Origin: Herbiconiux moechotypicola
Lineage (GTDB): Bacteria > Actinomycetota > Actinomycetes > Actinomycetales > Microbacteriaceae
Reading direction: 5' to 3'
NCBI RefSeq assembly: GCF_024979255.1
Contig: NZ_JANLCN010000006.1
Span: 186,001-250,000 of the forward strand
DNA: 64,000 nucleotides
A program made the position numbers and the translations under genes. How positions within the stretch are numbered: the first letter of the stretch is position 1; every line of letters starts with the position of its first letter. Below the pieces are notes generated by a model that worked only from the letters and a program-made list of their open reading frames with translations, was not told where the DNA came from and did not search any database. Positions 1 to 64,000 of this stretch are shown one piece after another.

Positions 1-16
1 TTAGCCGTGTGGCTAA
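1..16. promoter_or_regulatory. ArsR-type operator overlapping the start codon
   Basis: Perfect inverted repeat TTAGCC-GTGT-GGCTAA at the left edge of the window. The GTG that starts the adjacent ArsR-like gene lies inside it. From general knowledge of ArsR genes paired with SRPBCC genes, similar TTAGCC/GGCTAA sites around the start codon serve as autoregulatory operators. The -35/-10 elements would lie to the left of the window. Confidence 0.65.
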
Positions 17-419
17 GTATGTGGCGGAAGCCGGGGAAGTCGATCGAGCAGTCGATCTCGACCGAGTCTTCGGCGCGCTCGCCGATCCCACTCGCCGGGC
101 GGTGGTGCGGAGGCTCGGCCGTGGTTCGGCCAGCGTGACCGAGCTGGCGGAGCCGTTCGGCATGGCGCTGCCGTCGTTCCTCAAGCACGTGCAGGTGCTC
201 GAGCGCAGCGGATGCATCGCCACGCGCAAGGTCGGGCGCACGCGTGTGTGCACCCTCGAGCCGAGGGTGGTGGTCGTCGCCGAGGACTGGCTCCGGCGCG
301 AGCGGGCCGACTGGGAAGCCCGCACCGATCGTCTCGAGCACTTCGTGCTGGGCGAGCTGGCCGAGCTCGGGCAAGGTCAGGCTTCCGATGCATCCGCCGA
401 CCGAGAGGACACCCCATGA
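9..419 (+). CDS. ArsR-family winged-helix transcriptional regulator
   Basis: A 136-residue repressor of the ArsR/SmtB fold. Residues about 18-90 form the winged helix, with the family signature ALADPTRRAVVRRL followed by the recognition-helix region and a wing near KVGRTRV. There is no clustered Cys/His metal site, so it probably senses something other than a metal; related regulators often form a pair with a downstream SRPBCC protein. The GTG start lies within a perfect palindrome, which implies autorepression. The stop overlaps the next ATG (ATGA), so the two genes are translationally coupled. An in-frame GTG at 21 is a possible alternative start. Confidence 0.85.
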   Translation: MAKYVAEAGEVDRAVDLDRVFGALADPTRRAVVRRLGRGSASVTELAEPFGMALPSFLKHVQVLERSGCIATRKVGRTRVCTLEPRVVVVAEDWLRRERADWEARTDRLEHFVLGELAELGQGQASDASADREDTP

Positions 420-907
420 CCAACCCCGCACCGCTGCACCCCGTCGACCCGGAGCGCGACCTCACGATCTCGCGCCTCATCCGCGCACCGCGTGCATCCG
501 TGTGGCGGGCCTGGGCCGATCCACGTCGCCTGGAGCAGTGGTGGCTGCCGGCGCCGGCGACCTGCCGGGTGGAGGAGCTGGAGCTCTGGCCCGGCGGGGC
601 GTTCGAGACGCGCATGAGCGACGACGGCCGGGAGTTCGGGCCGCACATCAGCGGCTGCATCCTCGTCGCCGAGCCCGAGGAGCGGCTCGTGTTCACGAAT
701 GCGCTGACGGGTGGCTGGCGGCCGGCGCAGGGGTTTATGACCGCGGTGATGACGTTCGAGGCGGTGCCCGAGGGAACGATCTACTCGGCGCGGGTTCTGC
801 ACGGCACGAGGGTCGACCGCGACCTGCACGCGGAGGCGGGATTCGCCGAGGGGTGGGGCACTGTGCTCGGGCAGTTGGCCGAACAGCTGGAGGGGCGGAC
901 GGACTAG
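416..907 (+). CDS. SRPBCC (AHSA1-like) ligand-binding domain protein
   Basis: A 163-residue single-domain protein of the START/Bet v1-like (SRPBCC, AHSA1) superfamily. The first strand and helix carry RLIRAPRASVWRAWADP, followed by LEQWW and the GGAF strand typical of activator-of-Hsp90-like small proteins; the C-terminal long helix ends at GWGTVLGQLAEQLE. It has no signal peptide and is probably cytoplasmic. The start codon overlaps the ArsR stop, so the two are one operon; such pairs are common in actinobacteria and the SRPBCC partner is thought to bind a hydrophobic ligand. The ligand cannot be told from the sequence. Confidence 0.85.
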   Translation: MTNPAPLHPVDPERDLTISRLIRAPRASVWRAWADPRRLEQWWLPAPATCRVEELELWPGGAFETRMSDDGREFGPHISGCILVAEPEERLVFTNALTGGWRPAQGFMTAVMTFEAVPEGTIYSARVLHGTRVDRDLHAEAGFAEGWGTVLGQLAEQLEGRTD

Positions 908-1003
908 CGGCCGGGCGGGCCGGTGAAGCGGGCGGCGGTGTGACGGTAGGCGGTGTTGGCGGTCGGCGGTCGGTCGACCTGCCCCGCGCGACGCGCCCAT
1001 GCG

Positions 1004-1657
1004 CTAGCGGGTGGGGTCGGCGGCACCGGCGCGGCGAGCGGCGCGGCGTTCTCGTCGTGACATCCGCCGCCATCGTTCCTGTTCGGCGGCGAGCGCGTCG
1101 GCGGCTCGTCGTGAGCGCTCCGATCGGCGGTCGCGCCAGGCGGCCACCTCGGTCTCGACGTCGCGGGTGGGGGTGATGACCGGTGGGCCGCCGAGCAGCT
1201 GGCGGCGCGCCTCGATGACGCGGCGGTTGAAGTCGTGGAGGGTGTCTCGCACCTCGCGCTCGGTGTGGAGGCGGTCGAGCCGGTCGTCGAGTTCGGCGTG
1301 CTCGGTGCGGAGGGTGAGGGCGGGTGGTCCCAGGCCGGTGAGCTGCTCGCGTTCGATCTTGCGGCGGATCCACCAGTCGGGATCGTGGCTGGGCCCCAGC
1401 CCGGTGAGGGGTTTCCCGGCGCCGGGGAGGTCGTCGAAGTCGCCGCGGCGCATGGCCTGCCGGATCTGGATCTCCACGAAGTGGGCTCGCTGATCGGCGG
1501 TGGGGGAGCCTGCTTGGCTGCCGATCGGCTCGCGGGCGTCGGGTGCGGCCGCGTCGCCGGTCGCCTCTGTGCTGGAGCTCGACTCGTGGTCGAGTCGCGT
1601 CACCCGGTATCGCGCGGCGTGGAGGCGCGAGTCGCAGGGTTCGCGCGGTGCGGCCAT
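1004..1657 (-). CDS. DUF1992 (DnaJC28-like conserved domain) protein
   Basis: A 217-residue protein with the DUF1992 core at about 60-130: the IRQAMRRGDFDDLPGAGKPL segment followed by WWIRRKIERE. This domain also occurs in DNAJC28 proteins, but no J domain is present here. The C-terminus is a charged, Arg-rich helical region. The function of the family in bacteria is unknown. The gene converges with the SRPBCC gene across 96 bp and stands alone; the next gene on its strand starts beyond a 112-bp gap that contains three tandem GGATGC units at 1714-1731. Confidence 0.75.
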   Translation of the reverse strand: MAAPREPCDSRLHAARYRVTRLDHESSSSTEATGDAAAPDAREPIGSQAGSPTADQRAHFVEIQIRQAMRRGDFDDLPGAGKPLTGLGPSHDPDWWIRRKIEREQLTGLGPPALTLRTEHAELDDRLDRLHTEREVRDTLHDFNRRVIEARRQLLGGPPVITPTRDVETEVAAWRDRRSERSRRAADALAAEQERWRRMSRRERRAARRAGAADPTR

Positions 1658-1769
1658 GTCTCCAGCCTAGGTCGGCGGAGTGGGTCGTGGTCTCGGGTGG
1701 GTCAGGAATCACCGGATGCGGATGCGGATGCGGGGCCGGGGGTGGGGCGGGTCGGCTCCCGGGTGCGGG

Positions 1770-3041
1770 TCACGCCGGAGTGCCTCGCAGGTAGGCATCG
1801 ACCAGGAGCGGCCCACGGATGTCGCGCACGGTGTCGATCAGCCGTTCGACGAGACGTTCGGACACCGTCGAGGCCGCGAGGTCGAACGGACCGAGCAGGG
1901 GGAGCCCACCGCAGCGGATGCGCACCACCTCCCAGCCGACCGCGCGCAGCAGGCGGTCCTTGCGTCGGTCGACAGGCAGCCGGGAGCCGAGATGCTCCAG
2001 CCCGTGCCGGCCGGGTGTGTCGTACTCGACGGCCACGCGGAACTCGTCGAACGCGAAGTCGGGCCACACCTCGAATCGATCGAAGAAGGGCTGGCGCACA
2101 GCGACGGCGTTCCAGCGCAGATCGACCTCGAGCCGCGCCCCGATCCGTTCGCGCAGCTCTGCCTCGGCCGCCGACGCAGGCCGCGGAGCGCGTGCGCTGT
2201 GGAAGGCCTCACCCGGCTTCCGGCGCACGGGCTCGTCCACTTCTGCGCGAGCTGTCTTCGTGCGCCTGTCGGCGACGAGCGCCCTCCGTCGTGATGCTTC
2301 AGCGGGACGGCCACGCCCTGCGGTGGGGAGTTGCGTGGCGGTGGGGCGCTCTGGCGTGCTGACGCCGGTGTGGTCGAGTGCACGTGCGGCGCTCGGGTTC
2401 TCGGCGTGGGTGAGGCCTGCAGCGTGGGTGGGGCCTCTTGGCGTGTCGGTTTCAGTGTCGGTGTTGGTGTCGGCGCCGCTGTTGGGGCCGGTGCCCGCGC
2501 CTGTGGGGTCAGGGTGACGGTTGGGGCGTTCGGATGCGATGGTGCCCCGGGAGTGGTCGATGTGGATGGGGTGGTCGATTTGGATGGGGTGTCCGCTGTG
2601 GGCGGAGAGTTCTGTGTGGGCAGGGAGTTCTGTGTGGGCGGGGAGTTCTGTGTGGGCGGGGAGCTGTGTGCCGGCGGGGAGTTCTGTGTGGGCGGAGCGG
2701 AGTGGCGGTGGGGGAGCCGCTGCGGCGAGGCGTGTGGTCGTGGCACCTCGGGTGCAGTCGGGGCACCAGATCGAACGGCGGCGGGTGTCACCGGGGCGGG
2801 AGCGCTGTTCGGTGGGGGTAGCGACGAAGACATGGCCTGACTCGCACTGCCATGTGAGGTACACATCGGCCGCCGGTGGGATCTGGGTGAGCGCGATGCC
2901 GCGATTGAGATCGGGATGGAACTGGCGCTTCAGTACCGGGTAGCTCGCCCAGTCGTCGCGGAACCGGCCCATGGGATAGGGCACGATCGCTTCTTTCGAC
3001 CGCTGGCGCCTTCTCCACCAGGCGTCGATGCTCTCGGTCAT
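1770..3041 (-). CDS. Zinc-ribbon and DUF559/Vsr-like nuclease-fold protein with internal repeats
   Basis: A 423-residue protein; I place the start at the ATG whose mRNA has GGAGG just upstream, not at the longer open frame. Residues about 1-90 contain a treble-clef/zinc-ribbon element (CESGHVFVATP and IWCPDCTRG). Residues about 95-290 are a low-complexity linker with tandem Pro-Ala-His-Thr-Glu-Leu units. The C-terminal ~120 residues, with FDEFRVAVEYDTPGRHG, KDRLLRAVGWEVVRIR and related strands, resemble a restriction-endonuclease-like (DUF559/Vsr) core. A role in DNA repair or defence is possible but inferred only from the fold. It lies next to a DUF222-HNH gene on the same strand. Confidence 0.7.
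   Translation of the reverse strand: MTESIDAWWRRRQRSKEAIVPYPMGRFRDDWASYPVLKRQFHPDLNRGIALTQIPPAADVYLTWQCESGHVFVATPTEQRSRPGDTRRRSIWCPDCTRGATTTRLAAAAPPPPLRSAHTELPAGTQLPAHTELPAHTELPAHTELSAHSGHPIQIDHPIHIDHSRGTIASERPNRHPDPTGAGTGPNSGADTNTDTETDTPRGPTHAAGLTHAENPSAARALDHTGVSTPERPTATQLPTAGRGRPAEASRRRALVADRRTKTARAEVDEPVRRKPGEAFHSARAPRPASAAEAELRERIGARLEVDLRWNAVAVRQPFFDRFEVWPDFAFDEFRVAVEYDTPGRHGLEHLGSRLPVDRRKDRLLRAVGWEVVRIRCGGLPLLGPFDLAASTVSERLVERLIDTVRDIRGPLLVDAYLRGTPA
2607..2696 (+). repeat. Five tandem 18-bp units inside a coding region
   Basis: Five consecutive 18-bp units beginning GAGTTCTGTGTGGGC, with a degenerate fourth copy. The unit length is a multiple of three, so on the minus strand it encodes the hexapeptide repeat of the zinc-ribbon/nuclease protein without shifting the frame. 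There are no spacers between units, so this is not a CRISPR array. Copy number could vary between strains by slippage. Confidence 0.9.
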
Positions 3042-3123
3042 GCCACCTCCGCGTTGCTCGAGCCCGACGCTAGGCCACACCACCGACAGCGTGAGACCTG
3101 CCGAAAGCGACAGGGTGCGAGAT

Positions 3124-4743
3124 TCAGAACGGAGGCGGGTCGTCGCGAGCACCTTCCGTCTGCGGTGCACCTTCCGTCTGCGGTGTCGGGGGCGGCGGCA
3201 AGCCGGCGCGCGTGGATGGCATGGTCGGCACGCCGGGGCGAGGGGCAGCACCGAACTCCGGAGACGGCGGCACTGAGCGGGGCGTTGTGGTCTCGGGTGG
3301 CATGGGTCGTGGCGCGATGCGGGTTACCACGCCGGGTGGGGAGGTGGTGTAGCGGGAGCCGAGGGGGCTGCTCCAGCGGAGGCGGCGGGTGCCGTCGAGG
3401 GAGTGGGTGACGCGCCAGCCGCCCTCGTGTTTGAGGTGGTGGTGCTTGGTGCAGAGGTGGGCGAGGTTGTCGGCGGTGGTGGTGCCGCCGTGGGCCCAGG
3501 CGATCGTGTGGTCGAGCTCGCAGCGGGCAGCGCGGCGCCCGCAGCCGGGGAAACGGCAGGTCTCGTCGGCGACGGCGAGCACTGTCCGCACGGCAGGTGA
3601 GGCGCTGTATCGCTCGCGCCCTGCACTAGCGGGTATTGCACTGTCGGGCATCGCGCCGTCGGGCATTGCACTGTCGGGCATCGCGCCGTCGAGCAATGTG
3701 CCCTCGGGCATCACACTCCCGGGCATCTGGCCGGCGACGGGGCGGCCGCGGTGGCGGGTGACGAGGGTGGGCTCGCCCGTTTCGGGGTGGAGGAGTGCGC
3801 GGAGGAAGGTGGGCGCGGTTGCAGCGAGTATTCGGGCGGTGTCGGCGTCGAGGGGGCCGTAGCCGTGCAGCTCAGCGACGGCCTCGCGGGAGGAGCGCTC
3901 CGGCACCCCGGCGACGACGGCGGCCGGGACGGTGACGATGACCGAAGGGACGATCCGCGGGCGCTCGCCGCGACCGAGCACGAGATCGGTGAGGGCATCG
4001 CATCGGCGCTGGGCGTGGGTGGACTGCCCGGCGGCATTGGCGGCATCGGATGCGTCGCCACGGCCCGCGCGGGCGATGCGGTCGAGCAGGTCGTCGATCG
4101 CGATCGCCTCGGCTGCCGGCAGGTGGTGGTGCAGGGTGGCCATGCCGTCGGGCTCGGCCGTGAACGCCACGTGCCGTTCTTCACGCGCCTGACGCGCACG
4201 CACCTCGAGGGACTCCGGATGCGCGCGCTCCCGCAGGCGGCGCGCCCGCTCGTCGAAGCGGTGGGCCGGCAGCTCTCTCGCGAGCGGCAGGGCGAGCAGC
4301 TCGAACCCGTGCCGCGCCGACTCGGGCAGCGACCCGGCGTGCGACACGAGGGAGCGGGCGTGGGCGTAGGAGATGGCACCGGTGTCGAGGGCCGACAGGG
4401 TGGCGGGCAGCTGCTCGACGAGACGCTCCGCCTCGTCGAGCAGCCGGATGACCGCGCGCTCGGACCTGTGCAGCGCGCACGCGATCTCGGCCACCAGCGA
4501 GCGACGCACCAGCTCGCGCCGGGTGTCGCGAGCCAGGCCCGCTGCCGCCGGATCGGAGTCGACCAGCCCCACAGCCTCGGCGAGGTGCCGGGCGCGACGC
4601 GCTTCGAGGGCGGCGATCTGCCGTTCGTCGTCGGCGATCCGGCGCAGCAGGGCATCGAGAGGCCGTGTCGGCAGCGGCGCGGTCGAGCGCTCGATCGACG
4701 ACCGCCCCGCGGGCGGCAGTGCGACGAAGACCGGTGTGCTCAT
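3124..4743 (-). CDS. DUF222 / HNH endonuclease (13E12-repeat family)
   Basis: A 539-residue protein. Residues about 30-330 are the helical DUF222 domain, rich in Arg and Glu. The HNH domain lies at about 395-450, with the zinc ligands and catalytic histidine in CRFPGCGRRAARCELDH, then NLAHLCTKHHHLKH. The family is abundant in actinobacterial genomes (the 13E12 repeat family of mycobacteria) and is presumed to be a nuclease, but its biological role is not established. A block of pentapeptides MPDSA/MPDGA precedes the HNH domain and corresponds to a DNA tandem repeat. No terminal inverted repeats or target duplications were seen, so I do not call it mobile. Confidence 0.88.
   Translation of the reverse strand: MSTPVFVALPPAGRSSIERSTAPLPTRPLDALLRRIADDERQIAALEARRARHLAEAVGLVDSDPAAAGLARDTRRELVRRSLVAEIACALHRSERAVIRLLDEAERLVEQLPATLSALDTGAISYAHARSLVSHAGSLPESARHGFELLALPLARELPAHRFDERARRLRERAHPESLEVRARQAREERHVAFTAEPDGMATLHHHLPAAEAIAIDDLLDRIARAGRGDASDAANAAGQSTHAQRRCDALTDLVLGRGERPRIVPSVIVTVPAAVVAGVPERSSREAVAELHGYGPLDADTARILAATAPTFLRALLHPETGEPTLVTRHRGRPVAGQMPGSVMPEGTLLDGAMPDSAMPDGAMPDSAIPASAGRERYSASPAVRTVLAVADETCRFPGCGRRAARCELDHTIAWAHGGTTTADNLAHLCTKHHHLKHEGGWRVTHSLDGTRRLRWSSPLGSRYTTSPPGVVTRIAPRPMPPETTTPRSVPPSPEFGAAPRPGVPTMPSTRAGLPPPPTPQTEGAPQTEGARDDPPPF
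3631..3720. repeat. Six tandem 15-bp units within the HNH gene
   Basis: Six 15-bp units such as GGGCATCGCGCCGTC and GGGCATTGCACTGTC, two types roughly alternating. On the minus strand they encode the pentapeptides MPDGA and MPDSA just before the HNH domain. Frame is kept, so copy-number change would lengthen a linker only. Confidence 0.85.
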
Positions 4744-4844
4744 GAGGACAACTCAACACCATGCCACCGACATCGGCCTGGCCGGCCGCCCAGCCCGACC
4801 GCCGCGGACCCCGGCCGCCGCCGAGCCCGCTCGCCCGCCCAGGC

Positions 4845-6200
4845 CTAACCCGCGACCCCGTCTCCGCCCTCGAGCCCCAGATTCTCCCGCAACGTCGCCC
4901 CCGCGTACCGCGGCGCCAACGCCCCTCGCCGCCGCAACTCCGGCACCAGCAGTTCAGCCAGATCGCCGAACCCCGACGGCGCCGCCAGCGGGCTGGCGAA
5001 CATGTACCCGCCCCGCGACCCCGTCGCCTCGAAGTCGGCCTCCAGCGCATCCGCCACCGACGCCGCGGTGCCGCACAGCGTGTGGTCGAGCCCGGTGGCG
5101 TGCTGCCAGCCGTGCTCGAACAGCTCCTGCCGGCTGAGCGACGCCGAGGCGCCGAGCGACGCCGCGAGCGACCCCACGAACCCGCCCTGCGCGCCGTTCA
5201 CCCGCTGCACCTCGGCCACCAGCTCGCCCACGGTGAACCGCGTCGGCAGCGTGGAGAAGTCGAACCCCACGTTGTGCGAGAGGAACGCCCCGACGGCCTC
5301 CGGGTTCCAGAACGCCGCCACCTCGTCGCGCCGCTCGGCCGCCTCGCGGGCGCTGCGCCCCACGAGCGCCTGCGTCGCCCACAGGATGCCGACCGTGTCG
5401 ACCGCCGACGCCCGCCCGGCGGCGACGAGCGCCGCATCCAGAGCCGCTCGATGCCGCCGTTTGCCCTCGACGCTGCCGCCGAACCCGAACACGAGCTCCA
5501 CGAACTCCGCCGAGGTGGCGATGCCCTTGGGCGAGTTGCCCGCCTGCACGAGCACCGGCTGCCCCTGCGGGCTCGGCATGCTCGCGAGCGGCCCCTTCAC
5601 GCTGAAATAACGCCCGACGTGGTCGATCGGGTGCACCTGCGACGGATCGGCGAACCGTCCCGTCGAGCGGTCGGCCACGATCGCCGAGGCCGGAACCGAC
5701 GCCCACAGCGCCCGGCACACCGCCATGAACTCGGCCATGCGGTCGTAGCGCTCGTCGTGGTCCATGCGCTCGTCGAAGCCGTAGTTGGCCGCATCCGCAC
5801 CCCGCGCCGAGGCCACCACGTTGAACGCGATGCGCCCCCGCGACACGTGGTCGAGCGAGTTGAGCAGGCGGGCGACGGTGAATGGATGCTGGAACGTCGA
5901 CGAGTAGGTGAGCCCGAACCCGATGTGCTCGGTGACGGCGGCCATCGAGGTGACGACGGGGCTCATGTCGTGGCGCGGCCACTGGATGCCCCACTCGACC
6001 GCGGCGTCCATCGATCCGCGCCAGGTGTCGGGGATGCCGCTGCCGTCGCCGAAGAACAGCAGGTCGACCCCGGCCCGCTCGGCGGTGCGGGCGATCTCCT
6101 GGTAGATGCGCACGTCGGGGAAGGATGCGCCCACCCACGACCCGGGGCGCGCCCAGCGGCCCTCGGTGTGCGCAAACGACAGGTCGAACGCGGTGTGCAT
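4845..6200 (-). CDS. LLM-class flavin-dependent monooxygenase, NtaA/SnaA/DszA type
   Basis: A 451-residue bacterial-luciferase-like TIM-barrel enzyme. The segments HTAFDLSFAHTEGRWARPG, LLFFGDGSGIPDTWRG, GLTYSSTFQHPFTVARLLN and GRIAFNVVASARGADAANYG match the nitrilotriacetate/dibenzothiophene-sulfone monooxygenase branch, which uses FMNH2 from a separate reductase to oxygenate C-N or C-S bonds. It is the last gene of the minus-strand run and starts 41 bp after the RutB-like hydrolase. The in-frame upstream extension has no family sequence; the ATG at 6200 matches homologue N-termini. The substrate is not predictable from sequence alone. Confidence 0.88.
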   Translation of the reverse strand: MHTAFDLSFAHTEGRWARPGSWVGASFPDVRIYQEIARTAERAGVDLLFFGDGSGIPDTWRGSMDAAVEWGIQWPRHDMSPVVTSMAAVTEHIGFGLTYSSTFQHPFTVARLLNSLDHVSRGRIAFNVVASARGADAANYGFDERMDHDERYDRMAEFMAVCRALWASVPASAIVADRSTGRFADPSQVHPIDHVGRYFSVKGPLASMPSPQGQPVLVQAGNSPKGIATSAEFVELVFGFGGSVEGKRRHRAALDAALVAAGRASAVDTVGILWATQALVGRSAREAAERRDEVAAFWNPEAVGAFLSHNVGFDFSTLPTRFTVGELVAEVQRVNGAQGGFVGSLAASLGASASLSRQELFEHGWQHATGLDHTLCGTAASVADALEADFEATGSRGGYMFASPLAAPSGFGDLAELLVPELRRRGALAPRYAGATLRENLGLEGGDGVAG

Positions 6201-6241
6201 GCCGCGCTGCTCGCGGGGCTCGCCCACGCCGCCCGCCCCGC

Positions 6242-6994
6242 TCACGAGCGCCACAGCCCCTCGATCTCGTCGCCCGTGCGCACGTCGGCCGTGTTGACCG
6301 CCATCGACGCCAGCGCCCCCGCGTGGAGCTCTGCGGTGTAGGCCGCCGTCGCGTCGGAGGCCACGACGACCGGGTAGTCGTTCTGGAACGCGTCGGTGAC
6401 CGTGGCCTGGATGCAGCACTCCGTGGTGAGCCCGGCCACCGCGAGCCAGCCCGCACCGAGCTCCTCGAGCGAGGCGGCCAGCGCCGTGCCCGCGAACCCG
6501 CTGTAGAAGCGCTTCTGCACCCTCAGCTCCCCGGCCGCCGGCGCGAGGCCGCCCCACCACTCGGCCCCGGGCGAACCGGCCACGCACGGGAACGCATCGG
6601 TGGGGGAGTCGGGCGACCCCGTCTGCAGCCACGCGCTCGAGTGCCACGGGCGGGCGGGATCGTAGGCCAGCTCCACCCACACGACGGGAACGGATGCGGC
6701 ACGCGCGGCGTCGACGAGCGCGACGGTGCGCTGCACGGCGGCCTCGACGGCGGCCAGCCCTGCCGCGTCGACCCCCCAGTCTGCGAGCACCTCGGGGTCG
6801 GCGAAGTCGCGCTGCACGTCGACCACCACGAGCGCGGGCGCACCGAGCGTGCGCAGTGCCTCGCCCCGCGCATCGGTGCCGGCCGGGGTGAGGGGCCCGC
6901 CTTGCGCATCCGTGCTCGTCGTGTTCAGAGACCCGCCGGGCACCTCCGCGCTGCTCGTGCTCGGGGACCCGCCCTGCGCTTCTGCGGCGCTCAC
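6242..6994 (-). CDS. Isochorismatase-family cysteine hydrolase, RutB-like
   Basis: A 250-residue alpha/beta hydrolase-like amidase. The Asp-Lys-Cys triad is visible: D59 in LVVVDVQRDF, K161 in RVQKRFYSGFAGT and C194 in GLTTECCIQATVTDAF. The RYSGF/FYSGF segment and the Thr-x-x-Cys loop match RutB, the ureidoacrylate/peroxyureidoacrylate amidohydrolase of pyrimidine degradation. The first ~48 residues are a low-complexity Gly/Ser/Thr extension with repeated AQGG-like units, so the true start may lie further in. Its GTG start overlaps the stop of the RutA-like gene (GTGA), so the two are tightly coupled, as expected for sequential steps. RutB function itself is not proven. Confidence 0.82.
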   Translation of the reverse strand: MSAAEAQGGSPSTSSAEVPGGSLNTTSTDAQGGPLTPAGTDARGEALRTLGAPALVVVDVQRDFADPEVLADWGVDAAGLAAVEAAVQRTVALVDAARAASVPVVWVELAYDPARPWHSSAWLQTGSPDSPTDAFPCVAGSPGAEWWGGLAPAAGELRVQKRFYSGFAGTALAASLEELGAGWLAVAGLTTECCIQATVTDAFQNDYPVVVASDATAAYTAELHAGALASMAVNTADVRTGDEIEGLWRS

Positions 6995-8199
6995 GCGCCG
7001 GCCACCGCGGCGCCGGAGCCGGACGCAGAGCCGGACGCAGAGCCGGTCGCCGAACCCGTCGCGCCGCTGCCACCGCCCGCTCCGCCGGCCCGCACCGCCT
7101 CCCGCCGCCGCAGCTCCGGCAGCACCTTCTCACCGAACACCGCCATGTCGGTCAGGTAGTCCGGGAAGATGAGCATCAGCCCGTCGAGCTCCGCCGTCTC
7201 CACCACGGCCGTGATGTGGTCGACCACGGTCTCCGGCGACCCCGCCACGTACACGGTCTGGAACGCCTGCTGCCCGTCGGCGCCCTCCGCCCAGGCGAGC
7301 GCCCGCTCCTCGGGCATGCCCCACGAGCGGCGCATGTTGGCCAGCGCGATGCGGTCGAGCCCCCGGCCGTACTCCTCGGCGCGGCGGGCCGCATCCGCGT
7401 CGTCGTCGCCGAGCACGACGGTGAGCATCGTGTACGTGCGCACCGAGCGCCCGAGCGCCGCAGCGCGATCGTGCACGTCGCGCGAGGAGGCCTGCATCTC
7501 CTCCAGGGTGTCGGCGCCGAGGAAGGCGCCGTCGACGTACTGCGCCTGGTAGGCCCGGCCGGTGGCCGAGGTGCCCGCGTTGATGACGGCGGGGCGCGGG
7601 GTCGGATGCGGGCGCGACTGGCAGTCGTCGAGGGTGAAGAACTCGCCCTTGTGGGTGACGGAGTCCTCCGACCAGAGACGGGAGACCAGCTCGGTCCACT
7701 CCGCCGTCATGCGGTAGCGCTCCTCCTTGGTCAGCGGCGTCCACAGGCCCATCTGCTGGAACTCGTCGGCGTACGAGCCGTTCACGATGTTCATACCGGC
7801 CCGGCCGTGGCTGATCTGCTGCAGCGTGGTGAACACCTTCGCCGCGAACGCGGGGTGCTGCATGTTGGCGTGGATGGTGGCCCAGATCTTCACGCGCTCG
7901 GTGGCTTCGGCGATGCCCGCCATCATGGTCATCGACTCGATGGTCTCGCCCCAGTGGTCGGTCTCGCCGCCGAATCCGCGCCACTTCGACATGGCCATCA
8001 CGAAGTCGAGGCCGATCTCCTCGGCCAGGCGCGCGATCGCCTTGTTGTGGTCGTAGTCGGCGGGCGGGTAGGGCGCCGTGGTCGACACCAGCCAGCCGCC
8101 GGCGGCGTTGGGCAGGAAGACCCCGTACTCGCGGGGCCCGGATGCGCGGCGCGCGGCCGGCGCGGCGGGTGCGTGCGTGGTGATGGGTGATGGGGACAT
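6991..8199 (-). CDS. LLM-class flavin monooxygenase, RutA-like
   Basis: A 402-residue luciferase-like monooxygenase that matches RutA (pyrimidine oxygenase) by motif: GVFLPNAAGGWLVSTTAP, the NKAI helix, RGFGGETDHWGETIES, MNIVNGSYADEFQQMG with the Asn and Glu that RutA uses at its flavin, and GEFFTLDDCQSRPHP. RutA opens the uracil ring with a flavin peroxide supplied by a flavin reductase. Start chosen at 8199, with AGGAGAGG upstream. The short proline/alanine tail after about residue 375 is unrelated to RutA. No RutC-RutD-RutE genes and no uracil permease accompany it, so the substrate may not be uracil. Confidence 0.85.
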   Translation of the reverse strand: MSPSPITTHAPAAPAARRASGPREYGVFLPNAAGGWLVSTTAPYPPADYDHNKAIARLAEEIGLDFVMAMSKWRGFGGETDHWGETIESMTMMAGIAEATERVKIWATIHANMQHPAFAAKVFTTLQQISHGRAGMNIVNGSYADEFQQMGLWTPLTKEERYRMTAEWTELVSRLWSEDSVTHKGEFFTLDDCQSRPHPTPRPAVINAGTSATGRAYQAQYVDGAFLGADTLEEMQASSRDVHDRAAALGRSVRTYTMLTVVLGDDDADAARRAEEYGRGLDRIALANMRRSWGMPEERALAWAEGADGQQAFQTVYVAGSPETVVDHITAVVETAELDGLMLIFPDYLTDMAVFGEKVLPELRRREAVRAGGAGGGSGATGSATGSASGSASGSGAAVAGA

Positions 8200-8222
8200 G
8201 GGTGTGCTCGAGCCTCTCCTCC

Positions 8223-8282
8223 GTGTGCGTGGCCCCGGCGTGCGCCGAGGCAGTGTGCGTGGCCCCGGCGTGCGCCGAAGCA
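8223..8282. repeat. Two tandem 30-bp units upstream of the RutA-like gene
   Basis: Two adjacent 30-bp copies starting GTGTGCGTGGCCCCGGCGTG, differing at one base. They lie in the 179-bp gap between the orphan gene and the RutA-like gene, within the presumed leader of the latter. Each copy contains a short GGCG/CGCC complement. Function unknown. Confidence 0.85.
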
Positions 8283-8378
8283 GGAGGCGGAGAGCGTGCG
8301 ATGCGAACCGTGGTTGCGTCGCGGAGTCCGACCTGGGTGAGAGTGTACCGGATGCGCGGGTGCCGCGGCCGGGTGAGC

Positions 8379-8813
8379 TCAGGGCGCGGGCAGCGGCTCG
8401 ACCACCGGCCGGCCGGCGCCGTCGTCGAGAACCACGAAGACGGCGACGCCCAAGTCGCGAGCGGCGGCCGAGAGCCACCCCCGGCGCGCCAGGATGGCCG
8501 CGACCGTCGGGCTCACGCAGAGCACGGCCCGCGCATCCGGCACCAGGGCCTGCCGCACCCACACCAGCTTGAACAGGTCGGCGGCGACCTTGTTGCGCAG
8601 GGCCGAGCGCATCGCCCCGCCGTTCAGGACGAACTGGGCGATCACCGACCCTGCGACGTCCATCGCCTCCACCTCCACCGAGGTGCCGTCGGCGAGCGTG
8701 AGCCGCCGCCCGTGCAGCGAGACGCCGAGCCGGGTGCCGAGCGCGGAGGAGGCGACCGCCTCGGGCGTGTCCGGCCCGAAGCGGTCGCTGCCGCTCTCCT
8801 GCACCTCGGTCAT
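8379..8813 (-). CDS. Hypothetical protein of the catabolic island
   Basis: A 144-residue protein that I do not recognise. The ATG at 8813 is preferred; the open frame extends 25 codons upstream with Cys/His-rich sequence and no clear ribosome binding site for either. Residues about 30-125 form a single alpha/beta domain with strands at RLTLADGTSVEVEAMDV, ARAVLCVSPTVAAILA and GVAVFVVLDDG, and a conserved-looking KVAADLFKLVWVR helix. The strand order with Asp/Glu and Lys is loosely reminiscent of restriction-endonuclease-like folds, but this is weak. No signal peptide or membrane span. It lies between the SDR and the RutA-like gene in the same direction. Confidence 0.6.
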   Translation of the reverse strand: MTEVQESGSDRFGPDTPEAVASSALGTRLGVSLHGRRLTLADGTSVEVEAMDVAGSVIAQFVLNGGAMRSALRNKVAADLFKLVWVRQALVPDARAVLCVSPTVAAILARRGWLSAAARDLGVAVFVVLDDGAGRPVVEPLPAP

Positions 8814-8860
8814 GCGTGCATCCCGGTCATGCGCTCCATTGAAGCATCCGCACGTCAGCG

Positions 8861-8894
8861 CATGAACACACTCAGTGCATGAACACACTCAGTG
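8861..8894. repeat. 17-bp tandem duplication at the SDR stop codon
   Basis: Two exact adjacent copies of CATGAACACACTCAGTG. The stop codon of the SDR gene falls in the second copy (plus-strand order), so the duplication probably arose at the 3' end of the gene. No obvious function. Confidence 0.85.
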
Positions 8895-9728
8895 CATGAT
8901 CATGCCCCCGGTGATGTTCACCGCCTGCCCCGTGAGGTAGGAGCCGTCGTCGGAGGCCAGGAACAGCGCGAGCCCCGCCACGTCGTCGGGGGTGCCGAGC
9001 CGCCCGAGGGGGGAGTAGCTCGACCACAGCGCCACCTTCTCCTCGGTGCGCGTCGCCGCGCCCATCTCGGTGAGCACGTAGCCGGGGCAGAGCGCGTTGG
9101 CACGGATGCCGTGCTCCCCCAGCTCGAGCGCGGTCACCCGCGTGAGCGCGATCACCGCCGACTTCGACGCCGCATACGCCACCTGCCCGGCCCCGCCGCT
9201 CTTGCCCGCCATGGAGGCGAGGTTGACGATCGCCCCGCCGTGACCGGCCTCGATCATGGCGCGCGCCACCACCTGCGTGGTGAGCAGCATCGACCGGGTG
9301 TTGATGGAGAGCGAGCGGTCCCACACCTCGGGCGTGGTCTCCAGCACCGAGGCGAACTCGAGCACGCCGGCGTTGTTCACCAGCACGTCGACGCCGCCGA
9401 GCGCCGCGATCGCCGCTCCCGTCGCCGACTGCGTGCTCTCCACGTCGGCGAGGTCGACCTCGCCGAACCAGGCGCCGATCGACTCCGCCTTGGCGAGCCC
9501 GGGCTCGCTCAACCGGTCGAGGATGGCGACCGAGGCCCCCTCGGCGGCGAAGCGCTCCGCCGTGCGGGCGCCGATGCCGCGGGCGCCGCCGGTGACGAGA
9601 ACGCGCTTGCCGACGAACCGGGGGCCGTGCGGGGGAAGGGGAGTGGAGGAAAGGGTCACCGGAATCTCCGATTCGTGGTTCATGGGTGCAGGGCTGGTGG
9701 AGGAGGGAGAGATGAAGTCGGCGCTCAT
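8889..9728 (-). CDS. Short-chain dehydrogenase/reductase (classical SDR)
   Basis: A 279-residue NAD(P)-dependent oxidoreductase. Residues about 35-60 hold the Rossmann motif LVTGGARGIGARTAERF, followed by NNAG, the catalytic Ser in NLASMAGKSG, and YAASK. The C-terminal CPGYVLTEM and GGMIM segments are typical of FabG-like SDRs. Asp after the second strand (AILDRL) suggests NAD preference, which is an inference. The ATG at 9728 overlaps the stop of the PNPOx-like gene (ATGA). The first ~30 residues are an unusual Ser/Pro-rich extension; an internal ATG (MNHES) is an alternative start. Confidence 0.88.
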   Translation of the reverse strand: MSADFISPSSTSPAPMNHESEIPVTLSSTPLPPHGPRFVGKRVLVTGGARGIGARTAERFAAEGASVAILDRLSEPGLAKAESIGAWFGEVDLADVESTQSATGAAIAALGGVDVLVNNAGVLEFASVLETTPEVWDRSLSINTRSMLLTTQVVARAMIEAGHGGAIVNLASMAGKSGGAGQVAYAASKSAVIALTRVTALELGEHGIRANALCPGYVLTEMGAATRTEEKVALWSSYSPLGRLGTPDDVAGLALFLASDDGSYLTGQAVNITGGMIMH

Positions 9729-10375
9729 GCCTGGATCGCGCCGTGCGTCCACGCGCCGTCGTGCCAGGCGTAGTGCAGCCGCCGGTTGAGCGCCTCGGGG
9801 TTGCCCTCCCAGAAGGTCACGGCATCGGGCACGATCCTGAACCAGCGCCAGTACTCCGGCCGCTCCACCGGCTCGTCGGAGGCCATGAGCGCCGAGAAGC
9901 GCCCGAGCTGCTCCGCCTCGTCGTCGAGCGGCAGCCCGTGGAACGACACCGTGCGCGACACCTGCACGCCACGGGCCTCCTCGGCGAAGCGCGCGTCGCA
10001 CTCCGCGTCGTCGGCCTCCACCACGCGCCCGGTCACGTTCACCGACTGGGCGGTCTCGCGCCAGTACAGCGACACGGCCGCGCGTCCGGTAGCCCGCATC
10101 TCGACGCCCTTGCGGCTGCCGAAGTTGGTGGTGAACAGCAGGGCGTCCTCCTCCACGTCGAGCAGCTGCACCGTGCGGCTCGAGGGCACACCGTCGGCGG
10201 AGGCGGTGGCGAGCGTGACGTAGAACGGCTCGACGGCGTCGCGGGCCACGACGCCCTCGATCCAGTCGGAGAGAAGGGCGAGCGGATGCGCGGGGGCGGT
10301 GCCCGCATCCAGCCGCGCCGAGTCGGCGGGGGTGGCCGGGAACGCCACGCGAGGGTCGAGTGTCGAGGGTGGCAC
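9725..10375 (-). CDS. PNPOx-family FMN-binding oxidase (PdxH/PhzG-like)
   Basis: A 216-residue split-barrel flavoprotein. Residues about 30-120 carry the pyridoxamine-phosphate-oxidase core (EPFYVTLATASADGVPSSR, LLFTTNFGSRKGVEM, AVSLYWRETAQSVNVTGRV), and the C-terminus carries the PdxH dimerisation segment (FRIVPDAVTFWEGNPEALNRRLHY). GTG at 10375 has GGAG six bases upstream and is preferred over the TTG at 10387. In this island it may act as a flavin-dependent oxidase of a pathway intermediate; it is unlikely to be the housekeeping PdxH because it heads a catabolic operon. It is divergent from the importer, with shared LacI-type operators between them. Confidence 0.82.
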   Translation of the reverse strand: MPPSTLDPRVAFPATPADSARLDAGTAPAHPLALLSDWIEGVVARDAVEPFYVTLATASADGVPSSRTVQLLDVEEDALLFTTNFGSRKGVEMRATGRAAVSLYWRETAQSVNVTGRVVEADDAECDARFAEEARGVQVSRTVSFHGLPLDDEAEQLGRFSALMASDEPVERPEYWRWFRIVPDAVTFWEGNPEALNRRLHYAWHDGAWTHGAIQA

Positions 10376-10451
10376 GAGGGTCTCCAATCGTGGGCACAGC
10401 GGTGCCCGGCACCAGGATGCCAGTCCGCCTCCTCGCCGGAAGGACGCTTTC

Positions 10452-10487
10452 TAAACGTTTTACATGCTCGTAATAAATCGATTTAGA
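10452..10487 (+). promoter_or_regulatory. LacI-type operators on a promoter between divergent operons
   Basis: Contains AAACGTTT (10453-10460) and the perfect 12-bp palindrome TAAATCGATTTA (10474-10485). On the plus strand TTTACA (10459-10464) and TTTAGA (10482-10487) are 17 bp apart and form a plausible -35/-10 pair, so both palindromes overlap promoter elements. AT-rich palindromes with a central CG are typical LacI-family sites, and a LacI gene lies in the same plus-strand run. Repression of the importer operon, and perhaps of the minus-strand operon, is inferred. Confidence 0.65.
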
Positions 10488-10620
10488 TTGCGACTCGGGC
10501 TGTTGCTAGTGTTCCGAACACGCGCTCCCTCACCGAGCACCATCACGGGCACGCAGGTTCCACACAACCCCACACATCAGTCAGCCCGGTCATCCCCGGC
10601 CGCCTCCTGGAAGGTCCCGA

Positions 10621-11733
10621 ATGTCACCCGCACAGCTCCTCAAGACCAAACCGCTCGCCGCGCTCGCGGTGACCGCCGCATCCGCCCTCGTGCTCGCCGG
10701 CTGCTCCAGCGACTCCAGCGCCACCGAGTCGAGCACCCCCGCCGCCGGCAGCGACCTCATCAGCGCCGAGCGCTGCGCCGAGAACGAGGCCGCGGGCCCC
10801 ATCACGTTCCTCACCTCGTTCGCGTACGCGGCCTCGGTCGGCATCCTCGACGTCGTCACCGCCAAGGAGCAGGGCCTCTTCGAGGATCTCTGCCTCGACG
10901 TCACCATCGAGCCCGGCTCCACCAACGCCCAGCTCGTGAGCGCCGGCACCGCGCAGTTCGCCGGTCTCGGCAGCCCCTCCGACGTGCTCGTCGCCCTCGA
11001 CAACGGCGCCGACATCTCGGGCATCGCCACCTACGGCAACACCGTCGCCATCACCCTCATGACCAACACCGACGGCGGCCCCGCCTCGTTCGAGGACTTC
11101 GCGGGCCTCACCGCCGGGTACAAGGGCGCCATCCCGCCCCAGGTCTCGGCGATGTTCCTCGAGGAGGGCGTCGACCCCACCACCATCAACTGGGTCTCGG
11201 TGGGCTACGACCCGACCATCCTCCCCAACGGCCAGGTGCAGGCCCTCACCGGCTACAAGTCCAACGAACCGCTCGCGCTGGCCTCGATGGGCTACGACAT
11301 CACGCAGTGGGACCCGGCGGAGTACGGCATCGAGTCGGCCTTCAACACCCAGATCGTGAACAACACCTTCGCCGAGGAGCACCCGACCGCGGTCGAGGAC
11401 TTCCTGCGCGCGAGCTTCTACGCCTACAACTGGATCAACGAGTCCGACGCCAACCTCGACGAGGCGCTCGGCTACGCGGAGGCCCTCTCCGACGCCGGCT
11501 ACGACCTCGAGGCGAGCAAGGCCCGCTGGCAGACCGAGGTGGGACTGGTCGAGGACAGCCGTCCCGCCGACATGCCGCTCGGCGGCGAGAGCGTCGCCCA
11601 GTGGACCCCCGAGGCCGACATGCTCGTGCAGTTCGAGCTGGTGACCGCGGAGCCCGACGTGGAGTCGGCCATCAACACCACGTTCGTCGACGCGATCTAC
11701 GACGGCACCGAGCTCATCTGGCCTGCTCCGTGA
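10621..11733 (+). CDS. ABC importer substrate-binding lipoprotein, NMT1/THI5-SsuA type
   Basis: A 370-residue exported lipoprotein. Residues 1-28 are a signal peptide ending in the lipobox LVLAGC. The mature part is a periplasmic-binding type II fold (ITFLTSFAYAASVGILDVVTAKEQGLFEDL, then LVSAGTAQFAGLGSPSDVLVAL), as in NMT1/THI5 proteins that bind pyrimidine thiamine precursors, riboflavin-like molecules, nitrate or sulfonates. GGAAGG lies eight bases before the ATG. It overlaps the next gene by GTGA and belongs with the ATPase and permease that follow. Together with a RutA-like enzyme, an N-heterocyclic ligand is plausible. Confidence 0.85.
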   Translation: MSPAQLLKTKPLAALAVTAASALVLAGCSSDSSATESSTPAAGSDLISAERCAENEAAGPITFLTSFAYAASVGILDVVTAKEQGLFEDLCLDVTIEPGSTNAQLVSAGTAQFAGLGSPSDVLVALDNGADISGIATYGNTVAITLMTNTDGGPASFEDFAGLTAGYKGAIPPQVSAMFLEEGVDPTTINWVSVGYDPTILPNGQVQALTGYKSNEPLALASMGYDITQWDPAEYGIESAFNTQIVNNTFAEEHPTAVEDFLRASFYAYNWINESDANLDEALGYAEALSDAGYDLEASKARWQTEVGLVEDSRPADMPLGGESVAQWTPEADMLVQFELVTAEPDVESAINTTFVDAIYDGTELIWPAP

Positions 11734-12803
11734 GAGCTTGGCTCCAGACCGGCTTCGGCGGGCCGGAGGTGCGGCGACTCTCGGAGGTCGCCGCACCCTC
11801 CCCGGCCGCCGACGAGGTGATCGTGCGCGTGCTCGCGTTCGCGCTCAACCGCCTCGACGTGCTGCAGCGCCACGAGCCCGTGGTGCCCGGCATGGCCGTG
11901 CCCCACGTGGCGGGCATGGACTTCGTCGGCGAGATCGTGGCGGCCGGGGCGGATGCGCTCCGGCCGCTGGTCGGCAGCGTCGCGCTGATCGACCCGGTCG
12001 TCAGCTGCGGTCACTGCGAGTACTGCCTCGCCGAGACCCCCACCTACTGCGCCATCTTCCAGACCATCGGGTCGACGCGCGACGGAGGCATGGCCGAGTT
12101 CGTGGCCGTGCCGGCCCGCAACTGCTCCGTGGTCGAGGTCGCGGCCGACGACCGCGACACCCTCGCCCGCCTGGCCGCCGTGCCGGTGGCCGGCGCCACC
12201 GCCTGGCGCGGGCTCCTCAGCGCCGGCAAGCTGCAGGCGGGGGAGACCGTGGTCATTCCCGGTGCGGGCTCGGGCCTCGGTGCCGCGGGCATCCAGATCG
12301 CCCTCGCCCAGGGCGCCGAGGTGTTCACCCTGGTCTCCGGCGAGGCCAAGCGCCTGCTCGCCGAGACCTCGGGTGCCCAGCACGTGATCGACCGCTCGAC
12401 CGGCGACTGGGTGGAGAAGGTGCGCGAGCTCACCGGCGGCAAGGGCGTCGACCTGGTCTGGGACCACGTCGGCGGCCGATTCGTGGGGCAGGCCCTCCGC
12501 GCCACCCGCACCGGCGGACGCGTGGTGCTCTCCGGCACCACCGACGGACTCGACACCGTGCTGCACCTGCCCGACCTCTACCAGCCGGGCCGCAGCATCA
12601 TCGGCCACGGCAGCTACAGCCGCGCCGACATGGCCTCCGCGGTCGCCGCCTTCGCCGGCGGCTCGTTCGAGGTGGTCATCGACAGCGTGTGGCCGTTCGA
12701 GCAGCTGCCCGAGGCCGAGGCCAAGCTGGAGTCGAACGACTTCTACGGCAAGATCGTGGTGCTCGGGCCCTCGTTCTCCCTCGTTCCCGAGACCACCCCC
12801 TAG
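11730..12803 (+). CDS. Zinc-type medium-chain alcohol dehydrogenase/quinone oxidoreductase
   Basis: A 357-residue MDR-superfamily enzyme. The GroES-like domain holds the structural zinc cysteines in SCGHCEYCLAETPTYC (about 92-110). The cofactor domain carries VIPGAGSGLGAAGIQIALAQG (about 175-195), and KGVDLVWDHVGG is typical of the quinone-oxidoreductase branch. The GTG start overlaps the stop of the binding-protein gene. It is embedded between the binding protein and the ATPase of one importer, so its substrate is probably an imported compound or its product. Confidence 0.85.
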   Translation: MRAWLQTGFGGPEVRRLSEVAAPSPAADEVIVRVLAFALNRLDVLQRHEPVVPGMAVPHVAGMDFVGEIVAAGADALRPLVGSVALIDPVVSCGHCEYCLAETPTYCAIFQTIGSTRDGGMAEFVAVPARNCSVVEVAADDRDTLARLAAVPVAGATAWRGLLSAGKLQAGETVVIPGAGSGLGAAGIQIALAQGAEVFTLVSGEAKRLLAETSGAQHVIDRSTGDWVEKVRELTGGKGVDLVWDHVGGRFVGQALRATRTGGRVVLSGTTDGLDTVLHLPDLYQPGRSIIGHGSYSRADMASAVAAFAGGSFEVVIDSVWPFEQLPEAEAKLESNDFYGKIVVLGPSFSLVPETTP

Positions 12804-12813
12804 GAAGGGCAGC

Positions 12814-13608
12814 ATGACCGACACCATCTCGCTCTCGGGCGTAGGCCGCACCTACACCCGTGGCAAGAAGGAGGTGCAGGCGCTCACGGGCGTCGACCTC
12901 ACCATCCGCCAGGGGGAGTTCATCACCCTGTTCGGGCCCTCCGGATGCGGCAAGTCGACATTGCTGCGCCTCATCGCCGGGCTCGACACCCAGACCACGG
13001 GCGAGATCTCGGTGTTCGGCTCCACGCCCAAGAAGGCCTCGGCGAGCAAGGACATCGCCTGGATCCCGCAGTCGTCGGCCCTCCTGCCGTGGCTGGACAT
13101 CAAGGCCAACGCCTCGCTCTCGAGCGTCATCAACAAGCGAGCCGACCGCTCGGGCAGCACCACGCGCAGCCCGGAGGACGCGGTCGGCGTGCTCTCCGAG
13201 GTCGGCCTGGCCGACTTCCTCGGCTCCCGCCCTGACCAGCTCTCCGGCGGCATGCGTCAGCGCGCCTCCATCGCCCGCGGCTTCGCCCAGGGCGCGCCGC
13301 TCATGCTCATGGACGAGCCGTTCTCGGCACTCGACGAGCTCACTCGCGACACCCTGCGCATCCGGTTGCTGGAGCTGTGGGAGCACCACAAGAAGACCAT
13401 CGTGTTCGTCACCCACTCCGCGCAGGAGGCCGTGCTGCTCTCCGACCGCGTGGTGGTGATGAGCCCGCGGCCCGGGCGCATCAAAGAGGTCGTCGACGTC
13501 GACCTGCCCCGCCCGCGCACCTGGGAGCTCACCGAGACGCCGGAGTTCACGGCGAAGGTGGCCGAGGTCAAACAGATCCTCTGGAGCGCCTGGGAGGGTG
13601 ACGAATGA
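12814..13608 (+). CDS. ABC importer ATPase (SsuB/TauB-like)
   Basis: A 264-residue nucleotide-binding subunit. Walker A is GPSGCGKST (about 46-54), the signature is LSGGMRQRASIARG, Walker B is LMLMDEPFSALDE, and the switch histidine is in VTHSAQEA. This is the nitrate/sulfonate/taurine/pyrimidine subclass that pairs with NMT1-type binding proteins. Its stop overlaps the permease start (ATGA). The ribosome binding site is GGAAGGGC before the ATG. Confidence 0.92.
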   Translation: MTDTISLSGVGRTYTRGKKEVQALTGVDLTIRQGEFITLFGPSGCGKSTLLRLIAGLDTQTTGEISVFGSTPKKASASKDIAWIPQSSALLPWLDIKANASLSSVINKRADRSGSTTRSPEDAVGVLSEVGLADFLGSRPDQLSGGMRQRASIARGFAQGAPLMLMDEPFSALDELTRDTLRIRLLELWEHHKKTIVFVTHSAQEAVLLSDRVVVMSPRPGRIKEVVDVDLPRPRTWELTETPEFTAKVAEVKQILWSAWEGDE

Positions 13609-14390
13609 GCACCGGAACACTCACACGCCCTCGTCGGGGCCTGCTCTCGTCGCGGGCCGGTGGCACCGCGCTCACGATCATCGCGCCCCTGGTGCTGTTC
13701 GTGCTGCTGGCACTCGCCTGGCAGTGGGCGGCGGCCACTTTCAAGAGCGTGCTGCCCCCGCTGCAGAACGTGTTCGAAGACATCGCCTCACGCCCCGACT
13801 TCTACCTCGAGAACCTGCTCGTCACGCTCGAGGCGGCGATGCTCGGTTTCGCGATCGGCGTCGTGGTGGCGCTGCTGCTCGCGGCGGCCATCGTGCACTT
13901 CCGCTTTCTGCGGGCCGCCATCATGCCGCTGGCGCTGCTGCTGAACGTCACTCCGATCGTGGCCATCGCGCCCGCCCTCGTGGTGGCGTTCGGGTTCAAC
14001 GAGATCCCGCACATCATCGTGGCGGCGCTCTCGGCGTTCTTCCCCACGCTCATCAACTCGATCACCGGTCTCCGCGCGGTCGATCCGCAGGCGCTGGAGG
14101 TGTTCGACGCCATGTCGGCGTCGAAGCTCGAGATCTTCTTCCGGCTGCGGGTGCCCTCGAGCCTGCCCTACCTGTTCGCGGGCGCGAGACTCTCGGTCAC
14201 GGCGGCCATGATCGGTGCCGTGGTGTCGGAGTTCACCGGCTCGAGCAAGGGCATCGGTGCCGTGATCGTCATGGCCACCACCTACCTCAACCTCTCGCAG
14301 ATGTGGGCCGCGATCTTCTTCTCGGCCGTCACCACGCTCATCCTGCTCGGCATCGTCGGACTCGTGGAGCGACTCGTGGTGCGCTGGTAG
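13605..14390 (+). CDS. ABC importer permease (SsuC/ThiX-like)
   Basis: A 261-residue inner-membrane subunit with about six membrane segments; the first is at 23-42. The binding-protein-dependent-transport EAA loop is present around DPQALEVFDAMSASKLEIFF. It pairs with the ATPase that overlaps its start. The N-terminal ~20 residues are basic and cytoplasmic. With the NMT1-type binding protein this completes one importer. Confidence 0.9.
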   Translation: MSTGTLTRPRRGLLSSRAGGTALTIIAPLVLFVLLALAWQWAAATFKSVLPPLQNVFEDIASRPDFYLENLLVTLEAAMLGFAIGVVVALLLAAAIVHFRFLRAAIMPLALLLNVTPIVAIAPALVVAFGFNEIPHIIVAALSAFFPTLINSITGLRAVDPQALEVFDAMSASKLEIFFRLRVPSSLPYLFAGARLSVTAAMIGAVVSEFTGSSKGIGAVIVMATTYLNLSQMWAAIFFSAVTTLILLGIVGLVERLVVRW

Positions 14391-14394
14391 GGTC

Positions 14395-15441
14395 ATGACC
14401 ATCAAGGGTCCCGTCACGCTCAAAGACGTCGCGGAGCACGCGAACGTCAGCGTGGCGACGGCGAGCAACGCGCTCACCGGGGCGCGCAAGGTGAGCGCGT
14501 CGTCGGTGGAGAAGGTGCTGCGCTCGGTGGCCGAGCTCGGCTACCGGCCCAACGAGGTCGCGCGATCGCTGCGCACGGGAGCGCGGCCCGGTCTGCCCGC
14601 GACGGTCGGGCTGCACAACGCCATCGGGCTGGTCATCCCCGACGTCACGAACCCGTTCTGGGCGGGCATGGTGAGCGTCATCGAGCGGCTCGCCGACGAG
14701 GCGGGTTTCCGGGTCTCGCTCGGCAACACCGGGTTCGATCCCGAGCGCGAGGTGGCGACGGTGGAGCGCATCGCGAAGTCGGTCGACGGCATCCTGCTGT
14801 TCTCCACCAATCCCGACGCCGACACGGTGCGGCCGCTGCTCGAACTGGGGATGCCCGTGGTGGCGGTCGACGAGGCGTTCGACCTGCCGGGACTCGCGGG
14901 CGTCTACTCCGACAACCGCGGGGGCGGCCGGCTCGCGGCCGAGCACCTGGTCGACTCGGGCGGCACCGTGTTCGGCGTGCTCGAAGGTCCGGGCACGCTC
15001 ACCACGGCCGCCGAGCGCTCGAGCGGCTTCGTGGAGGGACTCGTGGCACGGGGGGTCGACCCCGCGAACATCCACCGCGTCATCGCGCCGTACTCCTTCG
15101 AGGGCGGCCGCGACGGCGTGCGGCGCATGCTAGCCCTGCATCCCGACGTCGACGCGCTCTTCGCCTGCACCGACAACCAGGCGATCGGCGCCGTGTTCGA
15201 GGCGCACGACCTCGGGCGCGTGGTGCCCGACGACCTGCTGGTGTGCGGTTTCGACGACATCAGCTGGTCGTCGCGCATCACGCCCACCGTCACCACGCTG
15301 CGGCAGGACGCGGCCGGCATGGCCAGGCACGCGTTCGAGATGCTCGTCGAACTGGTGGGGCAGGCCGGCGAGCCGCGGGTCTCGGTGTTCCCGGTGGAGC
15401 TCGTGGAACGGGACTCGACGCGCCGCGTTACGAGTATGTAA
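14395..15441 (+). CDS. LacI-family transcriptional regulator
   Basis: A 348-residue repressor. The N-terminal helix-turn-helix is TLKDVAEHANVSVATASNAL, followed by the hinge helix region RPNEVARSL, and then a periplasmic-binding-like effector domain (VIPDVTNPFWAGM through DDISWSSRITPTVTTLRQD). It starts four bases after the permease gene and is therefore co-transcribed with the importer. The palindromes TAAATCGATTTA upstream of the operon and TAAAACGATTTA at its own stop codon are good candidates for its sites, which would give negative feedback. The effector is unknown. Confidence 0.88.
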   Translation: MTIKGPVTLKDVAEHANVSVATASNALTGARKVSASSVEKVLRSVAELGYRPNEVARSLRTGARPGLPATVGLHNAIGLVIPDVTNPFWAGMVSVIERLADEAGFRVSLGNTGFDPEREVATVERIAKSVDGILLFSTNPDADTVRPLLELGMPVVAVDEAFDLPGLAGVYSDNRGGGRLAAEHLVDSGGTVFGVLEGPGTLTTAAERSSGFVEGLVARGVDPANIHRVIAPYSFEGGRDGVRRMLALHPDVDALFACTDNQAIGAVFEAHDLGRVVPDDLLVCGFDDISWSSRITPTVTTLRQDAAGMARHAFEMLVELVGQAGEPRVSVFPVELVERDSTRRVTSM

Positions 15442-15450
15442 AACGATTTA
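15439..15450 (+). promoter_or_regulatory. LacI-type operator before the monooxygenase gene
   Basis: TAAAACGATTTA differs at one position from the perfect palindrome TAAATCGATTTA at 10474. It begins at the stop codon of the LacI gene and lies 44 bp before the next start codon, so it can control the monooxygenase separately. Confidence 0.6.
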
Positions 15451-15493
15451 GATTTGGCCGTCGCGGGCCCGGCCGGTCGGCCATGCTGGAGGT

Positions 15494-16852
15494 ATGGCGA
15501 AACCTCTAGCTCTCGGTGTGTTCGAGATCCTCACTCCGTCCAACGGTGTTCCCACCTGGCGTCACCCGCACGGTCGCGGCGACCGCTACGGCAGCCCGGC
15601 GTACTGGGCGGGGCTCGCGAAGACCCTCGACGCGGCGGGGTTCGACTTCATCCTGTTCGCCGACAGCTACGGCTACCCGCAGATCGACGGCGAGGTGCCC
15701 GACGAGGTGCTGAGCCACGGCATCCTGTTCCCCGGCTACGACCCGATGCTGCTCGTGAGCGCCCTCTCGCAGGCCGCGCCGTCGCTCGGCGTGGTGGTCA
15801 CCTCCTCCACCTCGCTCGAGCAGCCGCTGCCCACCGCGCGGCGCTTCGCCACCCTCGACGCCTTCACGAACGGCCACATCGGCTGGAACGTCGTCACCGG
15901 GAGCACCGCGCAGGTCACCGAGGGGCTCTTCGGCATCACGCACTTCGACCACGACACGCGCTACGACGTAGCCGACGAGTTCGTCGACCTCACCCGCTCG
16001 CTGCTCGAAGACGTGTGGGACGACGACGCGGTCGTGTTCGACAAGGAGTCGAACACCCTCGTCGACCCGTCCCGCGTGCATCCGCTCGCCTATCGGGGCG
16101 AGCACTTCTCCAGCCACGGCCTGTTCAAGGTGCCGCCGGGGCCGCAGCGCACGCCGGTGCTCTTCCAGGCCGGCATGTCCGGGCGCGGACGCGACTTCGG
16201 GGCGCGCAACGCCGAGGCCATGTTCATCCAGGGGCAGACCGCGGCGCAGGCGGCGGAGGCTTCCGCCGACATCCGGGCCCGGGTCGTGGCGGCGGGGCGC
16301 GACGCGCACGACCTGCGCATCATCAGCGGCGTGACCGTCACCGTGGCGCCCACCCGCGACGAGGCGCTCGCGAAGCGGCGTGAGCTCGAGGAGCTGTTCT
16401 CGATGGACGACGCCGCCGTGCTGTTCGCCGGCTTCACCGGCATCGACCTGCGCGCCCTCGACCGCTCGATGCGCATCGATGACATCGCCGACACCAACCA
16501 GGGCCACACCCCCCTCGACCGCTACCGCTCGGTGCCCGGCGTGGAGACGGTGCAGGACGTGCTCGACGCGTTCCGCGTGCAGGAGCGCGGCTTCGTCATC
16601 ACCGGGTCGCCGCGCGAGGTGGCGGAGGAGATGATCGAGACGGCGTCGATCGCCGACCTCGACGGCTACCTGCTCGAGCCCACCTTCGGCGACACCACCG
16701 CCTACGAGGAGTTCATCGAGCTCGTGCTGCCCGAGCTGAAGGCGCTGGGAGCCTGGGAGGAGCCCGACCGGTCGCTCACGCTGCGCGAGCGGCTCGGATT
16801 CCCGGGGGCGCACGCCGGGTTCCGGCCCTCGTCGAAGAACCTCGAGGGGTAG
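15494..16852 (+). CDS. LLM-class flavin-dependent monooxygenase, NtaA/SnaA/DszA type
   Basis: A 452-residue luciferase-like enzyme. Family segments include LGVFEILTPSNGVPTWRHP, FDFILFADSYGYPQ, ARRFATLDAFTNGHIGWN, VVTGSTAQ and RYDVADEFVDLTRSLLEDVW. The Asn in GWNVVTG lines the flavin pocket in this family. It is a paralogue of the enzyme at 56980-58356 and more distant from that at 4845-6200. GGAGG lies only one base before the ATG; the start agrees with the N-terminus of the paralogue. It probably needs FMNH2 from a reductase encoded elsewhere; no flavin reductase of the NtaB type is seen in the window. Confidence 0.88.
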   Translation: MAKPLALGVFEILTPSNGVPTWRHPHGRGDRYGSPAYWAGLAKTLDAAGFDFILFADSYGYPQIDGEVPDEVLSHGILFPGYDPMLLVSALSQAAPSLGVVVTSSTSLEQPLPTARRFATLDAFTNGHIGWNVVTGSTAQVTEGLFGITHFDHDTRYDVADEFVDLTRSLLEDVWDDDAVVFDKESNTLVDPSRVHPLAYRGEHFSSHGLFKVPPGPQRTPVLFQAGMSGRGRDFGARNAEAMFIQGQTAAQAAEASADIRARVVAAGRDAHDLRIISGVTVTVAPTRDEALAKRRELEELFSMDDAAVLFAGFTGIDLRALDRSMRIDDIADTNQGHTPLDRYRSVPGVETVQDVLDAFRVQERGFVITGSPREVAEEMIETASIADLDGYLLEPTFGDTTAYEEFIELVLPELKALGAWEEPDRSLTLRERLGFPGAHAGFRPSSKNLEG

Positions 16853-16870
16853 AGCCGCGACGGTGCGCCG

Positions 16871-17527
16871 TCAGGAGGCCCGCGCGACGGCGGTCGCCAG
16901 CGTGAGCGGATGCCGTAGCACCGCGAAGTGCCCCGCGATCGGCAGACGCACGTTGACGGCGCCCGGCAGCTCGCTGCCCTCCGGCACGATCGGGTCGTCG
17001 CGGCCGTACACCGAGGTGATGCGCGAGTTCACCTCGCGCTCGGCGGCGAGCATCGCCGTCACCGGGTCGGCCGCCCTGAAGGCGCGCAGCGTGCGGTTCG
17101 GCGCCCAGTTCGCGTAGCGGCTGCCGGCGAAGGGTGTCGCGATGGCGACGAGATCCCGGATGCGCGCGGCCGGGTCGAGCCGCAGCATCGCGTACTTCGC
17201 GATGAGGCCGCCCTTGCTGTGCGCCACCACGGTCACGTCGTCGAGGCGGTAGCGGTCGAGCTGAGCGGCGAGGTGGTCTGCGCCGTCGGTCACCGGTCGG
17301 CGGTTGCGTCCGAGGCCCGCGAGCACGTGGACGGGGTGCCCGGCCTCCTGGAGGGCGTCGATCACGGGCCGCATGAAGTACCACGCCTCGTACACCCCGG
17401 GAATGACGACGCACGGCCGCCCCCGCCCCACGAGAAAGCGCCGCGTGTCGAGCCCCGACACCGTGCCGGCCATCCCCGCCACCTGCAGCTCGGCGGCGGC
17501 CCGCCAGTCCCTCGCCCACTCCCGCAC
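16871..17527 (-). CDS. Alpha/beta hydrolase (lipase-like)
   Basis: A protein of about 218 residues with the hydrolase triad visible: Ser in VVAHSKGGLIAKYAM, Asp in VYGRDDPIVP and His in IAGHFAVLRHP. The oxyanion strand is PCVVIPGVYEAWYFM. The start is uncertain: GTG at 17527 includes a short amphipathic helix common in actinobacterial homologues, while ATG at 17473 has AGGTGG upstream. The gene ends 19 bp from the convergent monooxygenase gene and lies downstream of the oligopeptide-type ATPase, with a 122-bp gap. Substrate unknown. Confidence 0.78.
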   Translation of the reverse strand: MREWARDWRAAAELQVAGMAGTVSGLDTRRFLVGRGRPCVVIPGVYEAWYFMRPVIDALQEAGHPVHVLAGLGRNRRPVTDGADHLAAQLDRYRLDDVTVVAHSKGGLIAKYAMLRLDPAARIRDLVAIATPFAGSRYANWAPNRTLRAFRAADPVTAMLAAEREVNSRITSVYGRDDPIVPEGSELPGAVNVRLPIAGHFAVLRHPLTLATAVARAS

Positions 17528-17649
17528 ACTCGTGCGTGGCCCGATCGCCTCGTCAGCCCGCCCCGCGCATCCCACCCCTCCAGCTTGCACCCTCGCCGGC
17601 TCACCTCGCCGTGGCTCCGGACGCACCGGCACCGCCGGGTCGGTTTCAG

Positions 17650-19422
17650 CTAGCTGTGCGAGAGCGTGGGCGCTGCAGCGAGCAGGGAGCGAGTGAGCGG
17701 ATGCTCGGGATGCTCGAACACGGTCGCGGCGGGTCCCTCCTCCACGATGCGGCCGGAACCCATCACCGCGATGCGGTCGCTCATGTGGCGCACCACGCCG
17801 AGGTCGTGCGAGATGAAGAGGTACGCGATGCCGTGTTCCCGCTGCAGGCGGTCGAGCAGGTCGAGGATCTGCGCCTGCACCGACACGTCCAGCGCCGACA
17901 CCGGCTCGTCGAGCACGAGCACCCGCGGCCGGCGGGCGAGCGCCCGTGCGATCGAGACCCGTTGACGCTGCCCGCCCGAGAGCTCGCGGGGCCGTCGGCG
18001 TGCGAGCTCGGGGGAGAGGTCGACCTCCCGCAGCAGTTCCGCCACGCCGTCGGCGCCGCCGAGCGCGTCGGTGAGGATCGACCCGACCGTGAGCCGCGGG
18101 TCGAACGACGACAGCGCGTCTTGGTAGACCGCCCCCAGCTGCGCACGCCGAGGTCGCCGAAGGCTCTCGCGGCCGGGCACCCACGGCAGGCCACCGAGCT
18201 CGACGACTCCCGCATCCGGGGCGTCGAGCCCCAGCACGATCCGGGCGAGCGTCGTCTTGCCCGACCCCGACTCGCCCACGAGCCCCAGCGTGGTGCCGGT
18301 CCGCAGCTCGAGCGACACCTCGTCGACCGCCACCCGATCCCCGAACCGCTTCGTCACACCCCGCACCACGAGCGCTGCGCTGGGTTCACCAGCGGCGCGC
18401 GCGGGGGGTGATGCGGTGCTGGGTGCGGGTGACGCGGCGACGGCGTGCGCGGGTGGTGCGCCGGGCGCGCGGTCCGGCAGGGGCGGCGCAGGAGGCGAGG
18501 TGCGGATTGCATCGACAGCGGGCGCAGCGGGCTCAGCAGACACCGACAGTCGCACGCCGCGGGGCACGCCGGCGGGCACGGCGCGCAGGAGCTGTTTCGT
18601 GTAGTCGTGCTGGGGGTCGCCGAGCACGCGTTCCACCGGGCCCGACTCCACCACGCGTCCGCTGCGCATGACGAGCACCTCGTCGGCCAGGCGCGACACC
18701 ACCGCGAGATCGTGGCTGATGAACAGCAGCCCCGTACCCCGCGCCACCACCTCCTCGAACAGCGACAGAATCTGCGCCTGCACCGTCGTGTCGAGCGCCG
18801 TCGTGGGTTCGTCGGCGATGAGCAGCCCGGGCGACGCGGCCAGCGCCGAGGCGATGAGCGCGCGCTGGCGCAGACCTCCCGAGAGCTCGCCGGAGCGCTG
18901 GCCGATGCGCTCCGCCGGCGACGGCATCCCGACCGATTCGAGCAGCTCGAGCACGCGCTCGCGCCGGGCCCCCGCCGACAGCGGCGTGTGCAGCCGCAGC
19001 GCGTCGCCGATCTCGCGGCCGATGGGGCGCAGCGGGTCGAGCGACACGAGCGCGTCCTGCAGCACGAGCCCCACCTGAGCGCCCCGGATGCGCCGCCACT
19101 CCGGCGCGGGCAGCCCCCGCCGCGTTCCGTCGGCCCGGATCACCCCGAGCACGGATGCGCCGCTCACCTCGAGCGCCTCGGCCGCCACCCACGAGCCCCG
19201 CCCGGTGAGTCCCACCACGGTGCGGGCCGTGACCGACTTGCCCGAACCGGACTCCCCGACGAGCGCGACCGTGCGCCCGGCCCGCACCTCGAACGACACG
19301 CCTTCTACCACGGCACCCGCACGTGCCGCCGCTCGCCCGAATCCCACCGCGAGGTTCTCCACCCGCAGCAGCGGCGCATCCTGGGGTGAGCCGGCCGCCG
19401 CGACCCCACTCATCCCGCTCAT
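17650..19422 (-). CDS. Fused duplicated ATPase of an oligopeptide-type ABC importer (DppD-DppF fusion)
   Basis: A 590-residue protein with two ABC domains. Domain 1 (about 20-270) has GESGSGKS, LSGGLRQRALIASA and DEPTTALD. Domain 2 (about 340-580) has GESGSGKT, LSGGQRQRVSIARA and DEPVSALDVSVQAQIL. A Pro/Ala-rich linker joins them. Such fusions replace separate DppD and DppF proteins in many actinobacteria. The ATG overlaps the stop of the permease before it (ATGA); a second ATG three codons in is an alternative. It energises the permeases encoded just upstream. Confidence 0.93.
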   Translation of the reverse strand: MSGMSGVAAAGSPQDAPLLRVENLAVGFGRAAARAGAVVEGVSFEVRAGRTVALVGESGSGKSVTARTVVGLTGRGSWVAAEALEVSGASVLGVIRADGTRRGLPAPEWRRIRGAQVGLVLQDALVSLDPLRPIGREIGDALRLHTPLSAGARRERVLELLESVGMPSPAERIGQRSGELSGGLRQRALIASALAASPGLLIADEPTTALDTTVQAQILSLFEEVVARGTGLLFISHDLAVVSRLADEVLVMRSGRVVESGPVERVLGDPQHDYTKQLLRAVPAGVPRGVRLSVSAEPAAPAVDAIRTSPPAPPLPDRAPGAPPAHAVAASPAPSTASPPARAAGEPSAALVVRGVTKRFGDRVAVDEVSLELRTGTTLGLVGESGSGKTTLARIVLGLDAPDAGVVELGGLPWVPGRESLRRPRRAQLGAVYQDALSSFDPRLTVGSILTDALGGADGVAELLREVDLSPELARRRPRELSGGQRQRVSIARALARRPRVLVLDEPVSALDVSVQAQILDLLDRLQREHGIAYLFISHDLGVVRHMSDRIAVMGSGRIVEEGPAATVFEHPEHPLTRSLLAAAPTLSHS

Positions 19423-20258
19423 CGCACCTCCCTCCGTTGCAGCAGCCGCCCGAGCACCGTCGTCGCCGCCGCGCTCAGCACGATCGCGAGGCCGGGGAAG
19501 AACGTCATCCACCACGCCGTCGCCAGGTAGTTCTTGCCCGCGAACAGCATCGCGCCCCACTCCGCGGCGGGCGGTTCGGCGCCGAGGCCCAGGTAGCTGA
19601 GCGCCGCCGCCCACACGATCGCCTGCCCCACCCCGAGGGTGACGAGCACGAACACCGGCACCACGGCGTTGGGCAGGATGTGCCGCCCCAGGATGCGTGC
19701 CCGCGACCGCCCGAGCACCACGGCGGCCTCGACGTAGGGTGCCCCCGCCACCGAGCGCGCCTGCGCGCGGATGATGCGCGCGTAGCCGGGTGCGGTCGCG
19801 AGCCCGACCGCGATCGTGCTGGTCACGACCCCGGGGCCGTAGACCGTGATGACGAGCAGCGCGAGCAACAGGCCGGGAAAGGCGAACAGCACCTCGAGCA
19901 GCCGGCTCACGGCGAAGTCGACCACGCGGCCGAGGAGGGCGGCGGCGAGTCCGAGCACGAGGGCCAGGCCGATGCCGATCGCGGTGGCGGCGACGCCGAT
20001 GACGAGCGAGGGCGCCGCTCCGTGCACCACGCGGGTGTAGATGTCGCGGCCCGACTCGTCGGTACCGAACGGATGCCCCCAGCGTGGCGAGAGGAACGCC
20101 TCGGCCGGGGCGATGGCGAACGGGTCGCCCGGCGCGAGCACCGAGGGCGCCAGCGCGGCGACCAGCAGCAGCACCACGACGGCCAGCGCCACCCACTGCA
20201 CCGGCCCGAGCAGCCGGGCACCCCGGCGTGGCGCCCGGGTGAGCATCACGGCCGTCAC
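19419..20258 (-). CDS. Oligopeptide-type ABC importer permease, DppC-like
   Basis: A 279-residue permease with an N-terminal membrane segment (VQWVALAVVVLLLVAALAP) and the DppC features HPFGTDESGRDIYTRVVHG and the EAA loop around VEAAVVLGRSRARILGRHILP. I place the start at GTG 20258, which is in the stop/start-like junction sequence TCGTGACGGCC; the ATG at 20246 is an alternative. Unlike the other junctions in this operon there is a 111-bp gap to DppB, filled by partial repeats of the junction. Confidence 0.88.
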   Translation of the reverse strand: MTAVMLTRAPRRGARLLGPVQWVALAVVVLLLVAALAPSVLAPGDPFAIAPAEAFLSPRWGHPFGTDESGRDIYTRVVHGAAPSLVIGVAATAIGIGLALVLGLAAALLGRVVDFAVSRLLEVLFAFPGLLLALLVITVYGPGVVTSTIAVGLATAPGYARIIRAQARSVAGAPYVEAAVVLGRSRARILGRHILPNAVVPVFVLVTLGVGQAIVWAAALSYLGLGAEPPAAEWGAMLFAGKNYLATAWWMTFFPGLAIVLSAAATTVLGRLLQRREVR

Positions 20259-20378
20259 GACGCACCCCGAGTCACGAGGGCGCCCGCCCGCGCACCATGG
20301 GCAGCCCGCTCGGCCGTCACGACGCACCCCGCATCGGGAGCGTCCCCGCCAGCCCCGCCAGCCGCGCCATCACGACGC
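20254..20378. repeat. Three partial copies of the permease junction sequence
   Basis: The motif TCACGACGCACCCCG occurs at about 20255 and 20327, and its variant TCACGACGCACTCCG at 20370 forms the end of the DppB gene. On the coding strand each copy reads GCGTCGTGA, that is, a stop overlapping a GTG start. This looks like a short duplication that separated two genes that once overlapped. Confidence 0.6.
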
Positions 20379-21308
20379 ACTCCGCAACCGCGGATCGGCG
20401 ATGCGGGAGACCGCATCCGTCAGCACCGTCACCACCACGTACCCGAGCGCCACCACGAGCACCACGCCCACCACGAGCGGCACGTCGCGCAGCTGTACCG
20501 CGTTCAGCAGGGTGCGCCCCAACCCGGGGCGGGCGAAGATCGTCTCCACCACCACCGCGCCCGAGATGAGCCAGCCGAACGCCCAGCCCGACAGCGCGAT
20601 CCCGGGCAGCGCGCCGTGCCGCAGCACGTGCCGCCAGCGCACCCCGCCCTCGCTCTCGCCGCGAGCCCGCGCCGACAGCACGAACGGCGCCTCGAGCGCG
20701 TCGAGCACCGACTCGCGCATCACCTGCCCCAGAAAGCCGGCCAGCGGCAGGGCGAGCGTGAGCACGGGCAGCACCAGCCCGGCCGGCCCCGGCGTCGAGA
20801 CCGCGGGCAGCCACCTGAGCGTGGTGCTGAACACGAGCACGAGCACCATGGCGAGCCAGAAGTGCGGCACCGCGGCCGCCACGATCTCGAGCGCCGACCC
20901 CACGGCGGCGGCCACGCGCCCTCCGCGGGTCGACCACACCGCGAGCCCGAGCGCTATCACCCACGCCACCGCGAGCGAGAGCGCCGCCAGCAGCAGTGTT
21001 CCGCCGATCTGCGCCCCGATGATCTCGGCCACCGGCTGCCGCAGCGAGTACGACGAGCCGAGGTCGCCCGTGCCGAGCCGCCCGAGGTAGCGCAGGTACT
21101 GCACCCACACCGGCTGATCGAGCCCGTACTCCGCCCGCACCGCGGCCAGCGCCTCGGCGCTCGCCTGCGATCCCGGCCCTCCGAGGACGGCCTGGGCGGG
21201 GTCGCCCGGAATGAGCCTCAGCCCGAAGAAGGTCAGCGTGGCGGCGGCCCACAGCACGAACACGCCGCCGGCCACCCCCCACGCCGCCTTCACGAGCATC
21301 CGTCTCAC
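20370..21308 (-). CDS. Oligopeptide-type ABC importer permease, DppB-like
   Basis: A 312-residue permease with about six membrane segments. The N-terminal segment GGVFVLWAAATLTFFGLRLIPGDP is diagnostic of DppB/OppB subunits, and the conserved loop around APFVLSARARGESEGGVRWRH precedes the cytoplasmic coupling region. Start at GTG 21308; an ATG three codons in is an alternative. It lies 55 bp after the binding-protein gene. Confidence 0.9.
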   Translation of the reverse strand: MRRMLVKAAWGVAGGVFVLWAAATLTFFGLRLIPGDPAQAVLGGPGSQASAEALAAVRAEYGLDQPVWVQYLRYLGRLGTGDLGSSYSLRQPVAEIIGAQIGGTLLLAALSLAVAWVIALGLAVWSTRGGRVAAAVGSALEIVAAAVPHFWLAMVLVLVFSTTLRWLPAVSTPGPAGLVLPVLTLALPLAGFLGQVMRESVLDALEAPFVLSARARGESEGGVRWRHVLRHGALPGIALSGWAFGWLISGAVVVETIFARPGLGRTLLNAVQLRDVPLVVGVVLVVALGYVVVTVLTDAVSRIADPRLRSAS

Positions 21309-21363
21309 CGCGCGGCGACCCTGGTTCTCAGCGCGCCACCGAGCTCGCCGCTGCTCAGGCAGC

Positions 21364-23022
21364 TCACCCCGCGATCCACGCGTCGCCGAAGTACGGGATC
21401 TGCAGTGTCGGCAGCAGCGACAGCCCCTGCACCCGGTCGGAGTACCCGATCTTCGACAGGTGGTCGTACAGCGGCAGCACGTACGCCCCTTCGGCCAGGA
21501 TGCGCTGCGCCTCCTCGTAGAGCGCCTCCCGCTCGGCGGGGTCTGACGTCTCGCCGGCCTCGGTGAGCGCCGCGTCGAGCTCGGGGATCGAGACGTGCGA
21601 GTGGTTCGGGTGGTACCCGCTCGGCGCCGGCTGGATGTTGTCGGAGTGGTACAGGATGCGCAGCACGTCGGGCGAGTTCTTGGTGTAGATGGCGCTCGTC
21701 ACCCCGAAGTCCCACGCGGCCAGTGCCCCGTACCAGCTGGAGAGGTCGAGCGGGTGCAGCTCCACGTCGAAGCCCACCGCCTTGGTGGTCTCCTTGATCT
21801 GCTCGAACAGCGACACCTCGGCCGGGATGGACTGGTTGGTCGAGATGGGGAAGTCGACCGTGAGGCGCTCGCCGTCCTTGGTGCGGTAACCGTCGGCGTC
21901 CCGCGAGGTCCAGCCGGCCTCGTCGAGCAGCCGGTTCGCCTCGTCGGCGTCGATGGCGTACTCGCTCTCGAACGAGGCACCGTAGGGGGTGGAGCTCGAC
22001 AGCACCGAGTACGAGCGGTCGACCGTGCCGAAGAACAGGCTCTGGATGCCCGGGTTCACGTCGGCCGACTTGATGAACGCCTTGCGCACCCGCTCGTCGT
22101 CGAACGGCGCGTACCCCGAGTTCAGCTCGAGGCGGATGGAGGCCCCGGGCAGTGCGCCCGTGAGCACCCCGAACCCGGAGCCCTCGGCCGAGGCGGCCAC
22201 CACGTCGGCGGGCTGCATCTCGTCGATCACGTCGACCTCGCCCGACTGCAGCGCCGCGAAGCGGGTGGCGGGGTCGGGGATGAAGCGCCACACGATCTCG
22301 TCGAGGTAGGCCGGGCCCTCGTGAGCCGCTCCGGCGGGGGAGGAGGTGTAGTCGTCGTTGCGGGTGAGCAGCACGTGGTCCTGCTTCACCCACTCGCTGA
22401 ACACGAACGGCCCGGTGCCGATCGGGCCGGCGCAGTTGGCGTCCATGCCCCGCGCGAGCCCCGCGGGCGACTCCATCGCCAGCCAGGTCTGCGCCAGCGA
22501 CTCCTGCAGCGCGCTGTCGGGCTCCGAGAGGTGGAAGCGCGCGGTGAGCGGGTCGGCCGCCTCCACCGAGGCCACCTTGCCGAGCGCGAGGATGGCGGTC
22601 GACGACGCGGTGTCGGGGTCTTGCATGTGCTCGATGTTGGCCACCACGGCGTCGGCGTCGAACGGCGTGCCGTCGGTGAACGAGATGCCGTCGCGCAGCG
22701 CCACGTCGACCGTGAGCCCGTCGTCCGACACGGTGGCTCCGGATGCGAGCCACGGCACGATCGCGCCCGTCTCGTCTTGCGAGAACAGCGACTCGAGCAC
22801 GTTCGTGCCCACGAGGGCCTGCGGCATGTTGCCGCCCACGTGCGGGTCGAGGCAGGTGGGCTCGCCGAACCCGGTGGCGTAGGTGAGGGTGCCGCCCGAC
22901 ACGGGGGTGGCGGGCGCGGAGGCCTCGGGGGCGGCGGCGGAGCAGCCCGCGAGCACGAGCGCCGAGGCGGTGACGAGGGAGGCGATCGCGGTGAGGCGGC
23001 GTGCGGGCACAGGGGTGGGCAT
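21364..23022 (-). CDS. Oligopeptide-type ABC importer substrate-binding lipoprotein (SBP_bac_5)
   Basis: A 552-residue lipoprotein. The signal peptide ends in LVLAGC. The mature protein is the large three-lobed family-5 binding protein: SGGTLTYATGFGEPTCLDPH near the N-terminus, LRDGISFTDGTPFDADAVVANIEHM in the middle, and SGEVDVIDEM and FIKSADVNPG later. These proteins bind di- or oligopeptides, nickel, sugars or opines; the ligand cannot be told. AGGA stands before the ATG at 23022. It heads a five-gene run ending with the hydrolase. The TetR gene is divergent. Confidence 0.9.
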   Translation of the reverse strand: MPTPVPARRLTAIASLVTASALVLAGCSAAAPEASAPATPVSGGTLTYATGFGEPTCLDPHVGGNMPQALVGTNVLESLFSQDETGAIVPWLASGATVSDDGLTVDVALRDGISFTDGTPFDADAVVANIEHMQDPDTASSTAILALGKVASVEAADPLTARFHLSEPDSALQESLAQTWLAMESPAGLARGMDANCAGPIGTGPFVFSEWVKQDHVLLTRNDDYTSSPAGAAHEGPAYLDEIVWRFIPDPATRFAALQSGEVDVIDEMQPADVVAASAEGSGFGVLTGALPGASIRLELNSGYAPFDDERVRKAFIKSADVNPGIQSLFFGTVDRSYSVLSSSTPYGASFESEYAIDADEANRLLDEAGWTSRDADGYRTKDGERLTVDFPISTNQSIPAEVSLFEQIKETTKAVGFDVELHPLDLSSWYGALAAWDFGVTSAIYTKNSPDVLRILYHSDNIQPAPSGYHPNHSHVSIPELDAALTEAGETSDPAEREALYEEAQRILAEGAYVLPLYDHLSKIGYSDRVQGLSLLPTLQIPYFGDAWIAG

Positions 23023-23051
23023 GAGCGTCCTGTCTGCTGTGGGAGGGTGGT

Positions 23052-23125
23052 GATCGACGTCGATCGTGAAGAGTGCAATTCTTGTACTGCGTCTAACTAT
23101 TCCGCATCCGAGTATTCCACATCCG
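23052..23125. promoter_or_regulatory. Candidate TetR operator region between divergent genes
   Basis: The 161-bp gap between the binding-protein and TetR genes holds a perfect 14-bp palindrome, GATCGACGTCGATC (23052-23065), and a 13-bp direct repeat, TATTCC(G/A)CATCCG, at 23098 and 23113. The spacing suits control of both genes, but palindromes of GATC/GTCGAC composition are not rare in this genome. Confidence 0.45.
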
Positions 23126-23183
23126 CGAGCCCGCACTCGCGACCCGCATCGTCCCGCACCCGTGACCCCCAGGAGGTGACAGC

Positions 23184-23777
23184 TTGGCCGGACGGCCCCG
23201 CGCATCCTCGCAGCCCATGCTCGAGGAGGCGGCTTCCGAGCTCTTTCTCGAGCAGGGCTACGCGCGCACCACGGTGGAGCAGATCGCCCAGCGCGCGGGC
23301 GTGAGCCGTGCCACCTTCTTCAACTACTTCCCGGCGAAGAGCGACCTGCTCTGGGTGGAGCTCGACGCGAGCCTGCGCACGCTCACCGCGGCGCTCGCCT
23401 CCACCCCCGCATCCGTCGCCCCGCTCGACGGCGTCGCCGGGGCGCTCGCCGCCACCGCCGCGGCCTTCCGCGCTGCGCAGGCGCCGCTCGTGCTCACCCA
23501 GTGGCAGGCCATGGGCATCGACGAAGAGCTGCGCGCCGCGGGTCTGGCCCGCGCGCTCGCCCACGCCGACGCCATCGAGCTCTTCCTCGCGGTGCGTCTC
23601 GGTGGCGACCGGTCCGCTCTCGCCCGGGCCGTCGCGCTGGCCGTCGTCGGCGCGGCCGCGGCGGCCGTGGGGCAGTGGGCGGCGGACGGCCCTGGCCGCG
23701 GCGAGCTCGCCGGCTATCTCGAGCGCACCGCGGGGCCCGTGCTCGACGGATTCCGCCGCAGCCTCGCCGCGGCGTGA
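23184..23777 (+). CDS. TetR-family transcriptional regulator
   Basis: A 197-residue regulator. The N-terminal helix-turn-helix is TVEQIAQRAGVSRATFFNYF (about 33-52), and the rest is an all-helical ligand domain without a recognised subfamily. The TTG start has AGGAGGTGA seven bases upstream. It is divergent from the oligopeptide-type importer, so the importer is its most likely target. It is followed by the ileS T-box leader. Confidence 0.88.
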   Translation: MAGRPRASSQPMLEEAASELFLEQGYARTTVEQIAQRAGVSRATFFNYFPAKSDLLWVELDASLRTLTAALASTPASVAPLDGVAGALAATAAAFRAAQAPLVLTQWQAMGIDEELRAAGLARALAHADAIELFLAVRLGGDRSALARAVALAVVGAAAAAVGQWAADGPGRGELAGYLERTAGPVLDGFRRSLAAA

Positions 23778-23827
23778 CCCGGCTCCGGCCGCCCGGTCAC
23801 GCCTTCTATCAGGTACACTTCTGAGCT

Positions 23828-24068
23828 ACATGGCGTCGAACCGGCAATCACCGGTGAGCCTCCGGAAGAACAGCGGCCAGCACCACCGGCCGCCCAGTAG
23901 AACCGGGCGGGTGGGCCCGTCACAGCCCGTGAACGAGCGGCCAGTCGCTCCGGATGCGCGGTGAGCGCCCCGGGGCCGGCGGGCAAGCGAGGTGGTACCG
24001 CGGTGGCGGGGCGCGAGCCCGGCGGCCGTCCTCGTGGAACAGGCAGCAGCACATCCGCCGTCCAGGAG
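23828..24068 (+). ncRNA. T-box riboswitch of ileS (ultrashort stem I, translational type)
   Basis: The T-box core GGTGGTACCGCG lies at 23991-24002; its TGGT would pair with the NCCA end of tRNA-Ile (discriminator A). Upstream, ACCGG (23840-23844) and CCGGT (23851-23855) form a hairpin whose six-base loop CAATCA contains ATC, an isoleucine codon, as the specifier. This matches the ultrashort stem I of actinobacterial ileS leaders. There is no U-run terminator. CTCGTGG (24031-24037) can pair with CCAGGAG (24062-24068), which holds the Shine-Dalgarno sequence, with one mismatch, so uncharged tRNA-Ile probably frees the ribosome binding site. Confidence 0.85.
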
Positions 24069-24072
24069 CATC

Positions 24073-27000
24073 ATGACGTACCCCAAAGACTCAGACGACT
24101 TCTCCACTGTCGTCCCTTCGCCCAGCTTCCCCGAGGTCGAGCAGGGGGTGCTCGCGTTCTGGAAGGCCGACGACACCTTCCGCGAGTCGATCCGCCACCG
24201 CGAGGGCGCCCCGGAGTGGGTGTTCTACGACGGCCCGCCCTTCGCCAACGGCCTGCCGCACTACGGGCACCTGCTCACGGGCTACGCCAAAGACGTCTTC
24301 CCGCGCTTCCAGACCATGCGCGGCAAGAAGGTCGACCGTCGTTTCGGCTGGGACACCCACGGTCTCCCCGCCGAGCTCGAGGCGATGAAGCAGCTCGGCA
24401 TCACCGAGAAGAGCCAGATCGAGGAGATGGGCGTCGAGGTCTTCAACGCCGCGAGCCGTCGGTCGGTGCTGCAGTACACGAAGGAGTGGCAGGAGTACGT
24501 CACCCGCCAGGCCCGCTGGGTGGACTTCGACAACGACTACAAGACGCTCGACATCACCTTCATGGAGAGCGTGCTGTGGGCCTTCAAGCAGCTGCACGGC
24601 AAGGGCCTCGCCTACGAGGGCTACCGCGTGCTGCCCTACTGCTGGAAAGACGAGACCCCGCTCTCCAACCACGAGCTGCGCATGGACGACGACGTCTACA
24701 AGATGCGGCAGGACCAGACCGTCACGGTCACCTTCCCCCTCGTCGGCTCCCGGGCCGAGGCCCTCGGCCTCACCGGTGTGCGGGCCCTGGCCTGGACGAC
24801 CACGCCCTGGACCCTGCCGACCAACATGGCCCTCGCGGTCGGTCCCGACATCGTCTACGCCGTACTGCCCGGTCTCGGCGACGAGTTGCACGAGGCCGAG
24901 TTCTTGCTCGCCCGCGACCTCGTGGGCGGGTACGCGAAAGACCTCGGCTACGGTTCCGCCGAGGAGGCGGTCGCCGCGATCTCGCGCACCGTCACGGGCC
25001 GGCAGCTGGAGGGTGTCGCCTATGACCGCCTGTGGGACCACTACGCCGACACCGAGAAGTGGGGCACGCAGAACGCCTGGCAGATCCTCGTGGCCGACTA
25101 CGTCTCCACCACCGACGGCACCGGCATCGTGCACCAGGCGCCCGCCTACGGTGAAGAAGACCAGAAGGTCTGCGAGGCGGCGGGCATCCCCGTCATCATC
25201 TCGGTCGACGACGGCGGCCGGTTCCTCTCCACCGTGCCCGAGGTCGAGGGCCTGCAGGTCTTCGACGCCAACAAGCCGCTCACCCAGCTGCTCAAGGCCC
25301 AGGGCCGGCTCATCCGCCAGGCCAGCTACGAGCACAGCTACCCGCACTGCTGGCGCTGCCGCAACCCGCTCATCTACAAGGCGGTCTCGAGCTGGTTCGT
25401 GCGCGTCACCACGATCCGCGACCGCATGGAGGAGCTCAACCAGCAGATCGACTGGGTGCCCGAGAACGTCAAGGACGGGCAGTTCGGCAAGTGGGTGGCC
25501 GGTGCCCGCGACTGGTCGATCTCGCGCAACCGCTACTGGGGCTCGCCCATCCCGATCTGGAAGAGCGACGACCCCGAGTACCCGCGGGTCGACGTGTACG
25601 GCTCGCTCGCCGAGCTCGAGGCCGACTTCGGCCGCCTGCCGCTGAACCGCGACGGCGAGCCCGACCTGCACCGCCCGTTCATCGACGAGCTCACCCGGCC
25701 CAACCCCGACGACCCCACGGGGAAGAGCACCATGCGCCGCATCCCCGACGTGTTCGATGTGTGGTTCGACTCGGGCTCGATGCCGTTCGCGCAGGTGCAC
25801 TACCCGTTCGAGAACGAGGACTGGTTCGCCACCCACAGCCCCGCCGACTTCATCGTGGAGTACATCGGGCAGACCCGCGGCTGGTTCTACGTCATGCACG
25901 TGCTCTCCACCGCGCTGTTCGACCGGCCGGCGTTCACGAACGTCATCAGCCACGGCATCGTGCTGGGCTCCGACGGGCAGAAGATGTCGAAGTCGCTGCG
26001 CAACTACCCCGACGTCTCCGAGGTCTTCGACCGCGACGGCTCGGATGCGATGCGCTGGTTCCTCATGTCGTCGTCGGTGCTGCGGGGCGGCAACCTCGTG
26101 GTGACCGAGGAGGGCATCCGTCAGGGCGTGCGCGAGCTGCTGCTGCCGCTGTGGAGCACGTATTACTTCTTCACCCTGTACGCCAACAGCGCGGCACCCG
26201 GGGGGTATGACGCCACGTGGCGCACCGACTCCACCGACGTGCTCGACCGCTACCTGCTCGCCAAGACGCGCGAACTCGTGCAGTCGGTCACGGCCGACCT
26301 CGAGGGCCTGGATGCGACGCTCGCCTCGGCGAAGCTGCGCGACTTCGCCGATGTGCTCACGAACTGGTACGTGCGCCGCTCGCGCGACCGCTTCTGGTCG
26401 GGCGACGACCGCGACGCCTTCGACACCCTGTTCACCGTGCTCGAGACGGTCACCCGGGTGGCGGCCCCGCTCATCCCGCTCGTCTCCGACGCCATGTGGA
26501 AGGGGCTCACGGGCGGGCGCAGCGTGCACCTCACCGACTGGCCCGACCAGAACCGCTTCCCGGCCGATCCCGGCCTGGTGCACACGATGGACGCGGTGCG
26601 CTCCATCTCGTCGACCGTGCTGTCGCTCCGCAAGCTCAACGGACTGCGCGTGCGCCTGCCCCTGGCCGAGCTCACGGTGGTCGCCGACGGTGCGGACTCG
26701 CTGGCGCAGTTCGAGGGCATCCTGCGCGACGAGCTCAACGTGAAGCGCGTGCGCGTGGTGGAGCAGAACGCCACGAGCGCGGCCGAGTTCGGCATCACCT
26801 CGAAGCTCACCGTGAACGCGCGTGTGGCGGGGCCCCGCCTCGGCAAGGGCGTGCAGAAGGCGATCCAGGCGGCGCGTACCGGTGACTGGAACGAGGCGAA
26901 CGGTGTCGTGACCGCCGGGGGTGTGGAGCTGCTGCAGGGCGAGTACGAGCTCGTGCTGGAGGCCTCGCTCGACGAGGCCGACGCCGCCGGGCGGTCCAGC

Positions 27001-27462
27001 GCGCTGGCGCTGCTGCCGGGTGGCGGTTTCGTGCTGCTCGACACCACCCTCACCCCGGCGCTCGAGGCCGAGGGTCTGGCGCGCGACGTCATCCGGGCGG
27101 TTCAGGATGCGCGTAAGTCGGCCGGTTTCGAGGTGTCGGACCGCATCGCGCTCGAGCTGGTGTTCTTCGACGACGCCGATGCGGAGGCCGTGCGGGCAGC
27201 GGGCCCTGGTGGCTTCGGCGCTTCGGGCGGAGCCGGCGCGGTCGACATCGCGGGGGAGACCCTCGCGACCGATTTCGCCGTGTTCTCGCCCGCCGCGACC
27301 CCGGCGCTCGAGGGCTACCGCGAGGTGCTGCCGTCGGAGTGGCTGGGTGCGGTGACCGGGCACACGCCCGACCACCTCGCGCGGGTGAAGGCCGGCAAGT
27401 ACGCCAACGCGGGCGAGTTCGTCATCGCGGTGACCAAGAAGGCGGTGAGCCGCGATGTCTGA
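24073..27462 (+). CDS. ileS: Isoleucine-tRNA ligase
   Basis: An 1129-residue class I synthetase that charges tRNA-Ile. The HxGH motif is HYGH at 63-66 within [11 protein letters not shown], and KMSKS lies at about 637-641. The CP1 editing domain is between them ([16 protein letters not shown]), and the anticodon-binding and C-terminal domains follow. The length and the [11 protein letters not shown] form place it in the eukaryote-like IleRS2 branch usual in actinobacteria. ATG 24073 with AGGAG is the start; the longer open frame runs through the T-box. The stop overlaps folC by eight bases. Confidence 0.97.
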
Positions 27463-29020
27463 CGGCTTCTTCGGCGGCGACTTCGGGCCGCCGGCAGACG
27501 ACCCCGACGAGGAGCGCGCGCGCTCGGGCGAGTTCGGCGACGACGAGTTCGGTGCCGGTGAGTTCGGTGCGGGTGAATTCGGCGCCGTCGGTCTCGACGC
27601 CCCCGACGAGTTCGTCGAGGAGGGCGACGCGGTCTACGCGGCCCTGCTCGGGCGTCTCGGCGAGGCGGCCCCGCAGCCTCGACTCTCGGCCACACGGCGC
27701 GTCGTCGAGCTGCTGGGCGACCCCCACCGGGCCTACCCGATCATCCATGTCACGGGCACGAACGGCAAGACCTCCACGAGCCGCATCACCGAGAGCATCC
27801 TGCGGGCCTACGGCCTCCGCACCGGCCTGTTCACGAGCCCCCACCTCACGCGGCTGAACGAGCGCATCGTCATCGACGGCAGGCCCATCACCAACGAGGC
27901 GCTGGCGGCGAACTGGCGCGACATCGAGCCCTTCCTCGAGCTCGTCGACGCCGAGCTCACCGGGGCGGGCGAGCCTCGGCTGACCTTCTTCGAGGCGCTC
28001 ACCGTGCTCGCGTTCGCGTCGTTCGCCGAGGCGCCGGTCGACGTGGCCGTGATCGAGGTCGGGATGGGCGGGGAGTGGGACTCCACGAACGTCGGCGACG
28101 GGCAGGTGGCGGTGTTCACGCCCATCTCGCTCGACCACACGGCACGGCTCGGCAACACCGTCGCCGAGATCGCGCGCACCAAGTCGGGAATCGTCAAGCC
28201 CGCCGCGCAGGTGGTGACCGCGGTGCAGCCGCCCGAGGCCCTGGCCGAGCTCGAGCGGGCCGCAGAGCTGACCGAGTCGACCATCGCGGTCGAGGGAGCG
28301 GCCTTCCGGCTGGAGTCGTCGGCGGTCGCCGTGGGCGGTCAGCTGGTCACGATCAAGGGGCTCGCGGGCCGCTACGAGGAGCTCTTCCTGCCGCTGTACG
28401 GCACCCACCAGGGCCACAACGCCGCGGTGGCCGTGGCGGCGGTGGAGTCGTTCCTCGGCGGCGGGTCGCAGGCGCTCTCCGAGGAGGTGCTCACGGAGGG
28501 GCTCGCCACCGTCACCTCGCCGGGCCGGCTGCAGCTCGTGGGCACGGAGCCGACCGTGCTGGTCGACGCCGCGCACAACCCCGGGGGCGCGCTCGTGCTG
28601 GCCGAGGCGATCGGCGAGTACTTCTCCTTCGGCAAGGTGATCGCCGTCGTGGCGGTGCTGGCCGACAAAGACGTGAGCGGCATCATCCGGGCGCTCGACC
28701 CCGTGGTCGACGAGTTCGTCGTGACCAGCTCGTCGTCCGACCGCGCCATCGACCCCGACGAGCTCGCCTCCGCCGTGGTGGCGGTGGCGGGTGCCGACCG
28801 GGTCGTGGTGGAGGTCGAGCTGCGCGACGCGCTGCAGACGGCGCGGGAGCTGGCGGCCGACGCGGAGCAGGGCGCGGTGCTCGTGACCGGGTCGATCACG
28901 CTGGTCGGCGAGGTGATCGCGCTGGCGGCCGAGGAGGGCTGGAAGCCCGAGGAGGGTTCGGGCGGCAACGGCGCGGGCGGCGACGGCTTCGGCGGCGGCG
29001 CGCCGGAGGACGAGCGATGA
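27455..29020 (+). CDS. folC: Folylpolyglutamate synthase / dihydrofolate synthase
   Basis: A 521-residue Mur-ligase-fold enzyme that adds glutamate to folates. The P-loop is [13 protein letters not shown] (about 98-110), [11 protein letters not shown] is the folate-binding loop, [12 protein letters not shown] is the conserved Glu/Gly loop, and [11 protein letters not shown] marks the C-terminal domain. The first ~50 residues are an acidic Gly/Phe/Glu extension with repeated GEFGA units, and the tail is Gly-rich; neither is typical of FolC. It overlaps ileS and the DUF4233 gene, so all three are one operon. Confidence 0.95.
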
Positions 29021-29394
29021 GGAGCGGCTCGGTGCGGCAGAGCCTCGCCGCGATCGTGCTCGGCTTCGAGTCGATCATGATGTTCTTCGCGGCGCTCGTC
29101 ATCTTCGGGCTCAAGGCGCTGCCGGCGCCGTTCGCCCTGGGCGGGGGAGCGGCGCTCTGCATCCTCCTCATCGCGACCATCCCGCTGCTGCGCTTCCGCT
29201 GGGGATACTGGCTCGGCTGGGGCCTGCAGGCCGTCATCGTCGCGGCGTGCTTCCTGGTGCCGATGCTCGCGATCGTCGCCGTCATCTTCATCGGCCTGTG
29301 GGTGTACTCCATGGTGAAGGGCGCCCAGATCGACCGTGAGAAGGCGGCCCTCGCCGCCGCGGAGGCCGAGACCGAGGCCCCGAGCGAGGCCTGA
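29017..29394 (+). CDS. DUF4233 membrane protein
   Basis: A 125-residue protein with three or four hydrophobic segments (LAAIVLGFESIMMFFAALVI, LGGGAALCILLIATIPLL, LGWGLQAVIVAACFLVPML, AIVAVIFIGLWVYSM) and a short Ala/Glu-rich cytoplasmic tail. Family members are found directly after folC in actinobacteria; the function is unknown. The ATG overlaps the folC stop (ATGA). Confidence 0.85.
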   Translation: MRSGSVRQSLAAIVLGFESIMMFFAALVIFGLKALPAPFALGGGAALCILLIATIPLLRFRWGYWLGWGLQAVIVAACFLVPMLAIVAVIFIGLWVYSMVKGAQIDREKAALAAAEAETEAPSEA

Positions 29395-29412
29395 GCCGGT
29401 GACTTCCCTCGC

Positions 29413-30168
29413 TCAGTCGCCCGCCGTGCCGAGATGCCGGGCGAAGAAGCGTACGGCGTCCTCGCCCGCGAACGGCGGCACGCCCGTGTGGCCACCCATG
29501 TTGGCGTAGAGCGTCTTCTCCGTCGAGGCGAAGGCGTCGAACAGGTCGAGGGCCATCTGCCGGTCGTTGCCCTCGTCGTCCCACTGCAGGAGCACGTGCA
29601 GCGGAATCGTCACCCGCCGCGCCTCCGCCATGGTCTCGCGCGGCACATAACTCCCGGCGAAGAGGCCGGCCGCGACGATCCGCGGGTCGACCGCGGCCAG
29701 GCGCACCCCGATTGCGATCACCCCGCCGGAGAACCCGACCCGCTCACCGATCTCGGGAAGCACCAGGAGTTCGTCGAGCGTGGACTGCCACTCCGGCACC
29801 GCCCGGTCGACGAGGGGGAGGATCAGTCGATCGACGACGTCCTCCCCGGGCCGCTCGCCCCGGGCGAGAGCGGTGCGGAGGTCCGCTCGCGCCTGCTCCG
29901 CGCCGGGCAGCGCGGCCCGCTCGCCCGCACCTGGCGGCTCGATGCAGACGGAGGCGAAGCCGTACGCCGCCGAGTTGCGGGCTCGCGCCACCAGGCGCGG
30001 GTACATCCGCCGCATCCCGAACCCTCCGGGTTGCCCCATCAGGATGAGGGGAACCGGCGCGGACGGAGACGCCGCCGCCGGCGTCCAGAGAATGCCGGAG
30101 GTCTCACCGAGGGTGAATCCGCGCTCGGTGACGCCCGCGTCGAGGCTCTTTTCAGAGGTGAAGTGCAT
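29413..30168 (-). CDS. Alpha/beta hydrolase (dienelactone-hydrolase-like)
   Basis: A 251-residue hydrolase. The nucleophile elbow is GFSGGV (about 152), the oxyanion strand is PLILMGQPGGFG, and the late His is in MGGHTGVPPF. The Asp is probably in LLQWDDEGNDRQ. ATG 30168 has AAAGG seven bases upstream and is preferred to ATG 30174. It is convergent with the ileS-folC operon and divergent from ndk, and is transcribed alone. The substrate is unknown. Confidence 0.8.
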   Translation of the reverse strand: MHFTSEKSLDAGVTERGFTLGETSGILWTPAAASPSAPVPLILMGQPGGFGMRRMYPRLVARARNSAAYGFASVCIEPPGAGERAALPGAEQARADLRTALARGERPGEDVVDRLILPLVDRAVPEWQSTLDELLVLPEIGERVGFSGGVIAIGVRLAAVDPRIVAAGLFAGSYVPRETMAEARRVTIPLHVLLQWDDEGNDRQMALDLFDAFASTEKTLYANMGGHTGVPPFAGEDAVRFFARHLGTAGD

Positions 30169-30260
30169 GGTCATGCCTTTCGCCACCGTACCAGCGTCAG
30201 GTGGCGCAGAGGTGAGGTGGCGCAGACGTGGGCAGACGCGGGCCGGTAGGCTGGACGACC

Positions 30261-30683
30261 GTGACCACCTACGTCGAAGAAACCCTCGTCCTCGTCAAGC
30301 CCGACGGCGTCGCCCGCAACCTCACCGGCGAGATCCTCCGCCGCATCGAGGCGAAGGGGTACCAGCTCGTCGACATCAAGCTCATCGAGCCCGAGCGAGA
30401 GCTGCTCGCCGAGCACTACGCCGAGCACCAGGGCAAGCCCTTCTACGAGCCGCTGGTCGAGTTCATGGAGTCCGGACCCATCGTGGCGCTCCGCATCGCG
30501 GGCAACCGCGTCATCGAGGGCTTCCGCTCGCTGGCCGGCACCACCGACCCCACCACCGCGGCCCCCGGCACCATCCGCGGCGACCTCGCCCGCGACTGGG
30601 GCCTCGCCGTGCAGCAGAACCTCGTGCACGGCAGCGACTCGCCCGAGTCCGCCGCCCGCGAGCTCGCCCTCTGGTTCGCCTGA
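30261..30683 (+). CDS. ndk: Nucleoside-diphosphate kinase
   Basis: A 140-residue enzyme that equalises NTP pools through a phospho-histidine. The catalytic His123 lies in NLVHGSDS, K13 in LVKPDG, and IRGDLA is the conserved loop. The GTG start gives the family N-terminus; TAGGCT lies about eight bases before it, so the mRNA may be nearly leaderless. A perfect hairpin follows the stop. Confidence 0.96.
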   Translation: MTTYVEETLVLVKPDGVARNLTGEILRRIEAKGYQLVDIKLIEPERELLAEHYAEHQGKPFYEPLVEFMESGPIVALRIAGNRVIEGFRSLAGTTDPTTAAPGTIRGDLARDWGLAVQQNLVHGSDSPESAARELALWFA

Positions 30684-30701
30684 CCCGCGCATCCCGCCTG
30701 G

Positions 30702-30727
30702 CTGACCCGGTGGGTGCACCGGGTCAG
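30702..30727. terminator. Bidirectional terminator between ndk and the VKOR gene
   Basis: Perfect 11-bp stem CTGACCCGGTG / CACCGGGTCAG with a four-base loop, between two convergent genes. The right arm covers the stop codon of the VKOR gene. No U-run follows in either direction, as is common in high-GC actinobacteria. Confidence 0.7.
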
Positions 30728-31338
30728 AGCGTGCGGAGGATGGTGGTGATGGCGTCGAGGCGGAGCTGGGCCATCACGACGACCGCGAGGTAGCTGAGGA
30801 GCACGAGGGTCCAGACCCAGGGGTAGACGGTGCGGGCGATCTCGCGGCTGGCACCCCGGTTGCCGAAGTGGCCCTCCTTGAGGTTGTACGCCGTGACGTA
30901 CCAGAACAGCGGGATGACGACGCTCCACACGAGCATGCAGTAGGGGCACAGCGTGCCCAGCACGAAGATCGACTGGATCATCAGCCAGATCACGAACCAC
31001 AGCGCCAGCGCGATGCCGAGGTTGAAGAGCACCCAGAACCACTTCGCGAAGCGGGCGCCCGCGAGCAGTGCCATGCCCACGACGATGGGGGCGACGAAGG
31101 CCGCCACGCCGATGACCGGGTTGGGGAAGCCGAACAGGGACCCCTGCGGGCTCGCCATGTTGGGCCCGCAGGTGACCAGCGGTGAGATGTTGCAGCTGGG
31201 CACGTAGCTCGGGTCGATGAGCGTCTGGATGCGCTCCAGAGTGAGGTCGAACGACGCCCACCAGCCGAGCGCGCCCGCCACGACGAGGAAGATCGCGAGC
31301 GCGAGGGGGCGCCTGGTGCGGGTCGGAGCGGGGGTCAC
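30724..31338 (-). CDS. Vitamin K epoxide reductase (VKOR) family membrane protein
   Basis: A 204-residue membrane protein with about five segments. The quinone-reducing CxxC is LCPYCM (C131, C134), and the shuttle cysteines are C49 and C57 (PSCNISPLVTCG). In actinobacteria VKOR re-oxidises the DsbA-like disulfide catalyst of the cell envelope, passing electrons to menaquinone; that role is inferred from the family. The GTG start has an AT-rich -10-like element about eight bases before it, so translation may be leaderless. It is divergent from rne. Confidence 0.93.
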   Translation of the reverse strand: MTPAPTRTRRPLALAIFLVVAGALGWWASFDLTLERIQTLIDPSYVPSCNISPLVTCGPNMASPQGSLFGFPNPVIGVAAFVAPIVVGMALLAGARFAKWFWVLFNLGIALALWFVIWLMIQSIFVLGTLCPYCMLVWSVVIPLFWYVTAYNLKEGHFGNRGASREIARTVYPWVWTLVLLSYLAVVVMAQLRLDAITTILRTL

Positions 31339-31601
31339 GTTCGGATTATTGCACGGTGCCCTCACGAGCAATCTGAGAATGCGTGCGATAATCGGTCTCG
31401 AAGACTTGTCGGGCACCGACCCGATTCGAGCACCCCGTGTGCTCACAGACAGAGCGATCCGGGTGGGCATGACGCCCACGCGGCGCATGGAGCTAGAGAT
31501 CGACGAGGTGGGCCGCGCAGCGTGAACCGCTGAGAGGCGCCTCGCTCTGAGAGTACCTGCCGGGTGGCGCGAGCCCCCGGCTGGCAAGGAGTGCACCAGA
31601 G

Positions 31602-34409
31602 ATGGTGGAGAACAATTCACACAACGACCACGAGGCGACGAACACCGGGAATGCAGAGGGAGCGGGCAAGCGCAAGCGCTCGCTCTTCGGCGGGCGCCGC
31701 AGCACCAAGAAGACGGAGCCGCAGCCCGCGGTGACCGCCGAGGCCGCGCCGGCTGCCGACACTGCGCCCGCTGCTGTGACTGCGCCGGCTGCTGACACTG
31801 CGCCGGCTGCCGAGGAGGCCGTCGAGTCGCCCGCCGCATCCGGCAACCCCGTCGCCGAGGCACCCGACGTCGCGGCCGCGGCCGACGCATCCGGTCACCT
31901 CGCGCTCGACCACGACGAGCCCGGTCTCGCGCCCTTCAGCGCCGCGGCGCCGTGGAGCGCACCGGTGGAGAGCGCCGAGAAGAAGGCGCTCAGCACCACC
32001 TCGCTGTTCTTCCAGGCGCCCGACCTTCCCGACCTGCCCGAGCTCCCCGACCTGCCGCAGCGACCCGACCGCGAGTCCGCCGCCCCTGAGGAGGGGTCGG
32101 TGCGCCGCCGTTCGCGCCGCCGCTCCGGCGACGAGAACCGCGGCGGCGAGGGCGACCCGGCCAACACCGTCGTCAAGGTGCGCACCCCGCGCGAGCCCGA
32201 GCTCATCACCGAGCCGCAGCGGGTGAAGGGCTCCACCCGCCTCGAGGCCAAGAAGCAGCGCCGCCGCGACGGCCGCGACGCCGGCCGCCGCCGAGCGGTG
32301 GTCACCGAGGCCGAGTTCCTGGCCCGCCGCGAGGCCGTCGACCGCGTGATGGTCGTGCGCGCCAAGAGCGACCGCATCCAGATCGGCGTGCTCGAGGACG
32401 GCGTGCTCGTGGAGCACTACGTCGCCAAGGCGCAGGACGCCTCGCTCATCGGCAACGTGTACCTCGGCCGTGTGCAGAACGTTCTGCCCAGCATGGAGGC
32501 GGCCTTCGTCGACATCGGCCGCGGCCGCAACGCCGTGCTCTACTCGGGTGAGGTCGACTGGGAGGCCGCGGCGAGCAACTCCGACCAGAAGGGCTCGCAG
32601 CCGCGCCGCATCGAGCTCGCGCTCAAGTCGGGCGACACCGTGCTCGTGCAGGTCACGAAAGACCCGGTGGGTCACAAGGGCGCACGCCTCACCAGCCAGA
32701 TCTCGCTGCCCGGCCGCTACCTCGTGTACGTGCCCAACGGCTCGATGAACGGCATCTCGCGCAAGCTCCCCGACACCGAGAGGGCGCGCCTCAAGCGCAT
32801 CCTCAAGGAAGTGCTGCCCGAGAGCGCCGGCGTCATCGTGCGCACCGCCTCCGAGGGCGCCACCGAGGAGCAGCTGACGCTCGACGTCAACCGCCTCACC
32901 GCGCAGTGGGCGCACATCAGCGAGCAGGCCTCGAAGCAGCTCGCCCCGCACCTGCTGCACTCCGAGCCCGACCTGCTCATCAAGATCGTGCGCGACGTGT
33001 TCAACGAGGACTTCCACCGCATGGTCATCTCGGGCGACGACGCACGCGCCACGATCGAGAACTACCTCACCGCCGTGGCGCCCGACCTGCTCGACCGCGT
33101 GGAGCGCTACGAGGGCGAGCGCGACGCGTTCGACGAGTTCCGCATCACCGAGCAGATCGAGAAGGCCCTCGACCGCAAGGTGTGGCTGCCCTCGGGCGGT
33201 TCGCTCGTGATCGACCGCACCGAGGCCATGACGGTGGTCGACGTCAACACGGGTAAGTTCGTCGGCTCCGGAGGCAACCTCGAGGAGACCGTCACCAAGA
33301 ACAACCTCGAGGCGGCCGAGGAGATCGTGCGGCAGCTGCGCCTGCGCGACATCGGCGGCATCATCGTGGTCGACTTCATCGACATGGTGCTCGAGTCCAA
33401 CCGCGACCTCGTGCTGCGCCGCCTCATCGAGTGCCTCTCGCGCGACCGCACCAAGCACCAGGTGGCCGAGGTCACCTCGCTCGGTCTCGTGCAGATGACC
33501 CGCAAGAAGCTCGGTCTGGGCCTGCTCGAGTCGTTCAGCGAGCCGTGCGAGGTGTGCGCCGGGCGCGGCATCATCGTGCACCACGACCCGGTGATGAAGC
33601 ACCGCTCCGGCAACGGCGGCAGTGGTTCGGCCGGTTCGAACCCGGGCGGTTCGGGCAACGGTCGCCGCGGGCGCGGCGGCAACGGCAACGGGAACGGCTC
33701 CGGGTCGTCGGCCGGCAACAGCTCCTCGGGCGGCCAGGGTGCGGCGTCGGCCTCGGGTTCCAACGGCACCCACTCCATCACCGCCGACGCCAAGAACGCT
33801 CTGGCGCAGATCGCCGCCAGCACGATCGCCGGGGCTCCGGCCCAGCGTCCGCAGGGCGAGCCGGGCACCGAGGTTCCGGCCGCCGTCTCCGAACCGAGTG
33901 CACCGGATGCGGGCGCCGAGACGGGCGCGCCCTCGGGTGAGCAGGCGGCCAGCCGGTCGGCCCGCCGCCGGAAGGCGCGCCAGTCGCGTGCGGCCGAGAA
34001 CGCGGCGAACGCCGGAGGGCAGAGCACAGGGGAGACCACGGCGGAGCCCGCGGCCGCGACGGAGGCGGCTCCGGTCGCCGCGACGGAGCCGGAGGTGGCC
34101 CCGGAGCGCGCGACCAGCGCCGAGCCGCAGACCGCGGACGACACCAAGGCCAGCGCTCCCACCGCCACGGCCGAGCCCGCCGCCACCGAGCCGGCCGAGC
34201 CCGTGGTGCCGGTCGCCATCCTCGACATCCCGGTGGCGCGCACCCAGCGCGCCCCGCGCGTGAACTCGCGCGACGCCTCGCAGCTGCTCGACTCGGTGCT
34301 CGACGCCCTTCCCGAGCCCAAGCAGCCCGGCCAGGGCCGTTCGCGCAGCCGCCGGGTCAGCACGGCCGCGGTCTCCGCTCCCGTGGAGACCGGTTCGTCC
34401 GAGTCCTGA
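31602..34409 (+). CDS. rne: Ribonuclease E/G
   Basis: A 935-residue endoribonuclease for mRNA decay and rRNA processing. The catalytic core is central (about 245-665): the S1-like domain with SDRIQIGVLEDG and MEAAFVDIGRGRNAVLY, the DNase-I-like site with VVDVNTGKF and VVDFIDM, and the Zn-link cysteines in CEVCAGRG. As in other actinobacterial RNase E, low-complexity extensions flank the core: Ala/Pro-rich at the N-terminus and Gly/Ser/Asn- then Ala/Glu-rich at the C-terminus, the likely scaffolds for partner proteins. AAGGAG stands 10 bases before the ATG. The 263-bp divergent gap before it holds no other gene that I can support. Confidence 0.95.
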   Translation: MVENNSHNDHEATNTGNAEGAGKRKRSLFGGRRSTKKTEPQPAVTAEAAPAADTAPAAVTAPAADTAPAAEEAVESPAASGNPVAEAPDVAAAADASGHLALDHDEPGLAPFSAAAPWSAPVESAEKKALSTTSLFFQAPDLPDLPELPDLPQRPDRESAAPEEGSVRRRSRRRSGDENRGGEGDPANTVVKVRTPREPELITEPQRVKGSTRLEAKKQRRRDGRDAGRRRAVVTEAEFLARREAVDRVMVVRAKSDRIQIGVLEDGVLVEHYVAKAQDASLIGNVYLGRVQNVLPSMEAAFVDIGRGRNAVLYSGEVDWEAAASNSDQKGSQPRRIELALKSGDTVLVQVTKDPVGHKGARLTSQISLPGRYLVYVPNGSMNGISRKLPDTERARLKRILKEVLPESAGVIVRTASEGATEEQLTLDVNRLTAQWAHISEQASKQLAPHLLHSEPDLLIKIVRDVFNEDFHRMVISGDDARATIENYLTAVAPDLLDRVERYEGERDAFDEFRITEQIEKALDRKVWLPSGGSLVIDRTEAMTVVDVNTGKFVGSGGNLEETVTKNNLEAAEEIVRQLRLRDIGGIIVVDFIDMVLESNRDLVLRRLIECLSRDRTKHQVAEVTSLGLVQMTRKKLGLGLLESFSEPCEVCAGRGIIVHHDPVMKHRSGNGGSGSAGSNPGGSGNGRRGRGGNGNGNGSGSSAGNSSSGGQGAASASGSNGTHSITADAKNALAQIAASTIAGAPAQRPQGEPGTEVPAAVSEPSAPDAGAETGAPSGEQAASRSARRRKARQSRAAENAANAGGQSTGETTAEPAAATEAAPVAATEPEVAPERATSAEPQTADDTKASAPTATAEPAATEPAEPVVPVAILDIPVARTQRAPRVNSRDASQLLDSVLDALPEPKQPGQGRSRSRRVSTAAVSAPVETGSSES

Positions 34410-34426
34410 GCCTCTGGCCCCGCAAC

Positions 34427-34468
34427 GCCTTCAGTGCTCAGGCCTTCAGTGCTCAGGCCTTCAGTGCT
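34427..34468. repeat. 15-bp tandem repeat at the DUF4031 stop codon
   Basis: Two full copies and one partial copy of GCCTTCAGTGCTCAG. The stop codon of the DUF4031 gene lies in the partial third copy, so the repeat extends out of its 3' end into the gap before the rne stop. Confidence 0.85.
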
Positions 34469-34736
34469 TGCGGGGCCTGTCCCGGCCGCGCACTCGCAGC
34501 CCGCTGTCGCGGAGCCGCTCCACCAGCTCTCGGTTGCTCACCGGATGCGCGCCCGCGGCGACCAGCTCGTCGTAGCGCTCGACAGGCACGTCGTAGTGGT
34601 CGAGGTCGAAGCCGCGCTCCGGCAGTCCCGCCTCGCGGGCAAACGAGTGCAGTTCCTCCAGCGAGTCATCGCTGACGAGGTGGCCCCAGATGGTACCGTG
34701 GGCGGGCCAGATGGGGACGTCGATCAGCACGGTCAC
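34461..34736 (-). CDS. DUF4031 domain protein
   Basis: A 91-residue protein with the short DUF4031 pattern: VLIDVPIWPAHGTIWGHL at the N-terminus, SDDSLEELHSFA, and GFDLDHYDVPVERYDELVAAGA. Family members are small, cytoplasmic and of unknown function; they are common in actinobacteria. It is convergent with rne and divergent from rplU. Confidence 0.82.
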   Translation of the reverse strand: MTVLIDVPIWPAHGTIWGHLVSDDSLEELHSFAREAGLPERGFDLDHYDVPVERYDELVAAGAHPVSNRELVERLRDSGLRVRGRDRPRKH

Positions 34737-34765
34737 CGTGCGAGTATCGCACCCCGGCCGCCGGT

Positions 34766-34914
34766 TTGACCGGCCACCAGTGATCGAGTAAGCTTGACCG
34801 CTGGTGTGCGTGGAGCTCTGCTCCCGTGAGCGCCAAGGCTTCCAAGCGGCGGAGATCCCGATGTTCCGAGATCGTCCTGGCGCTGTCGAACACCCCGAAG
34901 AGTTAGGTACGAAA
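34766..34914 (+). promoter_or_regulatory. Promoter and leader of the rplU-rpmA operon
   Basis: TTGACC (34766-34771) and TAAGCT (34789-34794) are spaced by 17 bp and form a good sigma-70-type promoter. About 115 bp of leader follows, with GC-rich inverted segments such as CCAAGGCTTCC, before the TTG start of rplU. Some rplU leaders bind ribosomal proteins; nothing here identifies a known class. Confidence 0.6.
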
Positions 34915-35223
34915 TTGGTCTACGCAGTTGTGCGCGCCGGCGGCCGTCAGGAGAAGGTCGAGGTGGGCTCCATCGTCACCCTCGACCGCGTCCAGGCGGG
35001 CGAAGACGGCAACATCGAGCTCGCTGCGGTGCTGCTCGTCGACGGTGACAAGATCACCTCCGACGCCGCGTCGCTGTCGAAGGTCACCGTGACCGCCGAG
35101 GTCCTCGAAGACCTCCGCGGCCCGAAGATCGTCATCCAGAAGTTCAAGAACAAGACCGGCTACAAGAAGCGCCAGGGCCACCGCCAGGAGCTCACCCGCG
35201 TCAAGGTCACCGGAATCAAGTAA
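34915..35223 (+). CDS. rplU: Large ribosomal subunit protein bL21
   Basis: A 102-residue ribosomal protein. It begins at TTG so that the N-terminus is [15 protein letters not shown], as in other bL21 proteins. The C-terminal [15 protein letters not shown] loop binds 23S rRNA. The long in-frame upstream extension is leader sequence. rpmA follows after 12 bp. Confidence 0.97.
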
Positions 35224-35235
35224 GGAGCAGGGCAG

Positions 35236-35496
35236 ATGGCACACAAGAAAGGTGCGAGCTCCACTCGCAACGGTCGCGACTCCAACGCGCAGCGCCTCGG
35301 CGTGAAGCGCTTCGGCGGCCAGGTCGTCAGCGCCGGTGAGATCCTCGTGCGTCAGCGCGGCACCCACTTCCACCCCGGTGTGAACGTAGGCCGTGGTGGC
35401 GACGACACGCTCTTCGCCCTCGCCGCCGGTTCGGTCGAGTTCGGCAACAAGGGCGGCCGCAAGGTCGTCAACATCGTCGCAGCCGCCGCGGAGTAA
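35236..35496 (+). CDS. rpmA: Large ribosomal subunit protein bL27
   Basis: An 86-residue ribosomal protein. The N-terminus [16 protein letters not shown] reaches the peptidyl-transferase centre without a cleavable leader, and [20 protein letters not shown] is the conserved core. It is co-transcribed with rplU and followed by a strong terminator. Confidence 0.98.
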
Positions 35497-35517
35497 TCGC
35501 GGTCCTGCAGTACTTCA

Positions 35518-35545
35518 CGATGGGCGGGCTTCGGCCCGCCCATCG
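35518..35545 (+). terminator. Terminator after rpmA
   Basis: A perfect 12-bp stem (CGATGGGCGGGC / GCCCGCCCATCG) closed by a TTCG tetraloop, followed by TCGTT. It separates rplU-rpmA from obgE. Confidence 0.88.
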
Positions 35546-35625
35546 TCGTTCCACCCGGAGAGTCCCTCTCCGTGAACCCATCCGGACCCCCGGAACCAAC
35601 CCAGAGAGATCGTGAGGCGACCGAG

Positions 35626-37152
35626 ATGGTGACCTTCGTCGACCATGTCACCCTGCACCTCAAGGCGGGCGACGGTGGCAACGGATGCGTGTCGGTGCGC
35701 CGCGAGAAGTTCAAGCCCCTCGCGGGCCCCGACGGCGGCAACGGCGGCCACGGGGGCGACATCGTGCTCGTCAGCGACGCGCAGACCACGACCCTGCTCG
35801 GCTTCCACCGCCACCCGCACGTGTCGAGCGCGAACGGCGGCCCGGGCATGGGCGACAACCGCTCCGGCGGCAATGCCGACGAGCTCGTGCTCACCGTACC
35901 CGTCGGTACCGTGGTCAAAGACGCCGACGGTGAGCTGCTGGCCGACTTCACCGAACCCGGGATGCGCTTCCTCGCCGCCGAGGGCGGTCACGGCGGTCTC
36001 GGTAACGCGGCACTCGCGACCACCAAGCGCAAGGCCCCCGGGTTCGCGCTGCTCGGTACCGAGGGCTGGCAGGGCGACCTGCTGCTCGAGCTCAAGACCG
36101 TGGCCGACGTCGCCCTCGTGGGCTTCCCCTCCGCCGGCAAGTCGAGCCTCGTGGCGGCGCTGTCGGCGGCGAAGCCGAAGATCGCCGACTACCCGTTCAC
36201 GACGCTCCATCCGAACCTCGGCGTCGTGCAGGCCGGTTCGGTGCGCTACACCGTGGCCGACGTGCCCGGCCTCATCGAGGGCGCGAGCGAGGGCAAGGGC
36301 CTGGGCCTGGAGTTCCTCCGTCACGTGGAGCGGTGCAGCGCCCTGCTGCACGTGCTCGACTGCGCCACCCTCGAGCCCGGCCGCGACCCCCTCAGCGACC
36401 TCGACGTCATCCTCGGCGAGCTGGGCGCCTATCCCGTGCCCGACGGTCAGCTGCCGCTGCTCGAGCGGCCGCAGCTCATCGCCCTCAACAAGATCGATGT
36501 GCCCGAGGCCCGCGAGCTGGCCGATTTCGTCAAGCCCGAGCTCGAGGAGCGCGGCTACCGCGTGTTCGAGATCTCGACCGCCAGCCACGAGGGCCTGCGC
36601 CCGCTCTCCTTCGCGCTCGCCGAGCTGGTCGAGAAGGCCAGGGTCGAGGCGGCGTCGCAGCCCGCGCCCAGCCGCATCGTGCTGCGCCCGAAGGCGGTCG
36701 ACGAGGCGGGGTTCACCATCAAGGTCGAGGGTGGCAGCCACGGCAACGTGTACCGCATCCTCGGGGCCAAGCCCGAGCGCTGGGTGCAGCAGACCGACTT
36801 CACCAACGACGAGGCCGTCGGCTTCCTCGCCGACCGCCTGGCCAAGCTCGGTGTCGAAGACCGCCTCTTCGCCGTGGGCGCCGTGGCGGGGTCGACCGTC
36901 GTGATCGGTGCGGGCAACGGCATCGTCTTCGACTGGGAGCCCACGCTCACTTCCACGGCCGAGCTGGTCACGAGCCCGCGCGGCTCCGACCCGCGACTCG
37001 ACCCCATCCGCCGCCGCACCACCGGCCAGCGGCGGGAGGAGTACCACGACCTCATGGACGCCAAGTCCGAGGCGCGTGCCGAGCTCGTGCGCGAGCGCGA
37101 CGCGGGGCTCTGGGCCGACGACGAGAGCGATGGCGACGGGGAGAACGCGTGA
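35626..37152 (+). CDS. obgE: Obg GTPase
   Basis: A 508-residue GTPase for large-subunit assembly and stress control. Residues 1-158 form the Gly-rich Obg fold ([24 protein letters not shown]), the G domain follows with [19 protein letters not shown] and NKID, and the OCT domain lies near 350-420. The acidic C-terminal tail is common in actinobacteria. ATG 35626 matches the family start (MVTFVDHV). The stop overlaps the proB start (GTGA), which puts the three next genes in one operon. Confidence 0.97.
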
Positions 37153-37982
37153 CCCGCATCCGGCTCACCTCCCGTGAGGGCATCGCCACGGCCAGGCGCG
37201 TGGTGGTGAAGGTCGGCTCCTCGTCGATCAGCGGCGACAACGCGGGCCAGATCGAGCCGCTCGTCGACGCCCTCTCGGCGGCCCACGCGCGCGGCACCGA
37301 GGTCATCCTCGTGTCGTCGGGCGCCATCGCGACGGGCATGCCCTATCTGCAGCTCGACGCCCGCCCGAACGACCTCGCCACGCAGCAGGCGGCGGCGGCC
37401 GTGGGCCAGAACGTGCTCATCTTCCGCTACCAGGACAGCCTGCGCCGCTACGGCATCGTGGCCGGCCAGGTGCTGCTCACGGCGGGCGACCTCGAGAACC
37501 CCACCCACCGTTCCAACGCGCAGCGCGCCATGGACCGGCTGCTCGGTCTCCGCATCCTGCCCATCGTCAACGAGAACGACACCGTGGCCACGCACGAGAT
37601 CCGCTTCGGCGACAACGATCGGCTCGCGGCACTCGTGTCGCAGCTGGTGGGGGCGGATGCGCTGGTGCTGCTCAGCGACGTCGATGCGCTCTACACCCGC
37701 CCGCCGCTCGAGCCCGGAGCGGTGAAGATCACCGACGTGCCGCTCGGCGACGACCTCGCCGGCGTCACCTTCGGCGACATCGGCGCGGCGGGTGTGGGCA
37801 CCGGGGGAGCGGGCACCAAGGTCTCGGCGGCCCGTCTCGCGGCCGCCTCGGGCACCGCGGTGCTCATCACCTCCACCGCGAACGTCTCCGCCGCGCTCTC
37901 GGGCGAGTCGATCGGCACCTGGTTCGAACCGGCCGACGTCTCGAGCCCGCCGACCGGCAGCATGTCGGCGGTGCGGCCGTAG
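37149..37982 (+). CDS. proB: Glutamate 5-kinase
   Basis: A 277-residue amino-acid kinase, first step of proline synthesis. [10 protein letters not shown] is the ATP-binding start, [10 protein letters not shown] the second glycine loop, and [19 protein letters not shown] binds glutamate. No C-terminal PUA domain is present, so this is the short form. The GTG start overlaps the obgE stop. proA follows after nine bases. Confidence 0.96.
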
Positions 37983-37991
37983 AATCGGTGC

Positions 37992-39272
37992 ATGCCTGAG
38001 GTTCTCGACGTCACGACCACCCTGCCCACCGGATTCGACGAGAAGCTCGAGGCCGCCCGGGCGGCGTCTATCGTGCTCGCCACCGTCACCACCGAGCAGA
38101 AGAACCGTGCTCTCGAGGCCATCGCCGCCGCGATCGAGACGGCTGCGCCCGAGGTGGTGCCGGCCAACGACCTCGACCTGGCGAACGGCCGCGAGAACGG
38201 CCTCTCCGCCGCCCTGCAAGACCGTCTCCGGCTCGACGCTGCCCGGGTGACGTCGCTGGCCGCCGCCGTGCGCGAGATCATCGGCCTCGTCGACCCCGTG
38301 GGGGAGAGCATCCGGGGCCGCAACCTCCCCAACGGCGTGCGCATCGATCAGGTGCGCGTGCCCTTCGGCGTCGTCGGCGCCATCTACGAGGCCCGCCCCA
38401 ACGTCACGGTCGACATCGCCGCGCTCGCGCTGAAGAGTGGCAACGCGGTCGTGCTGCGTGGCGGGTCCGCGGCCGAGAACACCAATCGGGTGCTGGTGCG
38501 GGTGATCCAGGATGCGCTGGCCGCGTCGGGTCTGCCCGCCGCCTCGGTGCAGACCATCGACGAGTTCGGCCGCGATGGTGCGAGGCGGCTGATGCAGGCG
38601 CGCGGCGCGGTCGACGTGCTGGTGCCCCGAGGCAGCGCGCAGCTGATCGAGACCGTGGTCACCGAGTCGAAGGTGCCCGTCATCGAGACCGGTGCCGGGG
38701 TGGTGCACGTCTTCCTCGACGAGTCGGCGAACGAGCAGTGGGCGGTCGACATCGTCCACAACGCCAAGGTGCAGCGACCGAGCGTGTGCAACGCCCTCGA
38801 GACGCTGCTGGTGCACGAGGCGGCCGCGGAGCGCCTGCTGGGCCCGGTGCTGGAGCGGCTGGCCGCATCCGGGGTCACCGTGCACGGCGACGAGGCCACC
38901 AGGGCGCTCTTCCCCGCCGCGGTGCCCGCCACCGAGGACGACTGGGCGACCGAGTACATGAGCCTCGACCTCGCCGTGCGCGTGGTGAGCGACCTCGACC
39001 AGGCGATGGAGCACATCCGGCGCTGGTCGACGCACCACACGGAGTCGATCATCACGAACGACCTGGGCAACGCGGAGCGCTTCCTCAACGAGGTCGACTC
39101 GGCGGTGGTGATGGTGAACGCCTCCACGCGGTTCACCGACGGCGGCGAGTTCGGGTTCGGGGCCGAGGTGGGCATCTCCACGCAGAAGCTGCACGCCAGG
39201 GGGCCGATGGGGCTGCCCGAGCTCACCAGCACGAAGTGGCTGGTGCGGGGTTCGGGCCAGTACCGCGCCTAG
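37992..39272 (+). CDS. proA: Glutamate-5-semialdehyde dehydrogenase
   Basis: A 426-residue aldehyde-dehydrogenase-fold enzyme that reduces glutamyl-5-phosphate, second step of proline synthesis. The catalytic Cys266 is in QRPSVCNALETLLV; PFGVVGAIYEARPNVT and LKSGNAVVLRGG are the NADPH-binding segments. It follows proB directly, and the two products act in sequence, probably as a complex. Confidence 0.97.
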   Translation: MPEVLDVTTTLPTGFDEKLEAARAASIVLATVTTEQKNRALEAIAAAIETAAPEVVPANDLDLANGRENGLSAALQDRLRLDAARVTSLAAAVREIIGLVDPVGESIRGRNLPNGVRIDQVRVPFGVVGAIYEARPNVTVDIAALALKSGNAVVLRGGSAAENTNRVLVRVIQDALAASGLPAASVQTIDEFGRDGARRLMQARGAVDVLVPRGSAQLIETVVTESKVPVIETGAGVVHVFLDESANEQWAVDIVHNAKVQRPSVCNALETLLVHEAAAERLLGPVLERLAASGVTVHGDEATRALFPAAVPATEDDWATEYMSLDLAVRVVSDLDQAMEHIRRWSTHHTESIITNDLGNAERFLNEVDSAVVMVNASTRFTDGGEFGFGAEVGISTQKLHARGPMGLPELTSTKWLVRGSGQYRA

Positions 39273-39378
39273 TCCGGCGCCCCATCCACCGCCCGGCTCG
39301 GCGCGGCGGCGAGCTGAGGTCGAGTCAGTACCGTGCTTAGCGGTACTGTAGGAGGGTTCCACGAGTACGGGAGATGAG

Positions 39379-39600
39379 ATGTCAGTTCTGGTGAGTGTCA
39401 TGGAGGCCGTCGACGTGCCCATCGAGCTGCCGTTCCCGCCGATCGTGTTCGGCATCGTGGCCGCCGTGGTGTTCATCGCTCTCGCGCTCATCACCTGGAG
39501 CTACCGCAACGTGGCCAACCGGCACCCGCAGAAGTCGGCCAAGTACGCCGCCACGCACGACGTGCACGGGCACGCCGACCGAACCGGTGCGGATCACTAG
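39379..39600 (+). CDS. Small membrane protein upstream of nadD
   Basis: A 73-residue protein with one membrane segment (IVFGIVAAVVFIALALITWSY) and a short His-rich cytoplasmic tail. Its place between proA and nadD recurs in actinobacteria. The ATG follows GGGAGATGAG. Function unknown. Confidence 0.75.
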   Translation: MSVLVSVMEAVDVPIELPFPPIVFGIVAAVVFIALALITWSYRNVANRHPQKSAKYAATHDVHGHADRTGADH

Positions 39601-39609
39601 CACCGGCGG

Positions 39610-40242
39610 ATGAGGATCGATCCGCCCGAGACGGGCGAGGCGCACGGCGCCACGCCGCGCCGGCGGCGAATCGGTGTGATGGGTGGCACCTTCGACCCCA
39701 TCCACCACGGCCACCTGGTGGCCGCGAGCGAGGCGGCCACGTCGTTCGAGCTCGACGAGGTGGTGTTCGTACCCACGGGGCGCCCCTGGCACAAGGAGCC
39801 GATCTCCTCGGCCGAGCACCGCTACCTCATGACGGTCATCGCCACCGCGTCGAACCCCCGCTTCACCGTGAGCCGGGTCGACATCGACCGCGGGGGCGTC
39901 ACCTACACCATCGACACGCTGCGCGACCTGCAGGCCGCGCATCCGGATGCCGACCTGTTCTTCATCTCGGGGGCCGACGCGATCGCGCAGATCCTCAACT
40001 GGAAAGACGTCGACGACCTGTGGTCTCTCGCCCATTTCGTGGCGGTCTCACGGCCCGGTCACACTCTCGCCATTTCGTCTTTGCCCCGCCAGGACGTAAG
40101 CTATTTGGAAGTCCCAGCGCTCGCGATCTCGTCCACTGACTGTCGCGGCCGGGTCGGCCGGGGTTTTCCGGTGTGGTACTTGGTACCCGACGGTGTCGTT
40201 CAGTACATCACCAAGCACCATCTATATCGGAGTGTTGAATGA
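39610..40242 (+). CDS. nadD: Nicotinate-nucleotide adenylyltransferase
   Basis: A 210-residue nucleotidyltransferase of NAD synthesis. The active-site motif [12 protein letters not shown] lies at about 25-36, and [13 protein letters not shown] is the ISSTxxR motif. The N-terminal ~20 residues are an Arg-rich extension. The stop overlaps the next gene's ATG (ATGA). Confidence 0.96.
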
Positions 40243-41333
40243 GTTTGTCGCACGATGAGCAGCCGCTGACACGGCGCCAGCTACGTGAAATGGAACGGCA
40301 GAAGCCGCGCAAGGAGCGCGAGGCCGATGCCAAGGCCGCCGAAGAGGCGGAGGCCGCGCGCAAGGCCGACGCCGAGCGCGAAGCGGCCGAGGCTGCGGCG
40401 GCAGGTGTCGCGGTGGCCGACACCGGTGTTCCCTCACGTCGGGCGCTACGTCATCAGCAGGCGGCACCGGTCGTCGACGACGCTCCGGATGCGGGCGAGA
40501 CCGCGGAGGCGCCCTCCGTCGAGGAGCCCGCGGTCGAGGCAGTTCCCTCCAGCGAGACCGAGGCCCCAGTAGCGGAGCCCGTGCTGCTCGAGACCGTGGC
40601 GATGGAGACCATCATCGACGACGACGCGGTCGACGACTCCGAGCCGGCCCCATACACCGCACCGCTCATCGACGTGGTTCCGGTCGGCGCCGCGTCTCTG
40701 GCGGTCGATGAGACCGGTGAGCACCTCGAGGCGGTCACCGTCGCCGACGACGCCCCGGGCACCGAGGGCGCCGTGGTGGAGGAGATCGTGTTCGACGAGC
40801 CCGCTGCCGCCGCGGCGGCCGAGTCGACCCCGCCGCTCGCGCCTGTCTTCCAGGGTCCGTCGGCACCGGCCTCCGGTCAGCCGGCCTCGCCCGCATCGTC
40901 GTTCGACGACCTGCTGTCGCTGCGCAACACCGCCGCGGCGAACTCCATCTCCACGACGAGCGCGCTCGTGCTGCCGACCATCCCCGGATCGAACGACGTC
41001 GGCACGGCGCTCGACGAGACCGGCGAGGTCATCATCACCGGCTCGATCGACCTTCCCCCGAGCTTCGGCGCCCTCGGTGCCCCCGCATCCGGCCTCGAGT
41101 CGAACGACCTCGACGCCCTGCTCGACCGGTCTGAGGTCGAGACCCCGGGCTCCGATGTGGCGCCGGTGAGCGCTGCTCGTGCCATCAGCACGAACACCTC
41201 GTCGACCTCTCTCATCACCCCTCCCAAGCGTGCGCGTGCCAACGCGCCCGTCGTGCTCGCCATCACCGCGGGCGTCCTCGCCGTCGGCGTCGTCAGCCTG
41301 CTGCTCGCCGTGTTCGTCTTCCGGGTGTTCTGA
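40239..41333 (+). CDS. Single-pass membrane protein with long acidic cytoplasmic part
   Basis: A 364-residue protein. Residues about 10-60 are a charged, probably coiled-coil helix rich in Arg, Glu and Ala, followed by a long acidic, low-complexity region, and a C-terminal membrane segment ([24 protein letters not shown]). It is tail-anchored in form. Its start overlaps nadD and rsfS follows 20 bp on; this position is conserved in Microbacteriaceae-like genomes to my knowledge. Function unknown. Confidence 0.8.
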
Positions 41334-41353
41334 CCCGCGACCAGAGAGTCTTC

Positions 41354-41728
41354 GTGACTGCTTCCACCCACGCCCAAGAACTCGCCCAGATCGCCGCCCG
41401 CGCGGCCGACTCCAAGCAGGCCGAGAACCTCGTCGCCCTCGACGTGTCGGGCCCGCTGCCCCTCACCGACGTGTTCCTCCTCGCCTCCGGTCGCAACGAG
41501 CGCAACGTCGTCGCCATCGCCGAGGAGATCCAGGACCGCCTCGCCGAGGCCGGCGCCAAAGTCATCCGTCGCGAGGGTCTCGCGGAGGGTCGCTGGGTGC
41601 TGCTCGACTTCGGCGACATCGTCGTGCATGTCTTCCACGAGGAGGACCGCATGTACTACTCGCTCGAGCGCCTCTGGAAGGACTGCCCGGTCGTGCCCCT
41701 GGTGGTCGAAGCGGCCTCCGAGATGTAG
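41354..41728 (+). CDS. rsfS: Ribosome silencing factor
   Basis: A 124-residue protein of the Iojap/DUF143 family that binds uL14 and blocks subunit joining when nutrients are scarce. The core motifs are LVALDVSGPLPLTDVF and GRWVLLDFGDIVVHVFHEEDR, ending with YYSLERLW. The GTG start is the likely one. It ends the nadD operon and is followed by a tRNA gene. Confidence 0.95.
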   Translation: MTASTHAQELAQIAARAADSKQAENLVALDVSGPLPLTDVFLLASGRNERNVVAIAEEIQDRLAEAGAKVIRREGLAEGRWVLLDFGDIVVHVFHEEDRMYYSLERLWKDCPVVPLVVEAASEM

Positions 41729-41819
41729 TAGGCTAGACGAGTTGTTTCCGAGAGATCAGAAACAACACCCAGACTGAATCGGTCGCATTCTGTTCCACAG
41801 ATCGGCCCGCTCAGCACCT

Positions 41820-41895
41820 GGGCCCGTGGCGCAGCTGGTAGCGCACCTGCATGGCATGCAGGGGGTCAGGGGTTCGAATCCCCTCGGGTCCACCA
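41820..41895 (+). tRNA. tRNA-Ala (anticodon GGC)
   Basis: A complete 76-base cloverleaf. The acceptor stem is GGGCCCG / CGGGTCC, the D arm GCGC...GCGC, the anticodon stem CCTGC / GCAGG around the loop ATGGCAT, and the T arm AGGGG TTCGAAT CCCCT. The anticodon is GGC and reads GCC, the most used alanine codon here. Discriminator A and CCA are encoded. Confidence 0.97.
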
Positions 41896-41908
41896 ATCGA
41901 TTTCATGA

Positions 41909-41942
41909 GAACCCCGACCGGAAGCACATCCGGTCGGGGTTC
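41909..41942 (+). terminator. Terminator after tRNA-Ala
   Basis: Perfect 14-bp stem (GAACCCCGACCGGA / TCCGGTCGGGGTTC) with a six-base loop, followed by TTGT. It ends the transcript of the tRNA gene. Confidence 0.88.
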
Positions 41943-42006
41943 TTGTCTGCGGGGGCAGGATCGGTCGTGACGGTCATCCGTCCACGTCGGGCGATAGTCT
42001 CAGGGC

Positions 42007-42321
42007 ATGTCGCGTGGGGTGCCCGAGAAGCGGACCGCCCAGAAGGTTGCCGCCACAGGCGTCCTCGCGGTGGTCCACGGGGTTCTGTTGTGGGTCGTGC
42101 TCCCTCTGGCCTTCGTGAGTTGGTTCGTGGTGGTGCCCTTCATCGTCCGGCGCTCCAGATCCTTGCCCCAGTACCTCGGTTGGGTCGACGTCAACGTCAT
42201 CGCGGCGCTCCAGCGAATCATCCCGGCCGCGGGCACTAAGCGGATCGCGTTCGTCTCCCTCAGGGACATCTCCACCGTCGCCCACCGTGCGGAGCTCCCC
42301 TGGGATGTCGACCTGTGGTGA
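42007..42321 (+). CDS. Small hypothetical membrane protein
   Basis: A 104-residue protein with one strong hydrophobic stretch of about 30 residues (TGVLAVVHGVLLWVVLPLAF onward), probably one or two membrane segments, and a C-terminal soluble part. I do not recognise it. The next reading frame starts inside it, 17 bases before its stop. Confidence 0.55.
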   Translation: MSRGVPEKRTAQKVAATGVLAVVHGVLLWVVLPLAFVSWFVVVPFIVRRSRSLPQYLGWVDVNVIAALQRIIPAAGTKRIAFVSLRDISTVAHRAELPWDVDLW

Positions 42322-42646
42322 CGACCCTTCCGCCTCCAGATCAAAGGTGTCGCGCGGGAACCCCACCCGCACCGCAGCCATCGTCGGGTTCGGCCTGATC
42401 GCCATCGGGGTGGCCCATCTGGTGATCACGCTGTCGATCATGCTCGGCGGGATCGTTCTCCTGTTCGGGATCGTGGTGCTGGTGCTCGCGCGCCGGATCG
42501 CCACCCGCATCGCGAAGCGGCGCTCCGGTCTCGCGGATCGGGATCTGCCGGTGCTCGCCAGGCGCATCCAGACGGGTGGGGCGACGGTGATGATGTTCGG
42601 CTTCGGGGCCGTCTCGTTCGGGCTGGTCGCCATCCTCAACGGCTAG
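42305..42646 (+). CDS. Small hypothetical membrane protein
   Basis: A 113-residue protein with three likely membrane segments (AAIVGFGLIAIGVAHLVI, LGGIVLLFGIVVLVLA, TVMMFGFGAVSFGLVAIL) and basic loops between. The start is uncertain; ATG 42305 overlaps the previous gene and keeps the whole hydrophobic part. Unknown function. Confidence 0.55.
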   Translation: MSTCGDDPSASRSKVSRGNPTRTAAIVGFGLIAIGVAHLVITLSIMLGGIVLLFGIVVLVLARRIATRIAKRRSGLADRDLPVLARRIQTGGATVMMFGFGAVSFGLVAILNG

Positions 42647-42725
42647 ACGCGGCCGGTGTCGGGTGGCTGGATCCGCCGCCCGGAATATCGATTCACTTTT
42701 GTGCTTGCGTTGGGTCGGGGTGTCG

Positions 42726-42764
42726 TGTCACTCTTACTTGTAACGTTTTATATAGAACGTTTTA
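42726..42764 (+). promoter_or_regulatory. Promoter with two LacI-type half-site repeats before the sugar importer
   Basis: AACGTTTTA occurs twice as a direct repeat (42742-42750 and 42756-42764), flanking TATATA (42749-42754), a good -10 element. TGTCAC (42726-42731) lies 17 bp upstream of it as a weak -35. AACGTT cores fit a LacI-family operator, and a LacI gene lies at the far end of the same locus. Confidence 0.6.
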
Positions 42765-42787
42765 GGTTCCAACGACGAGGTTGCCCG

Positions 42788-43627
42788 ATGACTGCGAACA
42801 CCCCGGCCGACGCCACGGCCGCCACTCCCGCCGGCCCCGAGATCGCTCTCGACGCGCGCCACATCACCCGCCGCTACGGTGCCGTCGTCGCGCTCGCCGA
42901 CGCCTCGATGCAGCTGCGTCGGGGCGAGGTGATGGGCCTGGTCGGCGACAACGGCGCCGGCAAGTCCACGTTCCTCAAGATCCTCTCCGGGGCCGTGGTG
43001 GCCGACGGCGGCTCGATCGCGGTCGACGGCAAGCCCGTCACCTTCCGCCGGCCTTCCGACGCGCTCGAGGCCGGCATCGAGACCGTCTACCAAGACCTCG
43101 CGCTGGTCGACACCATGTCGGCCGTGCAGAACGTGTACCTCGGGCGCGAAGACCTCTCGAGCAACCCGTTCCTGCGCCTGCTCAACGTGGTCAACGACCG
43201 CGGCATGCGCAAGCGCTCGCGCGAGGTGCTCGCCGAACTCGGCGTGGGCATCCAGTCGGTGAACGTGTCGGTGAAGGGCATGTCCGGCGGTCAGCGCCAG
43301 TGCCTCGCCATCGCCCGCGCCCTGCTCTGGGGGCGCCGAATCGTCATCCTCGACGAGCCCACCGCCGCGCTCGGCGTGCGCGAGTCGGCCCAGGTGCTCG
43401 ACCTCATCGGGCGCCTCCGCGACCACGGCGTGAGCGTCATCCTGGTGAGCCACAACATGCAGCAGCTCGTCACCGTCGCCGACCGCATCACGGTGATGCG
43501 CCTCGGCCGCACCATCGCCACCCGCAACGTGGCCGACGTCACCCCGGAGATCGTCGTGGGCCTCATCACCGGCGCCCTCCCGGCCGACGTCGACACCCCC
43601 GAGGACAGCGCCGCGGTCGTGGCCTGA
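42788..43627 (+). CDS. Sugar ABC importer ATPase (FrcA/RbsA-like, single domain)
   Basis: A 279-residue nucleotide-binding subunit. Walker A is GDNGAGKST (about 55-63), the signature MSGGQRQCLAIARA, Walker B IVILDEPTAALG, and the switch His is in LVSHNM. It is of the carbohydrate type 2 class, but has one ABC domain instead of the two of RbsA, as in FrcA. A short Ala/Thr-rich N-terminus precedes the domain. GAGG lies seven bases before the ATG. It is the first gene of the importer operon. Confidence 0.92.
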   Translation: MTANTPADATAATPAGPEIALDARHITRRYGAVVALADASMQLRRGEVMGLVGDNGAGKSTFLKILSGAVVADGGSIAVDGKPVTFRRPSDALEAGIETVYQDLALVDTMSAVQNVYLGREDLSSNPFLRLLNVVNDRGMRKRSREVLAELGVGIQSVNVSVKGMSGGQRQCLAIARALLWGRRIVILDEPTAALGVRESAQVLDLIGRLRDHGVSVILVSHNMQQLVTVADRITVMRLGRTIATRNVADVTPEIVVGLITGALPADVDTPEDSAAVVA

Positions 43628-43748
43628 GCGCCGCCCGCCCTGCATCCCGCCCGCCCGCATCCGGCCCCGCCCCGCCCCGCGCATCCGGCCCCACCCAGAC
43701 CACCCACCGCACCACCACACCAACCCCTTCCCTGAGGAGAACACTGCA

Positions 43749-44858
43749 ATGACGCACTCCATCCTGACGAGCCGCCCCGCCCTCGGCCGGCGCTTCGCCC
43801 GACTCGGCCTGGTCGGCCTCGCCGCCGCCAGCCTCACCCTCGCCGGCTGCAGCACCGTCGGCGACTCCACCGGCGGCAGCACCGACGCCGCCGACGACGG
43901 CACCTTCACCCTCGGCTTCGCCGTGGGCGGCCAGCCCGACGCCGACTGGCAGGAGCTGCAGGGCGACGTGGCCGCAGGCCTCGCCGAGCAGCGCGGCTGG
44001 GACTTCGTCGAGCTCTCGAACGACAACAGCGAGGCCACCGCCACGAAGAACGCCGACATCTTCATCCAGAAGGGCGTCGACCTGGTCATGATGTTCAACG
44101 GCCAGCCCTCGGCCAACCCGGTCATCGCCAAGAAGTACGCCGACGCGGGCATCCCGGTCATCACCTTCGACATCGCGCAGGAGGGCTGGTACTTCGTGGG
44201 CGTCGACAACGCCGCCGCCGGTACCGAGGGCGGCACCGCGCTCGGCGAGCTCGCGAAAGAGAAGTGGGACTGCCAGGTCGACCTGGTGATCGAGGCCGAG
44301 GGCACCGCCGCCGGCCAGATCAACACCTGGCGCACGGGCAACGCCGCGGATGCGATCGGCGAGGTCTGCCCCGACATCCCGGCCGAGAACTACGTGAAGT
44401 ACGAGGCCGACGGCAACCTCACCACCTCGCTCGCCAACGCGCCCGGCGTGTTCGCGGCGCACCCGGATGCGAAGAACATCCTGGTGGTGGGCCTCAACGA
44501 CCAGGCCGTGGTCGGCGCCCTGCAGGCGGCCACCCAGCTCGGCCGCGACGGCTCGATCATGGGCTGGGGCCAGGACGGTGGACTCATCACGGGCGCCAAC
44601 GTCGACCCCAACCTCGTCGGCAGCGTCATGTACTTCCTCGAGGGCTACCCCTCGTTCGCCTTCGAGATCGCCGACGAGATCGCGGCGGGCAACCCGCCGG
44701 CGGTCAAGGACACCGGTGACGACGCCGCGGTCAGCGTGAAGCCGTGCCCCGTCACCCAGGAGCAGGCCGCGGCCATCCCCGGCATCGACGAGCGCGTCGC
44801 CGAACTGGCGGATGCGCCGGCCGGCACCACCGCATACGACCTCTTCTGCAAGTCCTGA
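43749..44858 (+). CDS. Sugar ABC importer substrate-binding lipoprotein (Peripla_BP_4)
   Basis: A 369-residue lipoprotein. The signal peptide ends in the lipobox LTLAGC. The mature part is a ribose/galactose-type binding fold: FTLGFAVGGQPDADWQELQ, FIQKGVDLVMMFNGQPSAN, GIPVITFDIAQ, and ILVVGLNDQAVVGALQAA. GAGGAG lies close before the ATG. The 121-bp gap before it is C-rich, with no gene. It delivers a monosaccharide or short saccharide to the two permeases that follow. Confidence 0.92.
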   Translation: MTHSILTSRPALGRRFARLGLVGLAAASLTLAGCSTVGDSTGGSTDAADDGTFTLGFAVGGQPDADWQELQGDVAAGLAEQRGWDFVELSNDNSEATATKNADIFIQKGVDLVMMFNGQPSANPVIAKKYADAGIPVITFDIAQEGWYFVGVDNAAAGTEGGTALGELAKEKWDCQVDLVIEAEGTAAGQINTWRTGNAADAIGEVCPDIPAENYVKYEADGNLTTSLANAPGVFAAHPDAKNILVVGLNDQAVVGALQAATQLGRDGSIMGWGQDGGLITGANVDPNLVGSVMYFLEGYPSFAFEIADEIAAGNPPAVKDTGDDAAVSVKPCPVTQEQAAAIPGIDERVAELADAPAGTTAYDLFCKS

Positions 44859-44915
44859 TCCCCGATCAGGCACCCCGTCGGATCAGCCACACCAGGTAGG
44901 TATCGGAACAACTCC

Positions 44916-45932
44916 ATGACCACATCGCTCATCACCCCGGCCGATCCGGCCGCACCCGTGAGCCCGGGCGGCCGAAAGGGCCGCCCGGACTCCCGGGGCG
45001 CCACCGCCTGGCGCGACGCCCTCAGCATCGCCGGCGTCTGGCTCCTCCTCATCGTCGCCACCACGATCGTGCGGCCCGACTTCCTGTCGAGCCAGACGCT
45101 CCTCGCCGTCACCTTCACGATGGCCATCTCCGGCATCCTCGCGGTGTCGCAGGCGCTCATCGTCATCAGCGGCGGCCTGCTCGACCTGAGCCTCCCCGTG
45201 TCGCTCATCCTGAGCGCCTGGGCCACGGTGACCGCCCTCAACAACGGGCTGCCCACCTGGGTCGCCATCCCGATCGGCATCGTCACCGGCGCCGCGTGGG
45301 GCCTGCTGAACGGCCTCATCGTGGTGTTCGGCAAGCTCAACCCCATCATCGTCACCCTGGCCACCGGCTTCGGCGGCCTGGCGATCATGCTCATCTTCTT
45401 CAAGTCGGCGCAGATCCCGTCGACCTCCGAGCTGCGCCTCTACGGGCTCGGCCGGTTCCTCGGCCTGCCGAACGTGTTCTGGCCGATGGTGATCGTCATC
45501 GTGCTCGCCGGCCTCGCGCTCACCTTCACCCGCTGGGGCAGGCACCTGCGCGCCGTGGGCGGCAACGCCCAGGCCGCGAAGGCCCGCGGCATCGACCTGC
45601 GACGGATGCGCCTGGCCACCTTCGCGGGCGCCGGCGCGGTGGCGGGGCTGGCCGGCGTCATGTTCTCGGCCGTGAACCCGAGCTTCACCCCGGCCTCGGG
45701 CGCGGGCTTCCAGCTCATCGTCATCGGCGCCGTCATCCTCGGCGGCATCAGCCTCTCGGGCGGCAAGGGCAATCTGCTGGTGCTCCTGCTGAGCGTGGGC
45801 TTCCTCGCGACCATCCCCACCTCGATCGCGTTCTTCGGCCTGGCCCCCGCGTGGGCGCTGGTCTTCCAGGGGGCACTGCTCATCATCGCCGTCGGCATTG
45901 ACGGCTACCGACTGAAGAGGACGGCGCGATGA
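44916..45932 (+). CDS. Sugar ABC importer permease 1 (RbsC-like)
   Basis: A 338-residue branched-chain/ribose-type permease with about eight to ten membrane segments. GGLLDLSLPVSLILSAW, GLLNGLIVVFGKLNPIIVTL and GRHLRAVGGNAQAAKARGID are the conserved family segments; the last is the cytoplasmic ATPase-contact loop. A Pro-rich N-terminal tail precedes. Its stop overlaps the second permease (ATGA). Confidence 0.93.
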   Translation: MTTSLITPADPAAPVSPGGRKGRPDSRGATAWRDALSIAGVWLLLIVATTIVRPDFLSSQTLLAVTFTMAISGILAVSQALIVISGGLLDLSLPVSLILSAWATVTALNNGLPTWVAIPIGIVTGAAWGLLNGLIVVFGKLNPIIVTLATGFGGLAIMLIFFKSAQIPSTSELRLYGLGRFLGLPNVFWPMVIVIVLAGLALTFTRWGRHLRAVGGNAQAAKARGIDLRRMRLATFAGAGAVAGLAGVMFSAVNPSFTPASGAGFQLIVIGAVILGGISLSGGKGNLLVLLLSVGFLATIPTSIAFFGLAPAWALVFQGALLIIAVGIDGYRLKRTAR

Positions 45933-46960
45933 CCACCGCCACCACGACCCCCACCCCCACCCCGCCGAACCCCGGCCTGCTCTTCGACGAGCCCGCCCTG
46001 CCGCTGCACCGCCGCATCCTGAGCTCCTTCCGCGGCCCGGTCGGCAGCATCAGCTTCACCCTGGCGGTGACGCTGCTGGTCGGCCTGGTGTGGATCGGCC
46101 CCGAGTTCCTCAGCCCCTCGAACATCCAGATCGTCGGCGTGAGCGTCGCCATCCCGCTGATCGTGGGCGTGATGGCCTCGTTCGCGCTGCTCGCCGGCGT
46201 GGTCGACCTCTCCATCGGCTCGATGGTGGGTTTCGGCGCCGTGGTGTTCAACCAGCTCGTCGCCGCGGGGCTGAACCCCTGGCTGGTCGCCCTCATCACC
46301 ATCCTCGTGGGCGCGGTGGTGGGTCTCACCAACGCCTTCGTCATCGTGCGCTTCGGCGCCGAACCGCTCGCCGTCACCCTCGGCATGCTGACGCTCCTGC
46401 GCGGCCTCTGCCAGGTGATCGTGGTGAACGCCCCGCCGAGCACCCTCATCGAACCGCTCTACAACGTGACCCAGGGGGCGCTACTCGGGTTCCCGACCCT
46501 GCTGCTCATCGGCATCGGCGTCACCCTCATCGCCGCCGGGATCGTGTCGAAGACGCGCATCGGCCGCAAGGTGCAGGCCGTCGGCGGCGACGACCGGGCG
46601 GCCGCCCGCGCCGGCATCTCGGTGTCGAAGGTGCGCGTGATCGCCCTCGTGGTGAGCTCCGTCGGTGCCGCGATCGGCGGCATCCTCTACGTGGGACAGC
46701 TGGGCTCGGCCTCGAACGTGCTCGGCACGGGGCTGGAGTTCCAGATCTACGCCGCCCTCATGATCGGCGGCTACTCCATCACCCGCGGCGGTGTGGGCAA
46801 CCCGATCGGCGGCCTGCTGGGCCTGCTCGTGGTGGCGGGCATCACGAACATCCTCAACATCACCTTCATCGACCCCGACTACCTCGACCTCATCGTGGCG
46901 ATCATCCTGCTCGTCGCCGTGCTCGTCGACCGCCTGCGCGGGGGAGACGCGTTCGAATGA
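45929..46960 (+). CDS. Sugar ABC importer permease 2 (RbsC-like)
   Basis: A 343-residue permease, paralogue of the preceding gene, so the importer uses a heterodimer. Features: LAGVVDLSIGSMVGFGAVVF, GLTNAFVIVRFGAEPLAVTLG and GRKVQAVGGDDRAAARAGIS. It overlaps both neighbours (ATGA at each end). Confidence 0.93.
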   Translation: MTTATTTPTPTPPNPGLLFDEPALPLHRRILSSFRGPVGSISFTLAVTLLVGLVWIGPEFLSPSNIQIVGVSVAIPLIVGVMASFALLAGVVDLSIGSMVGFGAVVFNQLVAAGLNPWLVALITILVGAVVGLTNAFVIVRFGAEPLAVTLGMLTLLRGLCQVIVVNAPPSTLIEPLYNVTQGALLGFPTLLLIGIGVTLIAAGIVSKTRIGRKVQAVGGDDRAAARAGISVSKVRVIALVVSSVGAAIGGILYVGQLGSASNVLGTGLEFQIYAALMIGGYSITRGGVGNPIGGLLGLLVVAGITNILNITFIDPDYLDLIVAIILLVAVLVDRLRGGDAFE

Positions 46961-47916
46961 CCGTCTCCACCGCCCCGCTCCCCACCCGCGTGTTCGGCCG
47001 CACCGGGCTCACCGTGTCGTCGCTCTGCGTCGGCACGGGCGCCTGGGGCCTCGACTCCCCGGTGCACGGACTCACCGTCACCGAGGACGACGCGGTCGCG
47101 ACCGCGCTGCACGCCTTCCGGGGGCCGGTCACGGTGCTCGACACCTCGAACAACTACGGCGACGGCGAGAGCGAGCGCCGGGTGGGCCTCGCACTGCGCC
47201 GGGAGACCCCGCCAGAGGGCTTCGTGGTGCAGACCAAGCTCGACCGCGACCCGGTAACCGGCTCGTTCGACGCCGAGCGGATGCGCGCCTCGCTGCACGA
47301 GAGCCTGGATCGTCTGGGTGTAACAAGGGTGCCGGTGCTCTACCTGCACGACCCCGAGAACATCGGCTTCGAGGCGGCGATGGCGCCCGGTGGCCCGGTG
47401 GAGTCGCTGCGGCGGTTCCGCGACGAGGGCTACGCCGACCACATCGGCGTGGCGGGTGGGCCGTCGAGCATGCTGCGCAGCTTCGTGGACAGCGGATACT
47501 TCGACGCGCTCATCACCCACAACCGCTTCACGCTGGTGGACCGCAGCTCCGACGCGCTGCTCGACGCGGCGGCGGAACAGGGCCTCGGCGTCATGAACGC
47601 CGCGGTCTACGGCGGCGGGCTGCTCGCCTCCTGGCCGCGCACGAGCGACCGCTACCACTACCGCACCGCCCCCGCCGAGCTGCTGGCCGCGGTCGATGCG
47701 ATGGGAGCGGCCTGCGCGCGGCACGGGGTGCCGCTCATCGCGGCGGCCCTCCAGTTCTCCACGCGCGATCCGCGCATCCACTCGACCGTGTGCGGCGTGG
47801 TCAGCCCCGCGCAGCTCGACGCGGCGATCGAGGCGGTGTCGATCGAGATCCCCGACGAGCTCTGGGCCGAGCTGGAGAGCCTGGTGCCGAGCGAGACGAC
47901 GTGGATCCGTGACTGA
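46957..47916 (+). CDS. Aldo/keto reductase (D-threo-aldose / pyridoxal dehydrogenase-like)
   Basis: A 319-residue TIM-barrel NAD(P)-dependent oxidoreductase. The N-terminus FGRTGLTVSSLCVGTGAWG, catalytic Tyr in SNNYGDGESE, Lys in VQTKLDRD and His in LYLHDPE match the AKR branch with L-fucose (D-threo-aldose) 1-dehydrogenase and pyridoxal 4-dehydrogenase. It is translationally coupled to the permease, so an imported aldose is the likely substrate. It converges with the ThuA-like gene. Confidence 0.85.
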   Translation: MTVSTAPLPTRVFGRTGLTVSSLCVGTGAWGLDSPVHGLTVTEDDAVATALHAFRGPVTVLDTSNNYGDGESERRVGLALRRETPPEGFVVQTKLDRDPVTGSFDAERMRASLHESLDRLGVTRVPVLYLHDPENIGFEAAMAPGGPVESLRRFRDEGYADHIGVAGGPSSMLRSFVDSGYFDALITHNRFTLVDRSSDALLDAAAEQGLGVMNAAVYGGGLLASWPRTSDRYHYRTAPAELLAAVDAMGAACARHGVPLIAAALQFSTRDPRIHSTVCGVVSPAQLDAAIEAVSIEIPDELWAELESLVPSETTWIRD

Positions 47917-47922
47917 GCCGCG

Positions 47923-48618
47923 TCAGCGAGCGGCCGGTACGGTCTCGCGTGAGGCCGCGGCCCACTCGACGAGACCGCGCAGCAGGGCGCGGTGCTCCCC
48001 GGAGTCGTACGATTCGACGCCGTGGCCGAGCGCGTCGTACGCCACCCGGCCCCGGCCTTCGGGGAACTCGACCACCCAGACGAGCGGATGCGCGAACCCG
48101 TCGTCGGTGTGCTCGGCCAGCACCGAGGTGGAGGCGCCGGTCTCCAGCGCGGTGTACCGCTCGTCGTACAGCACGAAGTCGCCGAGGCCGGGGAGCGCTG
48201 CTCGCCCGGCCTCGGTGGGCTGCACGAGAGCCCGACCGATCTGCGGGTGCCCCGAGCGTCCGGGCACCCATCGCCCGCCGAGCAACTCCGCCCAGCGCGG
48301 ATCGTCGCGGAAGGCCAACGCCGAGGAGTGGAGCGCCACGATCCCGCGGCCGGAGGCCACGTGGGCCTCGAGCAGGTCGACCAGCGGGCCCGAGACACCG
48401 GGCTCCACGCCCAGGTCACCGCTCACGTTGAGCACGAGCACGTCGGCCTCGCCGAGCACCTCGCTGCCCCGCTCCTCCAGCTGCGCGGTTCCCACGACGC
48501 TGGCGGTGAGCCCCTCGCCGGCCGAGAGCACCTCGGCCACGCGGGCGCTCGTCCCGGCGAGCGCGTGCCAGGGGTCGTCGTGGCCGGCCTCGCCCGAGAT
48601 GACGACGATGGTTCGCAT
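47923..48618 (-). CDS. ThuA-like protein
   Basis: A 231-residue glutamine-amidotransferase-like fold. RTIVVISGEAGHDDPWHA, DVLVLNVSGDLG, GRGIVALHSSALAF and GRVAYDALGHGVESY match ThuA-domain proteins linked to trehalose and other disaccharide use. The LHSS element replaces the nucleophile elbow of true amidotransferases, as in the family. It is the only minus-strand gene in the sugar locus and is divergent from the orphan gene that precedes LacI. Confidence 0.82.
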   Translation of the reverse strand: MRTIVVISGEAGHDDPWHALAGTSARVAEVLSAGEGLTASVVGTAQLEERGSEVLGEADVLVLNVSGDLGVEPGVSGPLVDLLEAHVASGRGIVALHSSALAFRDDPRWAELLGGRWVPGRSGHPQIGRALVQPTEAGRAALPGLGDFVLYDERYTALETGASTSVLAEHTDDGFAHPLVWVVEFPEGRGRVAYDALGHGVESYDSGEHRALLRGLVEWAAASRETVPAAR

Positions 48619-48738
48619 GCGGTGCACGTCCTTCGCTGGTCGGGGCCCGGCGTCGATGCGCGGGCGGTACCGAGGATGCACGTCGCGGCGCGATCGCGCA
48701 ACCCCGGCGCACCGCGAGCGGCTCGGGGAGGTGGCGCG

Positions 48739-49272
48739 ATGATGGTCGGCGACGGCACTCTGCGCTACGACGCCCTCGACTACGACATCGTGTGGGTGGG
48801 CACCGACCCCGTGCGGAAGCCGCTCGGATCGTTCGGTGACGTGCACCACGTCGCGACGCCGGTGTGGAGGCTCGTGAGCGGGTATCTGATGCTGCAGCAC
48901 GAGAGGCCGGACGAGACTGCGGACGAGACCGGCACCGCTCCGGTCGTGGGCGTGCACAGCCACGGCCACCGGATCGCCGGCCTCGCCGCCTCCCACGACG
49001 CAGCCGCGGCCGAGCTCGCCTTCGAAGGTCCCCTGTCGCCGCGCGACGACGACGGCTCGGGCGTCGCGGCACGCCTCCGGAGCCCGCTCGGGGTGACGGT
49101 GCTGCCCGACCCCGGAACGCGGGCGACGGTCTCGCCCGACCGCGCATCCGTGGTGCTCGAAGGCCGACGCGCCTGGGGCGCCACACTGGTGCACGGGCCG
49201 GCCGTGGCCAAGATGGAGAACCGGGTGCGGCTGCTGCGCAGCCTCGAACGAGTGGGAGGCCGTCATGGCTGA
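48739..49272 (+). CDS. Hypothetical protein coupled to the LacI gene
   Basis: A 177-residue protein that I do not recognise. It is soluble and beta-rich, with segments YDIVWVGTDPVRKPLG, PVWRLVSGYLMLQHE and VVGVHSHGHRIAG; there is no signal peptide. GGGAGG lies before the ATG, and its 3' end overlaps the LacI start by eight bases, so the two are co-translated. A role in the sugar locus is likely but undefined. Confidence 0.65.
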   Translation: MMVGDGTLRYDALDYDIVWVGTDPVRKPLGSFGDVHHVATPVWRLVSGYLMLQHERPDETADETGTAPVVGVHSHGHRIAGLAASHDAAAAELAFEGPLSPRDDDGSGVAARLRSPLGVTVLPDPGTRATVSPDRASVVLEGRRAWGATLVHGPAVAKMENRVRLLRSLERVGGRHG

Positions 49273-50287
49273 GGTCGGGATCCGCGACGTCGCGGCTCGC
49301 GCGGGCGTGTCGGTGAGCACCGTGTCGAACGTGCTCAACCGCCCCGAGTTGGTGTCGCGCCAGGCGGCGAGCCGGGTGGCGGAGGCCATCGAGGCGCTGG
49401 GCTACGTGCCCAACGTGGCCGCCCGTCAGCTGCGAGCGGGCCGGAGCAATGCGATCGGCATGGCCGTGCTCAACATCACCAACCCCTTCTTCTCCGACGT
49501 GGTGCTCGGCGCCGAGCAGGTGGCCGAGGAGGCCGGCTACTCCGTGATCGTGGGCAACAGCTACGACTCGGTGGAGCGTGAGGCACGCTACCTCGAGCTG
49601 TTCGAACGCCAGCGCCTCGACGGGGTGCTCATCGCCCCCGTCGAGCAGTCGCTCGAGACGCTCGAGCGCTTCCGCCGCCGCGACGTGCCCGTCGTGCTCG
49701 TCGACCGCGTCGACCCGCGCGGCGTGCTGCCGTCGATCTCGCTCGACGACCGGCTCGGAGGCCGGATGGCGGCGACCCACCTGCTCGAGGGCGGATGCCG
49801 GCACATCGTCTTCATCGGGGGGCCGCACACCATGCCCCAGATGCATGATCGCCTCGAGGGCTGCCGCGGCGCCGTCGAGGCTGCCGGAGCCCGTTTCACG
49901 TTCATCGAGACCGCCACGCTCAACCCGCATCTCGGCCGCGAGATCGGTGACCGCATCGCCGCCCTCCCGCTGGCCGAGCGGCCCGACGGCATCTTCGCGG
50001 GCAACGACCACGTGGCCCTCGGCGTGCTGCAGAGCCTCATCGGCCACGGCATCTCGGTGCCGGGCGAGGTGTCGGTGGTGGGCTACGACGACATCGACTT
50101 CTCGGCCGCCGCGGTGGTGCCCCTCACCTCGGTACGGCAGCCGAGCCGCGAGATGGGCGGCAACGCGGCGAGACTGCTGCTCACCCAGCTCGGCGCCGGA
50201 GAGGCGGTGGGCGGGACCGCCGGGGAGTCGACGCTCCGCACCCGGTTCGAACCGGTGCTGGTGCCCCGCCACTCGACGCGGCACTGA
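49265..50287 (+). CDS. LacI-family transcriptional regulator of the sugar locus
   Basis: A 340-residue repressor. The helix-turn-helix is GIRDVAARAGVSVSTVSNVL, the hinge YVPNVAARQLR, and the effector domain runs from MAVLNITNPFFSDVVLG to VGYDDIDFSAAAVVPLTSV. The AACGTT repeats at 42742-42764 are candidate sites. It stands just before the beta-galactosidase gene (87-bp gap), so it probably controls sugar uptake and cleavage. Confidence 0.88.
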   Translation: MAEVGIRDVAARAGVSVSTVSNVLNRPELVSRQAASRVAEAIEALGYVPNVAARQLRAGRSNAIGMAVLNITNPFFSDVVLGAEQVAEEAGYSVIVGNSYDSVEREARYLELFERQRLDGVLIAPVEQSLETLERFRRRDVPVVLVDRVDPRGVLPSISLDDRLGGRMAATHLLEGGCRHIVFIGGPHTMPQMHDRLEGCRGAVEAAGARFTFIETATLNPHLGREIGDRIAALPLAERPDGIFAGNDHVALGVLQSLIGHGISVPGEVSVVGYDDIDFSAAAVVPLTSVRQPSREMGGNAARLLLTQLGAGEAVGGTAGESTLRTRFEPVLVPRHSTRH

Positions 50288-50374
50288 GCCGATCGAGCAG
50301 TCCCGCGCGGCCGCCCCGCGCATCCGACACCACGTCCCATCAACGACACACCCCCGAGAGGATTCCGCATCAGC

Positions 50375-52513
50375 ATGCACTACGGCGGCGACTACAACCC
50401 CGAGCAATGGCCCGAGGAGGTCTGGCACGACGACGTGCGCCTGATGCGCGAGGCGGGGGTGAACCTCGTGAGCCTCGGCATCTTCGCCTGGGCGCGCATC
50501 CAGCCCGACGAGCACAGCTTCGACTTCGGCTGGCTCGACCGCGTGATCGACCTGCTGCACGAGAACGGCATCGCCGTCGACCTGGCCACCTCCACCGCCT
50601 CGCCGCCCGCGTGGGCCGTGGAGTCGTACCCCGGCATCCTGCCGGAGGACGAGAACGGGGCGCGCTACTGGCCGGGCAGCCGGCAGCACTACGCCCCCTC
50701 GTCGCCCGACTACCGGAGACTCGCCGCCCGGCTCGTGACGGCCCTCGCGGAGCGTTACCACGCGCATCCGGCGGTCGTCATGTGGCACGTGAACAACGAG
50801 TACGGATGCCACGTGCACTACGACTACTCCGACAACGCCGCGGTGGCCTTCCGGGTGTGGCTGCAGCGTCGCTACGGCACGATCGACGCGCTGAACACCG
50901 CCTGGGGAACGATGTTCTGGTCGCAGGCCTACGGCTCGTTCGAGCAGATCGTGCCACCGCGCAAGGCGCCGTACAGCCACAACCCGGGCGGTCTGCTCGA
51001 CTTCAAGCGGTTCACCTCCGACACGCTGCTCGAGCTGTTCACGATGGAGCGCGACATCATCAAGGCCACCGGCGCCCGGCAGCCGGTGACCACGAACTTC
51101 ATGGGCGCCTTCCCGCCGGCCGACTACTGGCGCTGGGCCCCCGAGCTCGACGTGATCAGCGACGACAACTACTTCGACCCGAACGACCCGCAGTCCTTCC
51201 GTGGGGCCGCCTTCACGCGCGACCTCATGCGGTCGCTCAAGCCGGGCACACCGTGGATTCTCATGGAGCAGTCGTCGAGCGCCGTGAACTGGCGGCCGAC
51301 GAACGCCCCGAAGGCGCCGGGCCAGTTGGCGGCGCTGTCGATGCAGGCCGTGGGCCGTGGCGCCGACGGCATCCTGTTCTTCCAGTGGCGGCAGTCGCGG
51401 CGGGGGAGCGAGAAGTTTCACTCGGCGATGCTGCCGCAGGCCGGCACCGGCACCCGCACCTGGCGCGAGGTCGTCTCGCTCGGCGGGGAGCTCGCGGCAC
51501 TGCCCGAGCTGCCCTCCGGGACCGATGGTGGCAGCGGGGCGCGGGTGGCTCTCGTGTTCGACTGGGAGAACTGGTGGGCCGTGTCGAGCCCCGACCACCC
51601 CGTGGCGCTCGACTACGCCTCGCTCGTGCAGCGCTGGCACGCGGCGTTCCACTGGCAGAACATCGCCGTCGACCTCGTGCAGGCCACGCACGACCTCGGC
51701 GGCTACGACCTCGTCGTGCTCGCCCACTCCTACCTGCTGACGGATGCGGGGGCCGCCACGCTGTCGGCTTACGTGCGGGCCGGCGGGCGGTTGTTGGTGA
51801 CCGCGTTCAGCGACGTGGTCGACGGCTCGGACGCCTTCCGCGACGGCGGCTTCCAGGTGGGGCTGCGCGAGGTGCTCGGGGTGACGGTGGAGGAGTTCGG
51901 GGCGCTCGTGCCCCCGGTCGCGGCGGCCGTGAGCAACTCGGCCGGCGAGGTGCACTCGACCGGGGCGGCCGCAGCACAGCCCGGCCAGGACCACGCCGAC
52001 CTCGACGCGCCGTTCGGCCGCATCCGGGGCGAGTACCTGGCCGAGGAGCTGGCCGTGCTCGACCCGGCGGTCGAGGTGATCGCCCGCTTCGCCGACGGCC
52101 GTACCGAGGGGATGCCGGCGCTCACCGCCTTGGCCTCGACGCCGGCCGGGCCACGCTCCACGCCGGCCAGGCCACGCTCCACGCCAGCAGGCGGAGAGGC
52201 CCTCTACCTCGCCACGGTGCCCGACGACGACGGGATGCTCGCCGTGACCCGCTGGGTCGCCGAGCGGTCGGGGGTCGAGCCCGTGCTGCACACCCCCAGC
52301 GAGTGGGTCGAGGTCGCCCGACGCGGCGACGTGCTCACACTCATCAACCACGGCCCGGAGACGGTCGTGGTGCCGGTGGAGGGCACCGATCTCCTCACCG
52401 GCGACCCCGTCGCCGGTGTCACCCTCGAGCGCTTCGGCTGGGCGCTCCTCAGAACAGACCACGCCGTCGCGCCGCCTCGGGCGGCTGCCGGCGCAGAAGG
52501 GAACCTCTCGTGA
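50375..52513 (+). CDS. Beta-galactosidase, glycoside hydrolase family 42
   Basis: A 712-residue cytoplasmic glycosidase. The TIM barrel begins at MHYGGDYNPEQWP; acid/base Glu142 is in VNNEYGCH and nucleophile Glu298 in PWILMEQSS. The trimerisation domain (AHSYLLTDAGAATLSAYVRAGG onward) and a small C-terminal beta domain follow. A short Thr/Pro/Arg repeat near residue 590 is an insertion. No signal peptide, so the substrate must be imported. The stop overlaps the next gene (GTGA). Confidence 0.95.
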   Translation: MHYGGDYNPEQWPEEVWHDDVRLMREAGVNLVSLGIFAWARIQPDEHSFDFGWLDRVIDLLHENGIAVDLATSTASPPAWAVESYPGILPEDENGARYWPGSRQHYAPSSPDYRRLAARLVTALAERYHAHPAVVMWHVNNEYGCHVHYDYSDNAAVAFRVWLQRRYGTIDALNTAWGTMFWSQAYGSFEQIVPPRKAPYSHNPGGLLDFKRFTSDTLLELFTMERDIIKATGARQPVTTNFMGAFPPADYWRWAPELDVISDDNYFDPNDPQSFRGAAFTRDLMRSLKPGTPWILMEQSSSAVNWRPTNAPKAPGQLAALSMQAVGRGADGILFFQWRQSRRGSEKFHSAMLPQAGTGTRTWREVVSLGGELAALPELPSGTDGGSGARVALVFDWENWWAVSSPDHPVALDYASLVQRWHAAFHWQNIAVDLVQATHDLGGYDLVVLAHSYLLTDAGAATLSAYVRAGGRLLVTAFSDVVDGSDAFRDGGFQVGLREVLGVTVEEFGALVPPVAAAVSNSAGEVHSTGAAAAQPGQDHADLDAPFGRIRGEYLAEELAVLDPAVEVIARFADGRTEGMPALTALASTPAGPRSTPARPRSTPAGGEALYLATVPDDDGMLAVTRWVAERSGVEPVLHTPSEWVEVARRGDVLTLINHGPETVVVPVEGTDLLTGDPVAGVTLERFGWALLRTDHAVAPPRAAAGAEGNLS

Positions 52514-53478
52514 AGTACACCAGACTCGGCCACTCCGGCGTGGTCGTGAGCCGCATCGCCCTCGGCACGATGAACTTCGGTCCGGTCATCGGCCGCGAGG
52601 AGTCGTTCGGCATCCTCGACCTGGGCGTGGAGGCCGGCATCACCTTCCTCGACACCGCCGACGTCTACGGCGGTGCGCCCTGGGGCGATCACCCGGGTCA
52701 GAGCGAAGAGCTGCTGGGTGACTGGATGCGCGAACGCGGCAACCGCGACCAGCTGGTCGTGGCCACGAAGGCGCACGGGCCCATGGGTTCGGGGCCGAAC
52801 GATCGCGGTCTGTCGGCCGTGCATATCCGCGCCGCCGTCGACGCCTCGCTGAAGCGGCTCGGCACCGACCGCATCGACCTGTACCAGATGCACCACATCG
52901 ACCGGGAGGTGCCGCTCGACGAGGTGCTCGACGCGTTCACCCTGCTGCGCGACCAGGGCAAGATCCTCTACCTCGGCTCGTCGAACTTCGCCGGCTGGAA
53001 CATCGCGCAGTACCGCGAGCACGCCGAGGCCCGCCGGCAGCTGCCGATCGTGACCGAGCAGTCGGTCTACAACCTCGCGCAGCGCACCCTCGAGCTCGAG
53101 GTGGTGCCGGCGGCGCAGCACTACGGGATGGGGCTGCTGCCGTGGTCGCCGCTCGCGAGCGGCCTGCTCGGGGGAGTGCTGAAGAAGACCGACCGCTCGC
53201 GCTCGAAGAACCTCGGCCTGCTCGACACCCGCCGCGAGAGCATCGAGCGGTACGAGGCGTTCGCCGAGTCGCACGGTCTCGACCCGGCCGAGCTCGCGCT
53301 GGCCTGGCTGCTGCACCAGCCGGTGGTCACGGCTCCGGTCGTCGGGCCTCGCACCGCGGCCCAGCTGCAGGGCGCGATCGACGCGCTCGAGATCGCGCTC
53401 GACCAGGCCCAGCTCGACGAGCTCGACCGCATCTGGCCGGGACCAGGGGGTCAGGCTCCGGAGGCCTATGCCTGGTAG
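52510..53478 (+). CDS. Aldo/keto reductase
   Basis: A 322-residue AKR. The catalytic tetrad is visible: Asp and Tyr in DTADVYGG, Lys in VVATKAHG and His in YQMHHIDRE. PVVGPRTAAQLQGAID near the end is the phosphate-binding segment. It resembles the sugar-active AKR branch often beside glycosidases. It overlaps the GH42 gene and the exporter gene (11 bases), so these three are one operon. Confidence 0.9.
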   Translation: MKYTRLGHSGVVVSRIALGTMNFGPVIGREESFGILDLGVEAGITFLDTADVYGGAPWGDHPGQSEELLGDWMRERGNRDQLVVATKAHGPMGSGPNDRGLSAVHIRAAVDASLKRLGTDRIDLYQMHHIDREVPLDEVLDAFTLLRDQGKILYLGSSNFAGWNIAQYREHAEARRQLPIVTEQSVYNLAQRTLELEVVPAAQHYGMGLLPWSPLASGLLGGVLKKTDRSRSKNLGLLDTRRESIERYEAFAESHGLDPAELALAWLLHQPVVTAPVVGPRTAAQLQGAIDALEIALDQAQLDELDRIWPGPGGQAPEAYAW

Positions 53479-54757
53479 CGCCGCTGAGCCGGAGGACGCC
53501 GCGGGCGCGGGCGGTGCGGGCGCGGGCGGTGCCCGGCTGCCCGCGATCTTCTTCGTGACCCTGGGGTTCATCCAGGCCCTGTGGCCGCTCACGATGGACC
53601 TCTACCTGCCCTCGTTCCCCCAGATCGAGAGCGACCTGGCCACCGGGCCCGCGCTCGTGCAGGCCACCCTCACGGGCGCGTTCGTGGGCATGGCCGCGGG
53701 GCAGCTCGTCGCGGGACCGCTCTCGGACAGGGTGGGGCGCATCCGCCCGCTCGTCGTGGCCCTCGTCGTGTACGTGGCCGCCACGCTGGGGTGTGCCGTG
53801 GTGCCCACCATCGAGCTCCTCGTCGCACTGCGCGTGCTGCAGGGTGTGGGCGCGGCGGCGACGTCGGTCGTCATCCTGGCAGTCGTGCGCGACCGCGCGG
53901 AGGGCGCGGTGATGGTGAGGCTGCTGGCGCGCCTGCAGCTCGTGAACGGGGTGTTCGTGGTGGCGTCGCCCGCGATCGGCGCTCAGCTGCTGCAGCTCAC
54001 CGACTGGCGGGGTCTGTTCTGGGTGCTGGTGGCGTACGGAGCCGTGCTGCTCGCGGCGGCCATCGGTGTGCTGGCGCGGCACGAGACGAATCCGCCCGAG
54101 CGGCGGGCGGCGCTGAGGGTCGGGATGCGCGGGGTCGGGATGCGCGGGGCCGGGATGCGCGGCGCCGGAGTGCTGGCGGACTACCGCGTCCTGCTCCGCG
54201 ACGCCCGCTATCGTGCCGCGCTCGGGGCCGGTGCGCTGCAGTGGGCGGCGATGATGAGCTACATGGCGTCCTCCGCGTTCCTGTTCCAGGGCGTGTTCGG
54301 GCTCGACGCCACCCAGTACGCGCTCGTGTTCGGCGGACACGGCGCGCTCATGATCGCCGGAGCACAGCTCAGCGCACGGCTCGCCACCCGCTTCGACGTG
54401 CCGAGGCTCGCCCGGAGCGGCTCGGTCGCACTGTTCGGGGTGGCGATCGTGCTGCTGCTCGGGCAGACGGCGCTTCCGGAGTGGGGGTTGCCCGGGTTCC
54501 TCATCCCGCTGTTCGCGTTCACCACCCTCTTCGGGGTGATCTCGCCCACCCTGCAGAGCACCGCGCTGCAGGACCACGGCGGCCGGGCCGGCGCGGCCGC
54601 CTCGCTCATCGGCGCCACGAACATGGTCGCGGGTGCCGTCGCCGCCCCTCTGGTCGGGCTCTTCGGCGTGGGCACCACCGTTCCCGCGGTCACCGTCATG
54701 GCCGTCTGCAGCGGCGGGTCGGCCCTCGTGCTGCTGATCGGATTCCGCCGTCGCTGA
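53468..54757 (+). CDS. MFS exporter, Bcr/CflA family
   Basis: A 429-residue twelve-segment transporter. TMDLYLPSFPQIESDL at the first segment and the motif GPLSDRVGRIRPL between segments 2 and 3 are typical of the Bcr/CflA drug-resistance branch. The central loop contains three GMRG(V/A) pentapeptides from a 15-bp DNA tandem repeat (about 54121-54165). The Ala/Gly-rich N-terminus precedes segment 1. It may export a sugar or a toxic product; the substrate is unknown. Confidence 0.87.
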   Translation: MPGSAAEPEDAAGAGGAGAGGARLPAIFFVTLGFIQALWPLTMDLYLPSFPQIESDLATGPALVQATLTGAFVGMAAGQLVAGPLSDRVGRIRPLVVALVVYVAATLGCAVVPTIELLVALRVLQGVGAAATSVVILAVVRDRAEGAVMVRLLARLQLVNGVFVVASPAIGAQLLQLTDWRGLFWVLVAYGAVLLAAAIGVLARHETNPPERRAALRVGMRGVGMRGAGMRGAGVLADYRVLLRDARYRAALGAGALQWAAMMSYMASSAFLFQGVFGLDATQYALVFGGHGALMIAGAQLSARLATRFDVPRLARSGSVALFGVAIVLLLGQTALPEWGLPGFLIPLFAFTTLFGVISPTLQSTALQDHGGRAGAAASLIGATNMVAGAVAAPLVGLFGVGTTVPAVTVMAVCSGGSALVLLIGFRRR

Positions 54758-54777
54758 CCCGCCCCGGGTCAGCGACG
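54749..54777. terminator. Bidirectional terminator between convergent genes
   Basis: Perfect 12-bp stem CGTCGCTGACCC / GGGTCAGCGACG around a five-base loop. It covers the stop codon of the exporter gene and ends six bases before the stop of the Tat-exported protein gene. Confidence 0.75.
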
Positions 54778-54782
54778 CCGGT

Positions 54783-56219
54783 TCACGGGAGCGCGGTTGC
54801 GCTCGTCTTGCGCGGCAGAACGCTGGGGGCCGGCTTCGGGACGGCGCTCATGTCGGGGCCCGGTGCGGGCGCGTCGCCCGTGGGCGGGGCGAAGGGCGCC
54901 GCGGCCGCGGTGCCGCGGGCGTTCGAGACAGTTGTGCCTTTCTCGGCCGCGGTCTTGTCCTGCTCCACCACGATGGGGTTCGCGGTGGCGTAGGAGTCCT
55001 GCCGGATGCCCGTGACCTGCCACGAGACCTTGACGCCCGGCTTGTCGGTGCTGATCTCGAACGATCCCTTCGCGATCTCGCGCGAGACGATGGCCTGGGC
55101 GAAGACCGCACCGAGCACCGTGAGCTGGTAGCGGAAGTCGCGGTTGAGGGCTTCGAAGTAGCCGGGGAGGGTGACGGTGGCTTTGCCCTTCGCATCAGTG
55201 GTGACGTTGCCGTTGTAGACGTTCATCATGTCGGGGGACTCGACGAAGGAGTGGGAGAGCCATTTGTTCTGCGGGTCTTGGGGGTGGTCGATCTTGAACG
55301 AGCCGGCGCTCTTGGAGAGGGTGCCGTTCACGTGCATCCGGCCAGCTGCATAGATCGCATAACCGTCTGGGCTGTTCGACTGACCGAAAACACCGTAGTT
55401 CTGCCCGGTCGTGCCCCGGGCGCGCCCGTACACCCCCCACTGGGTGCCTTCGCCCCAGACCCCGACGTAGTTCGACTCGCCCCTGACACCGGCCTGGCTC
55501 CCGTTGGTGCCGAGCACGGCGTTCTGACCGCCCTCGCCCTTCACACCGGTGCCGGAGTTCGAGTTCGAGGTGCCCTGCACCCCGATCTGGGCACTCCCGA
55601 ACAGTCCGATGCTCGACGCATAGGCCAGCACCCCGTAGGTGCCGCTGCTGAAGTACCCGGCGTACCCTCCGGAGTCCGCCGTCGCCAGCACGCCGTACGT
55701 ACCGCCCTCCGCGTGAACACCGGCGAACGAGCCCTTGCCGTGCACGCCCATGTTGTTGGTCGAGATGCCCTCGACGCCGTACCCTCCGGGGGCCCTGCCC
55801 ACCACGCCGCGGCCCGAGCCGTCGCTCGCGCTGCAGGTGCCGAGAACGCCGGTGCTGCTGCTGACAGCGTCGACACGAGCGGCGGGCGCGGTGACGCCGA
55901 GGCCCAGGCGGCCCTGTGGGGAGATGCGCATCTTCTCGGAGACGGTGGCCGACGAGTTCGCCCGCGTCTTGAAGATGAGTGGCTGCCCCGAGGTCGTGGG
56001 GCCGAGGAAGTTGTTCGTGGTGGTGCCCGAGTTGCCGCCCATGAGCCAGGGCGAGGTGCCGGGGGCCGCCTCTGCAGCCGTGGGCGCTGAGGTCACCGCA
56101 ACCGCGGTGGCGGCCGCGCCCGCGGCAGCGGTCGCGAACAGCAGGCGGCGCGGGATGCGGGGCTGGTCGTCGACGGCGGACGGGGCGGCGGGCTGGTGCG
56201 GGGTGGGGCGATCGGTCAC
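54783..56219 (-). CDS. Tat-exported protein with tail-fibre-like repeats
   Basis: A 478-residue secreted protein. The N-terminus carries a twin-arginine signal (RIPRRLLFATAAAGAAAT) with a likely cleavage after EAA. Residues about 60-270 hold many short Gly-rich repeats of the form xGVxGxxxxxxGVxG, like beta-helical phage tail-fibre stalks. The C-terminal domain (IDHPQDPQNKWLSHSFVESP to SWQVTGIRQDSYA) is a conserved unit also found after such repeats in other bacteria. The tail is Pro/Ala-rich. GTG 56219 has GGAG upstream. Function unknown; a trimeric surface fibre is possible. Confidence 0.72.
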   Translation of the reverse strand: MTDRPTPHQPAAPSAVDDQPRIPRRLLFATAAAGAAATAVAVTSAPTAAEAAPGTSPWLMGGNSGTTTNNFLGPTTSGQPLIFKTRANSSATVSEKMRISPQGRLGLGVTAPAARVDAVSSSTGVLGTCSASDGSGRGVVGRAPGGYGVEGISTNNMGVHGKGSFAGVHAEGGTYGVLATADSGGYAGYFSSGTYGVLAYASSIGLFGSAQIGVQGTSNSNSGTGVKGEGGQNAVLGTNGSQAGVRGESNYVGVWGEGTQWGVYGRARGTTGQNYGVFGQSNSPDGYAIYAAGRMHVNGTLSKSAGSFKIDHPQDPQNKWLSHSFVESPDMMNVYNGNVTTDAKGKATVTLPGYFEALNRDFRYQLTVLGAVFAQAIVSREIAKGSFEISTDKPGVKVSWQVTGIRQDSYATANPIVVEQDKTAAEKGTTVSNARGTAAAAPFAPPTGDAPAPGPDMSAVPKPAPSVLPRKTSATALP

Positions 56220-56328
56220 GACGGTCTCCAGTTCGCTGAGGGATGCGGCGGTGCACGTGCTCTGGCGGAGAGTGTACTGAGCCGAGGCCCCTCGCGTCAT
56301 CCGTTCGGGAACAGGTGTCGAAGGCGGC

Positions 56329-56925
56329 CTAGTGCGAGCCGCGGCCGGTAGTGACCGTGATCACCCGGAACGGGCGCCCGTCGGGCGAGCGCCAGCCGTG
56401 CGGGGTGCCGGCGGCGAGGGTCATCGAGTCGCCCGCGGCGAGCGGATGCACGGTGCCGTCGGCGAGGCCCACCTCCAGCAGCCCCGCGAGCACGTAGAGG
56501 AACTCGTCCTCGTCGTGCGTGGCGATCTCCGAGAACTCGGTGTCGGAGCCCGCGAACTCCGTGCCGAAGAGGCTCCCCGGCAGCTGGGCGAGCTGCCAGA
56601 CCGTGCGCGACCCCGTCTGCACGCGCTCGGAGTCGGTGTGCACCACCTCGACCCCCGCCGCGGGGTCGGAGAGTCGCTGGGCCGACTCGCGTGCGAGCAA
56701 CGAGCCCGACGGCACGCCGAGCGCTCGCGCGATCTTGGCCATCGACGCGAGACTCAGGCGCGCGTGGCCGCGCTCGGCCAGGCTGAGGAAGGGTTGCGAC
56801 ATCCCGGACCCCTTCGCCAGCTGTACCAGCGTCAAGCCGCGTTCGCGGCGCAGCGAACGGATGCGCGCCCCCATCCAGACCGCTTCGTCGTCGAGCGGCG
56901 CGGTCGAGCGGGGCCGATCGTTCAT
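56329..56925 (-). CDS. XRE-family regulator with C-terminal cupin domain
   Basis: A 198-residue regulator. The helix-turn-helix (about 22-75) contains LTLVQLAKGSGMSQPFLSLAERG. The cupin (about 110-195) has HDEDEFLYVLAGLLEVGL and AGDSMTLAAGTPHGWRSPDG, with His and Glu residues placed to bind a metal or ligand. Such proteins control small-molecule catabolism. It is divergent from the monooxygenase gene, with a perfect AT-rich inverted repeat between them, which is the likely operator. Confidence 0.9.
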   Translation of the reverse strand: MNDRPRSTAPLDDEAVWMGARIRSLRRERGLTLVQLAKGSGMSQPFLSLAERGHARLSLASMAKIARALGVPSGSLLARESAQRLSDPAAGVEVVHTDSERVQTGSRTVWQLAQLPGSLFGTEFAGSDTEFSEIATHDEDEFLYVLAGLLEVGLADGTVHPLAAGDSMTLAAGTPHGWRSPDGRPFRVITVTTGRGSH

Positions 56926-56957
56926 GCTCGCGAAACCTCCCGAAACCTGCCGGAAAA

Positions 56958-56976
56958 ATATTTATGAGATAAATAT
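56958..56976. promoter_or_regulatory. Inverted repeat operator between XRE-cupin and monooxygenase genes
   Basis: ATATTTAT-GAG-ATAAATAT, a perfect 8-bp inverted repeat with a three-base spacer, ending three bases before the monooxygenase ATG. Such an AT-rich block stands out in this GC-rich DNA. Bound regulator would block initiation on the short or absent leader. Confidence 0.75.
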
Positions 56977-56979
56977 GCC

Positions 56980-58356
56980 ATGAATCCTCTCCTGTTCGGC
57001 ATCTTCCAGTACATCGGCCCCAACGGCACGGTCGGCTCGGCGTGGCAGCACCCCGACGACGAGTCGGCCAACTTCACCAAGCTCAGCCACTGGGTCGCGC
57101 TGGCGAAGAAGTTCGACGAGGCCGGACTCGACTTCCTGTTCCTGGCCGACAGCTACGGGTTCCCCGCTCTCGACGGCGAACTGCTCGACGCCTCGGTGCG
57201 CGAAGGGCGGGGCATCCCGCAGGGCGACCCGATGCCCGTGGTCTCGGCGCTCGCCGCCGCCACCGAGCGGCTCGGCTTCGTGGTGACCACCTCGACCACC
57301 GTCGAACCGCCCGCGGCCAACGCCCGGCGCTTCACCACACTCGACCACCTCACCGACGGCCGGGTGGGCTGGAACATCGTCACCGGCTCGTCGGGTGCCA
57401 CCGCGGCCGCCCTCATGGGCAAGGAGCTGATCTCGCACGACCTCCGCTACGACATGGCCGACGACTACGTCGACGTGAGCCTCACCCTCTGGGAGGGGTC
57501 GTGGGACGACGACGCCCTCGTGCTCGACAAGGAGGCCGGCGTCTACGCCGAGCCCGGCAAGGTGCGCATCGTGCACCACGACGGGCCCTACTTCAGCACC
57601 CACGGCATCATGAACCTGCCCCCGTCGCCTCAGCGCACGCCGCTGCTCGTGCAGGCGGGCGCCTCCGGCCGCGGTCGCGCCTTCGCCGGCCGCAATGCCG
57701 AGGCCGTGTTCGTGGGCGGCGGAGACCCCGCGGTCGTCGCGGCGAACGTGCGCGGTATCCGCGAGAGCGCTGTGGCGGCCGGACGACCGGCTGATTCGAT
57801 CAAGGTGCTCGTCGGTGCCCTGTTCCTGACGGGCGCCACGAGCGAGGAGGCCTGGGCGACGCACGAGGAGATGCTCGCGATGTCGACGCCGGAGGGTGCC
57901 GCCGCGATCTATGCGGGAAACACGGGCGTCGACCTGCTGGCGCTCGATCCCGAGAAGCCGATCGCGCAGACCTCCACCGAGATGGGGCAGTCCAATCTCG
58001 AACGCTATCTGGGCAAGGACGGCAAGCCGGCGCCGCTCGTGAAGGACATCCTCGAGAACTTCCGCCGCACCGGCATCAACGGCAGCGTGTTCGTCGGAAC
58101 CGCGGCCGAGGTCGTCGACCAGATCGAGGAGTTCGTGGCCGCCACGGGAGTCGACGGCTTCCTCATCCAGCCCCACGTGACCCCGGGCACCTACGACGAC
58201 CTCATCGAGTACGTGCTGCCGGAGCTCCGGTCCCGTGGCCTCATGCTGCCCGAGCCCCAGGGCGCGACACTCCGCGAGCGGCTCTTCCCCGAGGGGGGAC
58301 CGCACCTGCCTTCGACGCACCGCGGTGCGGCCTTCCGCCACGCCGCATCCGAATAG
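56980..58356 (+). CDS. LLM-class flavin-dependent monooxygenase, NtaA/SnaA/DszA type
   Basis: A 458-residue luciferase-like enzyme, paralogue of the one at 15494-16852: FGIFQYIGPNG, LDFLFLADSYGFPALDGE, ARRFTTLDHLTDGRVGWN, IVTGSSGATAAALMG. The N-terminus directly follows the operator, so the message may be leaderless. It stands apart from any reductase gene. Regulation by the XRE-cupin protein is inferred from the divergent arrangement. The substrate class (C-S or C-N bond oxygenation) is inferred from the family only. Confidence 0.88.
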   Translation: MNPLLFGIFQYIGPNGTVGSAWQHPDDESANFTKLSHWVALAKKFDEAGLDFLFLADSYGFPALDGELLDASVREGRGIPQGDPMPVVSALAAATERLGFVVTTSTTVEPPAANARRFTTLDHLTDGRVGWNIVTGSSGATAAALMGKELISHDLRYDMADDYVDVSLTLWEGSWDDDALVLDKEAGVYAEPGKVRIVHHDGPYFSTHGIMNLPPSPQRTPLLVQAGASGRGRAFAGRNAEAVFVGGGDPAVVAANVRGIRESAVAAGRPADSIKVLVGALFLTGATSEEAWATHEEMLAMSTPEGAAAIYAGNTGVDLLALDPEKPIAQTSTEMGQSNLERYLGKDGKPAPLVKDILENFRRTGINGSVFVGTAAEVVDQIEEFVAATGVDGFLIQPHVTPGTYDDLIEYVLPELRSRGLMLPEPQGATLRERLFPEGGPHLPSTHRGAAFRHAASE

Positions 58357-58360
58357 TTAT

Positions 58361-58405
58361 CGATATATCGGAGAGGTTGACAAGGGGAATTTAACGATAT
58401 ATCTT
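58361..58405 (+). promoter_or_regulatory. Promoter and PadR-type operators
   Basis: TTGACA (58377-58382) and TATCTT (58400-58405), 17 bp apart, form a near-consensus promoter. The palindrome CGATATATCG lies at 58361-58370, just before the -35, and its shorter copy CGATATATC at 58395-58403 overlaps the -10. The pair suits autoregulation by the PadR protein encoded downstream. Confidence 0.72.
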
Positions 58406-58456
58406 TGGTGCATCGCGAACGATCGCGAGAATTCTTTGACAGAAAGGCAGCGCACC

Positions 58457-59080
58457 ATGCGACGCATCGACAACGACACCCAGCACTCCCACATCCCCTT
58501 CCCCCACACCGACCCGCGTGACCGCGTGCGCGGCTGGGAGCGCGGCCCGCGCGGCCACGGTCACGGCGGCGGCTTCGGCCCGGGCTTCGGCGGCCCCGGC
58601 TTCGGCGGCTTCGGCCCCGGTTTCGGCCCCCGTGGTCCCCAGCGCGCGAGCCGCGGCGACGTACGGGCGGCGATCCTCTCGCTCCTGGCCGAGTCGCGCT
58701 CCAACGGCTACGGCCTCATCAAGGCCATCGCCGAGAAGACCGGCGGTGTGTGGCGCCCGAGCCCCGGCTCGGTCTACCCCACGCTCCAGCAGCTCGTCGA
58801 CGAGGAGCTCATCTTCGCCGAGGGCGACGGCCGCCGCACCGAGTTCGACCTCACCGAGTCCGGCCGCGCCTACGTGGCCGAGCACGCCGAGGAGCTCGAG
58901 CAGGCCTGGCAGTCCGCCGCCGGCACCTCGCCGGTCGACGCCGAGTTCCACGCCAGCGTGGCGAAGCTGCTCGGCGTGGTGAAGCAGTTCCGAGTCGCGG
59001 CCACCGACGAGCAGCGCACCCAGGCCACCGCGAAGATCGACGAGGCCCGCCGGGCGCTCTACCTCATCCTCGCCGACTGA
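58457..59080 (+). CDS. PadR-family transcriptional regulator
   Basis: A 207-residue regulator. Residues about 65-135 are the PadR winged helix (ILSLLAESRSNGYGLIKAIAEKTGGVW, then SPGSVYPTLQQLVDEELI). A C-terminal helical dimerisation part follows. The N-terminus is unusual: His-rich, then a Gly/Phe/Pro/Arg stretch of FGPGFGG repeats, probably disordered. AGAAAGG precedes the ATG. Two CGATATAT sites at its promoter suggest autorepression; the other target may be the MFS gene downstream. Confidence 0.88.
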   Translation: MRRIDNDTQHSHIPFPHTDPRDRVRGWERGPRGHGHGGGFGPGFGGPGFGGFGPGFGPRGPQRASRGDVRAAILSLLAESRSNGYGLIKAIAEKTGGVWRPSPGSVYPTLQQLVDEELIFAEGDGRRTEFDLTESGRAYVAEHAEELEQAWQSAAGTSPVDAEFHASVAKLLGVVKQFRVAATDEQRTQATAKIDEARRALYLILAD

Positions 59081-59111
59081 TACCGATCGGGTGGTCGCGT
59101 ACACCACCGCC

Positions 59112-59165
59112 GAACGCCGTCTGAACCCAGCCCCCAGAACACCGGGCCGAGTTCAGACGGCGTTC
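59112..59165. repeat. 15-bp inverted repeat before the MFS gene
   Basis: GAACGCCGTCTGAAC (59112-59126) and GTTCAGACGGCGTTC (59151-59165), exact, 24 bases apart. It ends 16 bp before the MFS start codon. It could end the PadR transcript or act as a leader hairpin or operator for the MFS gene. Confidence 0.7.
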
Positions 59166-59181
59166 ACGTGCGTGCCCCACC

Positions 59182-60699
59182 ATGCGGAGCATGCCCGACA
59201 CGATCGCGCGCCTCATCGACGACACCCGCTTCGGCCGCGCGCACCGCCGCGTGTGGCTGCTCTCCTCGCTCGGCATCATGCTCGACGGCTTCGACTTCTT
59301 CATCATGGGCGTCGCCATCCCCCTGATCGCCGCCGAGTGGTCGACCACGCCCCTCGAGACCGGACTCATCAGCTCGGCCGCGATCGTCGGGGCGATCGTG
59401 GGCGCCGCGGTGATGGGCCCGCTCTCCGACCGCATCGGCCGCAAGCTCGCCTTTCGCATCGACCTCGGCCTCTTCGTGGTGTTCGCGCTCGCCTCGGCGC
59501 TCGCGCCCGACGTGTGGTGGCTGATCGTCTTCCGCTTCCTGCTCGGCATCGGCATCGGTGCCGACTACCCGATCAGCGCGAGCTACGTCTCCGAGATCTC
59601 GCCCTCGCGCCTGCGCTCGCGGCTGCTCATCGGCGCCTTCAGCTTCCAGGCGGTGGGCCAGCTGCTGGGGGCGCTCGTCGGACTGCTCGTGCTGAGTCTG
59701 GATCCGGTTCCCGATGCGTGGCGCTGGATGCTCGCGGTCGGCGTGGTGCCCGCGATCGTGATCGTCATCCTGCGCCGGGGAGTGCCGGAGAGCCCGCTGT
59801 GGCTGGCCTCGACCCGCCGCTACGAGGAGGCCGCGCTGTCGCTGCAGACCTTCACCGGGCATCCGGTGGAGGTGGCCGAGCTCATCTCGCGCGGCGAGGT
59901 GGTCGCCGTGCCGATGCCCGCCCCTGTGGTGACCGGCGTGGTCAGACCCGCGGATGCGCATCCCGCGATTCCGCGCCTGTCGCTGTTCTCGAGGCGGCTG
60001 CGCGGGGCGACGGTGCTCACGAGCGTGCCCTGGTTCTTCATGGACATCGCCACCTACGGGGTCGGTGTGTTCACGCCGACCATCATCGCCGCCATCGCCC
60101 TCACCCCGGCCACGGGCGCCGGATCGAACCCGCTCTTCATCGCCGACGACATCACCTCGACCGAGGGTGCCGCGGTGCTCGACCTCTTCCTCGTGGCGGG
60201 CTTCCTGCTGGCACTGGTGCTCGTGCGCCGGCTCGGTCTCATCAGGCTGCAGACGATCGGCTTCGTGGTGATGGCCGCCGGGCTCCTCGTGCTCGCTGCG
60301 AGCGGAGCCCTCTCCGAAGGCTCGCCCTGGCAGTTCGCGCTCGTGTTCGCGGGCTTCGCGGCCTTCAACCTGTTCATGAACCTGGGCCCGAACGCCACCA
60401 CCTTCGCGCTGCCGACGGTCGCCTTCGACACTCTCTCGCGCGGCGCGGGTGCCGGGTTCGCCGCGGCCAGCGGCAAGGCGGGGGCGGCGCTCGGCACCTT
60501 CCTCTTCCCGCTGCTGCAGGCCGGGCTCGGCCTCGGCGCGACGCTCACCATCATCGCCGGGGGTTGCCTCGTGGCGGCGACGGTGACGGTCGTGCTCCGC
60601 GGTCGCCTGCGTTCATCCGCCGTTCACCCGATGGTCTCCGTGCCCGGCGAGACTGCGCGCGAGCCCCGTGGCACGGCGCTCGAGAAGGAGGAGCGATGA
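59182..60699 (+). CDS. MFS transporter (sugar/aromatic-acid-type porter)
   Basis: A 505-residue transporter with twelve expected segments. LDGFDFFIMGVAIPLIAAEW in segment 1 and GPLSDRIGRKLAF between segments 2 and 3 are typical of metabolite:proton symporters, as is the PESPLWL segment after helix 6. A central cytoplasmic loop of ~60 residues and a ~35-residue charged tail are present. A second ATG lies three codons in. It is coupled to the short leader frame and the PPK2 gene (ATGA), an unexpected partnership. Confidence 0.85.
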   Translation: MRSMPDTIARLIDDTRFGRAHRRVWLLSSLGIMLDGFDFFIMGVAIPLIAAEWSTTPLETGLISSAAIVGAIVGAAVMGPLSDRIGRKLAFRIDLGLFVVFALASALAPDVWWLIVFRFLLGIGIGADYPISASYVSEISPSRLRSRLLIGAFSFQAVGQLLGALVGLLVLSLDPVPDAWRWMLAVGVVPAIVIVILRRGVPESPLWLASTRRYEEAALSLQTFTGHPVEVAELISRGEVVAVPMPAPVVTGVVRPADAHPAIPRLSLFSRRLRGATVLTSVPWFFMDIATYGVGVFTPTIIAAIALTPATGAGSNPLFIADDITSTEGAAVLDLFLVAGFLLALVLVRRLGLIRLQTIGFVVMAAGLLVLAASGALSEGSPWQFALVFAGFAAFNLFMNLGPNATTFALPTVAFDTLSRGAGAGFAAASGKAGAALGTFLFPLLQAGLGLGATLTIIAGGCLVAATVTVVLRGRLRSSAVHPMVSVPGETAREPRGTALEKEER

Positions 60700-60752
60700 G
60701 CTACGACCATGTGTCCGCCGTCGGCCTGAACGTCATGCAGGAGCAACCATGA
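60696..60752 (+). CDS. 18-codon leader peptide, partial duplicate of the PPK2 start
   Basis: A short frame encoding MSYDHVSAVGLNVMQEQP, which closely repeats the first residues of the following PPK2 protein (MSYDHTTAVDLNDM). It has the best Shine-Dalgarno of the region, AAGGAGGAG, and overlaps both the MFS stop and the PPK2 start (ATGA at each end). The simplest reading is a tandem duplication of the gene start in which the old start became a coupling leader. Confidence 0.6.
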   Translation: MSYDHVSAVGLNVMQEQP

Positions 60753-61684
60753 GCTACGACCACACGACCGCCGTCGACCTGAACGACATGCTCGGCTACG
60801 TCGTCGTCGACACCGACGACGACGACCCGGTGCTGATCGACCGCCACGGCGAGATCGTCGACACCTGGCGCGAGGGTTACCCTTACGACGAACGCCTGGG
60901 CCGTGACGAGTACGAGATCACCAAGCGCCTCCTGCAGATCGAGCTGCTGAAGCTGCAGAACTGGATCAAGGCCGAGGGCCGCCGGCTCGTGATCGTGTTC
61001 GAGGGGCGCGACGCCGCGGGCAAGGGCGGCACCATCAAGCGCTTCACCGAGCACCTCAACCCGCGCGGTGCCCGGGTGGTGGCGCTCGAGAAGCCCACCG
61101 ACCGTGAGAGCACCGAGTGGTACTTCCAGCGTTACGTGACCCACCTGCCGGCGGCGGGGGAGATGGTGCTGTTCGATCGCTCCTGGTACAACCGGTCGGG
61201 CGTGGAACGGGTGATGGGCTTCTGCACCGATGACCAGTACCAGCGGTTCCTGCTGCAGGCTCCGGCCTTCGAACGGATGCTCGTGCAGGACGGCGTCGAC
61301 GTGGTGAAGTTCTGGTTCTCGGTCTCCAAGAGCGAGCAGCTCACCCGCTTCGCCATCCGCCAGGTCGACCCGGTGCGGCAGTGGAAGCTGTCGCCGATGG
61401 ACATCGCCTCGCTCGACAAGTGGGACTCGTACACGGTGGCCAAGGAGGCCATGTTCGCCGCCACCGACACCCCGGAGGCGCCGTGGACCGTGGTGAAGTC
61501 CAACGACAAGAAGCGCGCGCGGCTCGAGGCGATGCGGCACGTGCTGCACCGGTTCCCCTACGCCGAGCGTGACGACGAGGTGGTGGGGCTGCCCGACCCG
61601 CTCGTCGTGGGGCCGGCGGAGTCGGTGTACGAGCGGGGCGAGAACGCGGCGGCATCCCGTATCGAGGCGGAGAGGCTAGCGTAG
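60749..61684 (+). CDS. ppk2: Polyphosphate kinase 2
   Basis: A 311-residue P-loop kinase that transfers phosphate between polyphosphate and nucleotides. Walker A is GRDAAGKGGT (86-95), Walker B FDRSWYNRSGVERVMGFC (about 147-164), and SVSKSEQLTRF the lid part. One domain only, as in class I PPK2. The N-terminal ~50 residues are acidic. CAGGAG lies five bases before the ATG. The last codons are followed by a 78-bp gap to the Pr6Pr-like gene. Confidence 0.93.
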   Translation: MSYDHTTAVDLNDMLGYVVVDTDDDDPVLIDRHGEIVDTWREGYPYDERLGRDEYEITKRLLQIELLKLQNWIKAEGRRLVIVFEGRDAAGKGGTIKRFTEHLNPRGARVVALEKPTDRESTEWYFQRYVTHLPAAGEMVLFDRSWYNRSGVERVMGFCTDDQYQRFLLQAPAFERMLVQDGVDVVKFWFSVSKSEQLTRFAIRQVDPVRQWKLSPMDIASLDKWDSYTVAKEAMFAATDTPEAPWTVVKSNDKKRARLEAMRHVLHRFPYAERDDEVVGLPDPLVVGPAESVYERGENAAASRIEAERLA

Positions 61685-61762
61685 AGGGCGACTTCGCCCC
61701 GCCTCCTCGAGCGGGACGCCGAGGAGGAGACGATCGTTACCCGCGCGCGCCGTATCGTCGGT

Positions 61763-62401
61763 GTGCTGCGCCTGCTCGTGGCTACCGCGGCCGCGGTGGC
61801 GCTGGTGTTCGACTACGACTACGTGCTGGGGTTCAGCACCTTCTCCACCGAGAACTACTTCAGCTACTTCACCTTCCAGAGCAACCTCCTCAACGTGGTG
61901 GTGCTCGGCTCGTCGGGCATCCTCCTGCTCTCGGGTCACACGGTGGGCCGCATCCTCGTGAGCGTGCGGGCGATGGCCACCTGCTACGTCCTGGTATCCG
62001 GGATCGTGTTCGCGCTCATCGTCTCGCAGGCGGGGAGCCATCACTACCGCATCGAGGTGCCGTGGACGAGTCAGCTGCTGCACTTCTACCTGCCCGTCGT
62101 GGTGGTGGCCGACTGGCTGGTGGGCGTGGGGAGGGTGCCACTGCGCTGGCGGGTCGTGCCTCTCGTGCTCGTGTTCCCCGTGGTCTGGGGCGTCTTCACG
62201 CTCATCCGGGGCTCGATCGTGGGATGGTACCCCTACTTCTTTCTCGACCCCGCCCAGGTGAGCGGGCCGGGGGAGTTCGCCCTCTACTGCGGAATCGCGC
62301 TCGGGCTGTTCGCCTCCATCACGGCTGGACTGGTGTGGGCGTCGAGGTGGCGATCAGGGACTCGTCCACGAAGGGTTCGAGCGTCTGCAGCGCGGCGCTG
62401 A
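61763..62401 (+). CDS. Pr6Pr-family membrane protein
   Basis: A protein of about 212 residues with six membrane segments; FSYFTFQSNLLNVVVL, then MATCYVLVSGIVFALI, LLHFYLPVVVVADW and VWGVFTLIRGSIVGWYPYFFLDP, match the Pr6Pr (FAR-17a/AIG1-like) family. The start is puzzling: AGGAGG at 61722-61727 is followed by ATC and GTT but no ATG/GTG/TTG until GTG 61763, 35 bases on. The 3' end overlaps the convergent amine oxidase gene by 83 bp. Function unknown. Confidence 0.72.
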   Translation: MLRLLVATAAAVALVFDYDYVLGFSTFSTENYFSYFTFQSNLLNVVVLGSSGILLLSGHTVGRILVSVRAMATCYVLVSGIVFALIVSQAGSHHYRIEVPWTSQLLHFYLPVVVVADWLVGVGRVPLRWRVVPLVLVFPVVWGVFTLIRGSIVGWYPYFFLDPAQVSGPGEFALYCGIALGLFASITAGLVWASRWRSGTRPRRVRASAARR

Positions 62402-63815
62402 CGAACTCCGCGTCGCCCTGGGTCGCGACCGTGCCCACCGCATCCGCCGCCGTGAGCCCCACGAGCACGGGCTGCCCGGTGGCGGGGAGCAGGTTGACCC
62501 ACTCGCTCACCACGGAGGTGTCTCCGAGCACCGAGAGCACCGTCGCATCGGCCGACCAGAAGGGCGTGTCGAACCGCAGCCAGAGCTGCTCGAGGGTGCC
62601 CATGCCGAGCGATTCCAGCGCGCCGGTCGTCACCTCGGGCAGCGGGGGATCGAACTCGATGGTGCCGGCCTGCAGCACGCCGAGCGGCACCGTCACCACC
62701 ACGCGGTCGACCGAGAGCGACTCGCCGGTGCCGAAGCGGAGGCTCACGCCCTCGTCGTCGTAGCCGACGCGCACGACCGTCGCGCCGAGCAGGACGTCGA
62801 GGCCGTCGAGCGCGTCCGACACGACGGTGCCGAGGCCTCCCACCACGAGGCGCTGCTCGGCGGGGTCGATGCCCGGCGCTCCGCGCTCGAGTCCGTAAGC
62901 GGCCGAGAGGCGGAAGGCGCCGGCCCCGTACGCGGTGGCGACGAAGGTGTCGAGGTAGTGCGTGAGGAGCTCGGCCTGGGTGGGCGCGGTGGGCGCGGTG
63001 TCGGATGTCGTCGTCGAGGTCGCGGATGCTGCGCGCGTGGCGGTCGCCGAGGCCGAGGCGGCACCCGACTCGGCGAGGGCGGCGGCCAGCGAGATGTCGG
63101 GCGAGCCGGTGCGCGCCCAGTCGGTGGCCGCGGTCACGGCGTCGGCCGGAGCATCCGAGCCGGGCACCACCGTGCCCCCCGCGGTGCGGATCTCGCTCGT
63201 GGAATCGAGACCGATGCTGTCCACCCCCGAGCTGCGCAGCGCCGAGAGCGCGTCGAGCCCGACCGTCGCCGCGCCCAGTTCGACCGGGAACGCCCAGCCG
63301 TCGGGCTGACGGGTGTCGATCCTTCCGCCGAGCCGATCGCGGGCTTCGATCACCACCACGTCGAAGCCCGCGTCGGTGAGCGCCCGGGCCGCGGTCGCAC
63401 CGGCCAGACCCGCCCCCACCACCGCGATGCGCTCGCCCGGCGCCGCGACGGCCGCCACGCGGTCGGCCGCGCTCTCACCCGACTGTGCGGCACCCCGCAG
63501 GGTGCCGGGGAACTCGCTGGAGGTCGCCTCGCCGGCCAGAAGCACCCGGCCGCCCACCGTCTCCCGCAGCGTCGCCCGGTCGCCGGGGCCGCCTCCCGCC
63601 GGGATCATGCTGAACGAGCCCAGCGAGTACGGATCCGTCGACCAGGCGCTGCGCACGAACGCCGCCGGTGCGGGCACGCGCCCGGGCACCGTCGTGGGCG
63701 TGGGCGTGGGCGTGGGTGCGGGCGGCGTGGGAACGCACCCCGACAGAGTGCCGAGCGCGGCGAGTGACAGGGCGGAGAGCGCCCCGCTGAGAAAGACGCG
63801 TCGCTCGATGTCCAC
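62319..63815 (-). CDS. Tat-lipoprotein flavin amine oxidase with permuted domain order
   Basis: A 498-residue exported flavoenzyme. ERRVFLSG and the lipobox LSGC (Cys27) mark a Tat lipoprotein signal, followed by a Pro/Thr linker. Residues about 53-120 (AWSTDPYSLGSFSMIPAGG, GGRVLLAGEATSSEFPGT, LRGAAQSGESAADRV) are what normally forms the C-terminus of monoamine/polyamine oxidases. Residues about 129-170 (IAVVGAGLAGATAARAL, VVIEARDRLGGRIDT) are the usual N-terminal FAD motif. The protein then ends just where the usual C-terminal part would begin. So the chain looks circularly permuted. Substrate unknown; it converges with the Pr6Pr-like gene. Confidence 0.85.
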   Translation of the reverse strand: MDIERRVFLSGALSALSLAALGTLSGCVPTPPAPTPTPTPTTVPGRVPAPAAFVRSAWSTDPYSLGSFSMIPAGGGPGDRATLRETVGGRVLLAGEATSSEFPGTLRGAAQSGESAADRVAAVAAPGERIAVVGAGLAGATAARALTDAGFDVVVIEARDRLGGRIDTRQPDGWAFPVELGAATVGLDALSALRSSGVDSIGLDSTSEIRTAGGTVVPGSDAPADAVTAATDWARTGSPDISLAAALAESGAASASATATRAASATSTTTSDTAPTAPTQAELLTHYLDTFVATAYGAGAFRLSAAYGLERGAPGIDPAEQRLVVGGLGTVVSDALDGLDVLLGATVVRVGYDDEGVSLRFGTGESLSVDRVVVTVPLGVLQAGTIEFDPPLPEVTTGALESLGMGTLEQLWLRFDTPFWSADATVLSVLGDTSVVSEWVNLLPATGQPVLVGLTAADAVGTVATQGDAEFVSAALQTLEPFVDESLIATSTPTPVQP

Positions 63816-63873
63816 GTCTCCACGTTAGCGGGGCTGCCGTGACGTTGCCGGGAAGGGCTGGGATGATGGGCGG

Positions 63874-64000
63874 GTGATCGCGATCGAACTGGCCAGGGCT
63901 CTCCGCACCGCGGGGCTGCGCTGGCACCCGCGCTCGGGCGACGCCTTCGTCGTGGAGACCGCCGACGGGGGAGACGAGGTGTTCACCGTGAGCGAGATGA
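63874..64000 (+). CDS. Start of a hypothetical gene, cut by the window edge
   Basis: An open frame of 42 codons from GTG to the window end, beginning IELARALRTAGLRWHPRSGD and continuing with DEVFTVSEM. GGAAGGGCTGGGATGATGGGCGG precedes it in parts, with weak Shine-Dalgarno. The sequence looks like the N-terminus of a small actinobacterial protein of unknown function; it is divergent from the amine oxidase gene. Confidence 0.6.
   Translation, partial: MIAIELARALRTAGLRWHPRSGDAFVVETADGGDEVFTVSEM

Follow-up and report, generated by a model that had tools for sequence, protein, structure and literature searches.

The flavin amine oxidases LSD2/KDM1B and LSD1/KDM1A are the closest described relatives of the protein considered here, being its best matches in both sequence and structure. 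Maize polyamine oxidase (1b37) and a bacterial monoamine oxidase (8p84) match it at 24–25% identity; their chains continue past the aligned core, at the point where the present protein ends. As far as the consulted portion of PMC12272882 goes, nearly every member of this family has a lysine that bridges to N5 of the flavin, and the consulted portion of PMC3184146 describes Lys661 and Tyr761 of LSD1. The NicA2-type nicotine dehydrogenases belong to the same superfamily and pass electrons to cytochrome c, not to O2 (PMC12272882). The PutA proline dehydrogenase barrel and MTHFR have been described as FAD enzymes related by a natural circular permutation and differing in function; their TIM-barrel fold is unrelated to the amine oxidases (PMC3779223, PMC1959231, in the sections consulted). 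The idea of permuted Rossmann/FAD sheets has also been raised for MAO and electron transfer flavoprotein, in a comparison of distant folds whose consulted text presents no within-family permutant (PMC2916828). Engineered circular permutants of LucY/MurB involve an FAD protein, but are laboratory constructs in the MurB family, according to the consulted part of PMC4408115. In the open full-text papers that were searched, no natural circular permutant of the amine oxidase family was found.

The protein P0001 is encoded in the window, by which we mean the whole 64,000-nucleotide stretch of Herbiconiux moechotypicola DNA that was analysed. Judged from its sequence, it almost certainly has a flavin amine oxidase fold (that of MAO, LSD1 and polyamine oxidase) which has been circularly permuted in nature; it is very probably exported, and its chemistry is more likely than not remodelled. 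It differs from LSD2 and LSD1 in the order of its blocks, in carrying Gln410 and Phe68 for Lys and Tyr, and in its Tat-lipoprotein signal. The sequence-only reading had the open reading frame, its strand and its limits right, and the gene, its parts and its neighbour are as follows.

62319..63815, minus strand: coding sequence of P0001, a permuted protein of the FAD amine-oxidase fold; 498 aa, read from a GTG start to a stop codon that ends at 62319; PF01593 at 191.3 bits.
63735..63815, minus strand: predicted Tat-type lipoprotein signal, residues 1–27 (ERRVFLSG...LSGC), with Arg5-Arg6 and lipobox Cys27; from sequence, in 41/41 aligned permuted sequences.
63681..63734, minus strand: Pro/Thr-rich tether between lipid anchor and fold, residues 28–45; from sequence, with low model pLDDT to about residue 43.
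63450..63680, minus strand: moved block, residues 46–122 (profile 368–442), C-terminal in canonical amine oxidases and N-terminal here; from Pfam, LSD2 chain 699–775 and the block HMM.
63435..63449, minus strand: new joint, residues 123–127, by which the former C-terminal helix leads into the first strand of the FAD-binding unit; from the gap between block matches and the model.
63231..63434, minus strand: FAD-binding Rossmann unit, residues 128–195 (GAGLAG, Glu157, GGR165); from Pfam NAD_binding_8 and Amino_oxidase, key positions in 41/41.
62799..63230, minus strand: variable substrate-side region, residues 196–339, with a species-specific insert at 260–273; from the alignment, pLDDT low at 255–316.
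62352..62798, minus strand: remaining core, residues 340–488, after which canonical enzymes would continue into the moved block; from the LSD2 alignment, block HMMs and the end of the structure alignment.
62586..62588, minus strand: Gln410 codon, aligned with the flavin-N5 lysine; from the LSD2 and multiple alignments.
63612..63614, minus strand: Phe68 codon, aligned with the aromatic-cage tyrosine; from the LSD2 and multiple alignments.
61763..62401, plus strand: gene for a Pr6Pr family membrane protein, a convergent neighbour; NF038065 at 118.9 bits, overlapping the 3′ end of the permuted gene by 83 bases.

Read from its N-terminus, P0001 presents the Tat signal, the Pro/Thr stretch, W58-S-T-D-P-Y, L93-A-G-E-A-T-S and P103-G-T-L-R-G-A, followed by GERIAVVGAGLAG (G134-A-G-L-A-G) and E157-A-R-D-R-L-G-G-R. 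Chance cannot account for this motif order. P0001 opens, after its signal and tether, with what are the final ~76 residues of a canonical chain; a linker of 5–10 residues connects them to the first Rossmann strand, and P0001 stops where that block formerly started. As the sequence-only reading had it, the W-x-DPYS/GEATS/PGT block precedes GAGLAG/EARDRLGGR; a Pfam Amino_oxidase search of the protein's own genome finds two separate significant matches in a single frame, one covering profile positions 1–366 (140.4 bits, E 1.1e-40; residues 137–484) and an upstream one covering 368–442 (58.2 bits, E 2.0e-15). The order it gave for the blocks holds, with boundaries that had to be adjusted: the moved block spans residues 46–122 in place of 53–120, and the core runs from 127 to about 488. 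Four other loci of the same genome match the full profile in standard order (1–443, 2–443, 1–443 and 3–443). The standard order in PF01593 has the Rossmann unit first and the closing FAD block last; P0001 has the order C-N-M and is therefore a permuted variant of that family. Its score against PF01593, in two stretches, is far above the cut-off of 19.8 bits. In the profile comparison suggested by the sequence-only reading, the reordered protein (127–498 then 50–126) does score higher, rising from 191.3 to 202.8 bits (+11.5) in a single stretch over 1–442 of the 443 profile positions.

The comparison with solved structures leads to the same place. LSD2 is the best phmmer match, its order being reproduced by query pieces 128–166, 321–484 and 46–122; query residue 484 falls on chain position 696 and query residue 46 on 699, with two LSD2 residues unmatched between them. 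All canonical parts are thus present once, rotated about a single cut site. An HMM built from 20 standard-order sequences gives each of the 54 permuted sequences of the main set a higher score after reordering, by a median of 15.4 bits; when the 20 training sequences are themselves permuted, every one of them scores lower. Across the same 54, the block matches on either side of the new joint are spaced by 5–10 residues. It is almost certain that P0001 is a permuted amine-oxidase fold. The proposal that circular permutation arose by duplication and loss stands in its first half; duplication and loss are a guess, and none of the 100 ORFs that contain all three blocks (81 + 19, counting duplicates) has the order C-N-M-C, in which the block would stand at either end.

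The predicted model of P0001 has a mean pLDDT of 68.1, with about 60–63 for residues 61–80 of the moved block and below 50 for 255–316. The joint is modelled with high confidence as a helix (106–123) followed by a strand (129–133), and the suggested proximity of the canonical chain ends in space would fit this modelled joint. The VIA structure alignment, which comes from a sequential aligner, ends at model residue 488, which corresponds to residue 740 of LSD1 and 747 of LSD2 as those entries are numbered. The structure matches cover about residues 118–491, and the moved block lies outside the canonical superposition because the aligner is sequential. The 14-residue insert at 260–273 (window 62997–63038) is rich in Ala, Ser and Thr and is missing from all 11 relatives in the alignment. 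The FAD motif positions Gly134, 136 and 139, Glu157, Gly163-164, Arg165, Gly95, Glu96, Thr105, Gly108 and Ala109 are kept in 41/41 aligned permuted sequences, and dN/dS is low (~0.08 to 0.37, NG86, nine pairs). Among the NCBIfam matches listed (25 of 69 models), none lies above its curated cut-off for P0001.

Permuted proteins of this kind occur widely across the Actinomycetota, as judged from block order in the collected sequences. In the host family, the Microbacteriaceae, 82 of 199 sampled genomes match P0001 at E <= 1e-20, and the same order, which the sequence-only reading had proposed to look for in this family, occurs in 61 of the 199 (hand count of 56 one-row and 5 two-piece matches). 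This count takes matches that span the query from <= 5 to >= 425 and excludes G012, G099 and G108, which are fragments or have odd coverage. One genome of the host's own genus (G093) has no P0001 match. Relatives sharing the order include Herbiconiux ginsengi, Microbacterium stercoris, M. esteraromaticum, Salinibacterium sp. and Frondihabitans sp. The copy in L044, a record named Corynebacterium-like bacterium B27, groups with Herbiconiux, and its organism label looks doubtful. Three block HMMs applied to the ORFs of 94 loci gave, duplicates included, 60 C-N-M, 1 CNMM, 20 N-M-C and 0 C-N-M-C; removal of duplicate loci left 54 permuted and 20 standard sequences. Twenty further loci added 12 permuted, 7 standard and 1 C-N fragment. 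The 66 permuted sequences collected comprise 65 distinct ones, since L049 and L058 are identical. Beyond the host family (f1), the permuted order is found in 12 families of Actinomycetota: two in the same taxonomic order (f15, f16), six in the same class (f21, f105, f112, f116, f119, f121) and four in the same phylum (f37, f45, f47, f86), with a fragment in f50. A pattern scan of genome contigs gave 15 loci; one of them, L053, whose phylum is unstated, has the standard order, and three more of the 15 were short matches. On plasmids there were five matches, all partial. Because the permuted branch reaches into many actinobacterial families, it offers a test, set by nature, of the chain connections that an amine oxidase fold requires. 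Profile searches label such proteins amine oxidases, a name that hides the permutation as well as the loss of lysine described below.

Whether this distribution reflects one origin or several bears on how the lineage is read. Two or three independent permutations at one place, in a main clade, in a divergent clade B (L087–L090) that is probably cytosolic, and in L065/L076, are a serious possibility to which we give somewhat less than even weight. Trees of the reordered sequences require at fewest 3 changes of order with 74 sequences, 3 with 38 and 2 with 53; the 38- and 53-sequence trees were thinned, with 7 standard sequences and L049 left out and with 16 and 12, respectively, of the 44 Microbacteriaceae-clade members retained. 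In the 38-sequence set, none of 200 bootstrap trees (0%) places the permuted sequences on a single side of a branch, and clade B joins the standard-order L001, L072 and L077 (support 94/90). Against several origins, a single permuted clade is not rejected by the AU test (p-AU 0.336, 0.242 and 0.315), the changes drop to 2 as more sequences are included and clade B shifts to the permuted L065 and L076 (support 86), and three changes could equal one gain and two losses. In a further-reaching scenario, an old permutation, in one or a few events, would have founded an actinobacterial, mostly Tat-exported lineage, within which the Microbacteriaceae may have derived a new class of extracytoplasmic FAD enzyme that lacks the N5 lysine and uses another substrate or acceptor; as a whole, this scenario too falls short of even odds.

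The export signal is a recurrent property of the permuted proteins. Arg5, Arg6 and Cys27 are present in 41/41 aligned permuted sequences, the window included; start codons in this alignment were picked near the twin arginine, so Arg5-Arg6 is partly selected for and Cys27 is not. A regular expression for Tat signal plus lipobox, which overlooks Pro-containing lipoboxes such as that of the standard-order L067, matches 50 of 54 permuted and 4 of 20 standard sequences, the four permuted ones that it does not match being clade B. Among the 12 permuted sequences collected later, 11 have Tat-like N-termini by eye, and none is visible in L096. Some permuted proteins (e.g. L097, L100, L103 and L106) have a Tat-like N-terminus and no obvious lipobox by eye. 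The proposed exported, lipid-anchored protein is in keeping with the constancy of these residues, and P0001 is very probably a Tat lipoprotein. It would fold around FAD in the cytoplasm, cross the membrane in folded form by the Tat pathway, be lipidated on Cys27 and be held at the outer face of the membrane by the Pro/Thr-rich tether, where it might hand electrons to an acceptor other than O2 or take a different substrate. Export and permutation can come apart, as shown by clade B (4/54), which is permuted and lacks the signal. The idea that lipid anchoring brought about the permutation was considered and is weakened by the same clade and by the Tat-like proteins with no obvious lipobox. The permuted branch could test whether the new N-terminus helps to carry a Tat lipid anchor.

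Alignment with LSD2 places Gln410 of P0001 opposite a lysine and Phe68 opposite a tyrosine. We read these LSD2 residues from their motifs as the N5 lysine and the cage tyrosine, in agreement with Lys661 and Tyr761 of LSD1 in the consulted portion of PMC3184146. Of the features expected in PF01593, the N5 lysine is thus absent from P0001, and the place of LSD1 Tyr761 is occupied by a residue that is still aromatic. Lysine is found in 19 of 20 standard sequences and 7/7 of the later set, and in 20 of 22 permuted sequences outside the Microbacteriaceae clade (10/10 and 10/12). L098 and L104, both permuted, have Arg at this position. Only 9 of 44 sequences in the Microbacteriaceae clade, which includes L044 and L050 from records not named Microbacteriaceae, have the lysine, and the other 35 carry Thr, Gln, Val, Arg, Ser, Ala or Leu. 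The cage place holds Tyr in 20/20 standard sequences, Tyr (4) or Phe (3) in the later seven, and Tyr (18) or Trp (4) in the 22 permuted sequences outside the clade, all aromatic; in the clade it is Tyr in 2 and Phe in 14 of 44 (Tyr or Phe in 16/44). In clade B the lysine is kept, Trp fills the cage position and Met stands where P0001 has Thr105. The clade of 44 retains Thr105, Glu96, Trp420 and an acidic residue at 409 throughout (44/44), and Asn441 is present in 41/41 aligned permuted sequences.

Because the Microbacteriaceae clade keeps the FAD motifs and has mostly lost the lysine and the tyrosine, the likeliest identity of P0001 is that of a remodelled FAD oxidoreductase which does not work as an amine oxidase driven by O2. 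For the clade, a changed acceptor or substrate is what we infer, and for P0001 itself we rate altered chemistry as somewhat the better bet. The earlier assignment as an oxidase is borne out for the fold; oxidase activity is doubtful for P0001, in which Gln410 replaces the N5 lysine and Phe68 the cage tyrosine. The enzyme name is best held loosely, with the fold secure and the amine oxidase activity putative in general and doubtful for this protein. The divergent permuted members that have both the N5 lysine and the cage aromatic are probably amine oxidases or dehydrogenases. The NicA2-type dehydrogenases offer a possible model for P0001; unlike P0001, their studied ancestors have the lysine and a cytochrome c gene lies adjacent, and permutation goes unmentioned in the consulted text (PMC12272882). 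A clade that has the FAD motifs and lacks the lysine could reveal whether this residue is tied to the use of oxygen.

It is less probable, at something like one chance among a few, that P0001 is permuted yet otherwise an ordinary extracytoplasmic amine oxidase, with a neutral permutation, amines oxidised with O2, and Gln410 and Phe68 tolerated. Such a reading would be consistent with the permuted sequences outside the clade, where lysine and the aromatic cage are the rule, and a gene for a CBAH amide hydrolase directly upstream of the permuted gene in L097 and L100 would suit release of an amine followed by its oxidation. Loss of lysine alone is no proof of lost amine oxidation, and nine clade members retain the residue. 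Against it, the lysine is absent from 35 of 44 clade members and the cage Tyr present in just two, with the FAD motifs still kept. More unlikely again is a non-catalytic FAD-binding lipoprotein, sensory or structural, with a decayed active site: both active-site positions vary in the clade while the FAD motifs are constant, as this would predict, but the retained acidic 409, Thr105, Trp420 and Asn441 suggest that the pocket is kept, and dN/dS is low. A frameshift with a lost downstream block, a mis-assembly or a chance order of motifs can be dismissed as the source of the P0001 order, as the DNA beyond the stop codes for Pr6Pr with only one such block in the stretch (E <= 0.001), the locus is interior to a 303,930-base contig, the order recurs across many independent genomes including single-contig ones, and dN/dS is low. 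Taken as a whole, the account of P0001 as a permuted, exported and remodelled FAD enzyme is probable.

The Pr6Pr gene lies beside the 3′ end of the permuted gene in 43 of 44 clade members, convergently in 42 of the 43; the one without it (L029) has a flank of 31 bases. It adjoins none of the 10 other permuted genes in the same set; for one of these 10 the flank is just 873 bases long. Pr6Pr matches occur in 168 of 199 family genomes, often several per genome, so the adjacency is better read as common descent of the locus than as evidence of a partnership. As a specific partner Pr6Pr was set aside, its coupling being unproven and the family common. No paper naming Pr6Pr was found among the open full-text papers searched. 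Among the neighbours named around permuted genes, no redox partner was identified. Clade B neighbours were considered as a clue to function and share no common theme: cutinase, GH42 beta-galactosidase and DUF2332 (L087), and an aldo/keto reductase (L090). Nine further neighbours were scanned. L098 and L099 have unrelated genes, one of the nine had no family match, and one was a fused permease/monooxygenase frame; an alpha/beta hydrolase lies downstream in L102 and another upstream in L103, and the CBAH amide hydrolase is upstream in L097 and L100. In these last two (L097:2847-5417 and L100:4039-6564) the permuted frame starts straight after the stop codon of the hydrolase gene on the same strand, and the two proteins could form a hydrolyse-then-oxidise pair.
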